Source of the DNA: Paremcibacter congregatus
Lineage (GTDB): Bacteria; Pseudomonadota; Alphaproteobacteria; Sphingomonadales; Emcibacteraceae
NCBI RefSeq assembly: GCF_006385135.1
Contig: NZ_CP041025.1
Coordinates: forward strand, 1,705,501 to 1,769,500
Length of the DNA: 64,000 nt
Reading direction: 5' to 3'
Position 1 is the stretch's first letter; every line of letters begins with the position of its first letter. Made by a program: the position numbers and the translations under genes. Below, piece after piece: positions 1 through 64,000 of the stretch. A model generated the notes under the pieces. It made no database searches. It was not told the DNA's origin and worked only from the letters and a program-made list of their open reading frames with translations.

Positions 1-60
1 CGTGAGGGGAATGATACCTGAAAAACAAGTATGAAGATATAGTCCAAACCTACTAGCCAG
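1..60 (+). ncRNA. possible 3' tail of a group I intron (partial, cut by window edge)
   Basis: No reading frame is convincing here. Positions 33-45 read GAAGATATAGTCC, close to the conserved 3' strand of P7 (the S element, AAGATATAGTC) found near the 3' end of group I self-splicing introns. The rest of the catalytic core would lie to the left of the window. No tRNA 3' half or other recognisable exon follows before the hairpin at 67, so the host gene is unknown. This rests on one short motif and is tentative. Confidence 0.3.
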
Positions 61-66
61 AAGCAT

Positions 67-94
67 AAAACGGCCCCTGAAAAGGAGCCGTTTT
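67..94. terminator. bidirectional hairpin terminator after pntB
   Basis: AAAACGGC and GCCGTTTT arms enclose a short imperfect centre, with A and T tracts on the two flanks. The hairpin lies 23 bases beyond the pntB stop codon on the minus strand. It could also end any rightward transcript entering from the left edge. Confidence 0.7.
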
Positions 95-116
95 ACAGAG
101 AATATGGGGCGTTACG

Positions 117-1535
117 TTACAACGCCTTGACGATGTTATCGACCATCTTTTTGGCGTCGGAAAACAGCATCATTGTATTGTCTCGGAAGAAAAGTTCATT
201 CTGAACCCCCGCGTAACCGGAAGCCATGCCGCGTTTAACGAACAGAACTGTACCCGCTTTTTCCACATCAAGAACGGGCATGCCGTAGATGGGACTGGTT
301 TTATCTGTTTTCGCCGCCGGGTTGGTGACATCGTTCGCGCCAATGACAAACGCAACATCGGTCTGGGAGAATTCATTATTGATGTCTTCGAGTTCAAATA
401 CCTCGTCATAGGGCACATTGGCCTCGGCGAGCAGCACATTCATATGGCCAGGCATACGCCCGGCAACCGGGTGAATGGCATAGGAGACCTTGACGCCTTC
501 CTCTTTGAGCACATCAACCATTTCCCTGAGGGCATGCTGCGCCTGGGCGACCGCCATACCATATCCAGGTACGATGATGACGGACCCGGCGTTTTTCATG
601 ATAAAGGCAGCATCTTCCGCCGATCCCTGTTTCACGGGACGGGTTTCGACTTCGCCATTACCGGCCACGGCATCTTCGCCACCAAACCCGCCGAGAATGA
701 CGCTGATGAAGGAACGGTTCATGGCCTTGCACATAATATAGCTCAGGATCGCGCCGGAGGAGCCCACCAGGGCGCCGGTGACAATCAGGGCGTTATTTTG
801 CAGGGTAAAGCCGATACCGGCCGCCGCCCAGCCGGAATAGCTGTTGAGCATGCTGACCACAACGGGCATGTCAGCCCCACCGATGGGAATGATGATTAGA
901 AAACCGATGATAAAGCTAAGACCGATGATCCACCACATGAGATCGAAGCCGACAATCGCCAATCCGTCGTTCAGGGCAAAGGCAAAAATCATACCGATAA
1001 TCGCAACACCGAGTGCCGCGTTAATCAAATGGCGTCCGGGCAGCATAATTGGCGCACCGGACATATTGCCGTTCAACTTGGCGAAGGCGATAACAGAACC
1101 CGAGAAAGTGATTGCGCCAATGGCCGCGCCCAGGCTCATTTCCACCCGGCTTGCGGCGAAAATTTTGCCCATGGCGTCAGTAATGCCAAAACCAGCGGGT
1201 TCCAGGAATGCCGCCGCGGCCACCAGAACGGCGGCCATGCCAACCAGAGAGTGAAAGGCGGCGACAAGCTGCGGCATGGATGTCATGGGAATCCGTAAAG
1301 CCGTAAGAATGCCGATAGCACCGCCGATGACGACAGCAATGGCAATCCACTCATAAGACACGATTTCCGGATTGGCCAGGGTGGTGACCACGGCGATCAC
1401 CATGCCGATCATGCCGTACATGTTGCCTTTCAGGGACGTTTCCGGCGAAGACAAACCGCGCAAGGCCATGATAAACAGAACGCCGGCCACCAGATAGGCG
1501 AGGGCGGTGAGGTCAGTGATATTTTGTACAGTCAT
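117..1535 (-). CDS. pntB: NAD(P) transhydrogenase subunit beta
   Basis: 472 aa. This is the beta subunit of the membrane proton-translocating transhydrogenase, which uses the proton gradient to drive hydride transfer from NADH to NADP+. The first ~270 residues are a run of hydrophobic helices (domain II). The last ~180 residues form the NADP(H)-binding domain III, with GYGMAVAQAQ, GRMPGHMNVLLAE and GANDVTNPAA. I chose the ATG at 1535, where AAGGAGGG sits just upstream; a longer open frame to 1640 has no family support. It follows pntAB by 10 bases, so its ribosome-binding site overlaps the upstream stop. Last gene of the pntAA-pntAB-pntB operon. Confidence 0.96.
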   Translation of the reverse strand: MTVQNITDLTALAYLVAGVLFIMALRGLSSPETSLKGNMYGMIGMVIAVVTTLANPEIVSYEWIAIAVVIGGAIGILTALRIPMTSMPQLVAAFHSLVGMAAVLVAAAAFLEPAGFGITDAMGKIFAASRVEMSLGAAIGAITFSGSVIAFAKLNGNMSGAPIMLPGRHLINAALGVAIIGMIFAFALNDGLAIVGFDLMWWIIGLSFIIGFLIIIPIGGADMPVVVSMLNSYSGWAAAGIGFTLQNNALIVTGALVGSSGAILSYIMCKAMNRSFISVILGGFGGEDAVAGNGEVETRPVKQGSAEDAAFIMKNAGSVIIVPGYGMAVAQAQHALREMVDVLKEEGVKVSYAIHPVAGRMPGHMNVLLAEANVPYDEVFELEDINNEFSQTDVAFVIGANDVTNPAAKTDKTSPIYGMPVLDVEKAGTVLFVKRGMASGYAGVQNELFFRDNTMMLFSDAKKMVDNIVKAL

Positions 1536-1545
1536 CAGTCCCTCC

Positions 1546-1875
1546 TTATTTCTTTTTCTTATACATGGCGAGCATGCGCTGGGTGACGGCGAAACCGCCG
1601 AAGATGTTGACTGCGGCAAGGCCGATGGCAATGATGCCAAGGATCTTGGCGATGCTCATGTCCGCCGGGCCGGCCGCGACCAGAGCGCCCACGATAATCA
1701 CAGATGAAATCGCATTGGTTACCGCCATCAATGGGGTATGCAAGGCGGGCGTGACGCTCCATACCACATAATAGCCGACAAAGATCGCCAGCACGAAAAG
1801 AGACAGTTGCGACAGGAAGGGGCTTACGGATGCCGCCTGCAGGGCGGTCTCCGCAACAGGTGAGGTCATATCCAT
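1546..1875 (-). CDS. pntAB: NAD(P) transhydrogenase subunit alpha part 2
   Basis: 109 aa. Membrane part of the split alpha subunit: a short N-terminal stretch followed by three hydrophobic helices (about residues 22-45, 50-70 and 77-98) and a basic KKKK end. In many alphaproteobacteria PntA is divided into a soluble NAD-binding protein and this membrane anchor, unlike the fused E. coli PntA. The start at 1875 has AAGGAGGAAATTAAG directly upstream, and the pntAA stop ends 1 base before it, so translation is probably coupled. A longer open frame to 1974 would overlap pntAA and is rejected. Confidence 0.94.
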   Translation of the reverse strand: MDMTSPVAETALQAASVSPFLSQLSLFVLAIFVGYYVVWSVTPALHTPLMAVTNAISSVIIVGALVAAGPADMSIAKILGIIAIGLAAVNIFGGFAVTQRMLAMYKKKK

Positions 1876-1876
1876 C

Positions 1877-3037
1877 TTAATTTCCTCCTTGATTTTGGGG
1901 TTTGAGCCGTTCATGGACGATTGCACCGTCCTTGGTAAGCAGGGTGCCGACGATAATCTCGTCTTGCCAGTCAATATTCAGGCTCTTGTTTCCGGCATCA
2001 ACCAGGGGGGTGATGAAATTGAGCAGGTTTTTGGCGAACAACGCACTGGCATCCGTCGACACCAGGCTGGGCACGTTGTGATGACCGATGATCTTGACGC
2101 CGTTTTCTTCAACCACTTCGCCAGCCTTGGTCAGTTCACAGTTGCCACCGGCTTCCGCCGCAAGGTCAACAATGATGGACCCGGGTTTCATGCTCTGCAC
2201 CATTTCTCTGGTGATCAGGACAGGGGCAGTGCGGCCGGGGATCAATGCCGTGGTGATGGCGATATCCTGTTTGGCCAGCGTCGTGGCGATCAATTCCGCC
2301 TGTTTGGCTTTATAATCGTCACTCATTTCCTTGGCGTACCCACCTTCGGTCTCGCCGGTTTCTTCGCTTTCGACCATCACGAATTTACCCCCGAGGCTTT
2401 CAACCTGTTCCTTGGCCACGGCGCGGACGTCAGTAGCGGATACAACAGCGCCCAGCCGTTTGGCAGTCGCAATCGCCTGCAGACCGGCAACCCCGGCGCC
2501 CATGACCATGACCTTGGCCGGGGCGATAGTGCCGGCGGCGGTCATCATCATCGGAAAGGCTCTGCTGTAGGCGGCCGCGGCGTCAATCACGGCACGGTAT
2601 CCGGCCAGGTTTGATTGAGAGGACAGGACATCCATGCTTTGCGCGCGGGTAATGCGGGGCATGAATTCCATGGCAAAGGCGGTGATGTTTCCGTTTGTAT
2701 AGGCTTCAACAGACGCGGGATCATTTGCCGGGGAGAGAATGGCGGCCACGATTGCGCCTGGTTTGATCAGGGATACTTCGTCAATATCCCCTTCATTGCC
2801 GTGCAGCGGACGTTGCACTTTGAAAATGACATCCGCATCCTGATAGGTGGTTGCAGCATCGGCAGCGATGGTGGCGCCAGCCGCGCTAAAGGCACTGTCG
2901 GGAATGCTGCTGTTTAGGCCAGCATCCTTTTCCACCACCACATCAAAGCCGAGTTGGATAAGTTTTTTCACCGTATCCGGCGAGGCCGCCACACGTCTTT
3001 CGTGTGGGCGCCGTTCCTTTGGTACAGCCAGTTTCAT
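1877..3037 (-). CDS. pntAA: NAD(P) transhydrogenase subunit alpha part 1 (NAD-binding)
   Basis: 386 aa. Soluble domain I of the proton-translocating transhydrogenase, which binds NAD(H) and exchanges hydride with domain III of PntB. The N terminus MKLAVPKERRPHERRVA is typical of the alanine dehydrogenase/PNT N-terminal domain. The Rossmann motif GAGVAGLQAIATAKRLGA lies near residues 180-197, followed by the ATDVR loop. GAGGAAATTGA precedes the ATG at 3037. First gene of the three-gene operon; the promoter should lie in the AT-rich 3038-3184 gap. Confidence 0.96.
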   Translation of the reverse strand: MKLAVPKERRPHERRVAASPDTVKKLIQLGFDVVVEKDAGLNSSIPDSAFSAAGATIAADAATTYQDADVIFKVQRPLHGNEGDIDEVSLIKPGAIVAAILSPANDPASVEAYTNGNITAFAMEFMPRITRAQSMDVLSSQSNLAGYRAVIDAAAAYSRAFPMMMTAAGTIAPAKVMVMGAGVAGLQAIATAKRLGAVVSATDVRAVAKEQVESLGGKFVMVESEETGETEGGYAKEMSDDYKAKQAELIATTLAKQDIAITTALIPGRTAPVLITREMVQSMKPGSIIVDLAAEAGGNCELTKAGEVVEENGVKIIGHHNVPSLVSTDASALFAKNLLNFITPLVDAGNKSLNIDWQDEIIVGTLLTKDGAIVHERLKPQNQGGN

Positions 3038-3184
3038 TCAATTTCCTCCTCATGTCCATATGCAACTTGGGGTAAATCCCGTAAGTTTGGATTTAGTAAC
3101 TCAATAAAAACAAGTTTCAAGTGTTATTATTAGAATAATTCTAAAATATAGAAAAAACAACACTGTATCAATATATTATTTTAT

Positions 3185-4981
3185 TTATTCAAGCTGATCG
3201 ATCATATCGCTAATCATGTTAAGTCCGGTGGCCCAGAAATCAGGAGCACTGGCGTCAAGACCGAAAGGAGACAGAAGTTCTTTATGGCGCAGACTGCCGC
3301 CAGCGCGCAACATATCCATATATTTCTGCTGAAAACCATCCGGGCTATTTTGATAGGTGGCATAGAGTGAATTGACCAGGCAATCTCCAAACGCATAGGC
3401 ATAGACATAAAAGGGCGAATGAATGAAGTGGGGGATATAGCACCAAAAAGTCCGGTAGCTGTCATCGAAGGCAATGCCGTCCCCCAGACTTTCCTGTTGT
3501 ACTGCCATCCAGATATCCCCGAGATCATCGGCGGATAATTCACTTTCTTTACGGGCGGCATGGACCCGTTCTTCGAAATCATAGAAGGCGATCTGGCGGA
3601 CAACGGTGTTCAGCATATCCTCCACCTTGGCGGCAATCATGTTTTTCCGCTGCCGGTCATCGGGGGCGTCATTCAGCAGAGACTGGAACGTCAGCATTTC
3701 TCCGAATACGCTGGCGGTTTCGGCCAGCGTCAGAGGCGTATCAGCCAGCAATTGGCCCTGGGGGCCGGCAAGCACCTGATGCACACCGTGGCCCAATTCA
3801 TGGGCCAGGGTCATTACATCCCGGGTTTTGCCAAGATAATTGAGCAACAGATAGGGATGGGCGCCAGGAACGGTAGGGTGTGCAAAGGCGCCGGGTGACT
3901 TGCCCTCACGCACAGGTGCATCAATCCAGGCGTTGTCAAAGAATTTTGTTCCAATATCGGCGAGTTCCGGTGAAAAACGGCGATAAGCATCAAGCACTGT
4001 CTTTTGTGCATCCGGCCATTGATAGAGCAGATCATCACTATCCGGCAGGGGCGCGTTCCGGTCCCACCAGTCGAGTGTATCCTGACCAAACCAGCCGGCT
4101 TTCATTTTATAATAACGGTGGGACAGTTTGGGGTAGGCGGCCTTGACGGCACTGACCAGAGCGTCAACGACTTCTTTCTCAACCTGATTTGACAGATGAC
4201 GAGATGCGCTGGGGGCAGTGTAATGGCGCCAGCTGTCCTCAATCTGCTTGTCTTTTGCCAGAGTGTTGGTGATGTGGCTGAACAGGCGGATGTTTTTAGC
4301 AAAGGTTTTTGACAGGCAGGCGGCGGCGGCCTTGCGCACGGGGGCCTGCTTGTCGGACAGATAATTCAGGGCTTCTTCGGAACCAATTATCGTAGTTTCC
4401 TGAGTTTTTGGATCGGTGTAATCGAATTTGAGGTCGGCCATGGTTTCATCGAACAGGCGCACCCAGGCGGCGCTCCCGGACACAGATTTTTCCATTAAGA
4501 GTTCTTCGAGTTTTTCGTCGAGCTGATGGGGGCGATAGAGCCGGACGCTGTCAAACCAGGGGCGATAACGTTTCAGGTCGGCGGAGTCCTGGAACCAGTG
4601 TTCAAGGATTTTATCGTCAATCTGATTTATTTCGAGCGTTAAAAAAAGAACTTTGGTGCTGAGTTCGGTTAATCGTTCATGGCAACTCTGGTAAAATTTG
4701 GAAATATCGGCATCCATGACGTCGCCGGCATGCAAAAGTCCGGCATAGCTCATGATCCGGCCCATTGTTTCTTCCATGACTTCATATTTTTTGATCACAT
4801 CCAGCATTTCAGGAGCCGTCAGGGTAGCCAGCTTTCCCTTGTGCAGAGCCGAGAAATCACCAACCTTCTGTTCCAGAGTCGAGAAATCGTTTTTTAACTC
4901 AGGGCAGGTCATAGAGGGATAAAGGTCACTCAGGTCCCAGGTCGGGAGCAGGTCGTGATTAAGTGTCGGCTGGATTGTCAT
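3185..4981 (-). CDS. pepF: M3 family oligoendopeptidase (PepF-like)
   Basis: 598 aa cytosolic zinc metallopeptidase of the M3 (thimet/PepF) family, which degrades short peptides. The zinc motif HELGH is at residues 394-398, with the third ligand expected at Glu421 in TLAETASVFGEM. The N-terminal oligopeptidase F domain spans roughly residues 110-185. Length matches the bacterial PepF/M3B clade. No signal peptide is seen. It stands alone, leftward, between the pnt operon and a divergent response regulator. AAAGGA lies upstream of the ATG at a slightly long distance. Confidence 0.93.
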   Translation of the reverse strand: MTIQPTLNHDLLPTWDLSDLYPSMTCPELKNDFSTLEQKVGDFSALHKGKLATLTAPEMLDVIKKYEVMEETMGRIMSYAGLLHAGDVMDADISKFYQSCHERLTELSTKVLFLTLEINQIDDKILEHWFQDSADLKRYRPWFDSVRLYRPHQLDEKLEELLMEKSVSGSAAWVRLFDETMADLKFDYTDPKTQETTIIGSEEALNYLSDKQAPVRKAAAACLSKTFAKNIRLFSHITNTLAKDKQIEDSWRHYTAPSASRHLSNQVEKEVVDALVSAVKAAYPKLSHRYYKMKAGWFGQDTLDWWDRNAPLPDSDDLLYQWPDAQKTVLDAYRRFSPELADIGTKFFDNAWIDAPVREGKSPGAFAHPTVPGAHPYLLLNYLGKTRDVMTLAHELGHGVHQVLAGPQGQLLADTPLTLAETASVFGEMLTFQSLLNDAPDDRQRKNMIAAKVEDMLNTVVRQIAFYDFEERVHAARKESELSADDLGDIWMAVQQESLGDGIAFDDSYRTFWCYIPHFIHSPFYVYAYAFGDCLVNSLYATYQNSPDGFQQKYMDMLRAGGSLRHKELLSPFGLDASAPDFWATGLNMISDMIDQLE

Positions 4982-5143
4982 AGGGGAATTTTTTCCTTTA
5001 TATGTGCCAAAATGGTACAGTATTAGTAAAGTTTTTATCTTTTCTTGTCAGTATTGCCGGAAAGCAAGCACGCGAACTGTTAAAAGTTCCGGATGAAACG
5101 ATCTAGTATGGTTTAAGTATTATGAATTAAGTGATGAAGTGCA

Positions 5144-6583
5144 ATGAGAAAATTGATCCTGATTGTTGAGGACGACAAGAACCAGAGACAAGTAATAAAA
5201 TTCGCTCTGAACCGGGTGGGATTTGATGTCGAGGAAGCGGTGAGTGGTGAACAGGCGATGGAACTTCTGTCGTGTGAGACCGCGAGCCGTTACGATCTGG
5301 TGTTACTCGATATGGTGATGGGCCATGTCAGTGGTCGGGATATTTTGAACTTTGTCAAAGACGCCTTACCCCATCTGCCGGTGATTGTTCTGACGGGACA
5401 CAGCAGCGTTGAACATGCGGTAGAGGTCATGCGGGAAGGGGCGATCGATTTTATATCAAAACCGGTAGAGGTTGATCGTCTGAAGGTCTCGATCGAAAAT
5501 GCATTTCGCATGAACAAATTGTCGGGTGAGATTTCCCGCCTGAGCCGAAAATGGTCGGGGCAGTTTGGCTTTCAGGATATGATCGGTTCCAGCAAGGCGA
5601 TGAAGCAGGCCGTGGAGCTGGCGCGTAAAGCCATGGGCACCAATATTCCGATTTTACTAGAGGGGGAAAGTGGCGTCGGGAAGGAAGTATTCGCCCGCGC
5701 CATCCAGGGGGAAAGCGATCGGTCGGGCAAACCATTCGTTGTCGTCAATTGTGGGGCCATTCCACATAATCTGGTGGAATCGATCCTGTTTGGTCATGAA
5801 AAAGGGGCCTTCACGGGCGCCCTTGAAAAACATATGGGAAAATTTGTCGAGGCCGATGGCGGCACGCTGTTTCTCGACGAAATCGGCGAACTGCCCCTGG
5901 AACTGCAGGTAAAACTTCTGCGGGTCCTGCAAGAAGGCGAAGTTGATCCGGTTGGAGGGCGCGAGCCGGTGAAGGTTGACGTCCGGTTGATATCGGCGAC
6001 TAATCGTGATCTGAAGGTTATGGTGGAAAAGGGCGAATTTCGCGAAGATTTATTCTACCGTTTGAATATTTTTCCCATTCATTTGCCTCCCTTGCGCAAC
6101 CGTAAAAGTGATATTGAACATCTGGCGCTGCATTTCATTGAACATATCAGCATTTCAGAAGGTTGCGAGGTAAAAAGCCTCTCACCAAGGGCGCTAAATC
6201 TGTTGAAATCCTATCACTGGCCGGGCAACGTGCGTCAGCTGGAAAACGCCTTGTTTCGGGCTGTTATTCTGTCTGAAGGCATGACAATTCAGCCGGAAGA
6301 CTTTCCACAAATTCATACGGCGAATGGCACATTTTCAGAGGCCAGCGAGCATGAAGGTGATGGTGAGGTACAAAAACTGCTTCTTGATGCGGTGCCGGTT
6401 GTATCCGGGCTGGATGAAGATGGGAATGTTCGGCCCTTACAGGAGGTGGAGCAGGACCTGATTACCTATGCAATGAAGAAATACGATGGGCGGATGTCGG
6501 AAGTTGCCCGTCGACTGGGGGTAGGACGCTCAACGCTCTACCGGAAGGTTTCCGAACTTGGCCTGGACGAACCCATGTCCTGA
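5144..6583 (+). CDS. sigma-54-dependent NtrC-family response regulator
   Basis: 479 aa. The receiver domain (1-120) has acidic Asp10/Asp11, the phospho-acceptor Asp56 (LVLLDMVMG), Thr84 and Lys106. The AAA+ domain has Walker A GESGVGKE (174-181), the sigma-54 contact loop GAFTGA (221-226) and Walker B LFLDEIGE (243-250). The Fis-type helix-turn-helix is at the C terminus (MSEVARRLGVGRSTLYRK). It should activate sigma-54 promoters after phosphorylation. No histidine kinase is adjacent, so it is an orphan and its signal is unknown. The AAA+ core is complete, so it should be able to remodel RNA polymerase. Confidence 0.94.
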   Translation: MRKLILIVEDDKNQRQVIKFALNRVGFDVEEAVSGEQAMELLSCETASRYDLVLLDMVMGHVSGRDILNFVKDALPHLPVIVLTGHSSVEHAVEVMREGAIDFISKPVEVDRLKVSIENAFRMNKLSGEISRLSRKWSGQFGFQDMIGSSKAMKQAVELARKAMGTNIPILLEGESGVGKEVFARAIQGESDRSGKPFVVVNCGAIPHNLVESILFGHEKGAFTGALEKHMGKFVEADGGTLFLDEIGELPLELQVKLLRVLQEGEVDPVGGREPVKVDVRLISATNRDLKVMVEKGEFREDLFYRLNIFPIHLPPLRNRKSDIEHLALHFIEHISISEGCEVKSLSPRALNLLKSYHWPGNVRQLENALFRAVILSEGMTIQPEDFPQIHTANGTFSEASEHEGDGEVQKLLLDAVPVVSGLDEDGNVRPLQEVEQDLITYAMKKYDGRMSEVARRLGVGRSTLYRKVSELGLDEPMS

Positions 6584-6681
6584 CGGTGCGGGGATAGGTA
6601 AATTTGTAGTTATTCTTTACCGGATGGGGAGGTTTGAGGGCTAGTGTTGCATAAGCGAAAATCACGTTTAAAGGAAGAGAC

Positions 6682-6900
6682 ATGTTGCTCTATTTACTGG
6701 GGATAATATTACCGCCTCTTGCCATATTGGTGTACGGTCGAATCCTTGCGGCTGCTTTGAACGGGATGATATGGACTTACGCATTGCTGACGCCTGATCT
6801 GACGGGTACAATTGCATGGATATGTGCCTCTTTACATGCAGCTTATGTTATTCATGAAGCTCGATTAGGGCGGTTCAGCGGACATACTTCACGTTTTTAA
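6682..6900 (+). CDS. small YqaE/Pmp3-like membrane protein (copy 1)
   Basis: 72 aa with two hydrophobic segments. The order ILPPLAI..., a short polar turn, a second helix and a late His-Ala (LHAAYVI) resembles the Pmp3/YqaE family of proteolipids linked to membrane potential and stress. AAGGAAGAGAC precedes the ATG. A related gene follows 73 bases downstream, giving a tandem pair. The match to Pmp3 is by pattern, not strong identity; the function is inferred. Confidence 0.6.
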   Translation: MLLYLLGIILPPLAILVYGRILAAALNGMIWTYALLTPDLTGTIAWICASLHAAYVIHEARLGRFSGHTSRF

Positions 6901-6973
6901 CGTAAAATATCTTTAAATTTCTGTCTAATTTTGCCAAACTCATTCCTGTTATGATTATGGGATATGATTTATT

Positions 6974-7207
6974 ATGATTTATGTTTTGGCTGTTCTAATT
7001 CCCCCGCTGGCGTTGTTGCTTCAGGGTAAAATCTTTCAGGCTTTGTTTAATGCCGTTTTCTGGGTTGTTGGCTTGGTGTTCTTGTTGTTCTTCGGCTGGA
7101 TTCTGTGGGGCCTGACGGTCTTACATGCGGTGATTGTGATTAACGGCGCCCGGGCGGATGCACGCACTCAGAAAATAGTCGATGCCATCAATACCAAAGA
7201 AAGTTAG
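6974..7207 (+). CDS. small YqaE/Pmp3-like membrane protein (copy 2)
   Basis: 77 aa. It opens with VLIPPLALLLQGK, has a second hydrophobic helix rich in Phe, Leu and Trp, then LTVLHAVIVINGA and a charged tail. It shares the PPLA(I/L)L start and the LHA signature with the gene just upstream, so the two are probably an old tandem duplication. A strong hairpin follows at 7217. The ribosome-binding site is poor. Family assignment is by motif only. Confidence 0.6.
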   Translation: MIYVLAVLIPPLALLLQGKIFQALFNAVFWVVGLVFLLFFGWILWGLTVLHAVIVINGARADARTQKIVDAINTKES

Positions 7208-7216
7208 AGATTAAAA

Positions 7217-7240
7217 AAGGCGGCCTGTTCAGGCCGCCTT
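7217..7240. terminator. bidirectional terminator between convergent genes
   Basis: A perfect 11-base-pair stem (AAGGCGGCCTG / CAGGCCGCCTT) with a two-base TT centre. A and T tracts flank it on both sides. It lies between the rightward Pmp3-like gene and the leftward gapR gene and can serve both. Confidence 0.85.
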
Positions 7241-7270
7241 GTATCGTTTGAAAAAACGTGCCGTCAGGTT

Positions 7271-7522
7271 TTATCCGCGTGACATGCCGAGAGCATGGGC
7301 ATAAAGATCAATCAACGCTTCCTGTTCTTGGCGTTCATGATCTTCCATTTTGCGCATACGTACGATTTGACGCAGGATTTTAACATCAAAACCGGATGAT
7401 TTGGCTTCGGAATAAACATCTTTAATATCGTCGGCCAGATTTTTCTTTTCTTCTTCCAGTCTTTCAATACGTTCTACAAAAGAACGCAAAACATCTTGTG
7501 CAATCCCGCCTGTATCGGTCAT
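7271..7522 (-). CDS. gapR: nucleoid-associated protein GapR (DUF2312)
   Basis: 83 aa. A DUF2312 protein close in pattern to Caulobacter GapR, which binds AT-rich, overtwisted DNA ahead of polymerases and helps topoisomerases. The central block [19 protein letters not shown] followed by [20 protein letters not shown] is the family hallmark; the acidic EEEK helix starts a coiled coil and the basic C-terminal half contacts DNA. The C terminus [12 protein letters not shown] is also typical. Leftward, downstream of DUF1244 and N-formylglutamate amidohydrolase genes; an arrangement I recall from other alphaproteobacteria. Confidence 0.93.
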
Positions 7523-7625
7523 AAATTCTTGCTCCTGATTAGCTTGTTATAGGGTGAATTGGCAGCACAATATCGGCATGCTTCTTTCTTGGCAACCTGA
7601 AATGACGGATTTTTCCGCCCTGATT

Positions 7626-7928
7626 TCAGTCCTTGTTTTTTTTCAGGCTTTCGGCCATCCGCTGCATCTGTTCCGGTGTGGCTTCGGTCTGATAGTTGGC
7701 GACCCAGTCTTTATAAGGCATGCCGTAAACCTGATTCCGGGCTTCTGTTTTGTCAATCTCGATGCCTTTTTCCGCCGCGGCATCCTGTATCCAGTTCGCC
7801 AGGCAATTGCGGCAAAAACCCGCCAGACCCATAAGGTCAATATTCTGCACATCCGTCCGGTGGGCGAGATGAGACAGCAGCCTTCGGAAGGCGGCGGCTT
7901 CTATCTCGGTTCGGGTTTGCTCATCCAT
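7626..7928 (-). CDS. DUF1244 domain-containing protein
   Basis: 100 aa soluble protein. FCRNCLANWIQDAAAEKG, with its CxxC pair, and YGMPYKDWVANYQTEAT are hallmarks of DUF1244, found across proteobacteria with no established function. GGAGAGAGG lies just before the ATG. It follows the amidohydrolase gene by 22 bases and precedes gapR by 103, so the three are probably co-transcribed. The two cysteines could bind a metal or take part in redox chemistry, but nothing here shows it. Confidence 0.88.
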   Translation of the reverse strand: MDEQTRTEIEAAAFRRLLSHLAHRTDVQNIDLMGLAGFCRNCLANWIQDAAAEKGIEIDKTEARNQVYGMPYKDWVANYQTEATPEQMQRMAESLKKNKD

Positions 7929-7950
7929 GGCCTCTCTCCTTGTGTTGAGG

Positions 7951-8742
7951 TTAAAATCTTTTTATGGCGCGTACATCAGTATCTTGGGCGATTGCAGTGA
8001 GATCTTCAACCAGAATGTCGGCCCATTTTACAATGCCGACCGGTGTGCCGACTTCGTCTTGACGGATTTCCAGGGTAACATGAGGCGTGCCGTGGCGATC
8101 TCCATGTTGGTTCATGGTGAAAAACAGATCACGGCCGGAATAGGGTTCATTGTCACCTACCTGAAAACCTCGGGCGCTCAGGCTGTTAATCAGGGCCTGG
8201 GCCAGGCGCGGGTCCTTGTTCCATAACATGCCAGCTTGCCAGGGCCGGTCAAAACCGCCCATCTGAGGCGTAAAACTATGCATGCCGCAGACCAGAGGGG
8301 CATGGTTCGTCGCAATCTTCGCTTGCACCATTTCATCAGCCCGATCATGGAACGCCTGATAATAGCGGGTCCGGCGCCGGTCTATTTCAGCCGGCGACAT
8401 ATTTTGATTGCCGGGAATGCTGATGCCGTCACTGGTCAGGGGGATAAGCGTGGCGTGGTCTTCTTCCCGGTTGGGATCAATCAGCAGGCGGGAAAAGGTC
8501 GCAATAATCGCCGGAGCGTCCAGCCGTTCAGCCAGATGACGGGTAAGCTGTTCCATTCCGATGTCCCAGGCGATATGCTGCGCCAGAAAATCTTCATCCA
8601 GACCAAGGTTTTCATATTCCGGCGGGATGTAATTACTGGCATGTTCGCAGATAAAGACAATATCGGCCTTACCGGTGGCATTGATGACTTCATAGGCATG
8701 ACGGGGGCCATAATCGGATGATGTATGATGCGTTTGTGACAT
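7951..8742 (-). CDS. N-formylglutamate amidohydrolase family protein
   Basis: 263 aa. The zinc hydrolase fold is shown by IVFICEHASNYIPPEY near residue 30, HIAWDIGM, the FSRLLIDPNRE block (about residues 82-93) and GMHSFTP. In the histidine pathway this family releases formate from N-formylglutamate. No hut genes are nearby, so the true substrate may be another N-acyl or N-formyl compound. Divergent from the secreted aminopeptidase at 8848; the shared 105-base gap contains ATGAC/GTCAT inverted repeats. First gene of the set leading to DUF1244 and gapR. Confidence 0.88.
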   Translation of the reverse strand: MSQTHHTSSDYGPRHAYEVINATGKADIVFICEHASNYIPPEYENLGLDEDFLAQHIAWDIGMEQLTRHLAERLDAPAIIATFSRLLIDPNREEDHATLIPLTSDGISIPGNQNMSPAEIDRRRTRYYQAFHDRADEMVQAKIATNHAPLVCGMHSFTPQMGGFDRPWQAGMLWNKDPRLAQALINSLSARGFQVGDNEPYSGRDLFFTMNQHGDRHGTPHVTLEIRQDEVGTPVGIVKWADILVEDLTAIAQDTDVRAIKRF

Positions 8743-8847
8743 GTTTTTTCAAAAATACTTTGTAATAATTATGACCCATATGTCATTATGATATCGTCAT
8801 ATTCAAGAGCATAAACTTAAAAATAAAATGTCTTCCCAGGAGTTTTC

Positions 8848-10329
8848 ATGAAACATATCCCGTTTAAAGCTGTCTCCCCTTTGTCCTCATTTGCCAAAGG
8901 GTCTTTTTTTGTGGCGACCATAGCGCTGTCTTTGGGGCAGATCACGCCGGCTTTGGCGGCAAATGCGGCCTGTCAGGAAACATTGACCTGCAAGACATCA
9001 TGGACGGATATTTCCGCTCCCAAAAAACAGCAGGTTTTCCTGTTTGCAGATGATTATAAAAAATTTATCGCCAAGGCTGTTACCGAATTGACCTATGTGG
9101 ATGAGGCGCGGCGTTTCGCCAAGGCCAATGGGTTCAAAAAACTGACAGATAAATCTCCGATGACGCCGGGGGCGCGTTATTACGACGTGAACCGCGACCG
9201 GGCAATTACATTTTTGGTGATTGGCGAGGATGCACTGACCACCGGGTTGCATGTGATCGGGGCGCATATTGATTCCCCGCGACTGGAATTAAAAGGCCGA
9301 CCCCTGGACAGCAGTGGTGATTTTGCTTTGTTCCAGACAAATTTCCATGGTGGCATAAAGAATTATCAATGGACCAATATTCCCCTGGCGCTTGTCGGGC
9401 GTGTGGATAAGAAAGACGGATCCACGGTCAAAATCAATGTCGGCCTGAACCCTGAAGATCCGGTTTTTATGATTCCGGACCTGTCTCCCCATACGGATCG
9501 GGGCTATGGGAATAAGAAAGTAGCGGACATTATAAAGAAGGAAGACTTGGACCCGGTTGTCGGCCATATTCCGGATGGATCGGGCAGTGACGCCATAAAG
9601 CAGGGGGTATTTAATCACCTCAAGGCAACTTACGGCATTACGCCCGCTGACCTTGTATCCGCCGAACTTTCTCTGGTCCCGGCTAGTCCGCCACGGGATC
9701 TGGGTTTTGACCGTGGTCTGATCGCGGCTTATGGTCAGGATGACAAGCTGGCGTCTTATGCCGCCATGCGGGCGATTGCTGACCTTAAAACACCACAGAA
9801 AACCGCTTTGGCTTATCTGGTGGATAATGAAGAAGTTGGCAACCGCAACAATACAGGGGCGAAATCTGAATATTTTCCCACTTTGGTGGCCCGGTTGTTG
9901 AGTAGTACGCTCGGGACCGATTATCGCGATACCAGCCTGAGACAGACCTTGCGTCAGTCGAAAATGGTTTCGGTAGACGTCAATCCCGGCATTAACCCAA
10001 AGAACCCGGGAGCCTGGGAAAAAGGTAATGCGCCGCGTCTGGGGTATGGGGTTAATATTAAGCTTTATGGTCAAGGCAATACCGCCAACTCGGAATATGT
10101 CGCCTGGACCCGTAATTATCTTGATCAAGCCGGTGTTCCCTGGCAGACCACGACCTATAAGGTCGGGGCCGCTGGTGGCGGTACAATCGGCGGTGAGTTT
10201 TCCCGTCAGGATATGGAGGTTATCGATTTTGGTGTACCGCTCCTGTCTATTCATACCCCGATGGCGATCAGCTCAAAGATAGATATATTTCATCTCTATC
10301 AGGCATCCGTGGCTTTTTTTAACAAATAG
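8848..10329 (+). CDS. secreted M18 family aminopeptidase
   Basis: 493 aa. M18 zinc aminopeptidase, releasing N-terminal residues from peptides. Metal-binding HID is at 140-142 (GAHIDSPRLELK), and the catalytic and bridging acids lie in LVDNEEVGNRNNTGAKSEYF; the C-terminal metal His is in LSIHTPMA. A signal peptide is clear: basic start, hydrophobic core at about 19-31 and an ALA-A type cleavage site near residue 37. M18 enzymes are usually cytosolic, so a periplasmic form is notable. AGGAGTTTTC precedes the ATG. Probably monocistronic. Confidence 0.9.
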   Translation: MKHIPFKAVSPLSSFAKGSFFVATIALSLGQITPALAANAACQETLTCKTSWTDISAPKKQQVFLFADDYKKFIAKAVTELTYVDEARRFAKANGFKKLTDKSPMTPGARYYDVNRDRAITFLVIGEDALTTGLHVIGAHIDSPRLELKGRPLDSSGDFALFQTNFHGGIKNYQWTNIPLALVGRVDKKDGSTVKINVGLNPEDPVFMIPDLSPHTDRGYGNKKVADIIKKEDLDPVVGHIPDGSGSDAIKQGVFNHLKATYGITPADLVSAELSLVPASPPRDLGFDRGLIAAYGQDDKLASYAAMRAIADLKTPQKTALAYLVDNEEVGNRNNTGAKSEYFPTLVARLLSSTLGTDYRDTSLRQTLRQSKMVSVDVNPGINPKNPGAWEKGNAPRLGYGVNIKLYGQGNTANSEYVAWTRNYLDQAGVPWQTTTYKVGAAGGGTIGGEFSRQDMEVIDFGVPLLSIHTPMAISSKIDIFHLYQASVAFFNK

Positions 10330-10402
10330 CCTCCACATTATGAAATTTTCCGGTATATTCTTTTGATTTCTAGGACATAAATTTAACTCATTGGATATTT
10401 AT

Positions 10403-11836
10403 ATGCACCGTCAACGTTGCACACGCATAATCGCAACTCTCGGCCCGTCAAGTTCAGACGCGGAAACCATTAAAAAACTCTCAGATGCCGGGGCGGATGT
10501 CTTTCGTCTGAATATGAGTCACGGCAAGCATAGTGATATTGGTAAAATTCATGCCGCGATCCGCCAAGTAGAAGTGGAAACCGGCCGGGCCATCGGTATT
10601 CTCGCTGATTTGCAGGGGCCAAAGTTGCGGCTTGGTGTTTTTGACGGCGACAAGACGGAATTGACCAATGGCCAGACATTCATTCTCGATATGGATCAGA
10701 CGCCGGGTGATAGTTCACGGGTCTGTCTGCCACACCCGGAAATTTATCAGGCGGTAGAAAAGGGGACAGACCTGCTGCTTGATGATGGAAAAATCCGTTT
10801 GAAGATCACGGCAGTTGAGGGCACTAAAATCACCACCAAGGTTTCTGTTGGCGGGCCGATTTCCAACCGCAAAGGGGTCAATGTGCCCAGCGCGATTTTA
10901 CCGCTGGCGGCGCTGACCAAGAAAGATAAAGAAGATCTCGATTTTGTCCTTGGTCTTGGCGTCGACTGGGTCGGGTTGTCTTTTGTACAGCGTCCGGAAG
11001 ATGTGGTGGAGGCGCGCGAGATTATCGGGGACCAGGCCGCGGTTCTGTCAAAACTTGAGAAACCTTCCGCGCTTTATGCTCTTGATGAGATTATTGATCT
11101 GTCTGATGCGGTTATGGTGGCCCGCGGGGATATGGGAGTTGAGCTGCCCATGGAAGAAGTGCCGGCGAAGCAGAAGAAGATCATCCGCCATGCCCGTCGT
11201 GCTGGCAAGCCGGTGGTTGTCGCGACCCAGATGCTTGAAAGCATGATTTCAAGCCCGGTCCCGACGCGGGCGGAAGTCTCGGACGTGGCCAATGCGATTT
11301 TTGATGGCACTGATGCGATTATGTTGTCAGCCGAATCCGCAGCAGGGGCCTATCCGGTCGAGGCCGTCAGCTATATGGCGCGCATTGCCAGAACCATTGA
11401 AAAGGAACCCAGTTACCGCCGGGCTCTTGATAAAGAGGAAACCCGGCTGGAACCGACATCAGCGGATGCATTGAGTGCGGCGGCCAAGCAGGTGGCGCAA
11501 ACCTTGAACGCCACGGCAATCGTGACCTACACCACATCAGGTTCTACGGCGCTCCGGGCTTCTCGGGAACGTCCGAAGACATCCTTGTTGGTTCTCACCC
11601 CCAATCAGACGACAGCCCGCCGTCTCAGCCTTGTATGGGGCTTGAACTGTGTTCATACCAAAGATGCGACAGACTTTCAGGATATGATTGATAAGGCTTG
11701 TCATATTTGTGTGAAATACAACTTTGCCCGAAAGAATGATCACATTGTGATTACCGCCGGGATGCCGTTCGGGACGCCTGGCAAGACGAATGTACTGCGC
11801 ATTGCCCGTATTCAGGACTATCATACAGCGGAATGA
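10403..11836 (+). CDS. pyk: pyruvate kinase
   Basis: 477 aa. Transfers phosphate from phosphoenolpyruvate to ADP in the last step of glycolysis. RIIATLGPSS is at the N terminus, FRLNMSHG follows, and the active-site block VMVARGDMGVELP holds the metal and substrate residues; the C-terminal allosteric domain is complete. I start at the ATG at 10403, which gives the family-typical MHRQRCTRI start; a TTG 12 bases upstream is the alternative. Neither has a good ribosome-binding site, so the start is uncertain by four codons. Confidence 0.94.
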   Translation: MHRQRCTRIIATLGPSSSDAETIKKLSDAGADVFRLNMSHGKHSDIGKIHAAIRQVEVETGRAIGILADLQGPKLRLGVFDGDKTELTNGQTFILDMDQTPGDSSRVCLPHPEIYQAVEKGTDLLLDDGKIRLKITAVEGTKITTKVSVGGPISNRKGVNVPSAILPLAALTKKDKEDLDFVLGLGVDWVGLSFVQRPEDVVEAREIIGDQAAVLSKLEKPSALYALDEIIDLSDAVMVARGDMGVELPMEEVPAKQKKIIRHARRAGKPVVVATQMLESMISSPVPTRAEVSDVANAIFDGTDAIMLSAESAAGAYPVEAVSYMARIARTIEKEPSYRRALDKEETRLEPTSADALSAAAKQVAQTLNATAIVTYTTSGSTALRASRERPKTSLLVLTPNQTTARRLSLVWGLNCVHTKDATDFQDMIDKACHICVKYNFARKNDHIVITAGMPFGTPGKTNVLRIARIQDYHTAE

Positions 11837-11846
11837 TTATGGCTGA

Positions 11847-12479
11847 TCAGTCGGGTAATAAGTCTCGGCTGATCAGGTCTTCTTCAAGCCTGGCGGGAGT
11901 GGTGAACAGATGTGTCTGGATACCAAATATCTCGGCCGCCTGCAGGTTTTCCATCCGGTCATCAATAAACAGAATGTTCTGCGCCGCGACGCCGACCCGC
12001 TTGAGCAGTATTTCATAAAGGCGCGGGTCCGGTTTGGTGATTTTCTCCGTACCGGAAACAATGCTGTCTTTAAAGAGAGCCGTAAAGGCATGTTTCTGTT
12101 GAAAGCGGGTGAATTTCTCCGCGGGGAAATTGGTCAGGGCATATAGCGGATGCTGCTGCGCATCAAGTTGGTAGAGCAAGGCAATCGTCTCTTCAATCAG
12201 GCCATCAAACATCTGATCCCATAGTGTTTCGAAGAGCCCGATCATCTCGTGATGGTCAGGGAATTGTTGCTGCAGACGTGTGATATTGTCGTTAAAGGGG
12301 ACACCTTGATCGTGTCGGGTATGCCAGGCGAGGGTGCAGACATGCGTGAGAAAATAATCGAGCTCTTCCTCGCGGCCATCAAACAGAGGTTTGTAGGCGA
12401 AGCGGGGGTCCCATTTGACCACGACATTTCCGATATCGAAAACGAGCGCAGTAATGGGAATATGAGGTGACGTGCTCAT
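11847..12479 (-). CDS. HAD-superfamily hydrolase (YihX-like)
   Basis: 210 aa. HAD phosphatase fold: motif I is FDIGNVVVKWD, where the usual second Asp is replaced by Asn-Val, as in the YihX / epoxide-hydrolase-like branch; motif II is ALTNFP; the Lys motif is EKITKPDP; motif IV is ILFIDDRMENL. YihX removes phosphate from glucose-1-phosphate, but the substrate here is unknown. The start at 12479 gives MSTSPHIP; open frame extends to 12551 across the rpmJ terminator hairpin and is rejected. Convergent with pyk, 10 bases apart. Confidence 0.85.
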   Translation of the reverse strand: MSTSPHIPITALVFDIGNVVVKWDPRFAYKPLFDGREEELDYFLTHVCTLAWHTRHDQGVPFNDNITRLQQQFPDHHEMIGLFETLWDQMFDGLIEETIALLYQLDAQQHPLYALTNFPAEKFTRFQQKHAFTALFKDSIVSGTEKITKPDPRLYEILLKRVGVAAQNILFIDDRMENLQAAEIFGIQTHLFTTPARLEEDLISRDLLPD

Positions 12480-12502
12480 TTTCAAAGACCCCATAATGAA
12501 GA

Positions 12503-12533
12503 AGACCGAGCCCTTGGGGGGGAGGCTCGGTCT
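12503..12533 (-). terminator. terminator of rpmJ
   Basis: A 10-base-pair perfect stem (AGACCGAGCC / GGCTCGGTCT) with an 11-base loop, C-rich on the minus strand. It is followed leftward by a T-rich tail. It lies 46 bases past the rpmJ stop and just before the HAD gene. Confidence 0.7.
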
Positions 12534-12579
12534 CCTATTAACTGCTGACACGAGGTCTGCAGAAAATTAGATTTCAATA

Positions 12580-12705
12580 TTAACCTTGACGTGCTTTGAA
12601 GCGACGGTTGGTTTTATTGATAACATATGTCCGTCCGCGGCGACGAATAACGCGACAATCGCGGTGACGGTTTTTTAATGATTTTAAAGAGTTAACGACC
12701 TTCAT
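12580..12705 (-). CDS. rpmJ: 50S ribosomal protein L36
   Basis: 41 aa, so short it is easily overlooked. Translation of the minus strand begins [19 protein letters not shown] and ends [13 protein letters not shown], the alphaproteobacterial L36 pattern. It has only one cysteine and lacks the CxxC...CxxxH zinc ribbon, so it is the zinc-independent form. GAGAAG lies upstream of the ATG. It is not in a ribosomal operon, is flanked by a divergent HerA-like gene, and has its own terminator at 12503-12533. Confidence 0.95.
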
Positions 12706-12957
12706 GGTTCTTCTCGCCTACTAAATTTCTATACTTAAAATATAAGTACTTAAAAGTTCGGGCGAAACCTATATTTGATTGGAATAAATGTCAATAGCTA
12801 AGACAGTATTCCGCAAATAAAAAGACAACCCTTGATTATTACCATTAACAAGTCATTGAAAATTATAATCAACCTTTAAGACTCCTTAAAGAAGCCCCCT
12901 ATATAATGTCCCCATGATACTGCATTTTGAGAAAAAAACAACGTTGAAATATGAACT
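12706..12957. other. divergent promoter region of rpmJ and the HerA-like gene
   Basis: 252 bases, AT-rich, with no reading frame I trust. For the rightward gene a TATAAT box is at 12902-12907. A perfect inverted repeat CTTTAAG-ACTC-CTTAAAG (12874-12891) sits where the -35 box would be, and its centre contains GACTC, a CcrM (GANTC) site. The leftward rpmJ promoter is not clear. Confidence 0.5.
12874..12907 (+). promoter_or_regulatory. putative promoter with inverted-repeat operator and GANTC site
   Basis: The 7+4+7 inverted repeat (12874-12891) is followed 10 bases later by TATAAT (12902-12907), some 50 bases before the HerA-like start. The repeat overlaps the expected -35 region and contains one GANTC site. 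It could bind a repressor or respond to methylation; this is inference. Confidence 0.4.
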
Positions 12958-14616
12958 ATGGATAAAAATTCTGAATTAAATCAGGCGAATGCCCCGGAAC
13001 GCGCTCTTGTAACGGAGGTTGGGTTTGTTACTAAGGTCAGTGGTCGTGATACCGTTGTGCTTTGTGACATTGAAACGTTAAACAGGCACCGGGACGAAGA
13101 TGAGTCGTCCTGTCTTCCGGCGGGCCAAATTGGCGCCATCGTCAAGATTAAGGTCAGCAAAGGATTCGTATTTGCCACAGTACGTGAAATCACGCGGCAG
13201 GGCGATGGTGTTGGTCCGGTTCAGCATGTTGTGATGCATCTTGATTATATTGGCCATGGCACCCGGGCCCCCTACATGCCCACCGGTATTAATTTTGAGC
13301 GCGGGATTACGGATTTTCCGATTCCGGGTCAGCCTGTTTATGAAGTTTCCTATGATGATCTGGAGGCAATTTTCGGAGTAAACGACACCAATCATTTCCA
13401 TGTGGGAACTGTTTTCCCGCAGCATGTGACCCCGGCCAGTATTATGACGGACAGTATGCTGGGAAAACATTTTGCGGTACTCGGCAGTACAGGGACAGGG
13501 AAATCCTGTACCGTAGCCCTTCTGATCCACAGGATTGTGGAGCGTATGCCCAAGGGACATATTATTATCCTTGATCCGCATAATGAATATACCGCGGCCT
13601 TTTCCGACTGTGGCGAACATTTCGATATCAGTAACCTAAGGTTACCCTATTGGATGATGAACTTTGAAGAGCATGTGGAAATGTTCATTGGTCAGCAACC
13701 CTCTATGGAACGTGAAGTGGAAATTGATATCCTGCGGCGGTGTCTTTATGCCGCACGGGTTGATGCGGCGGTCAATATGGCATCTGAGAAAATCACGGTT
13801 AATTCGCCAATTCCCTATAAATTGTCCTTCCTTCTGGAATTTCTGGAAAAAAGCATGGGACGGCTGGATAATCCCGAAAAACTCACGCCTTTCTTGCGTC
13901 TGAAGGGCAAAATTGAAGAACTGCGCAGGGATGTGCGCTTTAACTTCATGTTTTCTGGCCTGCTGGCCCATGATAACCTTAAGGATGTAATCAAGAATTT
14001 ATTGCGCTTTCCTGTAGATAACAAACCGGTATCGACCATTGACCTGTCCGGGGTGCCTTCGGAAATCGTCAATGTGGTGGTGTCCATGATCAGCCGCCTG
14101 GTGTTTGATTTCGCGGTATGGAGCCGGGGCGAGAATGCGCGCCCCATCCTGCTGGTTTGTGAGGAGGCCCATCGTTATATCCCGACAGAAGGTCATACGG
14201 TCTTTGGCTCTTCCCGTAAGGCGATCGAGAGGATTGCCCGGGAGGGCCGCAAATATGGCGTTTCCTTGGGACTGGTTTCACAGCGCCCGGCAGATGTTTC
14301 GGAATCCGCCTTGTCGCAATGTGGGACAATTTTCGCCATGCGAATGAATAATGAACGTGACCAGCGCTTTGTTGAACATGTTATGCCCGAAGGCAGCCGG
14401 GGGGCCTTGTCGGCTCTGTCCTCTTTACAAAACAGAGAAGCCCTGATCGTCGGGGAAGGGGTGCGGGCCCCGGTGCGGGTGATGCTGGATAAACTAGATG
14501 AGAACAAACGCCCATCGGGTGGCAACCCGGAATATTCGGAAGACTGGCAAAAAGAAATTGTCGACGACAGTTTCATTATGGACACCATTCAGAATTGGCG
14601 TAATCAGGGGCGATAA
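12958..14616 (+). CDS. HerA-like DNA translocase/ATPase (DUF87)
   Basis: 552 aa. Residues ~15-130 form a HAS-barrel-like N domain. The RecA-like motor has Walker A GSTGTGKS (176-183), ILDPHNEY just after it, and a Walker B region PILLVCEEAHRYIP, followed by REGRKYGVSLGLVSQRP and the SQCGTIFAMRM segment typical of HerA/FtsK-type hexamers. HerA works with the nuclease NurA in archaea, and bacterial homologues pair with Sir2, DUF4297 or other effectors in defence. None is adjacent here, so this is an orphan translocase of unknown partner. Predicted cytosolic. Confidence 0.88.
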   Translation: MDKNSELNQANAPERALVTEVGFVTKVSGRDTVVLCDIETLNRHRDEDESSCLPAGQIGAIVKIKVSKGFVFATVREITRQGDGVGPVQHVVMHLDYIGHGTRAPYMPTGINFERGITDFPIPGQPVYEVSYDDLEAIFGVNDTNHFHVGTVFPQHVTPASIMTDSMLGKHFAVLGSTGTGKSCTVALLIHRIVERMPKGHIIILDPHNEYTAAFSDCGEHFDISNLRLPYWMMNFEEHVEMFIGQQPSMEREVEIDILRRCLYAARVDAAVNMASEKITVNSPIPYKLSFLLEFLEKSMGRLDNPEKLTPFLRLKGKIEELRRDVRFNFMFSGLLAHDNLKDVIKNLLRFPVDNKPVSTIDLSGVPSEIVNVVVSMISRLVFDFAVWSRGENARPILLVCEEAHRYIPTEGHTVFGSSRKAIERIAREGRKYGVSLGLVSQRPADVSESALSQCGTIFAMRMNNERDQRFVEHVMPEGSRGALSALSSLQNREALIVGEGVRAPVRVMLDKLDENKRPSGGNPEYSEDWQKEIVDDSFIMDTIQNWRNQGR

Positions 14617-14812
14617 TGGCGATGTTTACAGACCATAGGTGGTATTTTCTCCGTAATTGAACGTATGGTTTGCGGGGAATTAACCATGAAAAGATAATTA
14701 TCGGAGGCTATTAACGATATATTTAGCAATCGGGCATAAGAATAACCCTGAAGATAATTATAGTCATAAATATTTGGTTTCATAAAAATTTAGTAAAAAA
14801 GTGGTGGTACGG

Positions 14813-17113
14813 ATGAGTCAACAAAAACATAAAATTGATAATGCGAAAGGTGCAGCAGAAAGCGTGTTTACCATAAAAAATTCATTGTTCGGTATTGTCG
14901 CGGTTCTCGTTCTTATTGTGGTGTCTTTCAGAATTAGTTCTTCGATTGAGGCCTCAAACCATAAAGCCGAAATGGAAATGGCACTTTCCATCAACGACTT
15001 TTCCGATGATTTGATTGCCGCTGCAGGGCATTTTTCCATTGAACGCGGGGTAATGGTGATTGCCCTGGGCTCGGACAGAAAAATTACACCTGAGTTCAAG
15101 AAAATTGTTGATGACAACCGTGCGGCCGGGATTGCTGCTTTCAAAAAAGCAATGGATACCATGAAAGATCTTGAGGATTTTTCCCGCAAGGCAAAAATGG
15201 AAAAGAGCATTAAAGCCAATTTTGAGGCTTATCTTGAGGCCCAGTCTCAGGCGGATCAGGCCAGCCTGATCAGTTTCGCCGATGAACAGGATATGGAAGC
15301 CCAGGCCGACAAGAGTTCCAAAAAAGGCCGCAGCGGTCGTAATTTCCGTCGGGCGATTGATACGCTGAATGAAGACATCCAGAAAGTTCGGATGGCGGTT
15401 GCCTTTGAAGCCAATATTTCAAACTCTCAAATCATTCTGTATAGCCAGCTTAAGGATACTCTGGCGGTGATGATGGAATATAGTGACCGGGAATGGGCCG
15501 GTATCGGCGCCTCAATTCCAACCCGGCGACCAATTTCCAAAAACATGCTGGCGAATATGTCTTCTTATATTGGCCGGGTGAATTCTGCCTGGGATATGGT
15601 CAATGCTCTGCTGGAAAGCAGCGTGATTGACCCAAACCTGAAAACATATTCAAAAAAGGTCAATGTTGAATTCTTTGAGAATTATCGTGATCTGAAGGAT
15701 GAAGTTTATTACGCCTCTGATACGGCGGCGGCCTCCCAGGAAGAAAACCTGGAAAGCGTTGAAGCCAATTATCCGGTTGATGCGTCCGACTGGGTTAAGC
15801 AGGCGACAGCAGCCACAAAGACCATTCAGGACCTGAGCAAGGCCGTGGGCGTATCCGCCCGCAAGGCTGCGGACCAAAGCGCTTCTGACGCCAATGGCGA
15901 ACTGGTGACCGGTATTGTTGTATTGATTATCGCCTTGGGTATCGGCGGCGGTGCCTTCTGGATGGTGGCGATGCGTATTGCCCGTCCATTGGGTCGACTG
16001 GGTGATTCCATGTCAGAAATAGCCCATGGCAACCTTGAATCAGACATTGAAGGCACGGACCGTAAAGATGAAATTGGTTTAATGGCCCGGGCTCTGCAGA
16101 TGTTTAAAGAGGCCGCTATCGAGAAAGTTCGTCTTGAAGCAGAACAGAATGAAGCCGAGGAAGAACGGCGTCTGCAGAAAGAGAAGGAACAGGAAGCCAA
16201 ACGTGAAGCGGAAGAACGCGAGCGCCAGCGGGAAGAAGACAATGCCCGGAAGGCCCGTGAAGAACGTCGCGCAGAGATGCTGGCGCTGGCCGATGGTTTC
16301 GAAGCTTCTGTAATGGAAATCGTCAATAACGTCTCCACAGCGTCTGGTGAGATGGAAAGCGCGGCTCAGAAGATGTCTTCTGTTGCCGAAGAAACCACAC
16401 AGCAGGCGACGAATGTCACAGCTGCTTCCGAGCAGACCAGTGCCAATATTCAGACCGTGGCCAGTGCAGCGGAAGAACTGTCGGCTTCTGTGAAGGAAAT
16501 CAGTGGTCAGGTGGCGCAGTCAAATCGTTTCTCTGCTAATGCGGTTCTGGAAACAGATAAGGCAACCGGTGAAATTCAGGGACTGGTTGAGGCCGCTCAG
16601 AAAATTGGCGACGTGATCAACCTGATTAACGATATCGCCAACCAGACCAACCTTCTGGCGCTGAATGCTACTATTGAGGCAGCCCGGGCCGGAGAAGCTG
16701 GTAAAGGCTTTGCGGTTGTGGCTTCCGAAGTGAAAAACCTCGCCAGCCAGACCGCGACGGCAACCGATGATATCACCACTCAGGTGGGCAGCATGCAGGC
16801 GGCGACAGAAAAGGCTGTGAAAGCTATTGATGGCATTCAGAGCGTGATCAAAAGGATCGACGATACTTCCGTATCCATTTCTTCGGCTGTGGAAGAGCAG
16901 GACGCGTCGACCCATGAAATCGCCCGGAATGTATCAGAAGTTTCTGCGGGAACGCAGGAAGTAACCTCTAACATTCACGTGATGAATGACGGGGCGAAGT
17001 CTACCGGAGTTGCGGCGCAGGGCGTGTTGAAATCTGCCCAGAATATGTCACTTCAGTCTGCCGAGTTGCGGACGCAGCTGGAGCAGTTCCTGAATAAAAT
17101 TCGCGCGTCGTAA
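14813..17113 (+). CDS. methyl-accepting chemotaxis protein
   Basis: 766 aa membrane chemoreceptor. TM1 is about residues 24-40, then a long (~320 aa) mostly helical periplasmic sensor starting with the AAGHFSIERGVMVIAL segment, then TM2 near residue 368-388 and a HAMP domain. A highly charged E/R/K-rich coiled coil (about 440-490) links HAMP to the signalling domain, whose tip reads [32 protein letters not shown]. It should control CheA, but no che genes are nearby. I use the ATG at 14813 with GGTGG upstream; two in-frame GTG codons at 14801/14804 are alternatives. Confidence 0.93.
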   Translation: MSQQKHKIDNAKGAAESVFTIKNSLFGIVAVLVLIVVSFRISSSIEASNHKAEMEMALSINDFSDDLIAAAGHFSIERGVMVIALGSDRKITPEFKKIVDDNRAAGIAAFKKAMDTMKDLEDFSRKAKMEKSIKANFEAYLEAQSQADQASLISFADEQDMEAQADKSSKKGRSGRNFRRAIDTLNEDIQKVRMAVAFEANISNSQIILYSQLKDTLAVMMEYSDREWAGIGASIPTRRPISKNMLANMSSYIGRVNSAWDMVNALLESSVIDPNLKTYSKKVNVEFFENYRDLKDEVYYASDTAAASQEENLESVEANYPVDASDWVKQATAATKTIQDLSKAVGVSARKAADQSASDANGELVTGIVVLIIALGIGGGAFWMVAMRIARPLGRLGDSMSEIAHGNLESDIEGTDRKDEIGLMARALQMFKEAAIEKVRLEAEQNEAEEERRLQKEKEQEAKREAEERERQREEDNARKAREERRAEMLALADGFEASVMEIVNNVSTASGEMESAAQKMSSVAEETTQQATNVTAASEQTSANIQTVASAAEELSASVKEISGQVAQSNRFSANAVLETDKATGEIQGLVEAAQKIGDVINLINDIANQTNLLALNATIEAARAGEAGKGFAVVASEVKNLASQTATATDDITTQVGSMQAATEKAVKAIDGIQSVIKRIDDTSVSISSAVEEQDASTHEIARNVSEVSAGTQEVTSNIHVMNDGAKSTGVAAQGVLKSAQNMSLQSAELRTQLEQFLNKIRAS

Positions 17114-17210
17114 AACGTATATAAACCCCTTAGGCAGACCGGGATCCCTTATAATAAAAGTCTTTTAAAAGGACTGATGTATGGGTAGCTAAAGGGAAAA
17201 AACTGCGAAA

Positions 17211-17238
17211 GGGTGCTTCATATGAAGCACCCTTTTTT
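17211..17238 (+). terminator. terminator of the chemoreceptor gene
   Basis: A perfect palindrome GGGTGCTTCA/TATGAAGCACCC followed by six T residues. It lies about 100 bases past the chemoreceptor stop and just before the convergent oxidoreductase gene. Confidence 0.9.
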
Positions 17239-17261
17239 CTTGTCTGGATTTTTGAAGTTTT

Positions 17262-18278
17262 CTAGAATTTCAAAATTGTCTTGCCTATGCTTTTTCCACT
17301 TTCCAAATAGCGGTGTGCTTCTGCGGCATCGGTGGCGGGGAAGATCTTACTGATCACCGGCTTGACCGTGCCATCTTCAATCAAAGGCCAGACCTTGGTC
17401 AGCAGGTTCTGGGCGATTTCCGCCTTGAAGGATGTTTCCCGGGCCCGCAGTGTCGAGCCGGTAAAGGTCAGCCGTTTTAGCATGATCGGCAAAACATTGA
17501 CCTTTACTTTAGGTCCGCGCTGCACCGCAATCATAACAATGCGGCCCTCTACCGCCATGGAAATAAAATTCCGTTTCATATAGTCGCCGGCAATCATGTC
17601 AAGCAACAGGTTGACCCCTTTGCCCTCCGTGAATTTTCGCACTTCCTCGGCGAAATCATGGGTTTTATAGTTGATCGCAAGGTCGGCGCCGAGATCGACA
17701 CAGAAATTGGCCTTCTCTTCACTGCCGGAGGTGGTGATCACGGTGGCGCCAAAGGCCTTGGCAAGCTGAATGGCGGTCGTTCCAATGCCGGAGGTGCCCC
17801 CGTGCACCAAGAAGCTTTCCCCGGCCTGTAATCCGCCCCGGTCGAAGACATTGGACCAGACCGTGAAGAAGGTTTCCGGAAGACCGGCGGCTTCTTCCAT
17901 ACTCAGTCCTTTCGGAACAGGTAGGCATTGCAGGGCAGGCGCCGCGCAATACTCCGCATATCCGCCACCGGCGACCAGAGCGACGACTTGATCGCCAATG
18001 TTGAGGCTGGTTTTGTTTTTTTCAGCAAGGCTGCTGCCAAAGGCGACGATTTCACCTGCCACTTCCAGGCCGGGCAGTTTGGATACCCCTTTGGGTGCCG
18101 GATACATGCCGGTGCGCTGCATGATGTCAGGCCGGTTGACTCCGGCGGCAGCCACTTTGATCAAAACCTCGTCGTGGCGCAATTCGGGCAGGGAGACCTT
18201 GGTTGGTTTCAGGACGTCGGGGCCGCCAAATTCTGAAATTTCAATGGCAGTCATCAGCTCGGGCAGCTGTTGGGTCAT
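17262..18278 (-). CDS. NAD(P)H-quinone oxidoreductase (PIG3-type, zinc-independent MDR)
   Basis: 338 aa medium-chain reductase. GroES-like N domain with GVNRPDIMQRTGMYPAP and LPGLEVAGEI; nucleotide-binding motif LVHGGTSGIGTTAIQLAKAFGA near residue 155; no structural or catalytic zinc cysteines. These are hallmarks of the PIG3/quinone oxidoreductase branch, which reduces quinones with NADPH. AAAAAGGAC precedes the ATG at 18278; a second Met eight codons in is possible. The 5' end faces the DUF1192 gene divergently. Confidence 0.9.
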   Translation of the reverse strand: MTQQLPELMTAIEISEFGGPDVLKPTKVSLPELRHDEVLIKVAAAGVNRPDIMQRTGMYPAPKGVSKLPGLEVAGEIVAFGSSLAEKNKTSLNIGDQVVALVAGGGYAEYCAAPALQCLPVPKGLSMEEAAGLPETFFTVWSNVFDRGGLQAGESFLVHGGTSGIGTTAIQLAKAFGATVITTSGSEEKANFCVDLGADLAINYKTHDFAEEVRKFTEGKGVNLLLDMIAGDYMKRNFISMAVEGRIVMIAVQRGPKVKVNVLPIMLKRLTFTGSTLRARETSFKAEIAQNLLTKVWPLIEDGTVKPVISKIFPATDAAEAHRYLESGKSIGKTILKF

Positions 18279-18358
18279 GGGAAGTCCTTTTTAATGATTA
18301 TCTGATGGGCTATGGTATAATGAAACTTCAGGAAAAAGCAAAATATCATGAGAGAATT

Positions 18359-18568
18359 ATGTCAGATTTTGATCTAGAGGAAGAAATGGGGTTGTCGAAG
18401 GATGCGGCCTTGGCGGTGCTTTTGAGAGAAGACCTTGAAGTGCATTCGGCGGAAGTTCTGAAAATGCGCATTAGCCTGTTGCAGGATGAGATAAAGCGCA
18501 CCGAAGAGGCGATTGCCTTGAAAAGTGATGCACAGAAGCGGGCGGAGGATTTCTTTAAAAAAATATGA
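18359..18568 (+). CDS. DUF1192 domain-containing small protein
   Basis: 69 aa. The C-terminal half (HSAEVLKMRISLLQDEIKRTEEAI...KRAEDFFK) is a coiled coil with the spacing of DUF1192, a small alphaproteobacterial family of unknown role. GAGAG sits before the ATG at 18359. Upstream in-frame ATGs (18320 and 18203) have weaker context, and the longest version would overlap the divergent oxidoreductase. Followed by about 190 non-coding bases before a strong terminator. Confidence 0.8.
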   Translation: MSDFDLEEEMGLSKDAALAVLLREDLEVHSAEVLKMRISLLQDEIKRTEEAIALKSDAQKRAEDFFKKI

Positions 18569-18758
18569 GCCGTGTGAGGAATTTCATATTGGCTTACGTA
18601 GTATCTTTTCGAGCCCGATAAACTGGCCACTGGAAGAGGTCATGCATAAGAAAGAAAATATATGATGACCCAAGGCCCGACATTTTGCAGTGCATCTGCG
18701 CATAAGGCAATGCCGGTATTCGTAATGGCGAACCCCAGACAGTGATAGAAAAAACGGG
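18569..18758 (+). other. non-coding stretch ahead of a strong terminator; possible small RNA
   Basis: No credible reading frame. A hairpin with GGTCA..CATA / TATG..TGACC arms lies near 18637-18669, followed by a second weak hairpin with GCC/GGC ends. The stretch leads directly into the terminator at 18759. It could be the long 3' end of the DUF1192 mRNA or an independent small RNA. I could not fold it convincingly as 6S or SRP RNA. Confidence 0.25.
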
Positions 18759-18796
18759 TACGCCCCTGCCAGTGTGAAAGCAGGGGCGTATTTTTT
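18759..18796 (+). terminator. strong terminator, usable on both strands
   Basis: An 11-base-pair perfect stem (TACGCCCCTGC / GCAGGGGCGTA) with a 10-base loop and six T residues to the right. A six-A run four bases left of the stem (18749-18754) gives a looser T tract for the leftward hsp20 transcript. Confidence 0.88.
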
Positions 18797-18815
18797 CTAC
18801 GGAACAGGGAAGGTG

Positions 18816-19286
18816 TCAAGCAGCCTTATGGTCCACAATTTTCGCTTTTTTGGATGTGTCGCCGCTGCTGATCTTGATTTTGCGCGGTTTGAGATGTTCT
18901 GGGACCTCGCGCTGAAGATCAATGGTCAGCAGGCCGTTTTCAAGGGTAGCGCCCATGACGCGGATGGTTTCCGCCAGCCGGAAACGTCGTTCAAACGAAC
19001 GCTTGGCGATACCACGATGCAGATAGCGATCTTCGGCTTCTTCTGTCTGGTCCTGGTTGTTGTTGGCGGATACAATCAGGACGCCATCGCTGATTGACAC
19101 ATCCAGATCTTCTTCGGCAAAACCGGCGAGGGCTACCGTAATTCTATAATCATCTTCGCTCAGTTTCTCGATGTTGTAAGGCGGATAAGTCGCCTCGTTG
19201 CTGGCAAGTGCATTATCGAGCAGGCGGTTGATGTGGTCAAATCCGATGGATGATCTGAGAAGGGGGGTTAAATCCATTGAACGCAT
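18816..19286 (-). CDS. Hsp20 small heat shock protein (IbpA-like)
   Basis: 156 aa ATP-independent holdase that binds unfolding proteins. N-terminal arm to about residue 35; alpha-crystallin domain about 36-130, including YRITVALAGFAEEDLDVSI, the LHRGIAKRSFERRFRL strand and the A-x-L-E-NGLL signature; C-terminal IxI motif in PRKIKI. The 5' leader folds like a ROSE RNA thermometer that hides its AGGA ribosome-binding site, and a possible sigma-32 promoter lies further upstream. Both point to strong heat control. Confidence 0.95.
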   Translation of the reverse strand: MRSMDLTPLLRSSIGFDHINRLLDNALASNEATYPPYNIEKLSEDDYRITVALAGFAEEDLDVSISDGVLIVSANNNQDQTEEAEDRYLHRGIAKRSFERRFRLAETIRVMGATLENGLLTIDLQREVPEHLKPRKIKISSGDTSKKAKIVDHKAA

Positions 19287-19290
19287 AAGT

Positions 19291-19380
19291 ATATCCTTTC
19301 ATTAGCGATATTTATATGTTCCACCCGCAGGCTGGAACGTCTCTTTCATTCATACCCGGCCCAACATTGGCGCCGGCTAC
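19291..19380 (-). ncRNA. ROSE-type RNA thermometer in the hsp20 leader
   Basis: The leader forms three hairpins when read leftward. The one next to the start codon pairs AUAUCGCU (19304-19311) with AGGAUAU (19291-19297). This contains the ROSE hallmark UYGCU opposite the AGGA ribosome-binding site, with an expected G-G mismatch and flanking AU pairs that can melt on warming. The middle hairpin has GUUCCA/UGGAAC arms (19318-19338). The first pairs CCGGC..CCAA with UUGG..GCCGG (19356-19376). Position, order and hallmark all fit ROSE. Confidence 0.8.
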
Positions 19381-19389
19381 AATAAATAG

Positions 19390-19415
19390 ATAATCAGCCG
19401 ATTTTCCATTTCAAG
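19390..19415 (-). promoter_or_regulatory. candidate heat-shock (RpoH) promoter of hsp20
   Basis: Read leftward, CTTGAAA (19409-19415) matches the sigma-32 -35 box exactly; CTGATTAT (19390-19397) follows after 11 bases as a partial -10 match. It lies just before the thermometer. Confidence 0.35.
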
Positions 19416-19493
19416 AGCCATTTTAGGAAAAAGTAACGGCCTTTTAAGGAAAACCGAATATGATTTCAGTCATCATTATCCAAGTGAGGTTAC

Positions 19494-19988
19494 ATGACGC
19501 GCAAAGAAATCTCCGAAAATGAGCCGGTGGATGCCCGCTTCTTAAACAAGTCCTATCAGGAAGCCATGGCTCTTACCCAGGATGTGGCGCATTATTTTGA
19601 AGAGCAGTATGCCCAACCTCATAACTATCGGTCGGAAGCTGGAGATGAAATTTTTTATGCCAGTGAAAGTCTTCGGATTTCGTCTTGTCTGATGCATGTC
19701 ATGTCGTGGTTTTTGGTGCAAAAAGGTGTGGCGGCGGGGGAAATCACCAGAGAAGAGGCAGGGGCTCCGAAAATGCGTCTTGGGGCGAAAAAGATATGCC
19801 TGGTCGACGTTGATCCGACAAAAGGCAACCTACCGACAGCTTTAATGCATTTTCTGGAAAAATCACAAAACCTGTATCGTCAGGTGGCGCGTATGGACCG
19901 CATGGTTTATGGCGAGATCGAGGATATGGATACCAACCCTGTTCATCAGCTGATGGATCGTATTCAGAAGAATGACGGGCTGGACTAG
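19494..19988 (+). CDS. rcdA: protease adaptor RcdA (DUF1465)
   Basis: 164 aa, all-helical. The DUF1465 family contains Caulobacter RcdA, an adaptor that with CpdR and PopA delivers CtrA and other substrates to ClpXP during the cell cycle. Recognisable parts are the SYQEAMALTQDVAHYFE start, FYASESLRISSCLMHVMSWFL and LPTALMHFLEKSQNLYRQVARMDRM. GTGAGGT precedes the ATG. Divergent from hsp20. The presence of ccrM and gapR in the same window fits a Caulobacter-like cell-cycle network. Confidence 0.82.
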   Translation: MTRKEISENEPVDARFLNKSYQEAMALTQDVAHYFEEQYAQPHNYRSEAGDEIFYASESLRISSCLMHVMSWFLVQKGVAAGEITREEAGAPKMRLGAKKICLVDVDPTKGNLPTALMHFLEKSQNLYRQVARMDRMVYGEIEDMDTNPVHQLMDRIQKNDGLD

Positions 19989-20009
19989 GTTGCTCCGAAA
20001 CGCAGGCGC

Positions 20010-20047
20010 AAAAAATCAGAGGCCCCAAAAATAGAGGAGCCTCTGAT
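20010..20047 (-). terminator. terminator of rpmE
   Basis: A 9-base-pair stem (ATCAGAGGC / GCCTCTGAT) with a 15-base loop, followed leftward by a T5-6 tract. It is 55 bases past the rpmE stop and may also end the convergent rcdA transcript. Confidence 0.7.
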
Positions 20048-20101
20048 CTGAATTTCTAAAAACGGTGGTTAATTTTGCCGGCAAAAGAGTTTGCCAGTAA
20101 A

Positions 20102-20326
20102 TTATTTTGCCAGTTTGAAGCTGCCAAAACGCTTGTTGAACTGTGCAACGCGTCCTTTGTCGGCAATTTTCTTTGTTCCGCCCGTCCAGGCTGGATGGGA
20201 TTTTGGATCAACTTCCAAAGTCATTGTGTCACCTTCTTTACCCCATGTGGAGAAAGTTTTGTAGGTGCTGCCGTCCGTCATGACCACGTTGATTTCATGG
20301 TAGTCTGGGTGAATATTTTGTTTCAT
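20102..20326 (-). CDS. rpmE: 50S ribosomal protein L31
   Basis: 74 aa. [45 protein letters not shown] and FNKRFGSF are L31 signatures. It has no cysteine, so it lacks the CxxC zinc pair and is the zinc-independent type, like the L36 in this window. It lies next to a divergent ABC exporter, a pairing I recall from other alphaproteobacteria. Its terminator is at 20010-20047. Confidence 0.96.
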
Positions 20327-20517
20327 CGCTATTTGTCTCCGCGAAAATTATTTGGGGTTATATACCCAACCCCATTTATGAAAGCAAGTGAAGTTTGATA
20401 TTTTATTGCAGAAAATTCAAGATAATCGGCCCATCGCCGTTGTCGAAGGGAAGCAGGACTGCTATATGCTTGAACAGTATATTAAAGTCAAAAAATAATC
20501 AGAGGTCGCCGCAGAAT

Positions 20518-22323
20518 ATGTCACGAACGGGTAATTATAGTGACGCAGGATCCAGTCAGGATTTTGCACCGAAGAAAGACGTCAGCCAATTGAGCCTGCT
20601 TTGGGGCTTTCTGAGGCATTACAAAAAGACCATGGTCGCTGCTTTGGTGGCTTTGTTTCTTGCGGCCGGCGCGACCCTGTTGATCCCGGTGGCCTTCCGC
20701 CGCATGGTTGATGTTGGTTTTTCCGGTGACAGGGCGGATCTGATCAATGTTTATTTCATGATGTTGTTGGTGGTGGCGTTGTTGCTGGCGACAGCGACAT
20801 TTGCCCGCTATTACTTTGTTTCCTGGCTGGGGGAGCGGGTGGTGACCGATATTCGTCTGGCGGTCTATAATAATGTCATACGGCTGAGCCCGACCTTTTT
20901 CGAGAAAAATATGTCCGGGGATATCATTTCCCGTCTGACTACCGACACCAGTGTTATTCAATCCGTGGTCGGATCGACCGTATCGGTTGCGCTGCGCAAT
21001 GTGTTGATGCTGATCGGCGGGTTGATCATGATGGCGGTGACCAGCCCCAAATTGTTGGGACTGGTGCTTTTGGTGGTGCCGGTAGTCGTGGTGCCGATTA
21101 TTTTCCTCGGGCGGAAGGTGCGGAAATTATCCGGAGAGACACAGGACAAGGTCGCCGAAGCCAGCGCCCAGGCGAATGAAACCATCGGGGCGGTGCAGAC
21201 GGTACAGGCCTTCACCCAGGAAATAAGAGAGGCAATCAGGTTTGGGGGGTATGTTGAGCGGGCCTTTGATACCTCGGTACAGCGTATCAAGATGAGAGCC
21301 TGGTTGACCGGCATCGTTATTCTGTTGATTTTCGGGGCGATGGATCTGGTGCTGTGGATCGGGGCGTCTGATGTGGTGTCCGGTAAGATGACAGGCGGTG
21401 AAATGGTGTCTTTTGTCATGTATGCTGCGTTGGTGGCGGGCGCCGTAGGGGCGCTTAGCGAGGTATATGGTGAATTGCAGCGGGCGGCGGGCGCCATTAG
21501 CCGGTGTGTCGAAATCATCCATACAGAACCCGAGATCAAGGCGCCTGAACATCCAATTGATCTGCCGGTGCCCTATGAAGGTCGTATTGAATTTCGCAAT
21601 GTCGGTTTTACTTATCCGTCCCGGCCGGATGATCATGTTCTCAATGATTTTTCCTTATCTGTGGCGAAGGGCGAAAGTCTCGCCATTGTCGGCCCGTCCG
21701 GGGCCGGCAAGTCTACGGTGTTTCAGATGATCCAGCGTTTCTATGACCCGGCGCGTGGGGAAATTCTGGTCGATGGCGTGAATATAGCACAGGCGGACCC
21801 GGAAGAGGTGCGGAAGCGTTTGGCGATTGTGCCGCAGGAAACCATTATCTTTGCTGCCAGTGTTGAAGAAAATATACGGTATGGCAACCCGGAAGCCAGT
21901 GACGAATTGGTGCGCGCCGCCGCCGTTGCCGCCCGGGCGGATGAGTTTATTGATAAATTGCCCGGAGGTATGAAAAGTTATCTCGGCGAGCGCGGGACCC
22001 GCCTGTCCGGAGGGCAGCGCCAGCGCATCGCGATCGCCAGGGCAGTGCTTCGGGATGCGCCAATTCTGCTTCTGGATGAGGCGACCTCATCTCTTGATGC
22101 GGAAAGCGAGAAAAAGGTACAGAGCGCGCTGGATGTACTGATGAAAGACCGTACGACTCTGGTTGTCGCACATCGGCTGGCTACCGTTCTGAAGGCAGAC
22201 CGGATTGTGGTGATGGAAGCCGGCCGGATCGTCAGTATTGGCACCCATGAGGAGCTTCTGGGTCAAGGAGGGCTTTATGCCCGCCTGGCGAACCTGCAGT
22301 TCGGGGAACGGCTTTCCGCTTAA
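20518..22323 (+). CDS. ABC exporter, fused permease and ATPase
   Basis: 601 aa half-transporter that works as a dimer. Six transmembrane helices fill residues ~30-310. The ATPase domain has Walker A GPSGAGKST, a Q-loop in IVPQETIIFA, signature RLSGGQRQR, Walker B ILLLDEATSSLD and the H-loop VAHRL. It resembles the MsbA-like lipid or peptide exporters common in alphaproteobacteria; the substrate is unknown. I start at the ATG at 20518 (MSRTGNYSD), with GAGGT upstream; the open frame reaches back to 20395 without domain support. Confidence 0.92.
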   Translation: MSRTGNYSDAGSSQDFAPKKDVSQLSLLWGFLRHYKKTMVAALVALFLAAGATLLIPVAFRRMVDVGFSGDRADLINVYFMMLLVVALLLATATFARYYFVSWLGERVVTDIRLAVYNNVIRLSPTFFEKNMSGDIISRLTTDTSVIQSVVGSTVSVALRNVLMLIGGLIMMAVTSPKLLGLVLLVVPVVVVPIIFLGRKVRKLSGETQDKVAEASAQANETIGAVQTVQAFTQEIREAIRFGGYVERAFDTSVQRIKMRAWLTGIVILLIFGAMDLVLWIGASDVVSGKMTGGEMVSFVMYAALVAGAVGALSEVYGELQRAAGAISRCVEIIHTEPEIKAPEHPIDLPVPYEGRIEFRNVGFTYPSRPDDHVLNDFSLSVAKGESLAIVGPSGAGKSTVFQMIQRFYDPARGEILVDGVNIAQADPEEVRKRLAIVPQETIIFAASVEENIRYGNPEASDELVRAAAVAARADEFIDKLPGGMKSYLGERGTRLSGGQRQRIAIARAVLRDAPILLLDEATSSLDAESEKKVQSALDVLMKDRTTLVVAHRLATVLKADRIVVMEAGRIVSIGTHEELLGQGGLYARLANLQFGERLSA

Positions 22324-22355
22324 AAATATCCAAACTATGAAGAAACTGGCCAAGC

Positions 22356-22379
22356 CCCCTTACGGATCACCGTAAGGGG
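22356..22379. terminator. hairpin between convergent genes
   Basis: A 10-base-pair perfect stem (CCCCTTACGG / CCGTAAGGGG) with an ATCA loop, but no clear T tract on either side. It lies between the ABC exporter stop and the leftward OmpA/MotB-like gene, so it may end both. Confidence 0.55.
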
Positions 22380-22381
22380 CG

Positions 22382-23479
22382 TTAGCGTTGGGTCAGGCGC
22401 ATTTCAATGCGACGGTTGCGTTTCAAGGCATCGGGGGTGCTGCGGGCATCCAACGGGTGGAACTGGCCAAAACCGGTGGCGGCCAGCCTTTCCGGGGGGA
22501 TGCCTTGACTGATCAGATATTTAACCACCGACAAGGCCCGGGCTGTTGACAAGTCCCAGTTAGACGGGAACTGTTCGGTGCGGATCGGCAGTATGTCCGT
22601 ATGGCCATCAACCCGTAATACCCAGTCGATATTTTTGGGAATATTTGCCGAAATCTGTTTCAGGGCAGTGGCAAGCTTGGCCATTTCATTCTGACCAGCG
22701 GGGCCGAGTGTGGCGGAGCCGGAGCTAAAGAGCACCTCTGACTGAAAGACGAAGCGGTCGCCTTGAATACGAATGTCACTGCGGTTACCCAGTACCTTTT
22801 TCAGCTGACCGAAAAATTCAGAACGGAACTGGTTTAGTTCCTGTACTTTAGAGGCCAGCGCGGCATTTAGCCGTTGGCTGAGGTTGTGGATCGAGGCGCG
22901 TTGTTCTTTATCCTTCAGTTCGGATGCTTCGAGGGCGGCATTGAGAACCGAAAGTTGTTTGCGCAGGGTGGTGATCTGATGATTAAGCAAATCAATTTTG
23001 CGGTTGGCTGCCTGGGTCAGTTGTTTTTCCCGGGCCAGGGTCGCGGTCGATTCCCGATATCGTTTTTCCAGATCACGAATGGCCTGTATCTGTTCTTCGC
23101 TGGTGCGTTTGACCCGGGTGGACTTCCCCTGGGCATCGGCAAGGTCGGATTCCAGTTCCAGAATACGGGCGGTCAGGTCTTCCTTGGAAATATTGGCTTC
23201 CTGAAGGTCGGACGATATGCGATTGAATTCGATATTCAGGTCATTATTGATTTGCTGCTGTATGGCAAGACTATCCTGGAGATCGAAAATCTCGGCGCGT
23301 AATTTATCAAGGATGTCTTCCTTGCTGGACAAGGCCTGCCCGAGGAAAAATTGCGCCAGCATAAAAATCGACAGGAGAAAGATGATCACCAATAACATGG
23401 TGCTCAGGGCGTCGACAAATCCGGGCCAACTGTTATCCTGGGAGGATACCGGCCGTCTACCGTTCCGCAAAAGGGCCAT
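22382..23479 (-). CDS. MotB/OmpA-like peptidoglycan-binding membrane protein
   Basis: 365 aa. A short basic N terminus, one transmembrane helix (about residues 22-46: ALSTMLLVIIFLLSIFMLAQF), a long coiled coil (~50-225), and a C-terminal OmpA/MotB domain with VLFSSGSATLGPAG, VDGHTDILPI and RRIEMRLTQR. The TM helix lacks the MotB-type Asp in its usual context (an Asp precedes it in FVDALST). The ATG at 23479 shares its A with the TGA stop of the channel gene upstream (TGATG), so the two are translationally coupled and should form one complex. Confidence 0.88.
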   Translation of the reverse strand: MALLRNGRRPVSSQDNSWPGFVDALSTMLLVIIFLLSIFMLAQFFLGQALSSKEDILDKLRAEIFDLQDSLAIQQQINNDLNIEFNRISSDLQEANISKEDLTARILELESDLADAQGKSTRVKRTSEEQIQAIRDLEKRYRESTATLAREKQLTQAANRKIDLLNHQITTLRKQLSVLNAALEASELKDKEQRASIHNLSQRLNAALASKVQELNQFRSEFFGQLKKVLGNRSDIRIQGDRFVFQSEVLFSSGSATLGPAGQNEMAKLATALKQISANIPKNIDWVLRVDGHTDILPIRTEQFPSNWDLSTARALSVVKYLISQGIPPERLAATGFGQFHPLDARSTPDALKRNRRIEMRLTQR

Positions 23480-24858
23480 CAATCATCCTTTCTGGCGGTC
23501 AGTTTCTTGCTGGTGGTGAACAGGGGCTTTTTATTGCCTTTGGGTTTTGGGGTTGGCATATCGTAGTCGAGTTCATCTTTCGCAACAGGCGTTGCCGGAG
23601 GCGCATCAGGAGAAACAGGCGGCGTCGGCGCATCATTTTTTTGCGGCGTCGCACGGTCAGACGCAGTTTCTTGGGCCGGCGGTATTTGAGAGTCACGATC
23701 ACGTCCTCTTCCTTGTTCTGAAATTGCGGTTCGCACCGGGGCCTTATCGGCCATAGCGCTTATGGTGCGTGCGAGCAGTTTGAACTCGGATTTTAATGTA
23801 TCATTGAACTGATTTTGACCTTTGACGGTTTCTTCGGTCAGATATTTAACCTGAACATCAATATTGCGCAGGTGCTTGACCTGGATTTTTTCATCTTCTT
23901 CTGAAATCTGGCTGGCGAAAAGCTCAAGCATTTTTTTCAAGACGACCCGCATTTCGCTCTGGCTGTCTGTCAGGGTTGACAGTTGTTCCGACAGGTTGAG
24001 CATGGCCGTGTTGACATCGTTGCGCCGCTCTTCACTGCGGGCGATAACGTTATGAAGGTTGTCGAGGCTGTCGGCGGATTGTTCCAGAAGGGCGCTGACA
24101 TAGGCTGGTACGCTGGCGTCACCACCTTCCAAAGAAAGACTGCTGCCGCCGCGGGACAGTTTAGTGACAGACGACAACCAGTCTTCGAGATCGTTAAAGA
24201 ACCGGCTTTGGGCCTGGCCTGCCTGCAGATCAATAAAGCCGAGGACCACGGAACCGGCCAGCCCGAAAAGTGAGGAGCTGAAGGCCGTACCCATGCCCTG
24301 AAGGGGGGCGGTGAGGCCGGCTTTCAGTTCTTCAAACAGGATTGAAATATCATTAGAGCTGACGGTTAGGTTGCCTATGGTTTCGCCAATGGCGCCAAGG
24401 GTGCCCAACAGCCCCCAAAAGGTACCCAGCAGACCAAGAAAGATCAACAGGCTGATAAAGTAACGGGTGATTTCCCGGCCTTCATCCATCCGGGCGGCGA
24501 TGCCGTCAAGTATGGTTCGCATGGACAAGGTGGAAAGGGACAGTTTTTGATCTGTTTCGCCCATCATCGCCACCATGGGGGCAATGAGTTTTGGGGTGCC
24601 TTCGGAGGTTACGGGCAGATCGTCCGGGTTATCGGACCCGTTCCGGTATTTTTCAATCCAGGCAACCGCCGGGCTCAGGCTGGTGACCTGACGGATTGAC
24701 AGGAATATTCCAACCAACAAAACACCGCCAATCAGACCATTCAGCGCGGGGTTGGTGGCGAAGGCATCTTTCAGGCGGGGATAGAGAGGCACGCAGAGCA
24801 GCATAATAGGAATCAGAAAAAGTGTTATTCTGGTCAGATACTTCTGGGGTCTGGTCAT
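23479..24858 (-). CDS. MotA/TolQ/ExbB-like proton channel protein
   Basis: 459 aa. Two N-terminal helices (10-27, 39-60), then RYFISLLIFLGLLGTFWGLLGT and the GMGTAFSSSLFGLAGSVVLGFIDL pair that define the MotA/TolQ/ExbB pore. An amphipathic coiled coil follows, then a Pro/Ala-rich and basic C-terminal tail absent from plain ExbB. Together with the coupled OmpA/MotB-like protein it probably forms a proton-driven envelope motor, anchored to peptidoglycan. No flagellar genes are near, so its job is more likely in the envelope than in swimming. Confidence 0.88.
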   Translation of the reverse strand: MTRPQKYLTRITLFLIPIMLLCVPLYPRLKDAFATNPALNGLIGGVLLVGIFLSIRQVTSLSPAVAWIEKYRNGSDNPDDLPVTSEGTPKLIAPMVAMMGETDQKLSLSTLSMRTILDGIAARMDEGREITRYFISLLIFLGLLGTFWGLLGTLGAIGETIGNLTVSSNDISILFEELKAGLTAPLQGMGTAFSSSLFGLAGSVVLGFIDLQAGQAQSRFFNDLEDWLSSVTKLSRGGSSLSLEGGDASVPAYVSALLEQSADSLDNLHNVIARSEERRNDVNTAMLNLSEQLSTLTDSQSEMRVVLKKMLELFASQISEEDEKIQVKHLRNIDVQVKYLTEETVKGQNQFNDTLKSEFKLLARTISAMADKAPVRTAISEQGRGRDRDSQIPPAQETASDRATPQKNDAPTPPVSPDAPPATPVAKDELDYDMPTPKPKGNKKPLFTTSKKLTARKDD

Positions 24859-24983
24859 GCCGGACGGGTCCTTGTGTTATTTATCCCTTTAGATCACATC
24901 TGGAGCGATACTATCAGGGCTTTCGAGAAGAGTCTAAGAATTAGTTGGGCAATAGTAAGGCGTTAGAATGAGGTGCTTTGGTG

Positions 24984-25427
24984 CTACCTGCGGCGGGTAG
25001 TCAGGGTGATCCTGTCCTCATATGCAACATTATCCGGTCCCATGGCTTTCAGGATCAGGCGTTGTTTATGGATGCCCATTTGTTCCAGCAGGTTTTTGGT
25101 GATCAGGCCCCGGTTAAAGGCGATCCGAACGGCCTCCTGGTGGGCGTCGTTGGCGGTTTGGTCGCGGACACCGGTGGGCAGGGTGGAGAAGCTATGGATA
25201 TAGACAGGGATATCGTATTTTTTAATTTGCTGCGCCCACTGCTCTATAGCGGCCAGATTTTCTTCTGATAGCTGGATGATTCCTTTGTGGAATTGAAGTT
25301 GGAGCGGCTTGACTTCTGCCAGATGATCGGCATGCAGGAATATTTTCTCGTTATCAGGCGCAAGGGCGGATGTCGTCGCCTGGGCGGCGAACAAGGTGAG
25401 CCATAATGCGGAGGTTAACGATAATAT
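24984..25427 (-). CDS. small secreted OmpA-like protein with unusual start
   Basis: About 147 aa. The mature part ends in an OmpA-like fold (PVYIHSFSTLPTG..., AHQEAVRIAFNRGLI, EDRITLTTRR). A convincing signal peptide (LSLTSALWLTLFAAQA) is encoded upstream of the only standard start candidate, a TTG at 25394 that would cut it in half. The frame is open to 25442 but contains no ATG or GTG. An ATA codon at 25425-25427 sits nine bases after GGAG and would give a complete signal peptide. I use it provisionally; a frameshift or sequence error is the alternative. It precedes the channel genes and follows suhB. Confidence 0.55.
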   Translation of the reverse strand: MLSLTSALWLTLFAAQATTSALAPDNEKIFLHADHLAEVKPLQLQFHKGIIQLSEENLAAIEQWAQQIKKYDIPVYIHSFSTLPTGVRDQTANDAHQEAVRIAFNRGLITKNLLEQMGIHKQRLILKAMGPDNVAYEDRITLTTRRR

Positions 25428-25459
25428 AGCTGCATGCTCCGGTTATTTTGTTCAGATAT

Positions 25460-26281
25460 TTATGTCGTTCCGGCTTCTTTCGCAGCTTTACGGGCTTTGG
25501 ATAAAAGTCGGGTCAGGGGGCCATGAATAAGGTTGTTGGTCGCGAGAATTTCGCCGGTTTCATAAGCTTTATTCTTGCCATCGAAGGTGGTCACTGAGCC
25601 CCCGGCTTCGCGGACAAGAAGGATTCCCGCTGCGACATCCCATTTATTCAAATGAGCTTCCCAATAGCCATCATACTTGCCGGCGGCAACATATGCAAGA
25701 TCAAGTGCTGCAGATCCGAAACGCCGGACGCCGGATACTTCCCCCATGATGGTGTCGAGGCTGTGAATGAAGGGTTTGTGGCCGGGCGTGCCAAGGAAAG
25801 GGATTCCGGTCGCCAGCAGGCTGTGCTGCATATCCCGGCGGGCGGATACGCGGATTTTCATGTCATTGAGAAAAGCGCCCCGACCTTTTTCGGCCCAATA
25901 GGTCTCATCCGTAATCGGATTATAAATCACGCCGGCAGTAATTTCGCCATTCTGTTCCAGCGCAATGGAAATACAGAAATGAGGAATACCATGCAGGAAA
26001 TTGGTCGTCCCGTCCAGCGGGTCGACGATCCAGCGACCGCTGCCGTCCCCGAGGTTGACTTCGCCTTCTTCTTCCAACAGGAAAGCGATATTGGGGCGGG
26101 CTTTGAATAATTCTTCTTTGATGATTTTCTCGGCCTTTAGGTCGGCAGAACTGACAAAGTCCGCCGGGCCTTTGCGAGAAACCTGTAAATGTTCGACTTC
26201 ACCAAAATCGCGGTTCAGTTTACGGCCGGCTTTTTGGGCGGCCATTTCCATGACATTAATGACGGCTGATTTCAAAGCCAT
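25460..26281 (-). CDS. suhB: inositol monophosphatase family protein (SuhB-like)
   Basis: 273 aa Mg2+-dependent sugar phosphatase. Metal-binding motifs are EEEGE (70-74), IVDPLDGTTNF (85-95) and WDVAAGILLVREAGG near residue 210. SuhB also assists rRNA transcription in E. coli. AAAAGGATTTC precedes the ATG at 26281; the open frame to 26380 has no family support. It lies 71 bases downstream of efp, a gene order I recall from other alphaproteobacteria, and may be co-transcribed with it. Confidence 0.92.
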   Translation of the reverse strand: MALKSAVINVMEMAAQKAGRKLNRDFGEVEHLQVSRKGPADFVSSADLKAEKIIKEELFKARPNIAFLLEEEGEVNLGDGSGRWIVDPLDGTTNFLHGIPHFCISIALEQNGEITAGVIYNPITDETYWAEKGRGAFLNDMKIRVSARRDMQHSLLATGIPFLGTPGHKPFIHSLDTIMGEVSGVRRFGSAALDLAYVAAGKYDGYWEAHLNKWDVAAGILLVREAGGSVTTFDGKNKAYETGEILATNNLIHGPLTRLLSKARKAAKEAGTT

Positions 26282-26352
26282 TTTAGAAATCCTTTTAATA
26301 CTAAATACAAGGGGCCTGATATAATACAGGTGAAATGCGGAAATGCGGCCTG

Positions 26353-26916
26353 TTACTTGGCGCGTTCCACATAGGTACATTCTTCGGTATTGACCACGAT
26401 TTTGTCGCCGGTATTGACGAAAGGCGGCACCATAACACGACTGCCGTTTTCCATCATGGCGGGTTTGTTGGAAGATGCGGCGGTTTGTCCTTTGACAACC
26501 GGCTCAGTCTCGACAACTTCCAGGATCACATTCTGGGGCAGTTTTACGCCGAGAGGGCTTTCTTCGTAGGATTCAATCGTGACTTCCATGCCGTCCTGCA
26601 AAAAGACGGCCTGATCGCCAATCAAATCACCTGAAATTTCAATCTGTTCGTAGGTTTCCTGATTCATGAAAGTATACATGCCGGCATTTTCAAACAGATA
26701 GGAATACTCTGTTTGTTCAAGGCGAACCTGTTCAACCTTTTCTGAGGCGCGAAAGCGTTCGTTCAATTTGCGGCCATCCCGGAGGTTTTTCAGTTCTACC
26801 TGCAGATATGCGCCACCTTTACCAGGCTGTGTATGTTGTGTCTTGACAGCGACCCATAGACCATCTTGGTGTTCTATGACATTACCGGGACGAATGTTGT
26901 TACCATCAATTTTCAT
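26353..26916 (-). CDS. efp: translation elongation factor P
   Basis: 187 aa. Relieves ribosome stalling at polyproline. KOW-like N domain with the tip loop [12 protein letters not shown], in which Lys33 is the position modified in E. coli; then two OB domains, the last starting at [14 protein letters not shown]. No epmA or epmB is nearby. AAAGG precedes the ATG at 26916; upstream open frame to 26985 is non-coding. A GANTC site (GAATC, near 26946) lies in the leader. Confidence 0.97.
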
Positions 26917-27031
26917 TTCATAAACCTTTAAAAGAACATTAGCGTGAATCGGGCGCAAATTAACAGTTTGGACGCCGCGACGCAATCTTTATTAATCGCA
27001 ATACATAAGGTCCGGGCATAGGCCAGATGGT

Positions 27032-27955
27032 TTAATAGCCCTTTTGCGGATCAACCTGATTGATCAGAGGGACGCCGGTGACCATATTCCGGTGGTTCTG
27101 CAGCAGTTGCGCGACAGCATCATCAATGTTGGTCAAGCTGGCGCAGTGGGGGGTAATGGAAATCTTGGGGTGCCGCCAGAAAGGATGATCCTGGGGCAGG
27201 GGCTCTGTCTTGAAAACATCAAGACAGGCTCCGCTGATGTGTCCTTTATATATGGCATCCATCAAATCTTCTTCATTAAGCTGTCCACCGCGACCGGCAT
27301 TGATCAGGTAGGCACCGGTTTTGGCTTGTGCAAACAGGGTGCGGTCGAGAATATCTCGCGTGTCGTGCGTCAGCGGCAGCAGGCAGACAATATAATCCGC
27401 CGCCGCCACGGCATCGGGAAGAGCATCGCGCCCGGCGTAACTGACCACATCCGGCAGGGTTTTCGCAGAGCGGCTCCAGCCTGATACCTGATAGCCAAGA
27501 AGGTTGAGATAGCGGGCGACTTCACGCCCAATGTTGCCCAGCCCCAGCAAGGTGACATTTTTTGTGGTGCGCGGGGGCTTGGGAGCCCAGCTGCTGGCCG
27601 CCTGATACTCGCGGTATTCAGTCAGCCGTAGCTTGTGGTTCAGCAGAACGCCGCCGACATATTCTGCCATCTGATGGGCGAGACTGTTGTCGACCAACCG
27701 GGTTATGGTTGCTTGCGGGGGCAGCTTCGGGTCATTGAAGATGTGATCAACGCCGGCGCCGTAAGATGCTATGACCTTCAGGTTCGGATATTTCAGCAAT
27801 TCACCTGCGGGATGTTTCCAGCTGACAACATATTCAATATCTTCCGGGGCGCCGATTTCAGGCCAAACACGAATATCCAGCGTGGGAGCCGCAGCCTTCA
27901 GGGCGGTTTTCAGGGCATCACTGTTCTGATGCGGCATCACGATAAGAAGAGCCAT
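27032..27955 (-). CDS. D-2-hydroxyacid dehydrogenase (GhrA-like)
   Basis: 307 aa. NAD(P)-binding Rossmann motif LLGLGNIGREVARYL near residue 137; catalytic Arg in INAGRGGQLNEEDL, Glu in LDVFKTEPLP and His in ITPHCAS. The N-terminal part (SYGAGVDHI) matches the glyoxylate/hydroxypyruvate reductase A branch, which reduces glyoxylate to glycolate. AAGGATTCAGT precedes the ATG. It starts 9 bases after the VOC gene, so the two form an operon. Confidence 0.88.
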   Translation of the reverse strand: MALLIVMPHQNSDALKTALKAAAPTLDIRVWPEIGAPEDIEYVVSWKHPAGELLKYPNLKVIASYGAGVDHIFNDPKLPPQATITRLVDNSLAHQMAEYVGGVLLNHKLRLTEYREYQAASSWAPKPPRTTKNVTLLGLGNIGREVARYLNLLGYQVSGWSRSAKTLPDVVSYAGRDALPDAVAAADYIVCLLPLTHDTRDILDRTLFAQAKTGAYLINAGRGGQLNEEDLMDAIYKGHISGACLDVFKTEPLPQDHPFWRHPKISITPHCASLTNIDDAVAQLLQNHRNMVTGVPLINQVDPQKGY

Positions 27956-27964
27956 ACTGAATCC

Positions 27965-28390
27965 TTACTTAAAGTCTGGGGCAAAAATGTCATCATCGCT
28001 GGCGAAAGATTTGAATTCCAGCCCGTTACCGGCCGGGTCCTGGATGAACATGGTCGCTTGCTCTCCTTTTTCACCTTCAAAACGAATGTGGGGCGGAATT
28101 AGAAAGTCAATGCCTTGTGCGGTCAGATGATCGGCGAGGTTTTGCCATGCGTCCCGATCAAGCAACAAACCAAAATGGCTGGTTGGCACCTGTTTGTTTT
28201 CAACCAGGCTTGTCGGGCAAGCTGGCATTCTGTCGTTATGATGCGCCACAATCTGGTGGCCGTAAAAATCGAAATCAATCCATTTCTGACTTTCACGACC
28301 TACCTTGCAGCCAAGAACGTCGCGATAAAAGAGGCGCGCCTTTTCAAGGTCTGTTACGGGAAAGGCCAAGTGAAAACGTGGTCGTGTCAT
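27965..28390 (-). CDS. VOC family (glyoxalase/dioxygenase-fold) protein
   Basis: 141 aa. FHLAFPVTDLEKARLFYRDVLG is the classic first beta-alpha unit of the vicinal-oxygen-chelate fold; likely metal ligands are His12-type, His in SHFGLLL and Glu in GNGLEFKSF. GGAGG is correctly spaced from the ATG at 28390; an open frame to 28468 is ignored. Substrate unknown; it is paired with a GhrA-like reductase, so a small aldehyde or keto acid is possible. Confidence 0.85.
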   Translation of the reverse strand: MTRPRFHLAFPVTDLEKARLFYRDVLGCKVGRESQKWIDFDFYGHQIVAHHNDRMPACPTSLVENKQVPTSHFGLLLDRDAWQNLADHLTAQGIDFLIPPHIRFEGEKGEQATMFIQDPAGNGLEFKSFASDDDIFAPDFK

Positions 28391-28476
28391 GGGGTATGCC
28401 TCCAGAATAAAAGAAGATGCGGCGACTTTAATCCCGGGGGGCGGATAAAGCAATATGTGATCGTCCAAAATGAAGA

Positions 28477-28502
28477 ACCCGCCTTCAAAAATGAAGACGG
28501 GT
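28477..28502 (-). terminator. probable terminator of ccrM
   Basis: Arms ACCCGcCTTCA / TGAAGaCGGGT with one mismatch and a four-A loop, followed leftward by a T-rich tail. It lies 34 bases past the ccrM stop. Confidence 0.5.
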
Positions 28503-28535
28503 CAGTTTACCGGAGTTTATTATTGTTTTTATCTC

Positions 28536-29762
<1,227 letters not shown>

Positions 29763-29764
<2 letters not shown>

Positions 29765-30398
29765 AATCTCTTATAGATTTTTCATCTAAAAGAATCTTCT
29801 GAATAGGGGCAAAGCTCATACGGTGAAAACGACTCGGACCTACAAGGCTTAGTGCTTCTATATGTTGGCGGGTACCATATCCTGCGTTCGACTCCCAGCC
29901 ATATTCAGGGTAAATTTTGGCAATTTCAGCCATAAAAAAATCTCGCCTGACTTTGGCGATAATCGATGCTGCGGCGATCGATAATGATATATTATCACCT
30001 TTTATGACAAACGACGCGGGGCAATCGAGTTCAGGAAGGCGGTTACCATCGATCAGCGCGTGGTCGGGGCGACGCGGAAGATTGGCCACGGCGCGTTGCA
30101 TGGCGAGATGGGTCGCCTGCAATATATTAAGGTCGTCAATTTCCTGGGGACTGGCCTCGCCAAAGCCGACTTGGGCGCTTTCCATAATCAGAGGATAAAG
30201 CTTTTCCCGTTTCTTGGCGCTGAGTTTCTTGCTGTCATTCAGGCCATCGGGGATATTGGCCGGATTCAGAATGACGGCAGCCGTTGTGACCGGTCCAGCC
30301 CAGGGGCCGCGGCCGACTTCATCGACACCGCAGACATAGCCGCCGATTTGTTCTTCCAGATGATAATTCGGGCCGCTGACAGGGGAGGTGTTCGACAT
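29763..30398 (-). CDS. rnhB: ribonuclease HII
   Basis: 211 aa. Cuts RNA in RNA-DNA hybrids, including single misincorporated ribonucleotides. The catalytic DEVGRGPWAGP block is near residue 26; further acids lie in NDSKKLS and ALIDGNRLP, and the SIAAASIIAKVRRD segment is typical. GGAAAG precedes the ATG. Its stop overlaps the furthest GANTC site upstream of ccrM; the rnhB-ccrM order is one I recall from other alphaproteobacteria. Confidence 0.95.
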
Positions 30399-30484
30399 AA
30401 CGGGCTTTCCAGTATCCTAAAACATCCTATCCTTGGCATTGGGGGGGAAATGTCAAGAGAGGCTGTCTTAGGAAACGGTGAACC

Positions 30485-30560
30485 AAAAAAATTGGGCGGC
30501 TCATCTAGGGAGACCGCCCAAGTCTGGGGAGGAAAATGTCTAACAATGTCAATATTAGGC
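30485..30560 (-). ncRNA. candidate small RNA with anti-Shine-Dalgarno motifs
   Basis: Read leftward, a single-stranded CCUCCCC (30526-30532) is followed by a terminator stem UUGGGCGG / CCGCCCAA (30492-30521) whose 14-base loop holds UCUCCC, then seven U residues. The 5' end is unknown; TAATAT at 30552-30557 is a possible -10 box with no good -35. It shares the CUCCC logic of the larger element at 54808. It could instead be the terminator of an unseen leftward transcript. Confidence 0.4.
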
Positions 30561-30689
30561 CACAGGTATTTACAAAACGTTAATAGCTGCCTTATTTATT
30601 AATTAATACTAATATAAGAGAGTGTTTTTTTAACACCTGCCCTTAAATCGATATTTTTTTCAGGGAAGTTATTGTAATTATCGGAGAAT

Positions 30690-30709
30690 GGCGTATATAG
30701 GCGTATATA
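30690..30709 (+). repeat. tandem 10-base repeat
   Basis: Two exact copies of GGCGTATATA, 73 bases before the nitrite/sulfite reductase start. May form part of its promoter or simply be slippage. Confidence 0.6.
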
Positions 30710-30781
30710 TATGTAAAATATTTTAATGCACATTATTCAAGTGTAAATACCTCATGGATAGAGGTGGATGGATGGTAACAG

Positions 30782-32440
30782 ATGTATAAATACGATGAGA
30801 ATGATCGCCGTATCGTTTTGGAACGGGCGGCTCAATTCAAAAGCCAGGTGGAAAGACGTCTGACCGGCGCGCTGAAGGAAGAAGAGTTTCGGCCATTGCG
30901 TTTGCAGAATGGTCTGTATCTTCAGCTTCATGCTTATATGTTGCGGGTGGCGGTGCCTTATGGGTTGATGTCCTCGACCCAGATGCGCATGCTGTCTCAT
31001 ATCGCCTCCAAATACGACCGCGGTTATGGTCATATGACCACACGGCAAAACATTCAGTTCAATTGGCCGAAGCTAGATGATGTGCCGAGTATTCTGGATG
31101 ATCTTGCCTCGGTCGAAATGCATGCCATTCAGACCAGTGGAAACTGTATTCGTAACATTAGCGCGGACCAGTTTGCTGGCGTGATTGCAGATGAAGTGGT
31201 TGACCCACGACCTTATGCTGAAATTATGCGTCAATGGTCGACCTTCCATCCTGAGTTCGCTTACCTGCCGCGTAAATTCAAATTTGCTTTTACCGGGGCG
31301 ACCACGGATCGGGCGGCGGTACAATTCCACGATATTGGCTTTCATGCGTTGAAGAATGATGCCGGTGAGGTTGGTTTCAAGATTTATGTTGGTGGCGGTA
31401 TGGGCCGGACACCGATGATAGGTAAAGTGGTTAGTGAATTCGTTCCTGAAAAAGACTTGTTGCTGTATACCGAAGCGATTATGCGGGTATATAACCAGTT
31501 TGGCCGCCGCGACAACAAATACAAGGCGCGGATCAAAATTCTTGTGCATGAGATGAAACTCGAAGAATTTACCCGTCGGGTGGAGGACGAGTTCACAGCA
31601 TTGCTGGAGGAAGGCGGCCTTCCTCTGGATCAGGCGGAAATTGACCGGGTTGCGGCATATTTTGTCGATCCAGCCTATGAAGACCTGCCGGAAAAAAGTG
31701 CGAGTCTTGACCAGAATCTGGCGGACAACAGGGACTTTTCCTTCTGGTACAGGCAGAATGTACTGACGCATAAAAAAACAGGCTATGCCATTGTTAATCT
31801 GTCTCTGAAGAAGCCCGGCGTGCCGCCGGGAGATTTGACGGATGTGCAGATGCTGGCGATTGCCGATCTGGCGGACAAATACAGTTTTGGTGAAATACGC
31901 TCAACCCATGAACAAAACCTGGTGTTGGCGGATGTGCGAAAAGACGATTTGTTCGACCTTTGGGGTGCGCTTAACGCGTCGGGGTTTGCTGATCCAAATA
32001 TCGGAACTCTGCAGGATATGATCTGCTGTCCGGGGCTGGATTTCTGTACGCTGGCCAATGCCCGGTCCATTCCGATCGCAGACAAGATCACCAGTCGTTT
32101 CGACGATATGGATTACCTGTATGATTTGGGTGAGTTGAAATTGAAAATGTCCGGGTGCATCAATGCCTGTGGGCATCATCATGTGGGCCACATCGGTATT
32201 CTGGGTGTCAATAAAAAGGGGACCGAATTATATCAGATCACGCTCGGTGGTTCTGCGGGGGATGATGCTTCCGTGGGCAAGATTATGGGCCCTGGTTTTG
32301 ATGAGGATGGCATTGTGCCGGCTCTGGAAAAAATTCTGGCGACATATATTGACCTGCGGGAAGACGGGGAGGAATTCCTCGCTACATACCGCCGTGTCGG
32401 CATGACCCCATTTAAGGAGACGCTATATGCAAATCATTAA
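30782..32440 (+). CDS. nitrite/sulfite reductase (siroheme, ferredoxin-type)
   Basis: 552 aa. Two repeated ferredoxin-reductase-like halves; the [4Fe-4S]/siroheme ligands are CCPGLDFC and CINACGHHHVGH near residues 417-463. HMTTRQNIQFNW, the siroheme/anion-binding region, is near residue 86. It performs six-electron reduction, most likely of sulfite to sulfide in cysteine synthesis, since its partner is DUF934. Nitrite reduction cannot be excluded. The stop overlaps the DUF934 start by 14 bases, so the genes are coupled. cysH and cysG are not adjacent. Confidence 0.9.
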   Translation: MYKYDENDRRIVLERAAQFKSQVERRLTGALKEEEFRPLRLQNGLYLQLHAYMLRVAVPYGLMSSTQMRMLSHIASKYDRGYGHMTTRQNIQFNWPKLDDVPSILDDLASVEMHAIQTSGNCIRNISADQFAGVIADEVVDPRPYAEIMRQWSTFHPEFAYLPRKFKFAFTGATTDRAAVQFHDIGFHALKNDAGEVGFKIYVGGGMGRTPMIGKVVSEFVPEKDLLLYTEAIMRVYNQFGRRDNKYKARIKILVHEMKLEEFTRRVEDEFTALLEEGGLPLDQAEIDRVAAYFVDPAYEDLPEKSASLDQNLADNRDFSFWYRQNVLTHKKTGYAIVNLSLKKPGVPPGDLTDVQMLAIADLADKYSFGEIRSTHEQNLVLADVRKDDLFDLWGALNASGFADPNIGTLQDMICCPGLDFCTLANARSIPIADKITSRFDDMDYLYDLGELKLKMSGCINACGHHHVGHIGILGVNKKGTELYQITLGGSAGDDASVGKIMGPGFDEDGIVPALEKILATYIDLREDGEEFLATYRRVGMTPFKETLYANH

Positions 32441-32900
32441 AGACAAAGCCATTGTTGAGGACCAGTGGGTTCATTTCGATGGTCAAGGTGATCTGCCAGA
32501 CGGCGATCTTATTGTTTCACTGGATGTGTGGCAAACCCGGGCGAATGAGCTGCAGGGACGTAGAGTGGGGTTACAACTGGAACCGGATCAGCATCCAAAG
32601 GATGTTCGGGATGAGCTTGCAAATTTTGAGCTCATCGCAATTAACTTTCCGACCTTTATGGACGGGCGGGGGTATTCTTACGCCAAAATCCTGCGCGACC
32701 GGTTTGGTTTCGAGGGGGAAATTCGTGCCGTGGGCGATGTGATGCGGGACCAGATGTTCTATATGCAGCGGTGTGGTTTCACGGCCTATGAAGTGAAAGA
32801 AGGCCGTGATATTCACGACGCCATCAAGGCGTTTGATGATTTTTCCGTGAAATATCAGGTTTCTGCTGACGAGCACATCCCGATCTATCGTCGCCGGTAG
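32427..32900 (+). CDS. DUF934 protein, sulfite-reductase partner
   Basis: 157 aa. The LPDGDLIVSLDVW segment, LEPDQHPKDV and the core FMDGRGYSYAKILRDRFGFEGEIRAVGDVMRDQ...RCGF are DUF934 hallmarks. The family is almost always encoded beside assimilatory sulfite reductase and is thought to take part in electron delivery or assembly; the exact role is not established. AAGGAGA precedes the ATG within the end of the reductase gene. Confidence 0.9.
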   Translation: MQIIKDKAIVEDQWVHFDGQGDLPDGDLIVSLDVWQTRANELQGRRVGLQLEPDQHPKDVRDELANFELIAINFPTFMDGRGYSYAKILRDRFGFEGEIRAVGDVMRDQMFYMQRCGFTAYEVKEGRDIHDAIKAFDDFSVKYQVSADEHIPIYRRR

Positions 32901-32915
32901 ATCTTCTTAAAAATT

Positions 32916-33779
32916 TTACTGAAGCTTTACTTTGTGACGGCCGGCGAGGTCCTGGATAAATTGCCAGGCCACCCGGCCGGAGCGCGCGCCGCGGGTGCGT
33001 GACCAGATGAGGGCTTCCGCCTGTGCTTTTTCCAGGTCTACAGGTATGTTGTGAGCCGCAATGTAGCGAACGATCATGGCGAGGTAAACCTCCTGTGTGC
33101 AGCTGTGAAAGCCAAGCCACAGGCCGAAGCGGTCGGACAGAGAGACTTTTTCTTCGACTGTTTCTGCGGGATTGATCGCTGTGGACCGCTCATTTTCAAT
33201 CATATCCCGGGGCATCAGGTGGCGCCGGTTTGAGGTGGCGTAGAAAATTACATTTTCCGGTCTGCCTTCAATGCCGCCGTCCAGAACAGCTTTAAGGGAC
33301 TTGTAACTGCTGTCTTCCGTATCGAACGACAGGTCATCGCAAAAGAGGATTACCCGGCGGGCGCTGTTCTTGATGTGCTCAAGCAGACGCGGCAGGCTTG
33401 GGATATCTTCCCGGTGGATCTCGACCAGGGCGAGAGGGTGGTTGTCCTGTCCGCGAATGTGGCCGTGTAAAGCCTTGATCAGAGAACTTTTTCCCATACC
33501 GCGCGCGCCCCATAGCAAAGCATTGTTGGCGGGATATCCGTCGGCGAACTGACGTGTGTTTTCCGCAAGGATGTCTCTTACATGATCTATACCCATCAAC
33601 AGATCGATTTTGACATGATTGACGGCAGGTACCGGTATAAGGCGGTCTGGATCCGTCGCCCAGATGAAGGCGTCCGCCCCTGTAAGGGACGGTTCAGGAC
33701 GGGGGTCCGGGGTCATCTTTTCTAGCGCCGTGGCAATGCGGGCCAGAAGTTCCGGAGACAGGTCAGGTTGTTTTGACAT
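32916..33779 (-). CDS. DUF815 ATP-binding protein
   Basis: 287 aa AAA+-like ATPase. Walker A GARGMGKSS near residue 90, Walker B ILFCDDLSFD near 143, sensor region VIFYATSNRRHLMPRD and an arginine-rich C terminus (WSRTRGARSGRVAWQF). DUF815 proteins are widespread with no proven function; some resemble ATPases that load helicases. In several alphaproteobacteria it neighbours yajC, as here (divergent). Confidence 0.87.
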   Translation of the reverse strand: MSKQPDLSPELLARIATALEKMTPDPRPEPSLTGADAFIWATDPDRLIPVPAVNHVKIDLLMGIDHVRDILAENTRQFADGYPANNALLWGARGMGKSSLIKALHGHIRGQDNHPLALVEIHREDIPSLPRLLEHIKNSARRVILFCDDLSFDTEDSSYKSLKAVLDGGIEGRPENVIFYATSNRRHLMPRDMIENERSTAINPAETVEEKVSLSDRFGLWLGFHSCTQEVYLAMIVRYIAAHNIPVDLEKAQAEALIWSRTRGARSGRVAWQFIQDLAGRHKVKLQ

Positions 33780-33972
33780 ATTCTTTTCCTCAATTACCAG
33801 ACATGTAGCATAGTAGATAAAGTTTTTAAATAGGGGCTTTCAACGGCAAAGTCTTGTTTTTTGACTTTAACTGACCTATATGCCTAGGACGTAACGACCC
33901 GATTAAAAAATATGGGAAATTAACACGGCGGACGCTATAGTGCCGTCTAAATAAGTTTTAGAGGAAAATATA

Positions 33973-34317
33973 ATGTTTATTTCAGATGCTATGGCTCAAG
34001 CTGCCGGTGCAGCGGGTGGTGAAAATGTCCTTATGCAGTTCTTGCCTTTTATCCTGATCATTGCTGTTTTTTACTTTCTTATGATTCGGCCTCAGCAGAA
34101 GCGGGTCAAGGAACATAAAAACATGGTTGCCGCATTGCGCCGCGGTGATAATGTCATCACATCCGGCGGGATTGTGGCGAAAGTTTCCAAAGTCATTGAT
34201 GATAATGAAATCGAACTTGAAATTGCGTCCGGCGTGAAAGTCAAAGTCATCAAGTCGACCATTTCGACCGTTGTGGGCAAGCCTGCACCGGCCAATGATA
34301 CTGCTGATAAAAAATAA
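33973..34317 (+). CDS. yajC: Sec translocase accessory subunit YajC
   Basis: 114 aa. Short N-terminal segment, one hydrophobic helix (about residues 22-40, LPFILIIAVFYFLMIRPQQKR), and a soluble beta-rich part with GDNVITSGGIVAKVSKV. YajC associates with SecDF and YidC. GAGGAAAATATA precedes the ATG. First gene of yajC-secD-secF-Mth938. Confidence 0.96.
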   Translation: MFISDAMAQAAGAAGGENVLMQFLPFILIIAVFYFLMIRPQQKRVKEHKNMVAALRRGDNVITSGGIVAKVSKVIDDNEIELEIASGVKVKVIKSTISTVVGKPAPANDTADKK

Positions 34318-34339
34318 TTAACAAATACCGGGATAAGCC

Positions 34340-35944
34340 ATGTTAGATTTCCCCCGTTGGAAAGTGGTTCTGATCACTCTCGTCGCCCTGTTCGGCGTGG
34401 TGTCCGCAGCACCGAACTTCCTGAGCGATGAACAGTTGAACAGCCTACCTGATTTTTTACCTAAAAAACAACTGACGTTGGGACTAGACCTGCAAGGGGG
34501 GGTCCATCTCTTGATGGAAGTGGACCTGACAGAAGTCCGGCAGGAAAAACTGATTTCTAAACGTGGCGATATCCGGGATGCCCTCCGGGCGGCAAGCATT
34601 CCTCAGCGAAGTGCTATTCGTGGCGATAATATCGTGATCAACCTGACCAAACCGGAACAAGCCGATCAAGCGCTCGACGTTCTTGATGATACGGTGGAAA
34701 TGCTGGGCGGGTCAGCCCTGACCGGTGGCGGGGTGCCTGATATTGAATATTTGAAACAGGAAAACGGCGCAATTATTGTGAGTTTGACTGAAGACGGCCT
34801 GATCAAGCGGGGCAATGATGTTATTACCCAGTCCATCGAAGTGCTGCGCCGTCGTATTGACGGTATGGGCACGACGGAGCCGAATATTCAGAAACAGGGC
34901 GAAGGCCGAATTCTCATTCAGGTTCCGGGGTTTGATGATCCGCAAAAGTTGAAAAATATCATTGGAAAAACAGCTAAACTGTCGTTCCAGTTGGTTAACA
35001 GTGCAATGGGGTCTCAGGACCGGGTCCCTCCTGGGTATGAACGTCTTCCTATGGCGGAGAGCGAGCGGGTTCCTGGCCTGCCGGACAGTCTCGTGGTGAG
35101 TAAACGCAAAATACTGACCGGGGAAAATCTGAAAGAAGCCGGACTGGGGTATGACCAGGATAATCGTCCGGTGGTCAGTTTCCGGTTTGATAATTTTGGC
35201 GGCAAGAGATTTGCGGATGTCACCCGCAAGAATGTAAACCGGCGCTTTGCAATCATCCTTGATGGTGAAATTATCAGCGCCCCGAATATTCAAAGCCCCA
35301 TTCTGGGGGGATCCGGTATCATTACCGGTAACTTCACCGTGGAAAGCGCCAGTGAACTGGGCCTGCTGCTCAGTGCCGGGGCATTGCCGGCGCGCTTGAC
35401 TGTGGTCGAGGAAAGAACGGTTGGCCCGGATCTTGGGTCTGACAATATTGAGGCTGGCAAGATAGCCGCGATCATCGGCCTTTTGGCGGTGATGGTTTAT
35501 ATCGTTCTGAGTTATGGCATGTTTGGCATGGTGGCGAACTTTGCCCTGATAATCAATATTTCCCTGATATTCGGTTTGTTGTCGACTTTGGGCGCCACCT
35601 TGACCATGCCGGGGGTAGCCGGGATTGTGCTGACCATCGGGATGGCCGTGGATGCCAACGTTCTGATTTTCGAGCGTGTGCGGGAAGAATTCCGCAAAGG
35701 CAAAAAAGCGTTATCGGCTCTTGATACCGGGTATGATAAAGCTTTCAGCACCATTATTGATGCCAATGTCACAACATTTATTGCGGCGCTTATTCTGTTC
35801 CAGTTTGGGACCGGTCCGATCAAAGGTTTCGCGGTTACGCTGGCCATCGGGGTTGCGACGTCCATGTTTACCGCGGTTAGCTTTTCCCGCATGATTATTT
35901 CCGCATGGGCCGTTCGCAAACGCCCCACCGTGTTGAAAATATAA
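34340..35944 (+). CDS. secD: protein translocase subunit SecD
   Basis: 534 aa. With SecF it uses the proton gradient to pull exported proteins into the periplasm. One N-terminal helix, LGLDLQGGVHLLMEVD, a large periplasmic domain (~50-350), then five helices with the conserved GIVLTIGMAVDANVLIFERVREE. It starts 22 bases after yajC and ends 13 bases before secF. Confidence 0.97.
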   Translation: MLDFPRWKVVLITLVALFGVVSAAPNFLSDEQLNSLPDFLPKKQLTLGLDLQGGVHLLMEVDLTEVRQEKLISKRGDIRDALRAASIPQRSAIRGDNIVINLTKPEQADQALDVLDDTVEMLGGSALTGGGVPDIEYLKQENGAIIVSLTEDGLIKRGNDVITQSIEVLRRRIDGMGTTEPNIQKQGEGRILIQVPGFDDPQKLKNIIGKTAKLSFQLVNSAMGSQDRVPPGYERLPMAESERVPGLPDSLVVSKRKILTGENLKEAGLGYDQDNRPVVSFRFDNFGGKRFADVTRKNVNRRFAIILDGEIISAPNIQSPILGGSGIITGNFTVESASELGLLLSAGALPARLTVVEERTVGPDLGSDNIEAGKIAAIIGLLAVMVYIVLSYGMFGMVANFALIINISLIFGLLSTLGATLTMPGVAGIVLTIGMAVDANVLIFERVREEFRKGKKALSALDTGYDKAFSTIIDANVTTFIAALILFQFGTGPIKGFAVTLAIGVATSMFTAVSFSRMIISAWAVRKRPTVLKI

Positions 35945-35957
35945 AGGAGCCTATGAA

Positions 35958-36911
35958 ATGTTATTAAAGCTGGTTCCAGAAAATACGTTCATCAAGTTTA
36001 TTAATTTTCGTAAATTTGCATATGTCTTCTCCTTGATGATGATAGTTGCCGCCTTTGGGCTGTATTTTTCAAAAGGACTGAATTTCGGTATCGATTTCGA
36101 AGGCGGAATCATGGTTGAAATCGGGACTGAGGAAGTTGCAGATATTGGGAAAATCCGGTCAACTCTGTCAGAACTGGACCTTGGTGATGTCAAGGTGCAG
36201 GAATTTGGTGATCCCAAAGATGTTTTGATCCGCCTGGAGTATCAGGAGGGCATGACGGTTGATCAGGTGGTGGAAAAGGTGCGGGAAGTGCTGCCCGACG
36301 CCATTGAAGGCGAGATCAGTTATCGCCGGACGGAAACCGTCGGGTCCACAGTATCAGAAGAATTGATATCTGACGGGATTATGGCGGTAATACTGGCGAT
36401 TGGCGCCGTGCTGATCTATATCTGGCTGCGGTTTGAATGGCAGTTTGGGATGGGGGCCGTGATTGCCCTTGTGCATGATGTGATTCTGACCATTGGTATG
36501 TTTTCACTCACGGGTCTGGAATTCAATCTGTCGACCATTGCGGCGATCCTGACGATTGTCGGGTATTCATTGAATGACACGGTGGTGGTTTATGACCGTA
36601 TCCGGGAAAATCTGAAGAAATTCCGTAAGAAACCAATGCCTGAATTGCTGAACCTCAGCATCAATGACACCTTGTCACGGACGGTAATGACCTCCCTGAC
36701 GACGTTGATTGCTCTGGCCTCCTTGTTTTTCCTCGGGGGGGAAGGTATTCATGGGTTCTCAGCCGCGATGATCTGGGGTATTTTTGTCGGAACATATTCA
36801 TCCATCTTTATTGCGGCGCCGATCCTGCTGTGGGTGGAGTTACGCCGGGATGAACCGGATACTTCACCGGAAGCCGGGGTGGATGTTATTCCGCCGCAAA
36901 AAGGTTCATAA
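35958..36911 (+). CDS. secF: protein translocase subunit SecF
   Basis: 317 aa. N-terminal helix followed by LNFGIDFEGGIMVEI, a periplasmic domain, then five helices with GYSLNDTVVVYDRIRENL and the late GGEGIHGFSAAMIWGIFVGTYSS. Partner of SecD. AAAGGAG lies 16 bases before the ATG; the downstream Mth938 gene follows within 20 bases. Confidence 0.97.
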   Translation: MLLKLVPENTFIKFINFRKFAYVFSLMMIVAAFGLYFSKGLNFGIDFEGGIMVEIGTEEVADIGKIRSTLSELDLGDVKVQEFGDPKDVLIRLEYQEGMTVDQVVEKVREVLPDAIEGEISYRRTETVGSTVSEELISDGIMAVILAIGAVLIYIWLRFEWQFGMGAVIALVHDVILTIGMFSLTGLEFNLSTIAAILTIVGYSLNDTVVVYDRIRENLKKFRKKPMPELLNLSINDTLSRTVMTSLTTLIALASLFFLGGEGIHGFSAAMIWGIFVGTYSSIFIAAPILLWVELRRDEPDTSPEAGVDVIPPQKGS

Positions 36912-36931
36912 AACACAAGGACATCGTTTTC

Positions 36932-37309
36932 GTGGAATTTAAAGACGTCACGTCACAAGAAGAAACCGCCATTTCCTCGTATGGGGATGGCGGTTTTCGC
37001 ATAGGAGAACAGCGCAGTAAAGGATCTATGCTGATCACGCCGCGCGGGTATTACCCATGGGGAGTCGCCGACAAGGCGGACATTACCTGTGACAGTCTGA
37101 GCCGTATAATGGAACAGAGGGCTGATATTGATATTCTGCTGATCGGGTCGGGGGACAATATGTCTTTTCTGCCGAAGGATGTCAGAAGCGCTCTGGAAGA
37201 CGCGGGAATAGCCGTTGATGTGATGGCGACAGGAGCCGCGGCAAGAACCTATAACGTACTTCTGGTGGAAGGGCGCAAGGTGGCGGCCGCTTTGATTGCC
37301 GTCGATTAA
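36932..37309 (+). CDS. Mth938-like (DUF498) domain protein
   Basis: 125 aa. ISSYGDGGFRIG, GSMLITPRGYYPW, DILLIGSGDN and the C-terminal TGAAARTYNVLLVEGRKVAAALIAV define the Mth938/DUF498 fold; the human member NDUFAF3 assists complex I assembly. A squalene-synthase-like protein resembling NDUFAF6 is encoded just downstream at 38251, suggesting a shared role with complex I. It uses a GTG start at 36932, with AAGGAC upstream. Confidence 0.85.
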   Translation: MEFKDVTSQEETAISSYGDGGFRIGEQRSKGSMLITPRGYYPWGVADKADITCDSLSRIMEQRADIDILLIGSGDNMSFLPKDVRSALEDAGIAVDVMATGAAARTYNVLLVEGRKVAAALIAVD

Positions 37310-37341
37310 GACGTCCTGCACCTCTAAGTCTGATGATAAAA

Positions 37342-37370
37342 AAAAGCCCGGGCAAATTGCCCGGGCTTTT
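37342..37370. terminator. terminator after the secDF operon, both strands
   Basis: A near-perfect stem AAAAGCCCGGGCAA / TTGCCCGGGCTTTT with a one-base centre, flanked by A and T tracts. Lies between the rightward Mth938 gene and the leftward PuuD-like gene. Confidence 0.9.
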
Positions 37371-37393
37371 CCTGTTATAAGTGAGTATCGGTT

Positions 37394-37876
37394 TTAGAAG
37401 CCGGTTGCGTTCTGTGCTGAAATCATGGAGAACAGCATTGGAATGGACAACAGGGTGTTGGTGCGGGAAAACAGCATGGCGCGACGGGCCATTTTTGGTT
37501 TCAGGGCCGCATCGGCTTCAACCAGACCCAAGGCGATTTTCTGTGCTGGCCAGATGATAAACCAGACATTGAAAGCCATAATCAGACCGAACCACATGCC
37601 GAAGCCGATAGAAGGCATCTGCAGGGTCATGGCCTCATGAAGGTAGCCATTCAGGTAAGCGAGGATCAGACCGAACAATACGGTGCCGGCCGCGCCCCAA
37701 CGGAACCAGAAGAGAGCTTCCGGAGCGATAACTTTTCCGATGGCCGGTTTTTGCTCGTCAGGAATTTTCGGCATGCTGGGGATTTGCACGAAATTGAAAT
37801 ACCACAGGATCCCGATCCACATAACGCCACAAAGGACGTGAAGGTAGCGTACGATAAATAAAGTAAAATCTTCCAT
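37394..37876 (-). CDS. PuuD-like (urate hydroxylase N-terminal domain) membrane protein
   Basis: 160 aa, four hydrophobic helices. RYLHVLCGVMWIGILWYFNFVQIPSM, LFWFRWGAAGTVLFGL, FNVWFIIWPAQKIALG and SRTNTLLSIPMLF match the membrane part of PuuD-type urate hydroxylase. Full PuuD carries a C-terminal cytochrome c domain; this protein lacks it, so urate oxidation is doubtful. Possible His ligands suggest a heme or quinone role. Upstream is a 49-aa single-helix protein on the same strand, 15 bases away, probably a partner. Confidence 0.65.
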   Translation of the reverse strand: MEDFTLFIVRYLHVLCGVMWIGILWYFNFVQIPSMPKIPDEQKPAIGKVIAPEALFWFRWGAAGTVLFGLILAYLNGYLHEAMTLQMPSIGFGMWFGLIMAFNVWFIIWPAQKIALGLVEADAALKPKMARRAMLFSRTNTLLSIPMLFSMISAQNATGF

Positions 37877-37891
37877 AATCAGTCTCCGCCC

Positions 37892-38041
37892 TTAATTCAT
37901 TTTTTTCTTTAAATCGGAGATGGCTTTTTCCGGCCCCGATTGGTTCATTTCTTCAAGCTGTTGTGTCGCAAAGACCATGATGATGGTCAGGACAACGCCG
38001 GCAACGACGGTCAACGGCAATGATTCTAGAATTTTGCTCAT
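37892..38041 (-). CDS. small single-pass membrane protein, unknown
   Basis: 49 aa starting MSKILESLPLTVVAGVVLTI; one transmembrane helix (about residues 8-26) followed by a charged tail rich in Glu and Lys. AGGAAAAAACA precedes the ATG at 38041; the open frame to 38125 has no better start. Not recognised. It is 15 bases before the PuuD-like gene, so the two are probably co-transcribed and may act together. Confidence 0.55.
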   Translation of the reverse strand: MSKILESLPLTVVAGVVLTIIMVFATQQLEEMNQSGPEKAISDLKKKMN

Positions 38042-38250
38042 TGTTTTTTCCTGTTTTGTTTTATATACCCATTGGGAATTGTCTCGGGTGTCCACTAAAC
38101 CCCTCTTAAAAACAATTCGGTCCACAGTTGGACGTGCCAGAGGTTAACAGTTTCTTCACCATGCGTCAAAATATTGCAGGCCCTTATATGAATTAATTCA
38201 TGGTATGATGATCTTGAACTTGAATTTTGAACGATCCTAAAAGAGTATAA

Positions 38251-39096
38251 ATGTCAGATAGTTCCAAAATATCCCCGCATATCCAGGAAATGATCGAACA
38301 GTATGATCATGATCGATACCTGACCGTGCTTTATGCCCCGGAAGACAAGCGTCCGGCGCTTTGTGCGTTATATGCGTTTAACTATGAAATTTCCCGCATT
38401 CGCGAAACCGTATCGGAACCGATGCTCGGGGAAATCCGTTTGCAGTGGTGGCGGGAAGCGATTGACGATGTGTATGCAGGCAGCCCCCGGCCTCATGAAA
38501 TTATGCCGGACTTGGCTATGGCGATCACGACAAATGACCTGTCGCGGGACAGATTGATGGCGATGATTGAAGGACGGGCGCTTGATCTTTATGAAGACAG
38601 TCCGAAGGATGAGGCGGCATTAAAGGATTATCTGCTCAAGACAGCGGGAAACCTCGCCTGTCTTGCGGCACATATTCTTGGACAACGGGATGCCGATGAT
38701 CTGGCGCAGGAATTGGGCATTGCCTGGGGGTATATCGGTCTGATCAGGGCTGTGCCCTATCATATGTCCCTGAAGAAAAGCAACATGCCTGAAAGCCTTA
38801 TGGCGGCACATGGGGTTTCGGACCAGAAATTCCTCTCGCCTGATAAGCAAGAGGTTAACCGCGCAGTTGTGGGATCCTTATGTCAAACGGCGGAAGATCA
38901 TCTGGCCCGGGTGCGGGCCGGCAAGAAACGCATCGCGGCTGAGGCGCGGTCGCTCTATCTTCTCTCCGCCCTGAGCCGTAGTTACCTCAAAACGATCCGG
39001 AAAGCAGATTACAATCCTTTTGCTCTGGAAGAGAAGGCGGATGCTTTTTTCCGTCACTTGCGATTACTGAGTTCGGCTTTATTCAATCGGATTTAA
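38251..39096 (+). CDS. squalene/phytoene synthase family protein (NDUFAF6-like)
   Basis: 281 aa. Isoprenoid-synthase fold: [14 protein letters not shown] and [17 protein letters not shown] match the first conserved region, but the usual DxxxD pairs are poorly kept (EISRIRE, EAIDD), and the second motif is [12 protein letters not shown]. This fits the alphaproteobacterial branch related to NDUFAF6, a complex I assembly factor, better than a carotenoid enzyme. Its neighbour Mth938 resembles NDUFAF3. Its 3' end overlaps trmFO by 14 bases. Confidence 0.8.
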
Positions 39097-40435
39097 GCCT
39101 GGTTTCATCAAGCCAGTGGGCAAGAGCCTCCAATGCCCGCTGTGACTTTGCCGGCTTACGATCCTTGCGTTTCATTTTTTTACCTTCAAGCACCGGCATG
39201 ATGCCAAAATTGACATTCATTGGCTGAAAATGCTTGCGGTCACCGACACCGGGAATCTGGCCCCCTGTGATATAATGGATCAACGCGCCAAAAGCAGTTG
39301 TCATGGGGGGAGGAGAAATCTCTGTCCCCAGTCGTTCTGCCGCAGCAAAGCGCCCGGCCATCAGGCCCATGGCGGCGCTCTCCACATAGCCCTCTACACC
39401 TGATATTTGCCCGGCAAAACGCAGACGCGGCTGCATTTTCAGACGCAGGTTGCTGTCGAGAAGATTGGGGCTGTTGATAAAGGTATTGCGGTGCAATCCC
39501 CCCAAACGGGCAAATTTGGCTTCTTCAAGACCGGGGATCTTGCGAAATGTCTCGGTCTGGGCGCCGTATTTCATTTTGGTCTGGAAACCGACCATATTAT
39601 ACAGGGTGCCAAGCTTGTTATCCTGTCGCAGTTGCAGGACCGCATAGGGGGCTTCGTCAGAATGGGGGTTGGTCAGGCCAACCGGTTTCATGGGGCCAAA
39701 CCTCAGGGTTTCACGCCCGCGCTCCGCCATCACCTCGATTGGCATGCAGCCATCGAAATAGGGTGTGTTCTTTTCCCAGTCCTTATAATCGTATTTTTCC
39801 TGATCGATCAAATCATCGATCAGGGTTTCATACTGGTCCTTGTTCAGGGGCAGGTTGATGTAATCTGCTGTATCGCCTTTGTCATAGCGCGATTGATACC
39901 AGGCCTTGTCAAAGTTGATGCTGTCTTTGTAGATAATCGGCGCAATGGCGTCGAAAAAGGCCAGTTCATTCTCGCCGGTCATCTCAAGAATCGACTGGGC
40001 CAGCGCATCAGAGGTGAGGGGGCCGGTGGCGATAATCACGTTATCCCAGTCTTCCGGCGGAATTTGGGCCACTTCCTCACGCACCATCGTGAATAATGGA
40101 TTAGCCTCGAGGCGCTCCTGCACGGTTTTGCTAAGGCCCAGACGGTCGACGGCGAGGGCGCTGCCGGCGGGGACGCTGTTTTCCTGAGCCGCCGCCATGA
40201 TCAGGGAATTGCAGCGGCGCATTTCCTCATGCAGCAGCCCAACGGCGTTATTTTCATAATCGTCGGACCGAAAACTGTTGGAGCAGACCATCTCTGCAAG
40301 ACCATCGGTCTGATGGACATCGGTTTTGCGCACCGGGCGCATTTCATGTAAAACGACGGGAATGCCTTGTTGCATGACCTGCCAGGCGGCTTCCGTACCC
40401 GCCATGCCGCCACCAATGATATGTATTTCTTTCAT
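39083..40435 (-). CDS. trmFO: FADH2/folate-dependent tRNA (uracil-54-C5)-methyltransferase
   Basis: 450 aa. Makes ribothymidine at position 54 of tRNA using methylene-tetrahydrofolate. FAD-binding [12 protein letters not shown] at the N terminus; [25 protein letters not shown] contains the conserved Cys; [15 protein letters not shown] and [19 protein letters not shown] are family hallmarks. I start at the ATG at 40435 ([10 protein letters not shown]), with AGGA at eight bases; an ATG three codons upstream is possible. Confidence 0.95.
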
Positions 40436-40495
40436 TTCAGTCATCCTGTCCAATTTACGGCTGTCATAGCAGGAGATCGGACAGAAGAAAAGATT

Positions 40496-42079
40496 CTATT
40501 TCTTGCTGTTCAGCATTTTCTCAATACTTTTTGTCATGTCGATAGAGAGTTTCGAAAGCTCCCCGGCCGCTTGTCTGACTTCTTCCGAGGAATCACCAGT
40601 GTTATTGATCAATTTACTGATCTGAGTAAGATCAGAAGACACTTCTTGAGACCGGAGAGCCTCGGTCTGGATGCTGGAGCTGATTTCATTGGTCACTTGG
40701 TTTTGTTCACGAACGGCTTTATTGATTTCTTCATTGATAGTGCTCATTTGGTCAACCGTGCCGGATATGCCTTCTATTGCAGTGACGACAGCGTTAGTGG
40801 CATGCTGGATTTCATTGACCTTGGAGGAAATCTCGGTGGTTGCCGCTGTGGTTTGGGCGGACAGGGTTTTTACTTCTCCGGCGACAACGGCAAATCCCTT
40901 GCCGGCATCCCCGGCGCGCGCCGCTTCTATGGTGGCATTCAATGCCAACAGGTTTGTCTGATTGGCGATATCCTCAATCAGTTTGATGACGACACCGATT
41001 TCTGATGCTGATGTGTTGAGGCGCTGAATCATTTCTTTGCTGGAATTGGACTGACCAACGGCTTTCTGGGTGACTTTTGCTCCTTCTTCAATATTGCGGA
41101 GAATTTCACTGATGCTGGCTGTTAACTCTTCTGTTGCCGAGGCGACTCCCTGAACACTTGATGTTGTTTGTTCAGAATTTACGGTAACGGCGGATGTTTT
41201 TTTGCTGGCTTCTTGTGCTGTATTAGACATGGATTCCGAGGTGGAGCTTAATTCGGTCGCCGCCGATGCGACTCCTTTGGAAATATCGGTGACTTCTTTT
41301 TCCACCGTAACTATGTCGGAAATGATGTTCCAGGTTAGCATGGGGCCGAGATAAGTGTTGTTTGCACCGATTATCGCGCTGACATTCAGGGATAGGGTTT
41401 CATCCCCTAATTGAATACGGGCGTTGTGCGGCAGATTTTTGGGATCGGAGAGAATACCCCGTTGCATCATTGGTTTTTTGTGAAAAATATCAATACAGGT
41501 GCCCAGCGCCTGATCTGCCGTAATGGGAATTAGATGTTCAAGCTTTTGGAGGGTTTTCTTGCTTGTCTGATTTATGTAATCAATTTTAAAATCATTTGGA
41601 TCGCAGGTCATGACATTGAGCGGCATATTATCAAGCATGCTCATCAGGCGAACGGTTTCTTTTTCCGCTTTCAGTTTTTCAGTTACAATACTCCAGGTGA
41701 GAATGAAGGTGTCTTCGTCCAAAGCGGTTAGAAACAGGTCTAAATATTCTTCCCCGAGAGTAATGATGGCCTGGTGGGGCAGGTTTTTGGGGTCATTTAA
41801 CATTTCCCGTTGAAAGCTTGGCTCTTTATGGAAGACATCAATGCAGGTCCCGACCAAATCTTTGGGGGAAATCGGGATTAAATCTTTAAGCAGTTCAAGG
41901 GTTTTTATGCTCTGTTGATTGGCATACGTAATGGTAAAAGTGTTTTTGTCACAGAGCATGACGTTAATGGGGATGCTTTCCAACACAGACAAATACAGGT
42001 TCTCTGTTTCTGCTTTTTGGGGGGATGTAGTGTTTACGCGAGACAGGGGCGGTGTTTTCCGTTTGGTGCGATAGAACAT
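40496..42079 (-). CDS. soluble chemoreceptor with duplicated PAS domains
   Basis: 527 aa, no transmembrane helix. Two PAS-like repeats (about 29-140 and 141-258) align along their length: [10 protein letters not shown] vs [21 protein letters not shown] vs [27 protein letters not shown] vs [16 protein letters not shown]. The second ends YLGPMLTW, the first has lost YLGPM. The signalling domain follows, with [38 protein letters not shown] domains of this type often hold heme or flavin. Cytosolic redox or energy sensing is likely; no CheA nearby. Confidence 0.9.
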
Positions 42080-42474
42080 GAAAAGTACTCCCGTAATATT
42101 GAAACAAATGGATGACGTGAGACAGAGAATACCTAAAAACGGTATATGTCACTTAATCTTTGGTAAGCCATTAATTGAATTGCTATGGTTCATTAGCCTA
42201 TTGATTGAACATTAAGGAAATATTAATATAATCGAATATACCATAATATTTAGTTGATTAAACATTATTGAGCTGCAAACCTCCCGGTGTTTGATCTGGA
42301 ATCATAAAAAAGCGCCTGCTTTCTGGGAAAAAGCAGGCGCGGTCACAATGGAGATTTGCAATAAGTAAGTCGTAAGTTGGGTGTTCCAGATATGGTTGAG
42401 TATCTGTTACAGCCTGATGATAGGCTCTTCATGGTTAATAATAGGTTAAAATCAGAAACAAATATAAGAAAAAT
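42080..42474. other. 395-base intergenic region between chemoreceptor and uvrA
   Basis: The right half is the 3' region of uvrA: leftward hairpins AGCCT/AGGCT (42411-42426), AGATA/TATCT (42388-42405) and the terminator at 42306-42340. The left half is the AT-rich leader of the chemoreceptor. One CCTCCC lies on the plus strand at 42280-42285. No protein gene is seen. Confidence 0.5.
42306..42340 (-). terminator. terminator downstream of uvrA
   Basis: An 11-base-pair perfect stem GCGCCTGCTTT / AAAGCAGGCGC with a seven-base loop and six T residues leftward. It lies 135 bases past the uvrA stop, so it ends either a long 3' region or a separate small RNA. Confidence 0.88.
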
Positions 42475-45318
42475 CTAAATATAGTTCTTAAGGTATTGAC
42501 CTGTATAACTTTTGTCGCACTTAACGATTTCTTCCGGAGGACCTTCCGCCAGGATATAACCGCCACCATCTCCGCCTTCAGGGCCAAGATCGATGATCCA
42601 GTCACTGGTCTTGATGACTTCCAGATTATGTTCGATGATTACCACTGTATTGCCCTGATCGACCAGAGTATGCAGAACTTCGAGCAACTTCTTGATGTCT
42701 TCAAAATGCAGGCCGGTTGTTGGCTCGTCAAGTATATAGAGCGTGCGGCCGGTAGATCGCTTCGAGAGTTCCTTACTTAGCTTGACCCGCTGCGCCTCGC
42801 CACCGGACAGGGTGGTGGCCGCCTGACCGACCTTGATATAAGTGAGACCGACCTTTTCCAGGGTGATCATTTTATCGCGGATGCTGGGCACGGCGGCGAA
42901 AAATTGAGCCGCTTCCTCTACCGTCATATCCAGGATATCGGCAATGGACTTGCCTTTATATTTGATTTCCAGGGTTTCCCGGTTGTAGCGCTTCCCCTCA
43001 CAGACGTCGCACTGGACATAAACGTCGGGCAGGAAATGCATTTCGATCTTGATCAGGCCGTCGCCCTGACAGGCTTCGCAGCGTCCGCCCTTGACGTTGA
43101 ACGAAAAACGACCAGGTTTATAGCCCCGTGCCTTGGATTCCGGCAGGCCGGCGAACCAGTCGCGGATGGGCGTGAAGGCGCCGGTGTAGGTCGCGGGGTT
43201 TGAACGTGGGGTGCGGCCAATGGGGGACTGGTCGATATCGACCACCTTGTCGATAAATTCGAGGCCCGTGATGTCTTGATGAGGGGCGGGGATATTGCGG
43301 TTATTGTTGAGCTTGCGCGCCACACCGCGATAGAGGGTATCAACAGTCAGGGTCGATTTGCCACTGCCGGATACGCCGGTGATGCAGGTCATGGTACCGA
43401 GCGGTATCGCCGTCGTGACATCTTGCAGGTTATTGCCTGTCGCGCCTTTAATAACGATCTCTTTGCGTTTCTTGCCTGCTTTCTGGCCGGGGCGGCGCTC
43501 TGACGGCACCGCGATTTTTTTCTGACCTGTCAGATACTGGCCGGTCAGGCTGTTGGGGTTATCGAGAATATCCTGCAGCGTGCCTTCCGCCACCACTTCA
43601 CCACCATGCTCGCCGGCGCCGGGGCCCATGTCGATTACATGATCGGCATTGCGGATGGCGTCTTCGTCATGTTCGACCACCAGAACCGTGTTACCCATAT
43701 CTCGCAGATTATACAGCGTTTCCAGCAAACGGTCATTGTCCCGCTGGTGCAGGCCGATGGAGGGCTCGTCCAGCACATAGAGCACGCCGGTGAGGCCGGA
43801 GCCGATTTGGGAGGCCAAGCGGATGCGCTGTGATTCCCCGCCCGACAGGGTGCCGGAGGTGCGTGACAGGTTGAGATAACTCAGGCCGACATTATTGAGG
43901 AAGCCAAGGCGTTCGTTGATTTCCTTCAACACCCGTCCGGCAATTTCCTTGTCCTTTTCATTTAAACGGTCCGGCAGGGATTTGAACCAAGCGAAACTAT
44001 CGGCGACGGACAGTTCGGTGATCTGGCCGATATGGCGTTCGGCAATTTTAACCACAAGAGCTTCTTTTTTCAGACGATATCCGCCACAGGATTCACATTC
44101 GGAGGCGCTTTGGAACCGTCCGAGTTCTTCTCGCATCATGTTGCTGTCGGTTTCGCGCCAGCGCCGCTCGATGTTGCCAATCACGCCTTCGAACGGTTTC
44201 TCGACCTTATATTGCTTGCGGTCATCGCTGTAGATCATTTCGATGATTTCGGAGCCACTGCCGAACAGAATGACATTTTGGGCTTTTTCGGAGAGTTTTT
44301 CCCACGGGTAATTGGTTTTGAAGCCATAATGCTTACCGAGGCTCTTCAGGGTCTGGGCGTAATAAGGGGCGTTTGATTTTGACCAGGGCGCCAGGGCGCC
44401 ATCATCCAGGCTCTTCGCGCGGTCCGGCACCACGAGGTCCGGATCAAAATAGAGTTTTTTGCCGAGGCCGTCGCAGGTTGGACAAGCGCCAAAGGGATTA
44501 TTAAAGGAGAAAAGGCGGGGTTCGATTTCCTCAATGGTGAAGCCGGATACCGGGCAGGCGAATTTTGCCGAAAACATGATGGTGTCGCCAGCCTTGTCGC
44601 CATTGGCATATTCGATGATCGCCAAACCATCGGCGAGGGCAAGAGCCGTTTCCATACTGTCGGCGAGACGGGTTTCCAGATCGGGACGGACGACGAGCCG
44701 GTCGACTACGACTTCAATATCGTGTTTTATTTTTTTATCCAGAGCGGGAACATTATCGAGTTCGTAAAATTCACCATCGACTTTCACCCGTTGAAAGCCG
44801 TCGCGTTGCAGTTCGGCGAATTCCTTACGGTATTCCCCCTTGCGTCCCCGTACGATAGGGGCGAGCAGATAGAGCCGCACGCCTTCCTCCAGTGCCATCA
44901 CCCGGTCAACCATCTGGCTGACGGTCTGGCTTTCGATCGGCAGGCCGGTGGCGGGGGAATAGGGGACGCCGATACGGGCGAACAACAGACGCATGTAGTC
45001 ATAGACCTCGGTCACTGTCCCGACGGTTGATCGTGGATTGCGCGAGGTGGTTTTCTGTTCAATAGAAATCGCAGGTGACAGGCCTTCAATATGGTCGCAA
45101 TCGGGTTTCTGCATCATTTCGAGAAACTGACGGGCATAGGCGGAGAGGCTTTCCACATAGCGCCGTTGTCCCTCGGCATAGATGGTGTCAAAGGCGAGAG
45201 AGGATTTTCCGGATCCGCTCAGGCCGGTGATTACCACAAGCTTGTCCCGGGGAATATTCACATTGATATTTTTTAAATTATGTTCTCTGGCCCCTTGGAC
45301 GGAAATCTCGGTCAGCAT
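42475..45318 (-). CDS. uvrA: excinuclease ABC subunit A
   Basis: 947 aa damage-recognition ATPase of nucleotide excision repair. Two ABC modules: Walker [10 protein letters not shown] near residue 33 and GVSGSGKST near 640; signatures [12 protein letters not shown] and [12 protein letters not shown]; Walker [11 protein letters not shown] and [10 protein letters not shown]. Zinc-binding CxxC pairs are seen at CPTC..C-C (about 250-280 and 410) and in RCEACQGDG...[10 protein letters not shown]. Divergent from ssb, with a LexA box in between, so both should be SOS-induced. Confidence 0.98.
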
Positions 45319-45384
45319 CTTTAAATCTCATACCCTTTGCACAAATCTATATGTGCAATTTGGGGGTTTTTCAGGATAAGTCAA

Positions 45385-45399
45385 GTTCTTATTTTGTTC
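45385..45399. promoter_or_regulatory. LexA (SOS) box between uvrA and ssb
   Basis: GTTC-N7-GTTC exactly, the alphaproteobacterial LexA operator. It lies 67 bases before the uvrA start and 92 before the ssb start, fitting shared SOS control of both divergent genes. Confidence 0.85.
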
Positions 45400-45490
45400 T
45401 CATTGGGAAATATGCTATTTTCAATTGTTAATTTTTGCATGAGCCGTTATGGTGAGGGCAAATAAAAATACTTAACGTTAGGAATTCAAT

Positions 45491-45976
45491 ATGGCAGGTA
45501 GTGTCAACAAAGTCATCCTTTTGGGTAATCTGGGGCGTGACCCCGAAGTTCGTCATACCAATGATGGCAACCCGGTGGTGACCCTTAATCTGGCGACATC
45601 GGATACATGGAAAGACCGCAATACGGGTGAACGTAAAGAGCGCACGGAATGGCACCGGGTCGTGATCTTTAACGAAAACCTCTGCCGCGTGGCCGAGCAG
45701 TATCTGCGCAAGGGCTCAACCGTCTATATCGAAGGCGCGTTGCAGACTCGCAAATGGACTGATAACGCCGGTGTTGAGAAATATACCACAGAAGTGGTGC
45801 TGCAGAAATTCCGCGGCGAACTGACTATGGTCGGGGGACGTGGTGATGGCGGCGGCGGGTACGGCGGAGCATCCGGCGGCGACGACTTTGGCGGCGGATC
45901 ATCATCAGGCGGTGGTCAGTCCGGCGGTAACTTTGGTGGCGGTTCTTCAGATCTGGATGACGAAATCCCGTTCTAG
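45491..45976 (+). CDS. ssb: single-stranded DNA-binding protein
   Basis: 161 aa. OB fold (1-110) with [18 protein letters not shown], then a Gly/Ser-rich linker (~118-153), and the acidic tip DDEIPF that recruits repair and replication partners. TAGGAATTCAAT precedes the ATG. Divergent from uvrA and probably sharing its LexA box. A terminator follows at 46000. Confidence 0.98.
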
Positions 45977-45999
45977 GGCCTAGCCTGGATATTTTAATC

Positions 46000-46044
46000 A
46001 AAGCCCGCTTATTGAATCCTTAACAGGATCAAGGCGGGCTTTTT
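46000..46044 (+). terminator. terminator of ssb
   Basis: Outer stem AAAGCCCGC / GCGGGCTTT with an inner TTGA.TCCT / AGGATCAA stem, and a five-T tail. Confidence 0.88.
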
Positions 46045-46065
46045 GCATAAACCAGCAAGGGTTTA

Positions 46066-46497
46066 ATGAATAAATATATCAAAATTACCAATTCGATCTC
46101 GATTCATGAAGATGAAATAGTTGAGCAGTTCATTCGTTCAACCGGACCAGGCGGGCAGAATGTCAACAAGGTGGAAACGGCGGTACAGATCCGTTTTGAT
46201 GCCAAAAACTGTCCGGCTCTTAAAGACGAGGTTTTCGCCCGCCTGCGCGGCCTTGCCGGCCACCGTATGACCGCGGCGGGAATTATTGTGATTACCGCGA
46301 ATAAATTTCGCAGTCAGATGCGCAATCGGGAAGATGCCCAGGAACGCCTGATCGCTTTGATCCGGGAGGCTGCCGTACCGCCCAAGGCGCGCCGCCCAAC
46401 CAAGCCCACGCGAAGTTCCAAAATTAAGCGGGTCGAAACCAAGAAAAAACAAGGCGCACAAAAGAAACAGCGGCAGAAAAATATATCCTTTGATTGA
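46066..46497 (+). CDS. arfB: alternative ribosome-rescue factor / peptidyl-tRNA hydrolase ArfB
   Basis: 143 aa. The catalytic GGQ is at 29-31 (STGPGGQNVNKVETAV), and the C-terminal tail (~residues 105-140) is strongly basic, the part that enters the empty mRNA channel of stalled ribosomes. This length and tail separate ArfB from full release factors. Convergent with the AlgJ-like gene. Confidence 0.95.
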   Translation: MNKYIKITNSISIHEDEIVEQFIRSTGPGGQNVNKVETAVQIRFDAKNCPALKDEVFARLRGLAGHRMTAAGIIVITANKFRSQMRNREDAQERLIALIREAAVPPKARRPTKPTRSSKIKRVETKKKQGAQKKQRQKNISFD

Positions 46498-46517
46498 ACT
46501 CGGGGTGGCTTTTTTGG

Positions 46518-47771
46518 TCAGTCTTTGTCACGTTTTGGCAATTGCGCGGTGAGATGAGAATATTCTTCCGGATCGCGTTGGTGATAGGCCTCCAGTTTGT
46601 TTTTATAGGCTGCCTGATGCCGGGCGAAATTTTCCATCGTCAATGGATGCCCGAAGTCTGTTGGGCCAGTGCCGGGTTTCCCGAGCATGCGGTCAAGCAT
46701 CAGGTCGCCCAGCGCCTGTGAATAATGCGCCGGTTCCCAAAACCACTTCAGGGGCGTTCTGCCAGCTTTCAGGATCGGTTCGGCGATATAGTCCGTCGGG
46801 TCGCTAAAATCCCAAAGAGTGATGGTGTCTTTGGTACTTGTTTGTGCCACGAGTGTAACAAGACGTTTCTTCCAAAGCCAGAATTCAGATGTCAGTCCGG
46901 CTTGATCAATAATATCAAGATAGTTGATATGGTAAGGATTGATAAAAACTTTTGTCTCGATATTGTGGTTGTTGAGATACCGCAGCAGAAACTGTAATTT
47001 GCTCAGGTCCGGCGACCCGGTATAACCAGGAGTGTCCGTTTGCCATTTTCGCATTGTGAAGCTGTTGTATACTTGAGGGATCTTTTGACCAAATAGCGCT
47101 TTGACGCCTTCATGGGTTGTGGCATGCCGCATATCGCCGGCAGGGTTAAAGCCGTTGGCAAGAAGGTTGGAACTGGATGGTGTCTGGTTGGCAACTGTCG
47201 TCAGGCTGTCCCAAAATGTACTAAGCGCGATTAAGGGAAAATAATGGTCTTTCAGGGATTGAAGAAAATAAGCGTTATTTTCCGTGCCGTCCCAGTGATA
47301 TTTACGACGCTTGTCGGCATCGGACGGTGCAGGGGGCCAGGTGCGCGGGTCAGTCGTGCTGTCGGCAGAGGTGACAAAATCCAAAAAATCGACAGAAATT
47401 AAAACCTGTTTAATGTCATGATCTCTCAATATATCGAGTGCATATCCATATTGAACCGAGAGGCCGCTGCCGGGCTGGCCAAGATTAAACGCCTGAAGGT
47501 TATGATCAATGAAATAGGAGTGCGCAGGGTTCAGACCCATTTCCGGGCGGGAGTTACCAACGATCAGAACATCGGGCGCCATGCGGTGTGCGGCATGTAT
47601 TTTTGACTGCAAGGAATGTGTGCCGGCTTTAGGTTTAATCCTGTTCAGGCCTTTCAGATCATGATGGCCATACAGCAGGTAAGGATCAATGACATAATTA
47701 AATCCCATGATGCCACAAAACAGGAGTGCTGCAAAAGAGAGCCAGAGTTTTAAGAATTTTTTTTCATTCAT
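46518..47771 (-). CDS. AlgJ/AlgX-like SGNH-fold protein, O-acylation partner
   Basis: 417 aa. One N-terminal helix (about 7-27), then a periplasmic domain with DVLIVGNSRPEMGLNP, resembling the GxS block of SGNH acetyl transferases, and PYHINYLDII later. It starts 2 bases after the MBOAT stop, so the two form one unit: the MBOAT passes an acyl group over the membrane and this protein would place it on a polymer. The target polymer is unknown; no polysaccharide synthesis genes are close. The catalytic Asp-His pair is probable but not proved here. Confidence 0.72.
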   Translation of the reverse strand: MNEKKFLKLWLSFAALLFCGIMGFNYVIDPYLLYGHHDLKGLNRIKPKAGTHSLQSKIHAAHRMAPDVLIVGNSRPEMGLNPAHSYFIDHNLQAFNLGQPGSGLSVQYGYALDILRDHDIKQVLISVDFLDFVTSADSTTDPRTWPPAPSDADKRRKYHWDGTENNAYFLQSLKDHYFPLIALSTFWDSLTTVANQTPSSSNLLANGFNPAGDMRHATTHEGVKALFGQKIPQVYNSFTMRKWQTDTPGYTGSPDLSKLQFLLRYLNNHNIETKVFINPYHINYLDIIDQAGLTSEFWLWKKRLVTLVAQTSTKDTITLWDFSDPTDYIAEPILKAGRTPLKWFWEPAHYSQALGDLMLDRMLGKPGTGPTDFGHPLTMENFARHQAAYKNKLEAYHQRDPEEYSHLTAQLPKRDKD

Positions 47772-47773
47772 GA

Positions 47774-49354
47774 TTAAAACTGAAAATATAAAAATTCGGA
47801 AACCTGGGCAAGGGCCAGCATTCCAAAGGTTAATGTCAGGGCGAGGGTGATGGCCCACCGCACGTTAAATTGAAACTTAAACCGTCGATACGCCGGGTTT
47901 TGTGGCAAGAGTGTGGTCTTGTCGTTGTCTTCAATGTCATTGAAAGAAGGGGAAAACCGGCTCATGATCTGTTGGGTGTTCGGCATGATCAAGGCGATCG
48001 GCAACAGGGCCAATATCCATAAATAGGTAAATACAAATTTTGCCCCGCCGCCGTGAACAAGTTCAAATCCCGCTATTTGTATATAGGATGAAAATCCACC
48101 AAGGGCGGCGGCAATACCATAGGGAAGAGATACCCCATTCAGGCCAGCCATAGCCTGTAACATGCCCACGGCAGAGTCAAAGTGACTGGCGCGAAAGAAT
48201 ACCCAGCCAACAACGACTGCTGTAAAAGTCAGCGCCCAGGAAAATCCGCGCCATAGTTTGCTGGTTTCGAGAAATGTGAGCTTGAGAGCCTTGGCTATAA
48301 AGTGCCAGAAATGGTTGATGATCAGGTATGTCCCGTGCAGAGCACCCCAGATGACAAATGTCCAGCCGGCGCCGTGCCACAATCCGCCCAGCAGCATGGT
48401 GACAAACAGATTGATGTAGCGTTGCAGTCGTCCCTTGCGATTGCCGCCCAGGGCAATGTAAATATAATCGCGTAGAAAGCGGGAAAGGGTAATATGCCAT
48501 CGCCGCCAGAATTCCACAATATTCAGGGACTTGTAGGGGGAGTGAAAATTAAGGGGCAACTTGATGCCGAACAGGCGCGCCCCGCCAATGGCCATGTCCG
48601 AATAACCGGAAAAATCAAAATAAAGCTGTAGCGTATAGGCCAGAGCGCCGCCCCAGGCCTGAAAGAACTGCAACTGCTCCCCGGCGTCGGACAGGGCAAA
48701 TACCGGAGAGGCGTATACGGCGATACCGTCTGCCAGAACGGCCTTTTTAAACAGGCCTATGGAGAATATAGCCAGACCAATGGTGATGTTGCTGAGTTTA
48801 AAGCGCATGTTTGCGCGGTCCATGAATTGTGGCAGCATTTCTTTGTGGTGAACAATAGGGCCGGCAATCAACTGGGGAAAGAAAGTCACGAACAGGGCAT
48901 AATGCAGGAATTTATATTCTTTTGTGATGCCTTTGTAAGCATCCACCAGGAACGCGATTTGTTGGAATGTGAAGAATGAGATGGCCAGGGGCAAGATGAT
49001 GTGGTGAAGCTCAAAGTTGCTCGAAAGGGCATAGGCCGCGCTTTCCAAGAAGAAATTGGCATATTTGAAATATCCGAGCAGGGACAGGTTCAGGACAATG
49101 CCGATAATCAGGATCAGTTTTGCCCGGCCCTTCTCCTGAAGTGTCCTGTTAATCAGCGTGCCAATAAAGTAACTGACGCCCATGGAGCCAATAATCAACA
49201 GAAGGTAATCCGGATTCCACCAGCCGTAGAAAAACAACGATGCCAATACCAGCCACCCGATCGCTTTCTCTGTATTGATCCGGGAGAGAAAAATGAAAAC
49301 GATCAGGGTTATGGGAAGAAAAAACAGTATGAATTCATACGAATTGAAGAACAT
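47774..49354 (-). CDS. MBOAT family O-acyltransferase (AlgI-like)
   Basis: 526 aa with about 11 hydrophobic helices. NSYEFILFFLPIT at the start, FPQLIAGPIVHHKEMLPQF, FDFSGYSDMAIGGARLFGI, NIVEFWRRWHITLSRFLRDYIYI and the catalytic-His block LLGGLWHGAGWTFVIWGALHG are all AlgI/DltB hallmarks. It moves acyl groups across the inner membrane for polymer O-acetylation. Paired with the gene at 46518. Confidence 0.92.
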   Translation of the reverse strand: MFFNSYEFILFFLPITLIVFIFLSRINTEKAIGWLVLASLFFYGWWNPDYLLLIIGSMGVSYFIGTLINRTLQEKGRAKLILIIGIVLNLSLLGYFKYANFFLESAAYALSSNFELHHIILPLAISFFTFQQIAFLVDAYKGITKEYKFLHYALFVTFFPQLIAGPIVHHKEMLPQFMDRANMRFKLSNITIGLAIFSIGLFKKAVLADGIAVYASPVFALSDAGEQLQFFQAWGGALAYTLQLYFDFSGYSDMAIGGARLFGIKLPLNFHSPYKSLNIVEFWRRWHITLSRFLRDYIYIALGGNRKGRLQRYINLFVTMLLGGLWHGAGWTFVIWGALHGTYLIINHFWHFIAKALKLTFLETSKLWRGFSWALTFTAVVVGWVFFRASHFDSAVGMLQAMAGLNGVSLPYGIAAALGGFSSYIQIAGFELVHGGGAKFVFTYLWILALLPIALIMPNTQQIMSRFSPSFNDIEDNDKTTLLPQNPAYRRFKFQFNVRWAITLALTLTFGMLALAQVSEFLYFQF

Positions 49355-49433
49355 GTATAAGTTTTCTCCATATTTACATTTAAAATGTTAATACAAATTA
49401 CTTATTCAGTACTTAGGGTAAAGGTAAGCAGGT

Positions 49434-50453
49434 TTATTGATCTACCAGATAAAACAAACAATCTTTTATGGCGATCTCAGGACGCGGGGTGATCATGAAC
49501 AGACGCAAGGGCAATCTGACCTGTAAAACGCCATCAATGACCTGAAACAGGTCATGTTTGATGTCCACGCCTTGATCGTTGATGGCGGTAAAGTAATCAA
49601 GACCGTTGTGCGGTACCCAGCCCAATGATTCACCGGGGCCAGTAATGCCGAAATTATGTTTTTCTATATCAAACGCCAACGTGACGTCATAGCCTGGCTC
49701 GGCCTGTTCGCCATAAGTCAATGACACCCCGTCCTTGATCTCCAATCTCAACGGGTGACGATACAGGTCAATTTCAGGGCCGGGCGGCGCCAGAAAAAGG
49801 TTGTCGCTCCGGGACAGGATTTCAAGGGCGGTAACGGCTTTCTGATCGGCGCTGAGATCGAAGCTTCCGCCACATTCCAGAGTGATGATCGGGCAAGCGA
49901 CCGGGGCTTCCATCAGGGCCCCGAGGTGCAGTTCGGTCAGAATTAGTCTGGAGGAGAACTGTTGTGCCAGATTGATGTAAAGGGGGTCAAGACGGGTGGT
50001 TACGGCAAAATCAGGACCGGCGCCCGATGTGTTATGCATGTCGACCACGGCTTCCGGTTTTAACGCCGTGATGCGTCGTAAAATCTGTCGGGCGATATTC
50101 CCGCAGGGGCTGTCATAAGGGGGGCGAAAGCAGCGGTTCATATCTGGCAGGCCCGGCAGATAGCGGTGGCTGAATTCAGGTTCTGTCAGGGCTGCTTCGA
50201 CCGAACAGACAAAAATTGACATGTTGGTGCGGGGGATGGCCCGCAAAGGGTCCCGCAACCAATGAAACAGTGCCTTGACTCCTGAAGGTTCATTGCCATG
50301 CAGCAGCGTGACCAGCACCCGGGTGCGGGAGGTATCGGCGCCGGTGATGTCAATCCAGGTAGGCCCTCGCATCTGACATAAAAAGGCCTTTATACTGGCG
50401 CCGATACTCTCCGGCAGGGGATCTTTCCAGGTTTGTGGCGTGACGTGCTGCAT
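49434..50453 (-). CDS. succinylglutamate desuccinylase/aspartoacylase family protein
   Basis: 339 aa zinc hydrolase of the M14-like AstE/AspA group. Zinc ligands are in TLLHGNEPSG (HxxE) and the later DMHNTSGAGPDFAV; CPIITLECGGSFD holds the likely catalytic Glu. The first codon overlaps the stop of the upstream ligase (TAATG), so the two are translationally coupled. No arginine-degradation genes are near, so its substrate is probably the product or a relative of the product of that ligase. The TTG at 50471 is rejected. Confidence 0.85.
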   Translation of the reverse strand: MQHVTPQTWKDPLPESIGASIKAFLCQMRGPTWIDITGADTSRTRVLVTLLHGNEPSGVKALFHWLRDPLRAIPRTNMSIFVCSVEAALTEPEFSHRYLPGLPDMNRCFRPPYDSPCGNIARQILRRITALKPEAVVDMHNTSGAGPDFAVTTRLDPLYINLAQQFSSRLILTELHLGALMEAPVACPIITLECGGSFDLSADQKAVTALEILSRSDNLFLAPPGPEIDLYRHPLRLEIKDGVSLTYGEQAEPGYDVTLAFDIEKHNFGITGPGESLGWVPHNGLDYFTAINDQGVDIKHDLFQVIDGVLQVRLPLRLFMITPRPEIAIKDCLFYLVDQ

Positions 50454-51934
50454 TACGGGGACAAACTCCAATCTACTACAGGGCGACCGCTTTGTTGTTC
50501 CGCCATATATTTCAGGGTCATCGCCTGATAACTTTCTTCAGGGGAGAGCGCCTGCTCAAGATAATATTTGAGCATCAGCCGTTGCCAGCGGGCGCCGGTC
50601 AGGCCACTACGTACCCTGTTTTCAACTAAAGTGCGGTACCGCCGGACTTCAGCCGAGTTGACCCCTAGCATATCCAGACCTTCTTCCATACGCGGCAACA
50701 GGCGCAGGATCACATCCGTGATGGGCTGTTCCGTGGGCTGGCTTTGATGTTCTTCTGGCCAAAGAATTCTCGATTTTAAACCACATTGCGCGGCGCGGTA
50801 GAAATTATGTTCGGAAAAGCGAAAAGGCATTGATGGCAAGACGTCGCGCATCTGGTCGCTCAGGCCCATGGTCAGGCCGATAAGGAAGGCCGCATTGGCC
50901 ATCATGTCATCTGCAGTGGGACCGGAAGGCAGGGCGCGCATTTCTATGCGCAGATGTCCCCCGTCGCCGGCCCCATACACCGCCCGGTTCCAGGGCCAGG
51001 TGGTGCCCATATGCAGGTTCAGTTCCGAGAGTGTCGGTGGAAAGGCATCCGCTTGGGGCGCAGTATCAGACAGAATGGGAAAAATGGGAGGATAGAGGGC
51101 GACGGTTTCCTGAAACAGTTCCAGCGCAGATTTACGTACCCACCCATGACCATAGGTCACCCGGGAGGGCTGCCGCCAAACCACATCGTTCCGATGGCGG
51201 CTGTCGATGGACTGCTTGAACAGCGCGATGCGGGTTTCCTGCCACAACCGGTGGCCAAGCAGGGTCGGGGAGTTGGCTGACAGGGCAATGGCGAGGGGGG
51301 TGGCAATCTGGGCCGCATTAAAACTGTTCGCGAATTGATCCGGGGGGACCTTGAGGTGCAACTGCAGCGATGTATTGGCGCCTTCCAGTGTCACATGATT
51401 GGATGTCAGCTGCAGCGGGTCTTCGCCATTGATATTGACCTCGAATGAACTTCCGCGTAATTTTTGCAGACCCTTATACAACATGTGGTAGCGTCCTACA
51501 TCCGTCATATTGTCGGGGTGGAGATTACCTACTTTGAGGGTGGGCAGGATACCGATGGCGACGATCTTGCACTGGTGACGTTCAGCGGCTTTGCTCGACT
51601 TGGCCAGGGCATGGGTTATTTCCTGGCCCATTGCGGTGAACGGGGCACCACGGGCCGGCACCGGGGACAGGTTATATTCAAGATTATAACGATTGAGTTC
51701 ATGCTGAAATTGCGAGTCGTCGAGTTCCCGCAGAAGGATATCGTTGATCGGGGTTGCCTGGGCCGTCTTATCAACGATATAGCTTTCCAATTCGGCACCC
51801 AGGGTAATTTCGCCTTCGCCAAAACCCGGGGTCTCGATTGTGGTTCTTAATGTTGCAAGACATTCATAGAGACGCTCTGTAAAACTGTTATAATCCGCCG
51901 CTTTGAAGTCGGTCTGTTCAATATTCTTTCCCAT
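50453..51934 (-). CDS. GCS2-type carboxylate-amine ligase (glutamate-cysteine ligase family)
   Basis: 493 aa. GEITLGAELESYIVD at the N terminus is the ATP-grasp-like GCS2 start, ELNRYNLEYNLSP follows, and GHLRIEMRALPSGPTADDMMANAAFLIGL is the metal- and nucleotide-site region. The family ligates glutamate (or a similar acid) to an amine; glutathione synthesis is one role, but this branch, coupled with an aspartoacylase-like hydrolase, is not classic GshA. The ATG at 51934 has GGGAG at seven bases; one two codons upstream is badly placed. Confidence 0.82.
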   Translation of the reverse strand: MGKNIEQTDFKAADYNSFTERLYECLATLRTTIETPGFGEGEITLGAELESYIVDKTAQATPINDILLRELDDSQFQHELNRYNLEYNLSPVPARGAPFTAMGQEITHALAKSSKAAERHQCKIVAIGILPTLKVGNLHPDNMTDVGRYHMLYKGLQKLRGSSFEVNINGEDPLQLTSNHVTLEGANTSLQLHLKVPPDQFANSFNAAQIATPLAIALSANSPTLLGHRLWQETRIALFKQSIDSRHRNDVVWRQPSRVTYGHGWVRKSALELFQETVALYPPIFPILSDTAPQADAFPPTLSELNLHMGTTWPWNRAVYGAGDGGHLRIEMRALPSGPTADDMMANAAFLIGLTMGLSDQMRDVLPSMPFRFSEHNFYRAAQCGLKSRILWPEEHQSQPTEQPITDVILRLLPRMEEGLDMLGVNSAEVRRYRTLVENRVRSGLTGARWQRLMLKYYLEQALSPEESYQAMTLKYMAEQQSGRPVVDWSLSP

Positions 51935-52075
51935 GAACATTCTCCCAAGTCAGCATCAGAATACAACAAATCTGCTTACTGTTCTTGATATATATCTAAT
52001 AAAGCACATTAAAAGAGGCGCAAATTCCCGAAAAGACCCAACACTGGCCTTGAAGTTGGAAAGATTATTGCGTAG

Positions 52076-53329
<1,254 letters not shown>

Positions 53330-53361
53330 TCATAACGATCAGAAACGATCACATTTTTACT

Positions 53362-53397
53362 AAAAGTCCGTCTGTCAGATGAGAGACGGACTTTTTT
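53362..53397 (+). terminator. terminator of the aminotransferase gene
   Basis: A 12-base-pair perfect stem AAAAGTCCGTCT / AGACGGACTTTT with a 10-base loop and a six-T tail, 33 bases past the stop. Confidence 0.92.
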
Positions 53398-53529
53398 ATG
53401 GTATACTGATCCGACAGCGTATTCTTTACGTATAAAATTTAAATATTTATACTTATTTGTACATTACCCCTTTAATTAGATTAATTCTAAACTATATAGT
53501 AGTATGAATGATGAAAAGGAGAAGGATAG

Positions 53530-53994
53530 ATGCAGATTAATATTGGAATCGAAGAGAATGCCCGAAAAGAAATTGCAGGCGGGTTAAACAGGTTGTTGTC
53601 TGACAGTTATACGCTTTATTTGAAAACCCACAATTACCACTGGAATGTTACTGGCCCGATGTTCCAGACCCTTCATATCATGTTTGAAGAGCAATATACC
53701 GAATTGTGGGCCGCGGTTGATATAATCGCAGAACGTATCCGCGCTCTGGGGGAATTCGCGCCGGGAACCTATCAGGAATTTTCGCGTCTGACAGCCATCC
53801 CGGAAGATGAGACTATTCCTGACGCAGAAGCGATGATCCGAAATCTGGTCGAGGCCAATGAAATTGTAACCCGCACGGCCCGGAGTATTGTTTCCGTTGC
53901 CAGCGCCGCCGGAGATGAACCGACGGTGGGGCTTCTGGGCAGCAGAATGGAAGTGTCCGAGAAAAATGCCTGGATGTTGCGTTCTCTTCTGTAA
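53530..53994 (+). CDS. dps: Dps family ferroxidase / DNA-protecting protein
   Basis: 154 aa four-helix ferritin-like protein that oxidises and stores iron and protects DNA in stress. Ferroxidase ligands at the dimer interface are in KTHNYHWNVTG and HIMFEEQYTELWAAVDIIAERI. AAGGAGAAGG precedes the ATG. Its own terminator follows at 54043. Confidence 0.96.
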   Translation: MQINIGIEENARKEIAGGLNRLLSDSYTLYLKTHNYHWNVTGPMFQTLHIMFEEQYTELWAAVDIIAERIRALGEFAPGTYQEFSRLTAIPEDETIPDAEAMIRNLVEANEIVTRTARSIVSVASAAGDEPTVGLLGSRMEVSEKNAWMLRSLL

Positions 53995-54042
53995 ACGCGC
54001 TTTCTGTTAAAGAATGTCTGGTTTTATAATCAGAAAAAAGTT

Positions 54043-54075
54043 AAAGGTGACCTGAATTTGGGTCACCTTTTTTTT
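54043..54075 (+). terminator. terminator of dps
   Basis: AAAGGTGACC / GGTCACCTTT, 10-base-pair perfect stem, eight-base loop and a T8 tract. Confidence 0.93.
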
Positions 54076-54083
54076 ATGGACAG

Positions 54084-54743
54084 ATGATGACGCTGAAATT
54101 GGTAATATTTGATTGTGATGGGGTTCTGGTGGACAGTGAAGCCTTGGCGAACCGCGAACTGCAGAAAGCGCTGGCCGAAGAGGGGCTTGTGATGAGTATG
54201 GAGGAGGTAGTTGAAGCCTTTGTTGGTCGGTCCATGAAAGCGGTTGTGGATATCTCAGGGCAGCGGTTGGGGCGGGCTTTGCCGGATGATTTTCTGGATC
54301 GCTTGCAGGTCAAGACATTTACCAAATTCAAATCCTCCCTGAAACCTGTCGCCGGTATTGCAGAGGTTCTGACCGGTTTGCAGGATATGCCATATCAAAC
54401 CTGTGTTGCATCCAGCGGGTCTCCTGACAAAATGGATCTGACCTTGGGCCTTACCGGTTTGAAGGCGTTCTTTGAGGGGCGGATCTATCATGCCGGGCAG
54501 GTGGCCCGGGGTAAACCCTACCCGGATTTGTTTTTATATGCCGCAGACCAAATGGGAGTCGATCCGGCTGAATGTCTTGTGGTGGAAGACAGCTTGCCGG
54601 GGGTTCAGGCGGCGGTCGCAGCCGGAATGGAAGTCTTGGCTTATGCAACCCGTGGACAGGATCGTAAGCTTGCGACAGCAGGAGGTATGGTCATCAAGGA
54701 GATGCATGAGGTGATCAAATATTTACAAGAGCCCTGCGTATAA
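54084..54743 (+). CDS. HAD-superfamily phosphatase (phosphoglucomutase/GPH-like)
   Basis: 219 aa. Motif I FDCDGVLVDSE near residue 9, motif II in CVASSGSPDKM, Lys in ARGKPYPDLFLYAADQMGV and motif IV CLVVEDSLPGVQAAVAAGM. A cap domain lies between residues 20 and 85. The branch includes beta-phosphoglucomutases and small sugar phosphatases; substrate unknown. Two ATGs in a row (54084, 54087) make the start uncertain by one codon. Confidence 0.88.
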   Translation: MMTLKLVIFDCDGVLVDSEALANRELQKALAEEGLVMSMEEVVEAFVGRSMKAVVDISGQRLGRALPDDFLDRLQVKTFTKFKSSLKPVAGIAEVLTGLQDMPYQTCVASSGSPDKMDLTLGLTGLKAFFEGRIYHAGQVARGKPYPDLFLYAADQMGVDPAECLVVEDSLPGVQAAVAAGMEVLAYATRGQDRKLATAGGMVIKEMHEVIKYLQEPCV

Positions 54744-54807
54744 AGAGCAGTAATATCATAACGTTATAAAGGGGCGGCCTTGTGTGCGATGCAGTATAAC
54801 TGCAGGC

Positions 54808-54838
54808 AAAAAAAATGCCGGGTTATAAAAACCCGGCA
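54808..54838 (-). terminator. intrinsic terminator of the candidate small RNA
   Basis: A 9-base-pair perfect stem TGCCGGGTT / AACCCGGCA, five-base loop and eight T residues leftward. Far from the lysR stop (215 bases), which suggests a separate transcript. Confidence 0.92.
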
Positions 54839-54985
54839 AGTCAAAATATAGGGAGGCTTCATGTCTTGGGAGACCATGAAACGGCTATGACCCGACATAG
54901 GGGAGGACTGGGTCATAGCAACTGAAATAACTTGGGAGGTATTTCAGAGGATGCTGCATCGCAACATCTTTATTCTGTTATAAAG
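54808..54985 (-). ncRNA. candidate small RNA with repeated anti-Shine-Dalgarno loops
   Basis: Read leftward: hairpin GAUGUUGC/GCAGCAUC (54950-54968); hairpin CUGAAAUA/UAUUUCAG (54922-54947), loop CCUCCCAAGU; hairpin CUAUGACCC/GGGUCAUAG (54885-54918), 16-base loop with CCUCCCC; hairpin UUCAUG/CAUGAA (54858-54880) with UCUCCC at its tip; single-stranded CCUCCC (54851-54856); then a terminator. A possible promoter is TTGACG (55014-55019), 16 bases, TAATGT (54992-54997). The pattern recalls alphaproteobacterial sRNAs (such as the alpha-r14/NfeR1 and CCUCCUCCC-motif groups) that mask ribosome-binding sites of mRNAs. Confidence 0.6.
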
Positions 54986-55052
54986 ATTTATACATTAAAG
55001 ACCACCTCAATTTCGTCAATGCAGCCATGCGTATTATGCATAGCTATGCGGA

Positions 55053-55937
55053 TCAGAAGCGGGCATCCTTGAATTGTTCAATGATGAAGTCTTTAAAGGC
55101 GGCAATACGCTTGGAATTCCGTGCTTCCTGGGTATACACCAGGTACGCGGGAAAGGCGGGTCCTTCTATGTCGTTGAGGATTCGGACCACATTTGTGGAG
55201 CCTTGCACCAGATAGTCGGGCAGAGCGGCAATGCCGACACCGGACTTTACGGCCTGCAAAACTCCATAAATGCTGTTGATTCGCAGAATTGGTTTGCGCT
55301 TCAGACCGTTTTCCTCATCCAGTACCCAGTCAATATTGCGAATCGGGCTGTGGCTGATATCACCGTACGTGACAATATTATGGTCATTCAGTTCTTCCAT
55401 CGATTCGGGCCGTCCTTTACGACTAAGGTATTCAGGGGAAGCATAAAGATGATGGTGAAACACGCCAACCTGACGCTGGATCAGATCGAGTTGTTGTGCG
55501 GGGTGGAAACGGATCGCCACATCGGCTTCCCGGGTCGTCAGGTCAAGATCGGTATCCGTGGCAAGAAGCTGTACGTTGATCTCCGGGTATTTTTCAATGA
55601 AGCTGCGAATGTTGTTCATCATCCAGGTGGATCCGAAGCTGAGTGTCGTGGTGATCTTGAGTTCACCCCGGGGCAGGTTGGTACCTTCAATCAGTTGTTG
55701 TTCTGTTACGTGAATTTTGGCGACCACCTCTTCGGCTGTCTTAAAGAGGGATTCGCCTTCATCAGTAAGGCTGAGACCACGGGCGTGGCGGTTAAAAAGC
55801 GTTGTATTGAGGCTTTCTTCCAGGGAACGAATTTGACGACTGACAGCGGATTGACTGAGATACAGTTTCTCGCCGGCATGGGTAAAACTGCCGGCAGACG
55901 CCACCACATGAAAAATTCTTAATTTATCCCAATCCAT
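55053..55937 (-). CDS. LysR family transcriptional regulator
   Basis: 294 aa. N-terminal winged helix-turn-helix (about residues 4-62) with FHVVASAGSFTHAGEKLYLSQSAVSRQIRSLE, then the periplasmic-binding-type effector domain (~88-290). It follows trxB on the same strand, an arrangement I recall from other alphaproteobacteria; a redox-linked role is possible but not shown. The ATG at 55937 has GGGA upstream. A 24-base inverted repeat at 56000-56023 is a candidate operator. Confidence 0.9.
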   Translation of the reverse strand: MDWDKLRIFHVVASAGSFTHAGEKLYLSQSAVSRQIRSLEESLNTTLFNRHARGLSLTDEGESLFKTAEEVVAKIHVTEQQLIEGTNLPRGELKITTTLSFGSTWMMNNIRSFIEKYPEINVQLLATDTDLDLTTREADVAIRFHPAQQLDLIQRQVGVFHHHLYASPEYLSRKGRPESMEELNDHNIVTYGDISHSPIRNIDWVLDEENGLKRKPILRINSIYGVLQAVKSGVGIAALPDYLVQGSTNVVRILNDIEGPAFPAYLVYTQEARNSKRIAAFKDFIIEQFKDARF

Positions 55938-55999
55938 GATCAATCCCGCTTGGTCGCATATTGCTTATTACTGGCCCGAAAGGAAGACATATCCCTCCA

Positions 56000-56023
56000 A
56001 TATACCGGGAAATCCCGATATAT
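56000..56023. promoter_or_regulatory. inverted repeat upstream of lysR
   Basis: Arms ATATA-C-CGGGA and TCCCG-A-TATAT with one mismatch around an AA centre, 63 bases before the lysR start. No T tract follows, so it looks more like an operator than a terminator; autoregulation by the LysR protein is plausible. Confidence 0.45.
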
Positions 56024-56120
56024 TCTTTGGCATTAGTATAAGTGCTTCATTCCTAATAACAATATTTATATAAATACGCTTCCGAGGACCGATGGTCTGG
56101 AAATATTATATTGCTGGAAT

Positions 56121-57068
56121 TTAATCCTGTTCTGCGAGGAAGGTTTCCGCTTCCAGGGCTGCCATGCAGCCCATACCGGCGGCTGTAACGGCTTGCCGAT
56201 AAATTTTATCGGTAACGTCGCCTGCGGCATACACGCCGGGAATGTCGGTAGCGGTGCTGTCAGGAGCTTTGAGAATATAGCCATCATCATCCATCTTGAC
56301 CTTGCCGGCAAAAATAGCGGTAGAGGGCTTGTGGCCAATGGCGATAAAGACGCCGTGGGCGTCAATGGTTGTAATTTGGTCGGTTTTGACGTTTTTGACC
56401 CGGGCGCCGGTGACACCGCCCATGGGGGGCTTATCCCCAACGATTTCTTCGATAACGGTATCCCAGAGAATCTCGACTTTGTCATTGGCGAGTAGGCGGT
56501 CTTCAAGAATCTTTTCACAACGCAATGCATCCCGGCGATGAATCAGGGTCACTTTTGAAGCAAAATTGGTAAGAAAGATTGCTTCTTCAACAGCGGTGTT
56601 CCCGCCGCCGACCACGATAACTTCCTTATTACGATAGAAGAAACCGTCACAAGTGGCGCAGGCAGAGACTCCAAACCCCTGGAAGGCTTTCTCGGATGGC
56701 AGGCCGAGCCACATGGCCTGGGCACCGGTGGAGATAATCACCGTATCGGCAATATAGACAGCGCCGGATTCCCCCGAACAAACGAAGGGTCTCTCATCAA
56801 AATTCACTTCTGTGATCATGTCGGTGATGATTTCTGCATCGACATTGCGGGCCTGTGCCTCCATTTGTTCCATAAGCCACGGGCCCTGGATGGGATCAGC
56901 AAAGCCAGGATAGTTTTCCACATCCGTGGTGATGGTAAGCTGACCACCTGGTTGCATGCCTTGGACGACAATCGGTTTCAGGTTGGCCCGGGCAGCGTAA
57001 ATTGCCGCCGTATAGCCCGCAGGGCCAGAACCGATAATCAATACTTTAGTGCGATGTTCCGTGGTCAT
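56121..57068 (-). CDS. trxB: thioredoxin-disulfide reductase
   Basis: 315 aa flavoenzyme that keeps thioredoxin reduced with NADPH. FAD motif GSGPAGYTAAIYAARA at residue ~13; redox pair CATC in GVSACATCDGFFYR; NADPH motif VVGGGNTAVEEA; C-terminal FAD motif GVYAAGDVTDKIYRQAVTAAG. GGAAAAG precedes the ATG at 57068; the longer open frame to 57161 is leader. lysR follows. Confidence 0.97.
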   Translation of the reverse strand: MTTEHRTKVLIIGSGPAGYTAAIYAARANLKPIVVQGMQPGGQLTITTDVENYPGFADPIQGPWLMEQMEAQARNVDAEIITDMITEVNFDERPFVCSGESGAVYIADTVIISTGAQAMWLGLPSEKAFQGFGVSACATCDGFFYRNKEVIVVGGGNTAVEEAIFLTNFASKVTLIHRRDALRCEKILEDRLLANDKVEILWDTVIEEIVGDKPPMGGVTGARVKNVKTDQITTIDAHGVFIAIGHKPSTAIFAGKVKMDDDGYILKAPDSTATDIPGVYAAGDVTDKIYRQAVTAAGMGCMAALEAETFLAEQD

Positions 57069-57357
57069 GTGCTTTTCCGTTATGCATGTAATGAGGCGAC
57101 AGAGAAAATATTTAAAGCTTTTGGCCCGAGATTCAACTGCTGACTGGAAAAAAAACATCATTGTTGTGGAGATTTTAAGGTTTTATAAGGTTTTCACAGC
57201 GATCTCCAGTGTAAAAATTTACATAAATTATGTGATAACTCTTTGTTTTAATAAAAGGAAAATTAAGGAGTTGTCTATATTGTGCGTTGATTATGTAAGG
57301 TTGTGCCGAGAGTATGCTTGAAATTTTCCTGTGAAATCAAAAGCTTTGGGGCTTGAA
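57069..57357. other. 289-base divergent region between trxB and the TadG-like gene
   Basis: AT-rich. No protein gene or stable hairpin was found. It must hold both promoters; none is clear enough to assign. Confidence 0.4.
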
Positions 57358-59058
57358 ATGAAGATGAGATTGAACTTGAACCTGAATTTAAAATTGAATC
57401 AGAAGATGCATAGGTTTGGTGAATTCACACAAAAACTTATCCGTGATGCAAAGGGTATGTCCGCTGTGCTGGTGACCATGTCGTTGATTCCAACCATTCT
57501 GGTCATCGGGATTGCCACGGATGTCAGCCGGGCGTATATCGTAAAAACCCGGTTGAGAGCCGCGCTTGACGCCGCCGCCCTGGCGGGCGGCAAGAGTTTT
57601 TTTGATAATGACCGGGAAGCCCAGATAAAGAAATACTTTGACGCCAATTTCCCCGCAGGATTTTATGGGTCCAGTGTGTCAGGTCCGTATGAACTGGATG
57701 AGGTTGGAGCCAGATTGCCTTCCGGGCATGTCTATAGCGAGAATGATTCGGCATTACGCCTAACAGCGGATGTGACGGTCCCGACCGTATTTATGAGCAT
57801 TGTTGATTATGATTACATGGAGGTAGGAGGAGACAGTGAAGTGATGCGGGAGACGTCTCTCCTTGATGTGGTGATGGCGATTGATATGTCTGGTTCCATG
57901 TTAAACAGTGCCGGAATGGGGGGCGGCCTTAGCCGTCTGGATACCGCAAAAGAGGCGGCGAAAGATCTGGTTAAAATTTTGTTTGGCAATGATGAGGAAA
58001 ATGCGCTGTTGAATGTGGGACTGGTGCCCTGGGCGGGGAAAGTCAATGTTACTAAAAATGGTACCAAATATGGCAAAGATGCCTTTGGCAATACGATCCC
58101 CCAATCACAAAGATACACTACAAAAACTGTTCCTGGTTCTCCTGCCAATCCTTACAAGGAAGAATTCTATCGTTTTGATAAAAATGGCAATGGGAACAAA
58201 TGGGATGAGGAAGATCTGGTTCTCAAAAACTGGACGCCTAAAATAAACAAGGTTTATTACGCACATAATGCGCCGTCCATTCCACTTTTGGCGGAACCGG
58301 AAGAGGGATGGAAAGGGTGTGTCTATGCGCGTTTCGCACGAACCCGTGCTTATGAAAGGTCTCGGTCCTATCGGGATTCAACTGCGGAAAGTCAGGCCGG
58401 TGATATTCATGATGGTCCGTTCAAAATAGCGACGGGACCAGCCTGGGTGGGGTGGTATCCCATGGGCAGCGAGGGCGAAAAATCATCCTGTGACTTAAAA
58501 AAATTGAATAAAATGTCGCATGCCTGTACCCCGTGTCCTGAATTTGGGATTACGCCCATGCAGCATAAGAAGTCAGACTTGCTCAGCGCCATTACGGAAC
58601 TGGATATTTCTTCCGGTAACTCTTATACAAATATTCCACAGGGTCTGGCCTGGGCATGGCGGGCGATTTCTCCCGGCAAACCATTTGACGAAGCAACGGT
58701 TGTTGCTGATCCGAATTATGTAAAGCATAAAGCAATTATCTTGCTGACCGACGGCGAGAATACAATGAGGTCTGGTGACGCTTATAATTATGGTTTTCAT
58801 ACCAAAAACAAGCGCGATCAACGCCTCAAAGATCTGGCGGATCGGATCAAGAATCTGGATGATGCCGACCCGGAAAACGATGACCAGGTTTTGATTTATA
58901 CCATTCAGTTCGCCAACAACAGCACGGAACTGGTGGACTTATTGAAATATGTGGCGACTGACAAGGATCATTATTTCTATGCGCCGGATAGTGGGACATT
59001 GAAGGCTGCATTTAAGAAGATTGCCAAGGACTTGTCAAAACTTCGTCTTTCAAAGTAA
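57358..59058 (+). CDS. TadG-like pilus-assembly protein with von Willebrand A domain
   Basis: 566 aa. N-terminal basic leader, one helix (MSLIPTILVIGIATDVSRAYIVKTRLRAALDAAALAGG, about residues 40-75, the TadE/TadG signature), then a VWA domain whose MIDAS motif is AIDMSGSML near residue 178; ITLL-type strand AIILLTDGENTM later. The start is a choice among GTG 57331, ATG 57358 and internal ATGs; 57358 has GGGG upstream. No tad/flp genes flank it, so this is an orphan surface or envelope adhesin-like protein. The leader has a curious NLNLNLKLN run. Confidence 0.82.
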   Translation: MKMRLNLNLNLKLNQKMHRFGEFTQKLIRDAKGMSAVLVTMSLIPTILVIGIATDVSRAYIVKTRLRAALDAAALAGGKSFFDNDREAQIKKYFDANFPAGFYGSSVSGPYELDEVGARLPSGHVYSENDSALRLTADVTVPTVFMSIVDYDYMEVGGDSEVMRETSLLDVVMAIDMSGSMLNSAGMGGGLSRLDTAKEAAKDLVKILFGNDEENALLNVGLVPWAGKVNVTKNGTKYGKDAFGNTIPQSQRYTTKTVPGSPANPYKEEFYRFDKNGNGNKWDEEDLVLKNWTPKINKVYYAHNAPSIPLLAEPEEGWKGCVYARFARTRAYERSRSYRDSTAESQAGDIHDGPFKIATGPAWVGWYPMGSEGEKSSCDLKKLNKMSHACTPCPEFGITPMQHKKSDLLSAITELDISSGNSYTNIPQGLAWAWRAISPGKPFDEATVVADPNYVKHKAIILLTDGENTMRSGDAYNYGFHTKNKRDQRLKDLADRIKNLDDADPENDDQVLIYTIQFANNSTELVDLLKYVATDKDHYFYAPDSGTLKAAFKKIAKDLSKLRLSK

Positions 59059-59077
59059 TCCTGTTTTACGTTACCTT

Positions 59078-59107
59078 AAAAGCTGCAGCATTGTCTGCAG
59101 CTTTTTT
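59078..59107 (+). terminator. terminator of the TadG-like gene
   Basis: AAAAGCTGCAG / CTGCAGCTTTT, 11-base-pair perfect stem with a six-base loop and a six-T tail, 20 bases past the stop. Confidence 0.92.
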
Positions 59108-59166
59108 AATTGTGTCATGTGAAAATATGGCTACTCTGGTTTTTTATTCTTCTAAGGTTTTTCTGT

Positions 59167-60114
59167 ATGGTGTGGCAAGATTTCCCTAATTTACGTCGTA
59201 AGGGGCAGGTGAATTACCTGACGGCACAGGATGGATGCCACTTAAGAACGGCTTCCTGGCCGACGGATGAGAACAGCAAGGCCATTATCGTGCTGGTTAA
59301 CGGTCATCGTGAATATATGGAAAAATATAGTGAGTTTATCACGGACCTCTTGGCCCGAGACCTCGCGGTTTACACGTTGGACAATCGCGGGCAGGGATTG
59401 TCTGACCGGTTATTGTCCGACCGGCTGAAAAGTTATATCCCCGATTTTGATCTGTTTGTCTCTGACCTGGACGAGTATGTCTCGCAGGTAGTGAAGAAAG
59501 ACCCGCGGGCGACAGAATTGCCGATCTGTTTGATCGGACATTCCATGGGAGGCAACATTTGTCTGCGGTATCTTCATGAACATCCGGGGCATATTGACAA
59601 GGCGGTACTGTTCTCGCCCATGCTTGGCATGACGTTGGGGGCCCCTTTCAAGGATCATCTGGCCAGGGCGCTTATTTCCGGTCTGTGTCGGATCGGATTA
59701 GGCAAGGCGGCTTTTCCGGGTCAGGCGGGCCGCTTTAGCCGGGCCGGACATCAGGCGTATATGCCCAAAGTAACCCATGATGCAGACCGTTTTCGTCAGG
59801 AAACTGATTTTCTGGACGCTAACCCGGATCATTATGTTGGAGGGCCGACATTTGCCTGGTTGCGGGCGGCGTTGATCAGCGCTGACGAGGTGATGACGCC
59901 AGGATATATGGATGTGGTGACCCTGCCTCTTTTGGCTATTTTAGCGGGAGAAGACACTCTGGTTGACAACAGGATGGCAGAAAAGATTTTCGCAGAACGG
60001 GCCAATGTCAAGCAGGTTACGATTGACGGAGCGCGCCATGAAGTTTACCGAGAGCTTGACCGGTATCGGGATATCCTGTGGCGTAATATGGATGAATTCC
60101 TAGCCTTGCAATAA
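59167..60114 (+). CDS. alpha/beta hydrolase (lysophospholipase-like)
   Basis: 315 aa. LVNGHREYMEKYSEFITDL near residue 45 carries the oxyanion region, the nucleophile elbow is GHSMGGN (LIGHSMGGNICLRYL), catalytic Asp in ILAGEDTLVDN and His in DGARHEVYRE. This matches the PldB/monoglyceride-lipase branch. AAGG lies nine bases before the ATG at 59167; an in-frame hydrophobic leader from 59110 is possible but starts with TTG. The 3' end overlaps the hisN-like gene by 15 bases. Confidence 0.88.
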   Translation: MVWQDFPNLRRKGQVNYLTAQDGCHLRTASWPTDENSKAIIVLVNGHREYMEKYSEFITDLLARDLAVYTLDNRGQGLSDRLLSDRLKSYIPDFDLFVSDLDEYVSQVVKKDPRATELPICLIGHSMGGNICLRYLHEHPGHIDKAVLFSPMLGMTLGAPFKDHLARALISGLCRIGLGKAAFPGQAGRFSRAGHQAYMPKVTHDADRFRQETDFLDANPDHYVGGPTFAWLRAALISADEVMTPGYMDVVTLPLLAILAGEDTLVDNRMAEKIFAERANVKQVTIDGARHEVYRELDRYRDILWRNMDEFLALQ

Positions 60115-60915
60115 GCTCAATACCTGCTGATGTAGTTCAGGTGTTGCAGACGCCACCACCTGGCCGCCCTGTAGAACACTTTCCCCGCGCCAATCACTGA
60201 CGACACCGCCGGCCCCTTCAATGATCGGGATTAGAGCCTGAATATCATAGGCCTCAAGTCCGCTTTCAATCACCACATCAATAAAACCGGCAGCGACCAT
60301 GGCGTAGGCATAGCAGTCGTAACCGTTACGGACCAGACGAGCTTTTCCAGCCACCCGGTTAAAGGCTGCGACATCCTTGTCTGTGGCGAAAAACTGCGTC
60401 GGATCTGTGGTAGAGACAGTGGCCTGCGTCAGGTCTGTGCAGGGCCGACAGGTGATTTTTTCCCCATTGAGAAAACTGCCGTTCGGGGTGCCAATATAAC
60501 GTTCCTTGAGATAAGGCTGGTCAAGCATGCCGACCAGAGCCTGGGTGCCGTTGTTCAGTGCCACCAATGTCCCCCAGGTGGGGATTCCGCAAATATAGGC
60601 GCGGGTGCCATCAATGGGGTCGAGAACCCAGGTCCAGGGCGTTTCGTCTGCTGCGCAGTTGGTTTCTGCTCCCCATTCCTCTCCCAGAATATTATGGGTG
60701 GGGTAGGTTGCATTGATATGCTGGCGGATGACTTTTTCCGCCTGTTGATCGGCCTCCGTCACGGGATCATAATCAATATCCAGTTTCCGGCCTTTGTTGA
60801 CCACTTCAAGGGGACGTTTGAACAGGGGCAGGGTAACCTCGGCGGCCGCCTCGGCCAATTGGTCAAGGAAGATACGGTAAGCGGCAATATCGGCGGGGGT
60901 TAGGCTGGCGCCCAT
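60100..60915 (-). CDS. hisN: inositol-monophosphatase-family histidinol-phosphatase
   Basis: 271 aa. Metal-site motifs: DPVTEADQQAEKVIR, ILGEEWG, WVLDPIDGTRAYICGIPTWG and LEAYDIQALIPIIEGAGG. The DGTRAY-I-GIP and YDCYAYAMVAAGFIDVVIESGLEAYD segments are those of HisN-type histidinol-phosphatase, which completes the eighth step of histidine synthesis. No other his genes are near, as is usual for hisN. A second family member (suhB) is at 25460. Confidence 0.85.
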   Translation of the reverse strand: MGASLTPADIAAYRIFLDQLAEAAAEVTLPLFKRPLEVVNKGRKLDIDYDPVTEADQQAEKVIRQHINATYPTHNILGEEWGAETNCAADETPWTWVLDPIDGTRAYICGIPTWGTLVALNNGTQALVGMLDQPYLKERYIGTPNGSFLNGEKITCRPCTDLTQATVSTTDPTQFFATDKDVAAFNRVAGKARLVRNGYDCYAYAMVAAGFIDVVIESGLEAYDIQALIPIIEGAGGVVSDWRGESVLQGGQVVASATPELHQQVLSLLQG

Positions 60916-61032
60916 TGTGAAAATCTCCTGTTTTTCGCGGGTCCCCTTATGTCAACCAGACAGGCGGTTTTGTCAAGTCGTTAGGTGAGGATGCCGGAAA
61001 ACAAGAGATTCTATATGACTGGCTGAAGTGAC

Positions 61033-61293
61033 CTAGACACCGATGCGCGGTTCGCCTTCGCGGGACGGGCCGAAGCTTTTTTGCAGGATCGTCGTGCTTT
61101 CTTCGGCTTTGGCAATGGCGGCGCTGAGGAGGCCGAGAATTTCGACATTATTATTCATCACAATCTGAGCTTCTGCCCGGTCATCATCCATAATTTTTGT
61201 GGTGCGCAGGAAGATGTCCTTGCGAATAATCTTGAGAATATCTTCCAGGCGATAGCCATCAGGTTTGTCTTCGGTTATCAGAAAATGTGTCAT
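61033..61293 (-). CDS. conserved-type small protein, unknown
   Basis: 86 aa, soluble, mainly helical; charged N-terminal half (YRLEDILKIIRKDIFLRTTKIMDDDRAEAQ) and a helical C-terminal part ending in GEPRIGV. AAAGGC lies seven bases before the ATG. Not recognised. It stands alone between hisN and typA, on the same strand as both. Confidence 0.65.
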   Translation of the reverse strand: MTHFLITEDKPDGYRLEDILKIIRKDIFLRTTKIMDDDRAEAQIVMNNNVEILGLLSAAIAKAEESTTILQKSFGPSREGEPRIGV

Positions 61294-61372
61294 TTTATGC
61301 CTTTAATCATCGTGATATTTTCGACGAGTATAAGAGAGACATATTAATAAATGGTATGTGCAATACGCATAT

Positions 61373-61401
61373 AAAAAAACCCCGGAGGCGAACCTTCGGG
61401 G
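61373..61401 (-). terminator. terminator of typA
   Basis: Stem CCCCG.AGG / CCT.CGGGG with a UUCG tetraloop when read leftward, followed by seven T residues. 35 bases past the typA stop. Confidence 0.92.
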
Positions 61402-61435
61402 CTTTATCAATTCATTTGAGACTAATGAGACTAAC

Positions 61436-63265
61436 TTACTGAGCGGCGCGGGCTGCCTTTTTACGCTCATGCGGGATCAGGAAACGCTTGCGCAGACGGA
61501 TGTTTTCTGGCGTGACTTCCACCAGTTCATCGTCATTGATATAGGCAATGGCCTGTTCCAGGGTAAGTTTCTTTGGCGGCACCAGTTTCACGGCCTCATC
61601 TTTACCAGATGCCCGCATGTTGGTGAGTTGCTTGCCCTTCAGAACGTTTACATCAAGGTCATTATCGCGGCTATGTTCGCCGATGATCATGCCTTCGTAA
61701 GTGTCTTCACCCGGATTAATCATGATCACGCCACGATCTTCCAGATTGAACAATGCGTAAGGAACCGCTTTGCCGGTGCCCATCGCGATGAGAACGCCGA
61801 GACGCCGTCCGGGGATCGCGCCTTTATACGGACCATAGCTGTGATACACACGGTTCATCACGCCTGTCCCTTTGGTATCCGTCAGGAACTCACCGTGATA
61901 GCCGATCAGGCCGCGAGACGGCGCCAGGAACGTAATGCGGGTCTTGCCGGCGCCACTGGCGCGCATGTCAGTCATTTCCGCTTTCCGCAGGCTCATTTTT
62001 TCAACAACGACACCTGAATATTCTTCGTCAACGTCGATTACGACTTCTTCATAAGGCTCGGTCCGCGCACCGGTCTCTGGGTCTTCTTTATAAAGCACTC
62101 GGGGACGGGAGATGGTCAACTCAAAGCCTTCACGGCGCATTGTTTCAATCAGAACCCCCAGTTGCAGCTCGCCACGTCCAGCCACCTCGAAGCCGTCTTT
62201 GGCTTCACTTTCGGTGATTTTAATGGCGACGTTACCTTCGGATTCAACAGCCAGACGGTCCCTGATCATGCGGCTGGTGACTTTGGAGCCTTCACGACCG
62301 GCGAAAGGACTGTCATTGACCGAGAAGCGCATGGACAACGTCGGGGGATCAATCGGTTGAGCCTGTAGGGCTTCGGTCACTTCCGGCGCGCAGAAGGTAT
62401 CGGCAACCGTGCCGACGGACAGACCGGCAATGGAAATGATTTCACCGGCCATGGCTTCATCAACCGGAACCCGGTCGAGGCCACGGAAAGACATCAGTTT
62501 ACTGGCGCGGCCGGTTTCGACGATTTCGCCTTTTTGGTTGATCACTTTGATCTGGTCATTGACCTTGATCTTGCCGCTTTGTACGCGACCGGTCAGTACT
62601 CGGCCCATGAAGTTATCGCGGTCGAGAAGGGTGGCCAGCATGGTAAAGGGCTGGTCAATATTCTCTTTTGTCATGACAGAAGGTTTGTCATAATATTCGA
62701 GGATTTTTTCCAGCAATGGGTCGAGATTTTCCCGAGGACCATCCAGTTCATGATCGGCCCAGCCATCACGGCCAGAAGCGAACAGGGTCGGGAAGTCAAG
62801 TTGATCTTCGTTGGCGTCCAGGCTGACAAACAGGTCGAAGACCTCGTCATGAACGGCGTCTGGACGACGGTCGGGTTTATCAACTTTATTAACGACAACA
62901 ATTGGCTTCAATCCAAGCGCCAGGGCTTTGGAAAGCACGAATTTTGTCTGAGGCATTGGGCCTTCTGCGGCATCTACCAGAAGAATCACGCCGTCAACCA
63001 TGCTGAGGATTCGTTCCACTTCGCCACCGAAGTCGGCATGGCCCGGGGTATCAACGATATTGATCCGGTGGTCTTTCCATTCAATGGAAGTACATTTGGC
63101 GAGAATGGTAATGCCACGTTCTTTTTCAAGGTCGCCGCTGTCCATCGCGCGTTCTTCAACCCGTTGATTTTCCCGGAAAGTTCCACTTTGACGGAACATG
63201 GTGTCAACCAATGTTGTTTTGCCGTGGTCAACGTGGGCAATGATAGCAATATTACGAAGTGACAT
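61436..63265 (-). CDS. typA: ribosome-associated GTPase TypA/BipA
   Basis: 609 aa translation GTPase that aids ribosome assembly and stress and cold responses. GTP motifs: [10 protein letters not shown] near residue 11, RGITI(L) (switch I), [14 protein letters not shown] (switch II) and [11 protein letters not shown]-like domains II, III and V follow, then the BipA-specific C-terminal domain ([15 protein letters not shown]). AGGTG precedes the ATG at 63265; a GTG three codons earlier is less likely. Confidence 0.97.
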
Positions 63266-63413
63266 TTGTTTCACCTAAAACTGTTGATTAACCTGATGCA
63301 AAAATCTATTTATGATGCAGTGCAATATCAGGGCTAAAAATTCGGCGCAGTATACTGCTATTGAGTTGAAAGTCTATGTGAATTTATGATTAAGCAAAAT
63401 TAAGGGAAATTCG

Positions 63414-64000
63414 ATGAAAGCCATGATTGTCCGGGAGCGGGGAACACTTGAAAATTTAAAGCTTGAAACTGTCGAGGATCCCGTTGCCGATGCCAAAAGC
63501 GTCGTCATCGATATCAAGGCATGCGCCGTGAATTTTGCCGATAGCCTGATGGTGGAAGGCAGTTATCAGGTCAAACCACCTTTGCCTTTCAGTCCCGGTC
63601 TGGAAGTCGCCGGAACCGTGAGTGAAGTTGGCAGTGAAGTCAGTGGCTGGAAGGTCGGGGACAAGGTTCAGGCCTTGACCAACTGGGGTGGTTTCGCTGA
63701 AAAAATTGCAGTTCCGGCCAAATCATTGTGCGCCATCCCGGCAGGGATGACTTACGAGGAAGCGGCGTCTTTTGTTGTCGCTTACGGCACCAGCCATGTG
63801 GCGCTTGGATACCGGGCCCGGTTGCAACCGGGTGAATGGTTGGTGGTCAATGGCGCCGGAGGAGGGGTAGGCCTTACGGCTGTCGAGTTGGGGGCGATTA
63901 TGGGCGCCCGGGTAATTGCCACGGCGGGTTCTGATGAAAAGCTGGCCATCGCCCGTGAGAAAGGGGCCGAATTTACCCTCAATTATCGCACAGAGAATAT
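63414..64000 (+). CDS. NADPH:quinone oxidoreductase family protein (partial, cut by window end)
   Basis: At least 195 aa, running off the right edge. The start MKAMIVRERGTLENLKLE has AAGGGAA upstream. GroES-like part with ACAVNFADSLMVEGSYQVKPPLPFSPGLEVAGTV, then the nucleotide-binding VVNGAGGGVGLTAVELGAIMGARVIATA. No zinc-binding cysteine cluster is seen. It is the second quinone reductase of the window; the first, at 17262, is PIG3-type. The C-terminal third is missing. Confidence 0.88.
   Translation, partial: MKAMIVRERGTLENLKLETVEDPVADAKSVVIDIKACAVNFADSLMVEGSYQVKPPLPFSPGLEVAGTVSEVGSEVSGWKVGDKVQALTNWGGFAEKIAVPAKSLCAIPAGMTYEEAASFVVAYGTSHVALGYRARLQPGEWLVVNGAGGGVGLTAVELGAIMGARVIATAGSDEKLAIAREKGAEFTLNYRTEN

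Follow-up and report, generated by a model that had tools for sequence, protein, structure and literature searches.

A conserved multi-hairpin RNA element with anti-Shine-Dalgarno motifs downstream of an LsrB/VtlR-type regulator gene in Paremcibacter congregatus

Results

Genes and features at the locus

The DNA analysed here (the window) is a 64-kb stretch of the Paremcibacter congregatus chromosome, in which trxB, a lysR gene and a predicted small RNA (sRNA) gene follow one another on the minus strand (Table 1). The best solved relative of the LysR protein was, by far, 9HH1, the LsrB protein of Agrobacterium tumefaciens (PMC11975290). The use of LsrB as the query against the P. congregatus genome resulted in one match at E ≤ 1e-60, the window lysR (42% identity, E 4.6e-83). 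Judged from sequence comparison, the window LysR is the orthologue of A. tumefaciens LsrB, encoded next to trxB. A redox-sensing cysteine was looked for in this protein, whose sequence contains no cysteine, so that its signal must differ from the redox signal proposed for the LsrB of Agrobacterium.

Table 1. Features of the trxB-lsrB-sRNA locus (positions in the window)
Feature	Position	Strand	Basis
trxB, thioredoxin reductase, upstream of lsrB	56121..57161	-	TIGR01292, 405 bits, above cut-off
lysR, LsrB/VtlR orthologue	55053..55943	-	PDB 9HH1 match, E 2e-82
Predicted LsrB/VtlR box, TGCATAATACGCATGGCTGCATT = TGCA-N6-GCAT-N3-TG-N3-T	55018..55040	-	both published LsrB sites
Probable -10 box, TATAAC	54976..54981	-	sequence
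Predicted sRNA, 162 nt	54808..54969	-	fold; homologues with covariation; model R1 match, 177 bits
Hairpin H1, GAUGUUGC-GAU-GCAGCAUC, 8 bp, without CUCCC	54950..54968	-	fold; kept in relatives and class-wide
Hairpin H2, 8 bp, CCUCCCAAG in 10-nt loop	54922..54947	-	fold; two-sided changes
CUCCC, H2 loop	54938-54934	-	
Hairpin H3, 10 bp, UCCUCCCCU in 16-nt loop, motif open	54884..54919	-	two-sided changes
CUCCC, H3 loop	54905-54901	-	
Hairpin H4, GUUUCAUGGUCUCCCAAGACAUGAAGC, motif half in stem, CCCA in loop	54856..54882	-	fold; near-invariant sequence
CUCCC, H4	54872-54868	-	
Linker CUCCCUAUAUUUUGACU, single-stranded, open anti-SD motif and A/U-rich stretch	54839..54855	-	pairing probabilities
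CUCCC, linker	54855-54851	-	
Intrinsic terminator, 9-bp stem and U8	54808..54838	-	fold; 98.8% of cells paired

Structure of the RNA element

A first-pass annotation of the window had read positions 54808-54985 as a minus-strand multi-hairpin RNA of the anti-Shine-Dalgarno (anti-SD) type, and folding bore this out: the strand reached -63.9 kcal/mol versus -32.3 (sd 3.5) for 200 dinucleotide shuffles (z -9.0), none of which was equally stable. The element is thus real, but the interval is probably too long at its 5′ end, since the position of the -10 box and the point where the conserved structure begins place the probable transcript start near 54969; the probable -10 box falls within the 16 nt at the 5′ end of the interval. 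From 5′ to 3′, the predicted sRNA consists of H1, H2, H3, H4, a linker, a terminator and U8. The three motif-bearing hairpins and the 9-bp terminal stem with U8 had been recognised in the annotation, which had not named the motif-free H1 at the 5′ end. The A/U-rich stretch of the linker is a probable Hfq site; the genome holds one hfq gene.

The four CUCCC motifs occur as CCUCCCAAG in H2, UCCUCCCCU in H3, UCUCCCAAG in H4 and CCUCCCUAU. All four had been described as displayed in loops and linker; all are present, but in the isolated fold only H3 and the linker had a wholly unpaired CUCCC (unpaired probability of the linker motif, 0.97-1.0). The CU at the start of the motif was mostly paired in H2 and H4, leaving open the CCC and the next A, and because of this partial pairing the effective anti-SD seeds predicted by the fold may number only two. 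CUCCC occurs 41 times on the minus strand of the window, with a maximum of four per 120 nt, a density reached in one of 60 first-order Markov simulations of the strand; no other place in the window has three or more CUCCC followed by a hairpin and a T run.

Conservation and covariation

A DNA search of 41 genomes (own, genus, family and order) revealed homologues of the sRNA in 25 of them, with identities of 77-93% within the genus; the close relatives were, by name, metagenome-assembled genomes of Emcibacter sp. and Kordiimonadaceae. The covariance model R1, built from 11 same-genus copies, collected 38 homologues at E < 1e-23. In the R1-fitted alignment of these 38 sequences, two-sided changes were observed at 31 of the 46 base pairs, including every pair of H2 (8) and H3 (10), and amounted to 208 cells versus 52.6 after shuffling and 20-45 with the partners slid; both controls are reported because alignments A5 and A6 were fitted to the R1 structure. 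The same analysis at the level of the class gave two-sided changes at 45/46 pairs and 586 cells, versus 152 shuffled and 84-151 slid. A MAFFT alignment (A1), which was not fitted to the structure, recovered H3, each of its eight predicted pairs showing a two-sided change in one sequence or more. RNAalifold applied to this mixed alignment missed H1 and H2 because A1 was misaligned, a problem solved by the same-genus model. The first-pass annotation had made its reading depend on conservation and covariation in relatives, and these data uphold a conserved, structured sRNA gene with multiple anti-SD motifs.

Among the 38 sequences the terminator was the best conserved helix, CUCCC was retained in the linker of 38, in H3 of 34, in H4 of 27 and in H2 of 24, and H1 was free of the motif throughout (38/38). 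Across the class, H1, the core ACGU-CUCCC-AGACGUGAAGC-CUCCCUGUU and the terminator recur, and the middle hairpins differ in number and sequence. Two antisense R1 matches (17.8 and 15.9 bits) were dropped as weak.

A paralogue with five CUCCC motifs and the same upstream box was found in the P. congregatus genome (L021:2472-2628 = C1:3137189-3137345, plus strand; extent in the DNA search, 3137218-3137345). It lies between two genes, one encoding a protein of 213 aa and the other a TonB C-terminal protein, with no lysR nearby.

Linkage to lsrB across the Alphaproteobacteria

Matches to R1 were obtained in 123 of 385 alphaproteobacterial genomes. Orthologues of LsrB (E ≤ 1e-60) were present in 136 of 240 genomes of the class, and in 71 of the 74 R1-positive genomes of this 240-genome sample. 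In 57 of the 71 genomes holding both, the sRNA lies 71-440 nt downstream of lsrB on the same strand. LsrB has been called unique to Rhizobiales, based on a tree of representatives (PMC11975290); its spread in 136/240 genomes goes against that statement.

Copy number and context vary among these genomes. Two of them (L083 and L084) carry three tandem sRNA copies 3′ of lsrB, an arrangement to be compared with the tandem AbcR1/AbcR2, and three loci (L013, L031 and L032) show a second copy a few hundred bases from the lsrB-linked one, that of L013 without a box. In the genome of L068, trxB, a HAD gene and the sRNA are kept with neither an adjoining lsrB nor a box; regulator and site appear to have been lost together. 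HRC-8-4, described near a LysR gene in Rhodobacterales (PMC8632094), was rejected as a counterpart, being a different element that sits at cco operons.

The upstream box and the putative promoter

The region between lsrB and the sRNA contains a predicted LsrB/VtlR box within the inverted repeat AGCTATGC/GCATGGCT, and this box matches the published LsrB sites (PMC8844928, PMC10746234, PMC7486931). Its part TGCA-TAATAC-GCAT (55040-55027) corresponds to TGCA-N6-GCAT, through which LsrB activates NfeR1 (PMC10746234), and its part GCATGGCTGCATT (55030-55018) to GCAT-N3-TG-N3-T, through which LsrB activates AbcR1 (PMC8844928). The pattern TGCR-N6-GCA was present upstream of 39 of 52 homologues versus 0.7 expected from shuffles, and the end of the box lay mostly 57-62 nt before the model start. 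A TATAT-like -10 element occurs at roughly the same position in the relatives; no -35 element was recognisable in the sequence of the sRNA promoter.

In the 4.19-Mb genome the box pattern has seven sites, versus one for the backwards-pattern control. Three of the seven contain GCATGGCTG: those of the window sRNA, of the paralogue (C1, 3137117) and of a 78-aa ORF. This third palindromic LsrB-type box precedes an ORF starting MTNFVTTYNFMDLL (L059:1104-1340, minus strand; C1 near 314153-314177) that repeats internally, matches no Pfam family and possibly encodes an LsrB-regulated small protein. The set of three sites resembles the VtlR regulon of Agrobacterium, for which direct activation by VtlR is described for abcR1, for a further sRNA and for a small hypothetical protein (PMC7486931).

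Relation to described sRNA families

Searches with Rfam on the element, one of the checks proposed in the first-pass annotation, gave no family at the gathering score. No match to ar15 (RF02345) was obtained in 54700-55100 at E ≤ 10, four weak genome matches all lying elsewhere, and over 385 genomes this model yielded no positive above its cut-off, controls included, so that its negative result carries little weight. The search with RF02346 (ar35) was negative, and neither ar14 nor cuckoo-type families appeared among the Rfam matches up to E 10. The annotation had likened the layout to that of alpha-r14/NfeR1 RNAs; the motif CCUCCUCCC, expected in every hairpin loop of NfeR1/ar14 and cuckoo RNAs, is absent from the element, so that the defining motif lends no support to that kinship. 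It had also regarded the position after lysR as new. This claim does not stand, since at the AbcR locus, too, trxB and lsrB/vtlR precede the sRNA on its own strand, in the order trxB, vtlR, abcR1, abcR2 in Agrobacterium (PMC7486931), and the lsrB-sRNA arrangement recurs in the class; trxB, the LsrB/VtlR orthologue and the upstream box had not been part of that first reading.

With AbcR1/AbcR2 (ar15; Rhizobiaceae, Brucellaceae) the element shares the trxB-lsrB/vtlR neighbour and the LsrB box, CUCCC anti-SD motifs in loop and linker, several copies per genome, and an A/U-rich stretch with a U tail for Hfq (PMC7486931, PMC8844928, PMC5461406, PMC3712013). On the contrary, it is about 162 nt long instead of 114-121, has four hairpins plus linker and terminator instead of three hairpins, carries four motifs with none in the first hairpin instead of two, and its predicted targets are TonB receptors instead of ABC transporters. 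It resembles NfeR1 (ar14), cuckoo and CcsR-like RNAs in having several hairpins with variable stems and anti-SD motifs in the loops (PMC10746234, PMC3927594), and NfeR1 in its predicted TGCA-N6-GCAT site, but differs from these RNAs in its location at lsrB, in addition to the missing motif and family match. SorX (RF02784) and MmgR/suhB (RF00519) show a similar 3′ module (hairpin, single-stranded CUCCCU linker and terminator) but have no counterpart of H1-H3, SorX being moreover 3′UTR-derived, and the element scored below gathering with both models (31.8 bits versus 46.6 for SorX, 33.1 versus 41 for suhB/MmgR). An lsrB-linked homologue from a different genome (L069) reached 47.0 bits with the SorX model, above its cut-off. 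Sub-threshold matches to MicC, ncS16, anti-hemB and VqmR were driven by the terminator and were rejected. A separate MmgR-like sRNA (L038:1535-1604 = C1:3207539-3207632, plus strand; 35.9 bits, cut-off 41) is possibly the MmgR of P. congregatus.

Candidate targets

GGGAG, the complement of the motif, was found at the ribosome site of 29/70 TonB-dependent receptor genes versus 11/136 others (Fisher p 3e-8), an enrichment that may be partly indirect because the receptors have stronger Shine-Dalgarno (SD) sequences in general (median -8.0 versus -5.5 kcal/mol) and share ancestry. When only strong-SD genes were compared, the difference persisted, with 28/48 for receptors and 9/33 for others (p 0.005). 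Start codons were chosen in both gene sets by one rule, which favours SD-like sites. Regarding longer sites, GGGAGAC (the complement of H4) was present in six receptors and no other gene, and UAGGGAG (the complement of the linker) in six receptors and one other. Receptor genes showed no enrichment of TTGGGAG or GGGGAGG, so that the 3′ flank of the motif in H2/H4 and the extra C of H3 seem to add no specificity. The ribosome site of one TonB-dependent receptor gene (L159, C1:2739948-2741648), AAATATAGGGAG, is complementary to the linker over 12 nt without a mismatch. Altogether, these data are suggestive, not proof, of TonB-dependent receptors as the predicted target class.

Discussion

From the computed structure, conservation, covariation, box, linkage to lsrB and enrichment of complementary sites in receptor genes, we infer, with a probability of about 0.77, that the element is an LsrB-activated and probably Hfq-dependent trans-acting sRNA that blocks translation at GGGAG Shine-Dalgarno sites. 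It would be transcribed from its own promoter, on activation by the LsrB/VtlR-type LysR encoded immediately upstream, bound about 60 nt before the start, and would end at its own terminator. Binding of Hfq to the A/U-rich linker and to U8 would probably stabilise the RNA. Translation of many mRNAs would be stopped when the CUCCC motifs, chiefly those of the open H3 loop and the linker, pair with GGGAG at the ribosome-binding site, in the same mode as AbcR1 and NfeR1. Since the organism has 93 TonB plug domains, the main targets here would likely be TonB-dependent receptors, and not the ABC transporters of rhizobia.

A different view of membership, compatible with this mechanism, is that the sRNA is a plain AbcR (ar15) member for which the Rfam model is too narrow. 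Such a narrow model is conceivable because the ar15 search passed its cut-off nowhere, ar15 homologues have been claimed outside Rhizobiales, in Caulobacter (PMC6561178), and locus, regulator, promoter box and the anti-SD motif in the linker are shared. On the other hand, ar15 does not match the element, H1 lacks the anti-SD that marks the AbcR 5′ loop, there are extra hairpins, and in its 3′ module the element comes closer to mmgR and SorX. Plain membership is thus unlikely, although it is the alternative to be taken most seriously. Because ar15 and ar14 matches, a 5′-hairpin anti-SD and CCUCCUCCC are all absent, we have not filed the element under AbcR or NfeR1; it appears to be a multi-hairpin equivalent of the rhizobial AbcR sRNAs, and the two may have a common ancestor, the ar15 model having scored above cut-off nowhere.

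The sRNA could also lack a promoter of its own and be, for the most part, the 3′ end of the trxB-lsrB mRNA with its terminator, set free by RNase cleavage as with SorX. From the lsrB stop (55053) to the element no further terminator can be seen, and the 3′ module resembles that of SorX, but the box, the -10 element and the box-to-start spacing are all conserved and the paralogue has the same box away from any lysR, which makes this origin improbable. Less probable still is that the CUCCC loops serve as sponges or bind proteins instead of being antisense seeds. Protein sponges such as CsrB are likewise built of short motifs repeated in hairpin loops; however, CsrA recognises GGA, the complement of the motif, and not CUCCC. 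Moreover, receptor ribosome sites are enriched in complementary sites, and the anti-SD motifs of AbcR and NfeR1 have been shown to pair (PMC8844928, PMC10746234). The good conservation of the terminator could finally suggest a terminator with merely fortuitous hairpins, a reading refuted by the covariation of H1-H3, besides the invariant linker CUCCC and the conserved box.

The preferred reading, that of an LsrB-activated anti-SD sRNA, turns a structure undescribed in the open-licence literature into a testable circuit made of a regulator, a promoter box, an RNA and candidate targets, and R1 provides a family model where Rfam offers none. More tentatively, and at somewhat less than even odds, LsrB and an adjoining anti-SD sRNA might be an old unit of most Alphaproteobacteria, with AbcR1 as its rhizobial form, H1 and the 3′ core as constant parts around which hairpins came and went, and control redirected from ABC transporters to TonB-dependent receptors in receptor-rich lineages. 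The preferred reading itself implies that the LsrB-AbcR type of circuit, known from work on plant symbionts and on pathogens of plants and animals, is widespread in the class, given the LsrB orthologues in 136/240 genomes, and for marine bacteria the finding offers the hypothesis of a global control of nutrient receptors.
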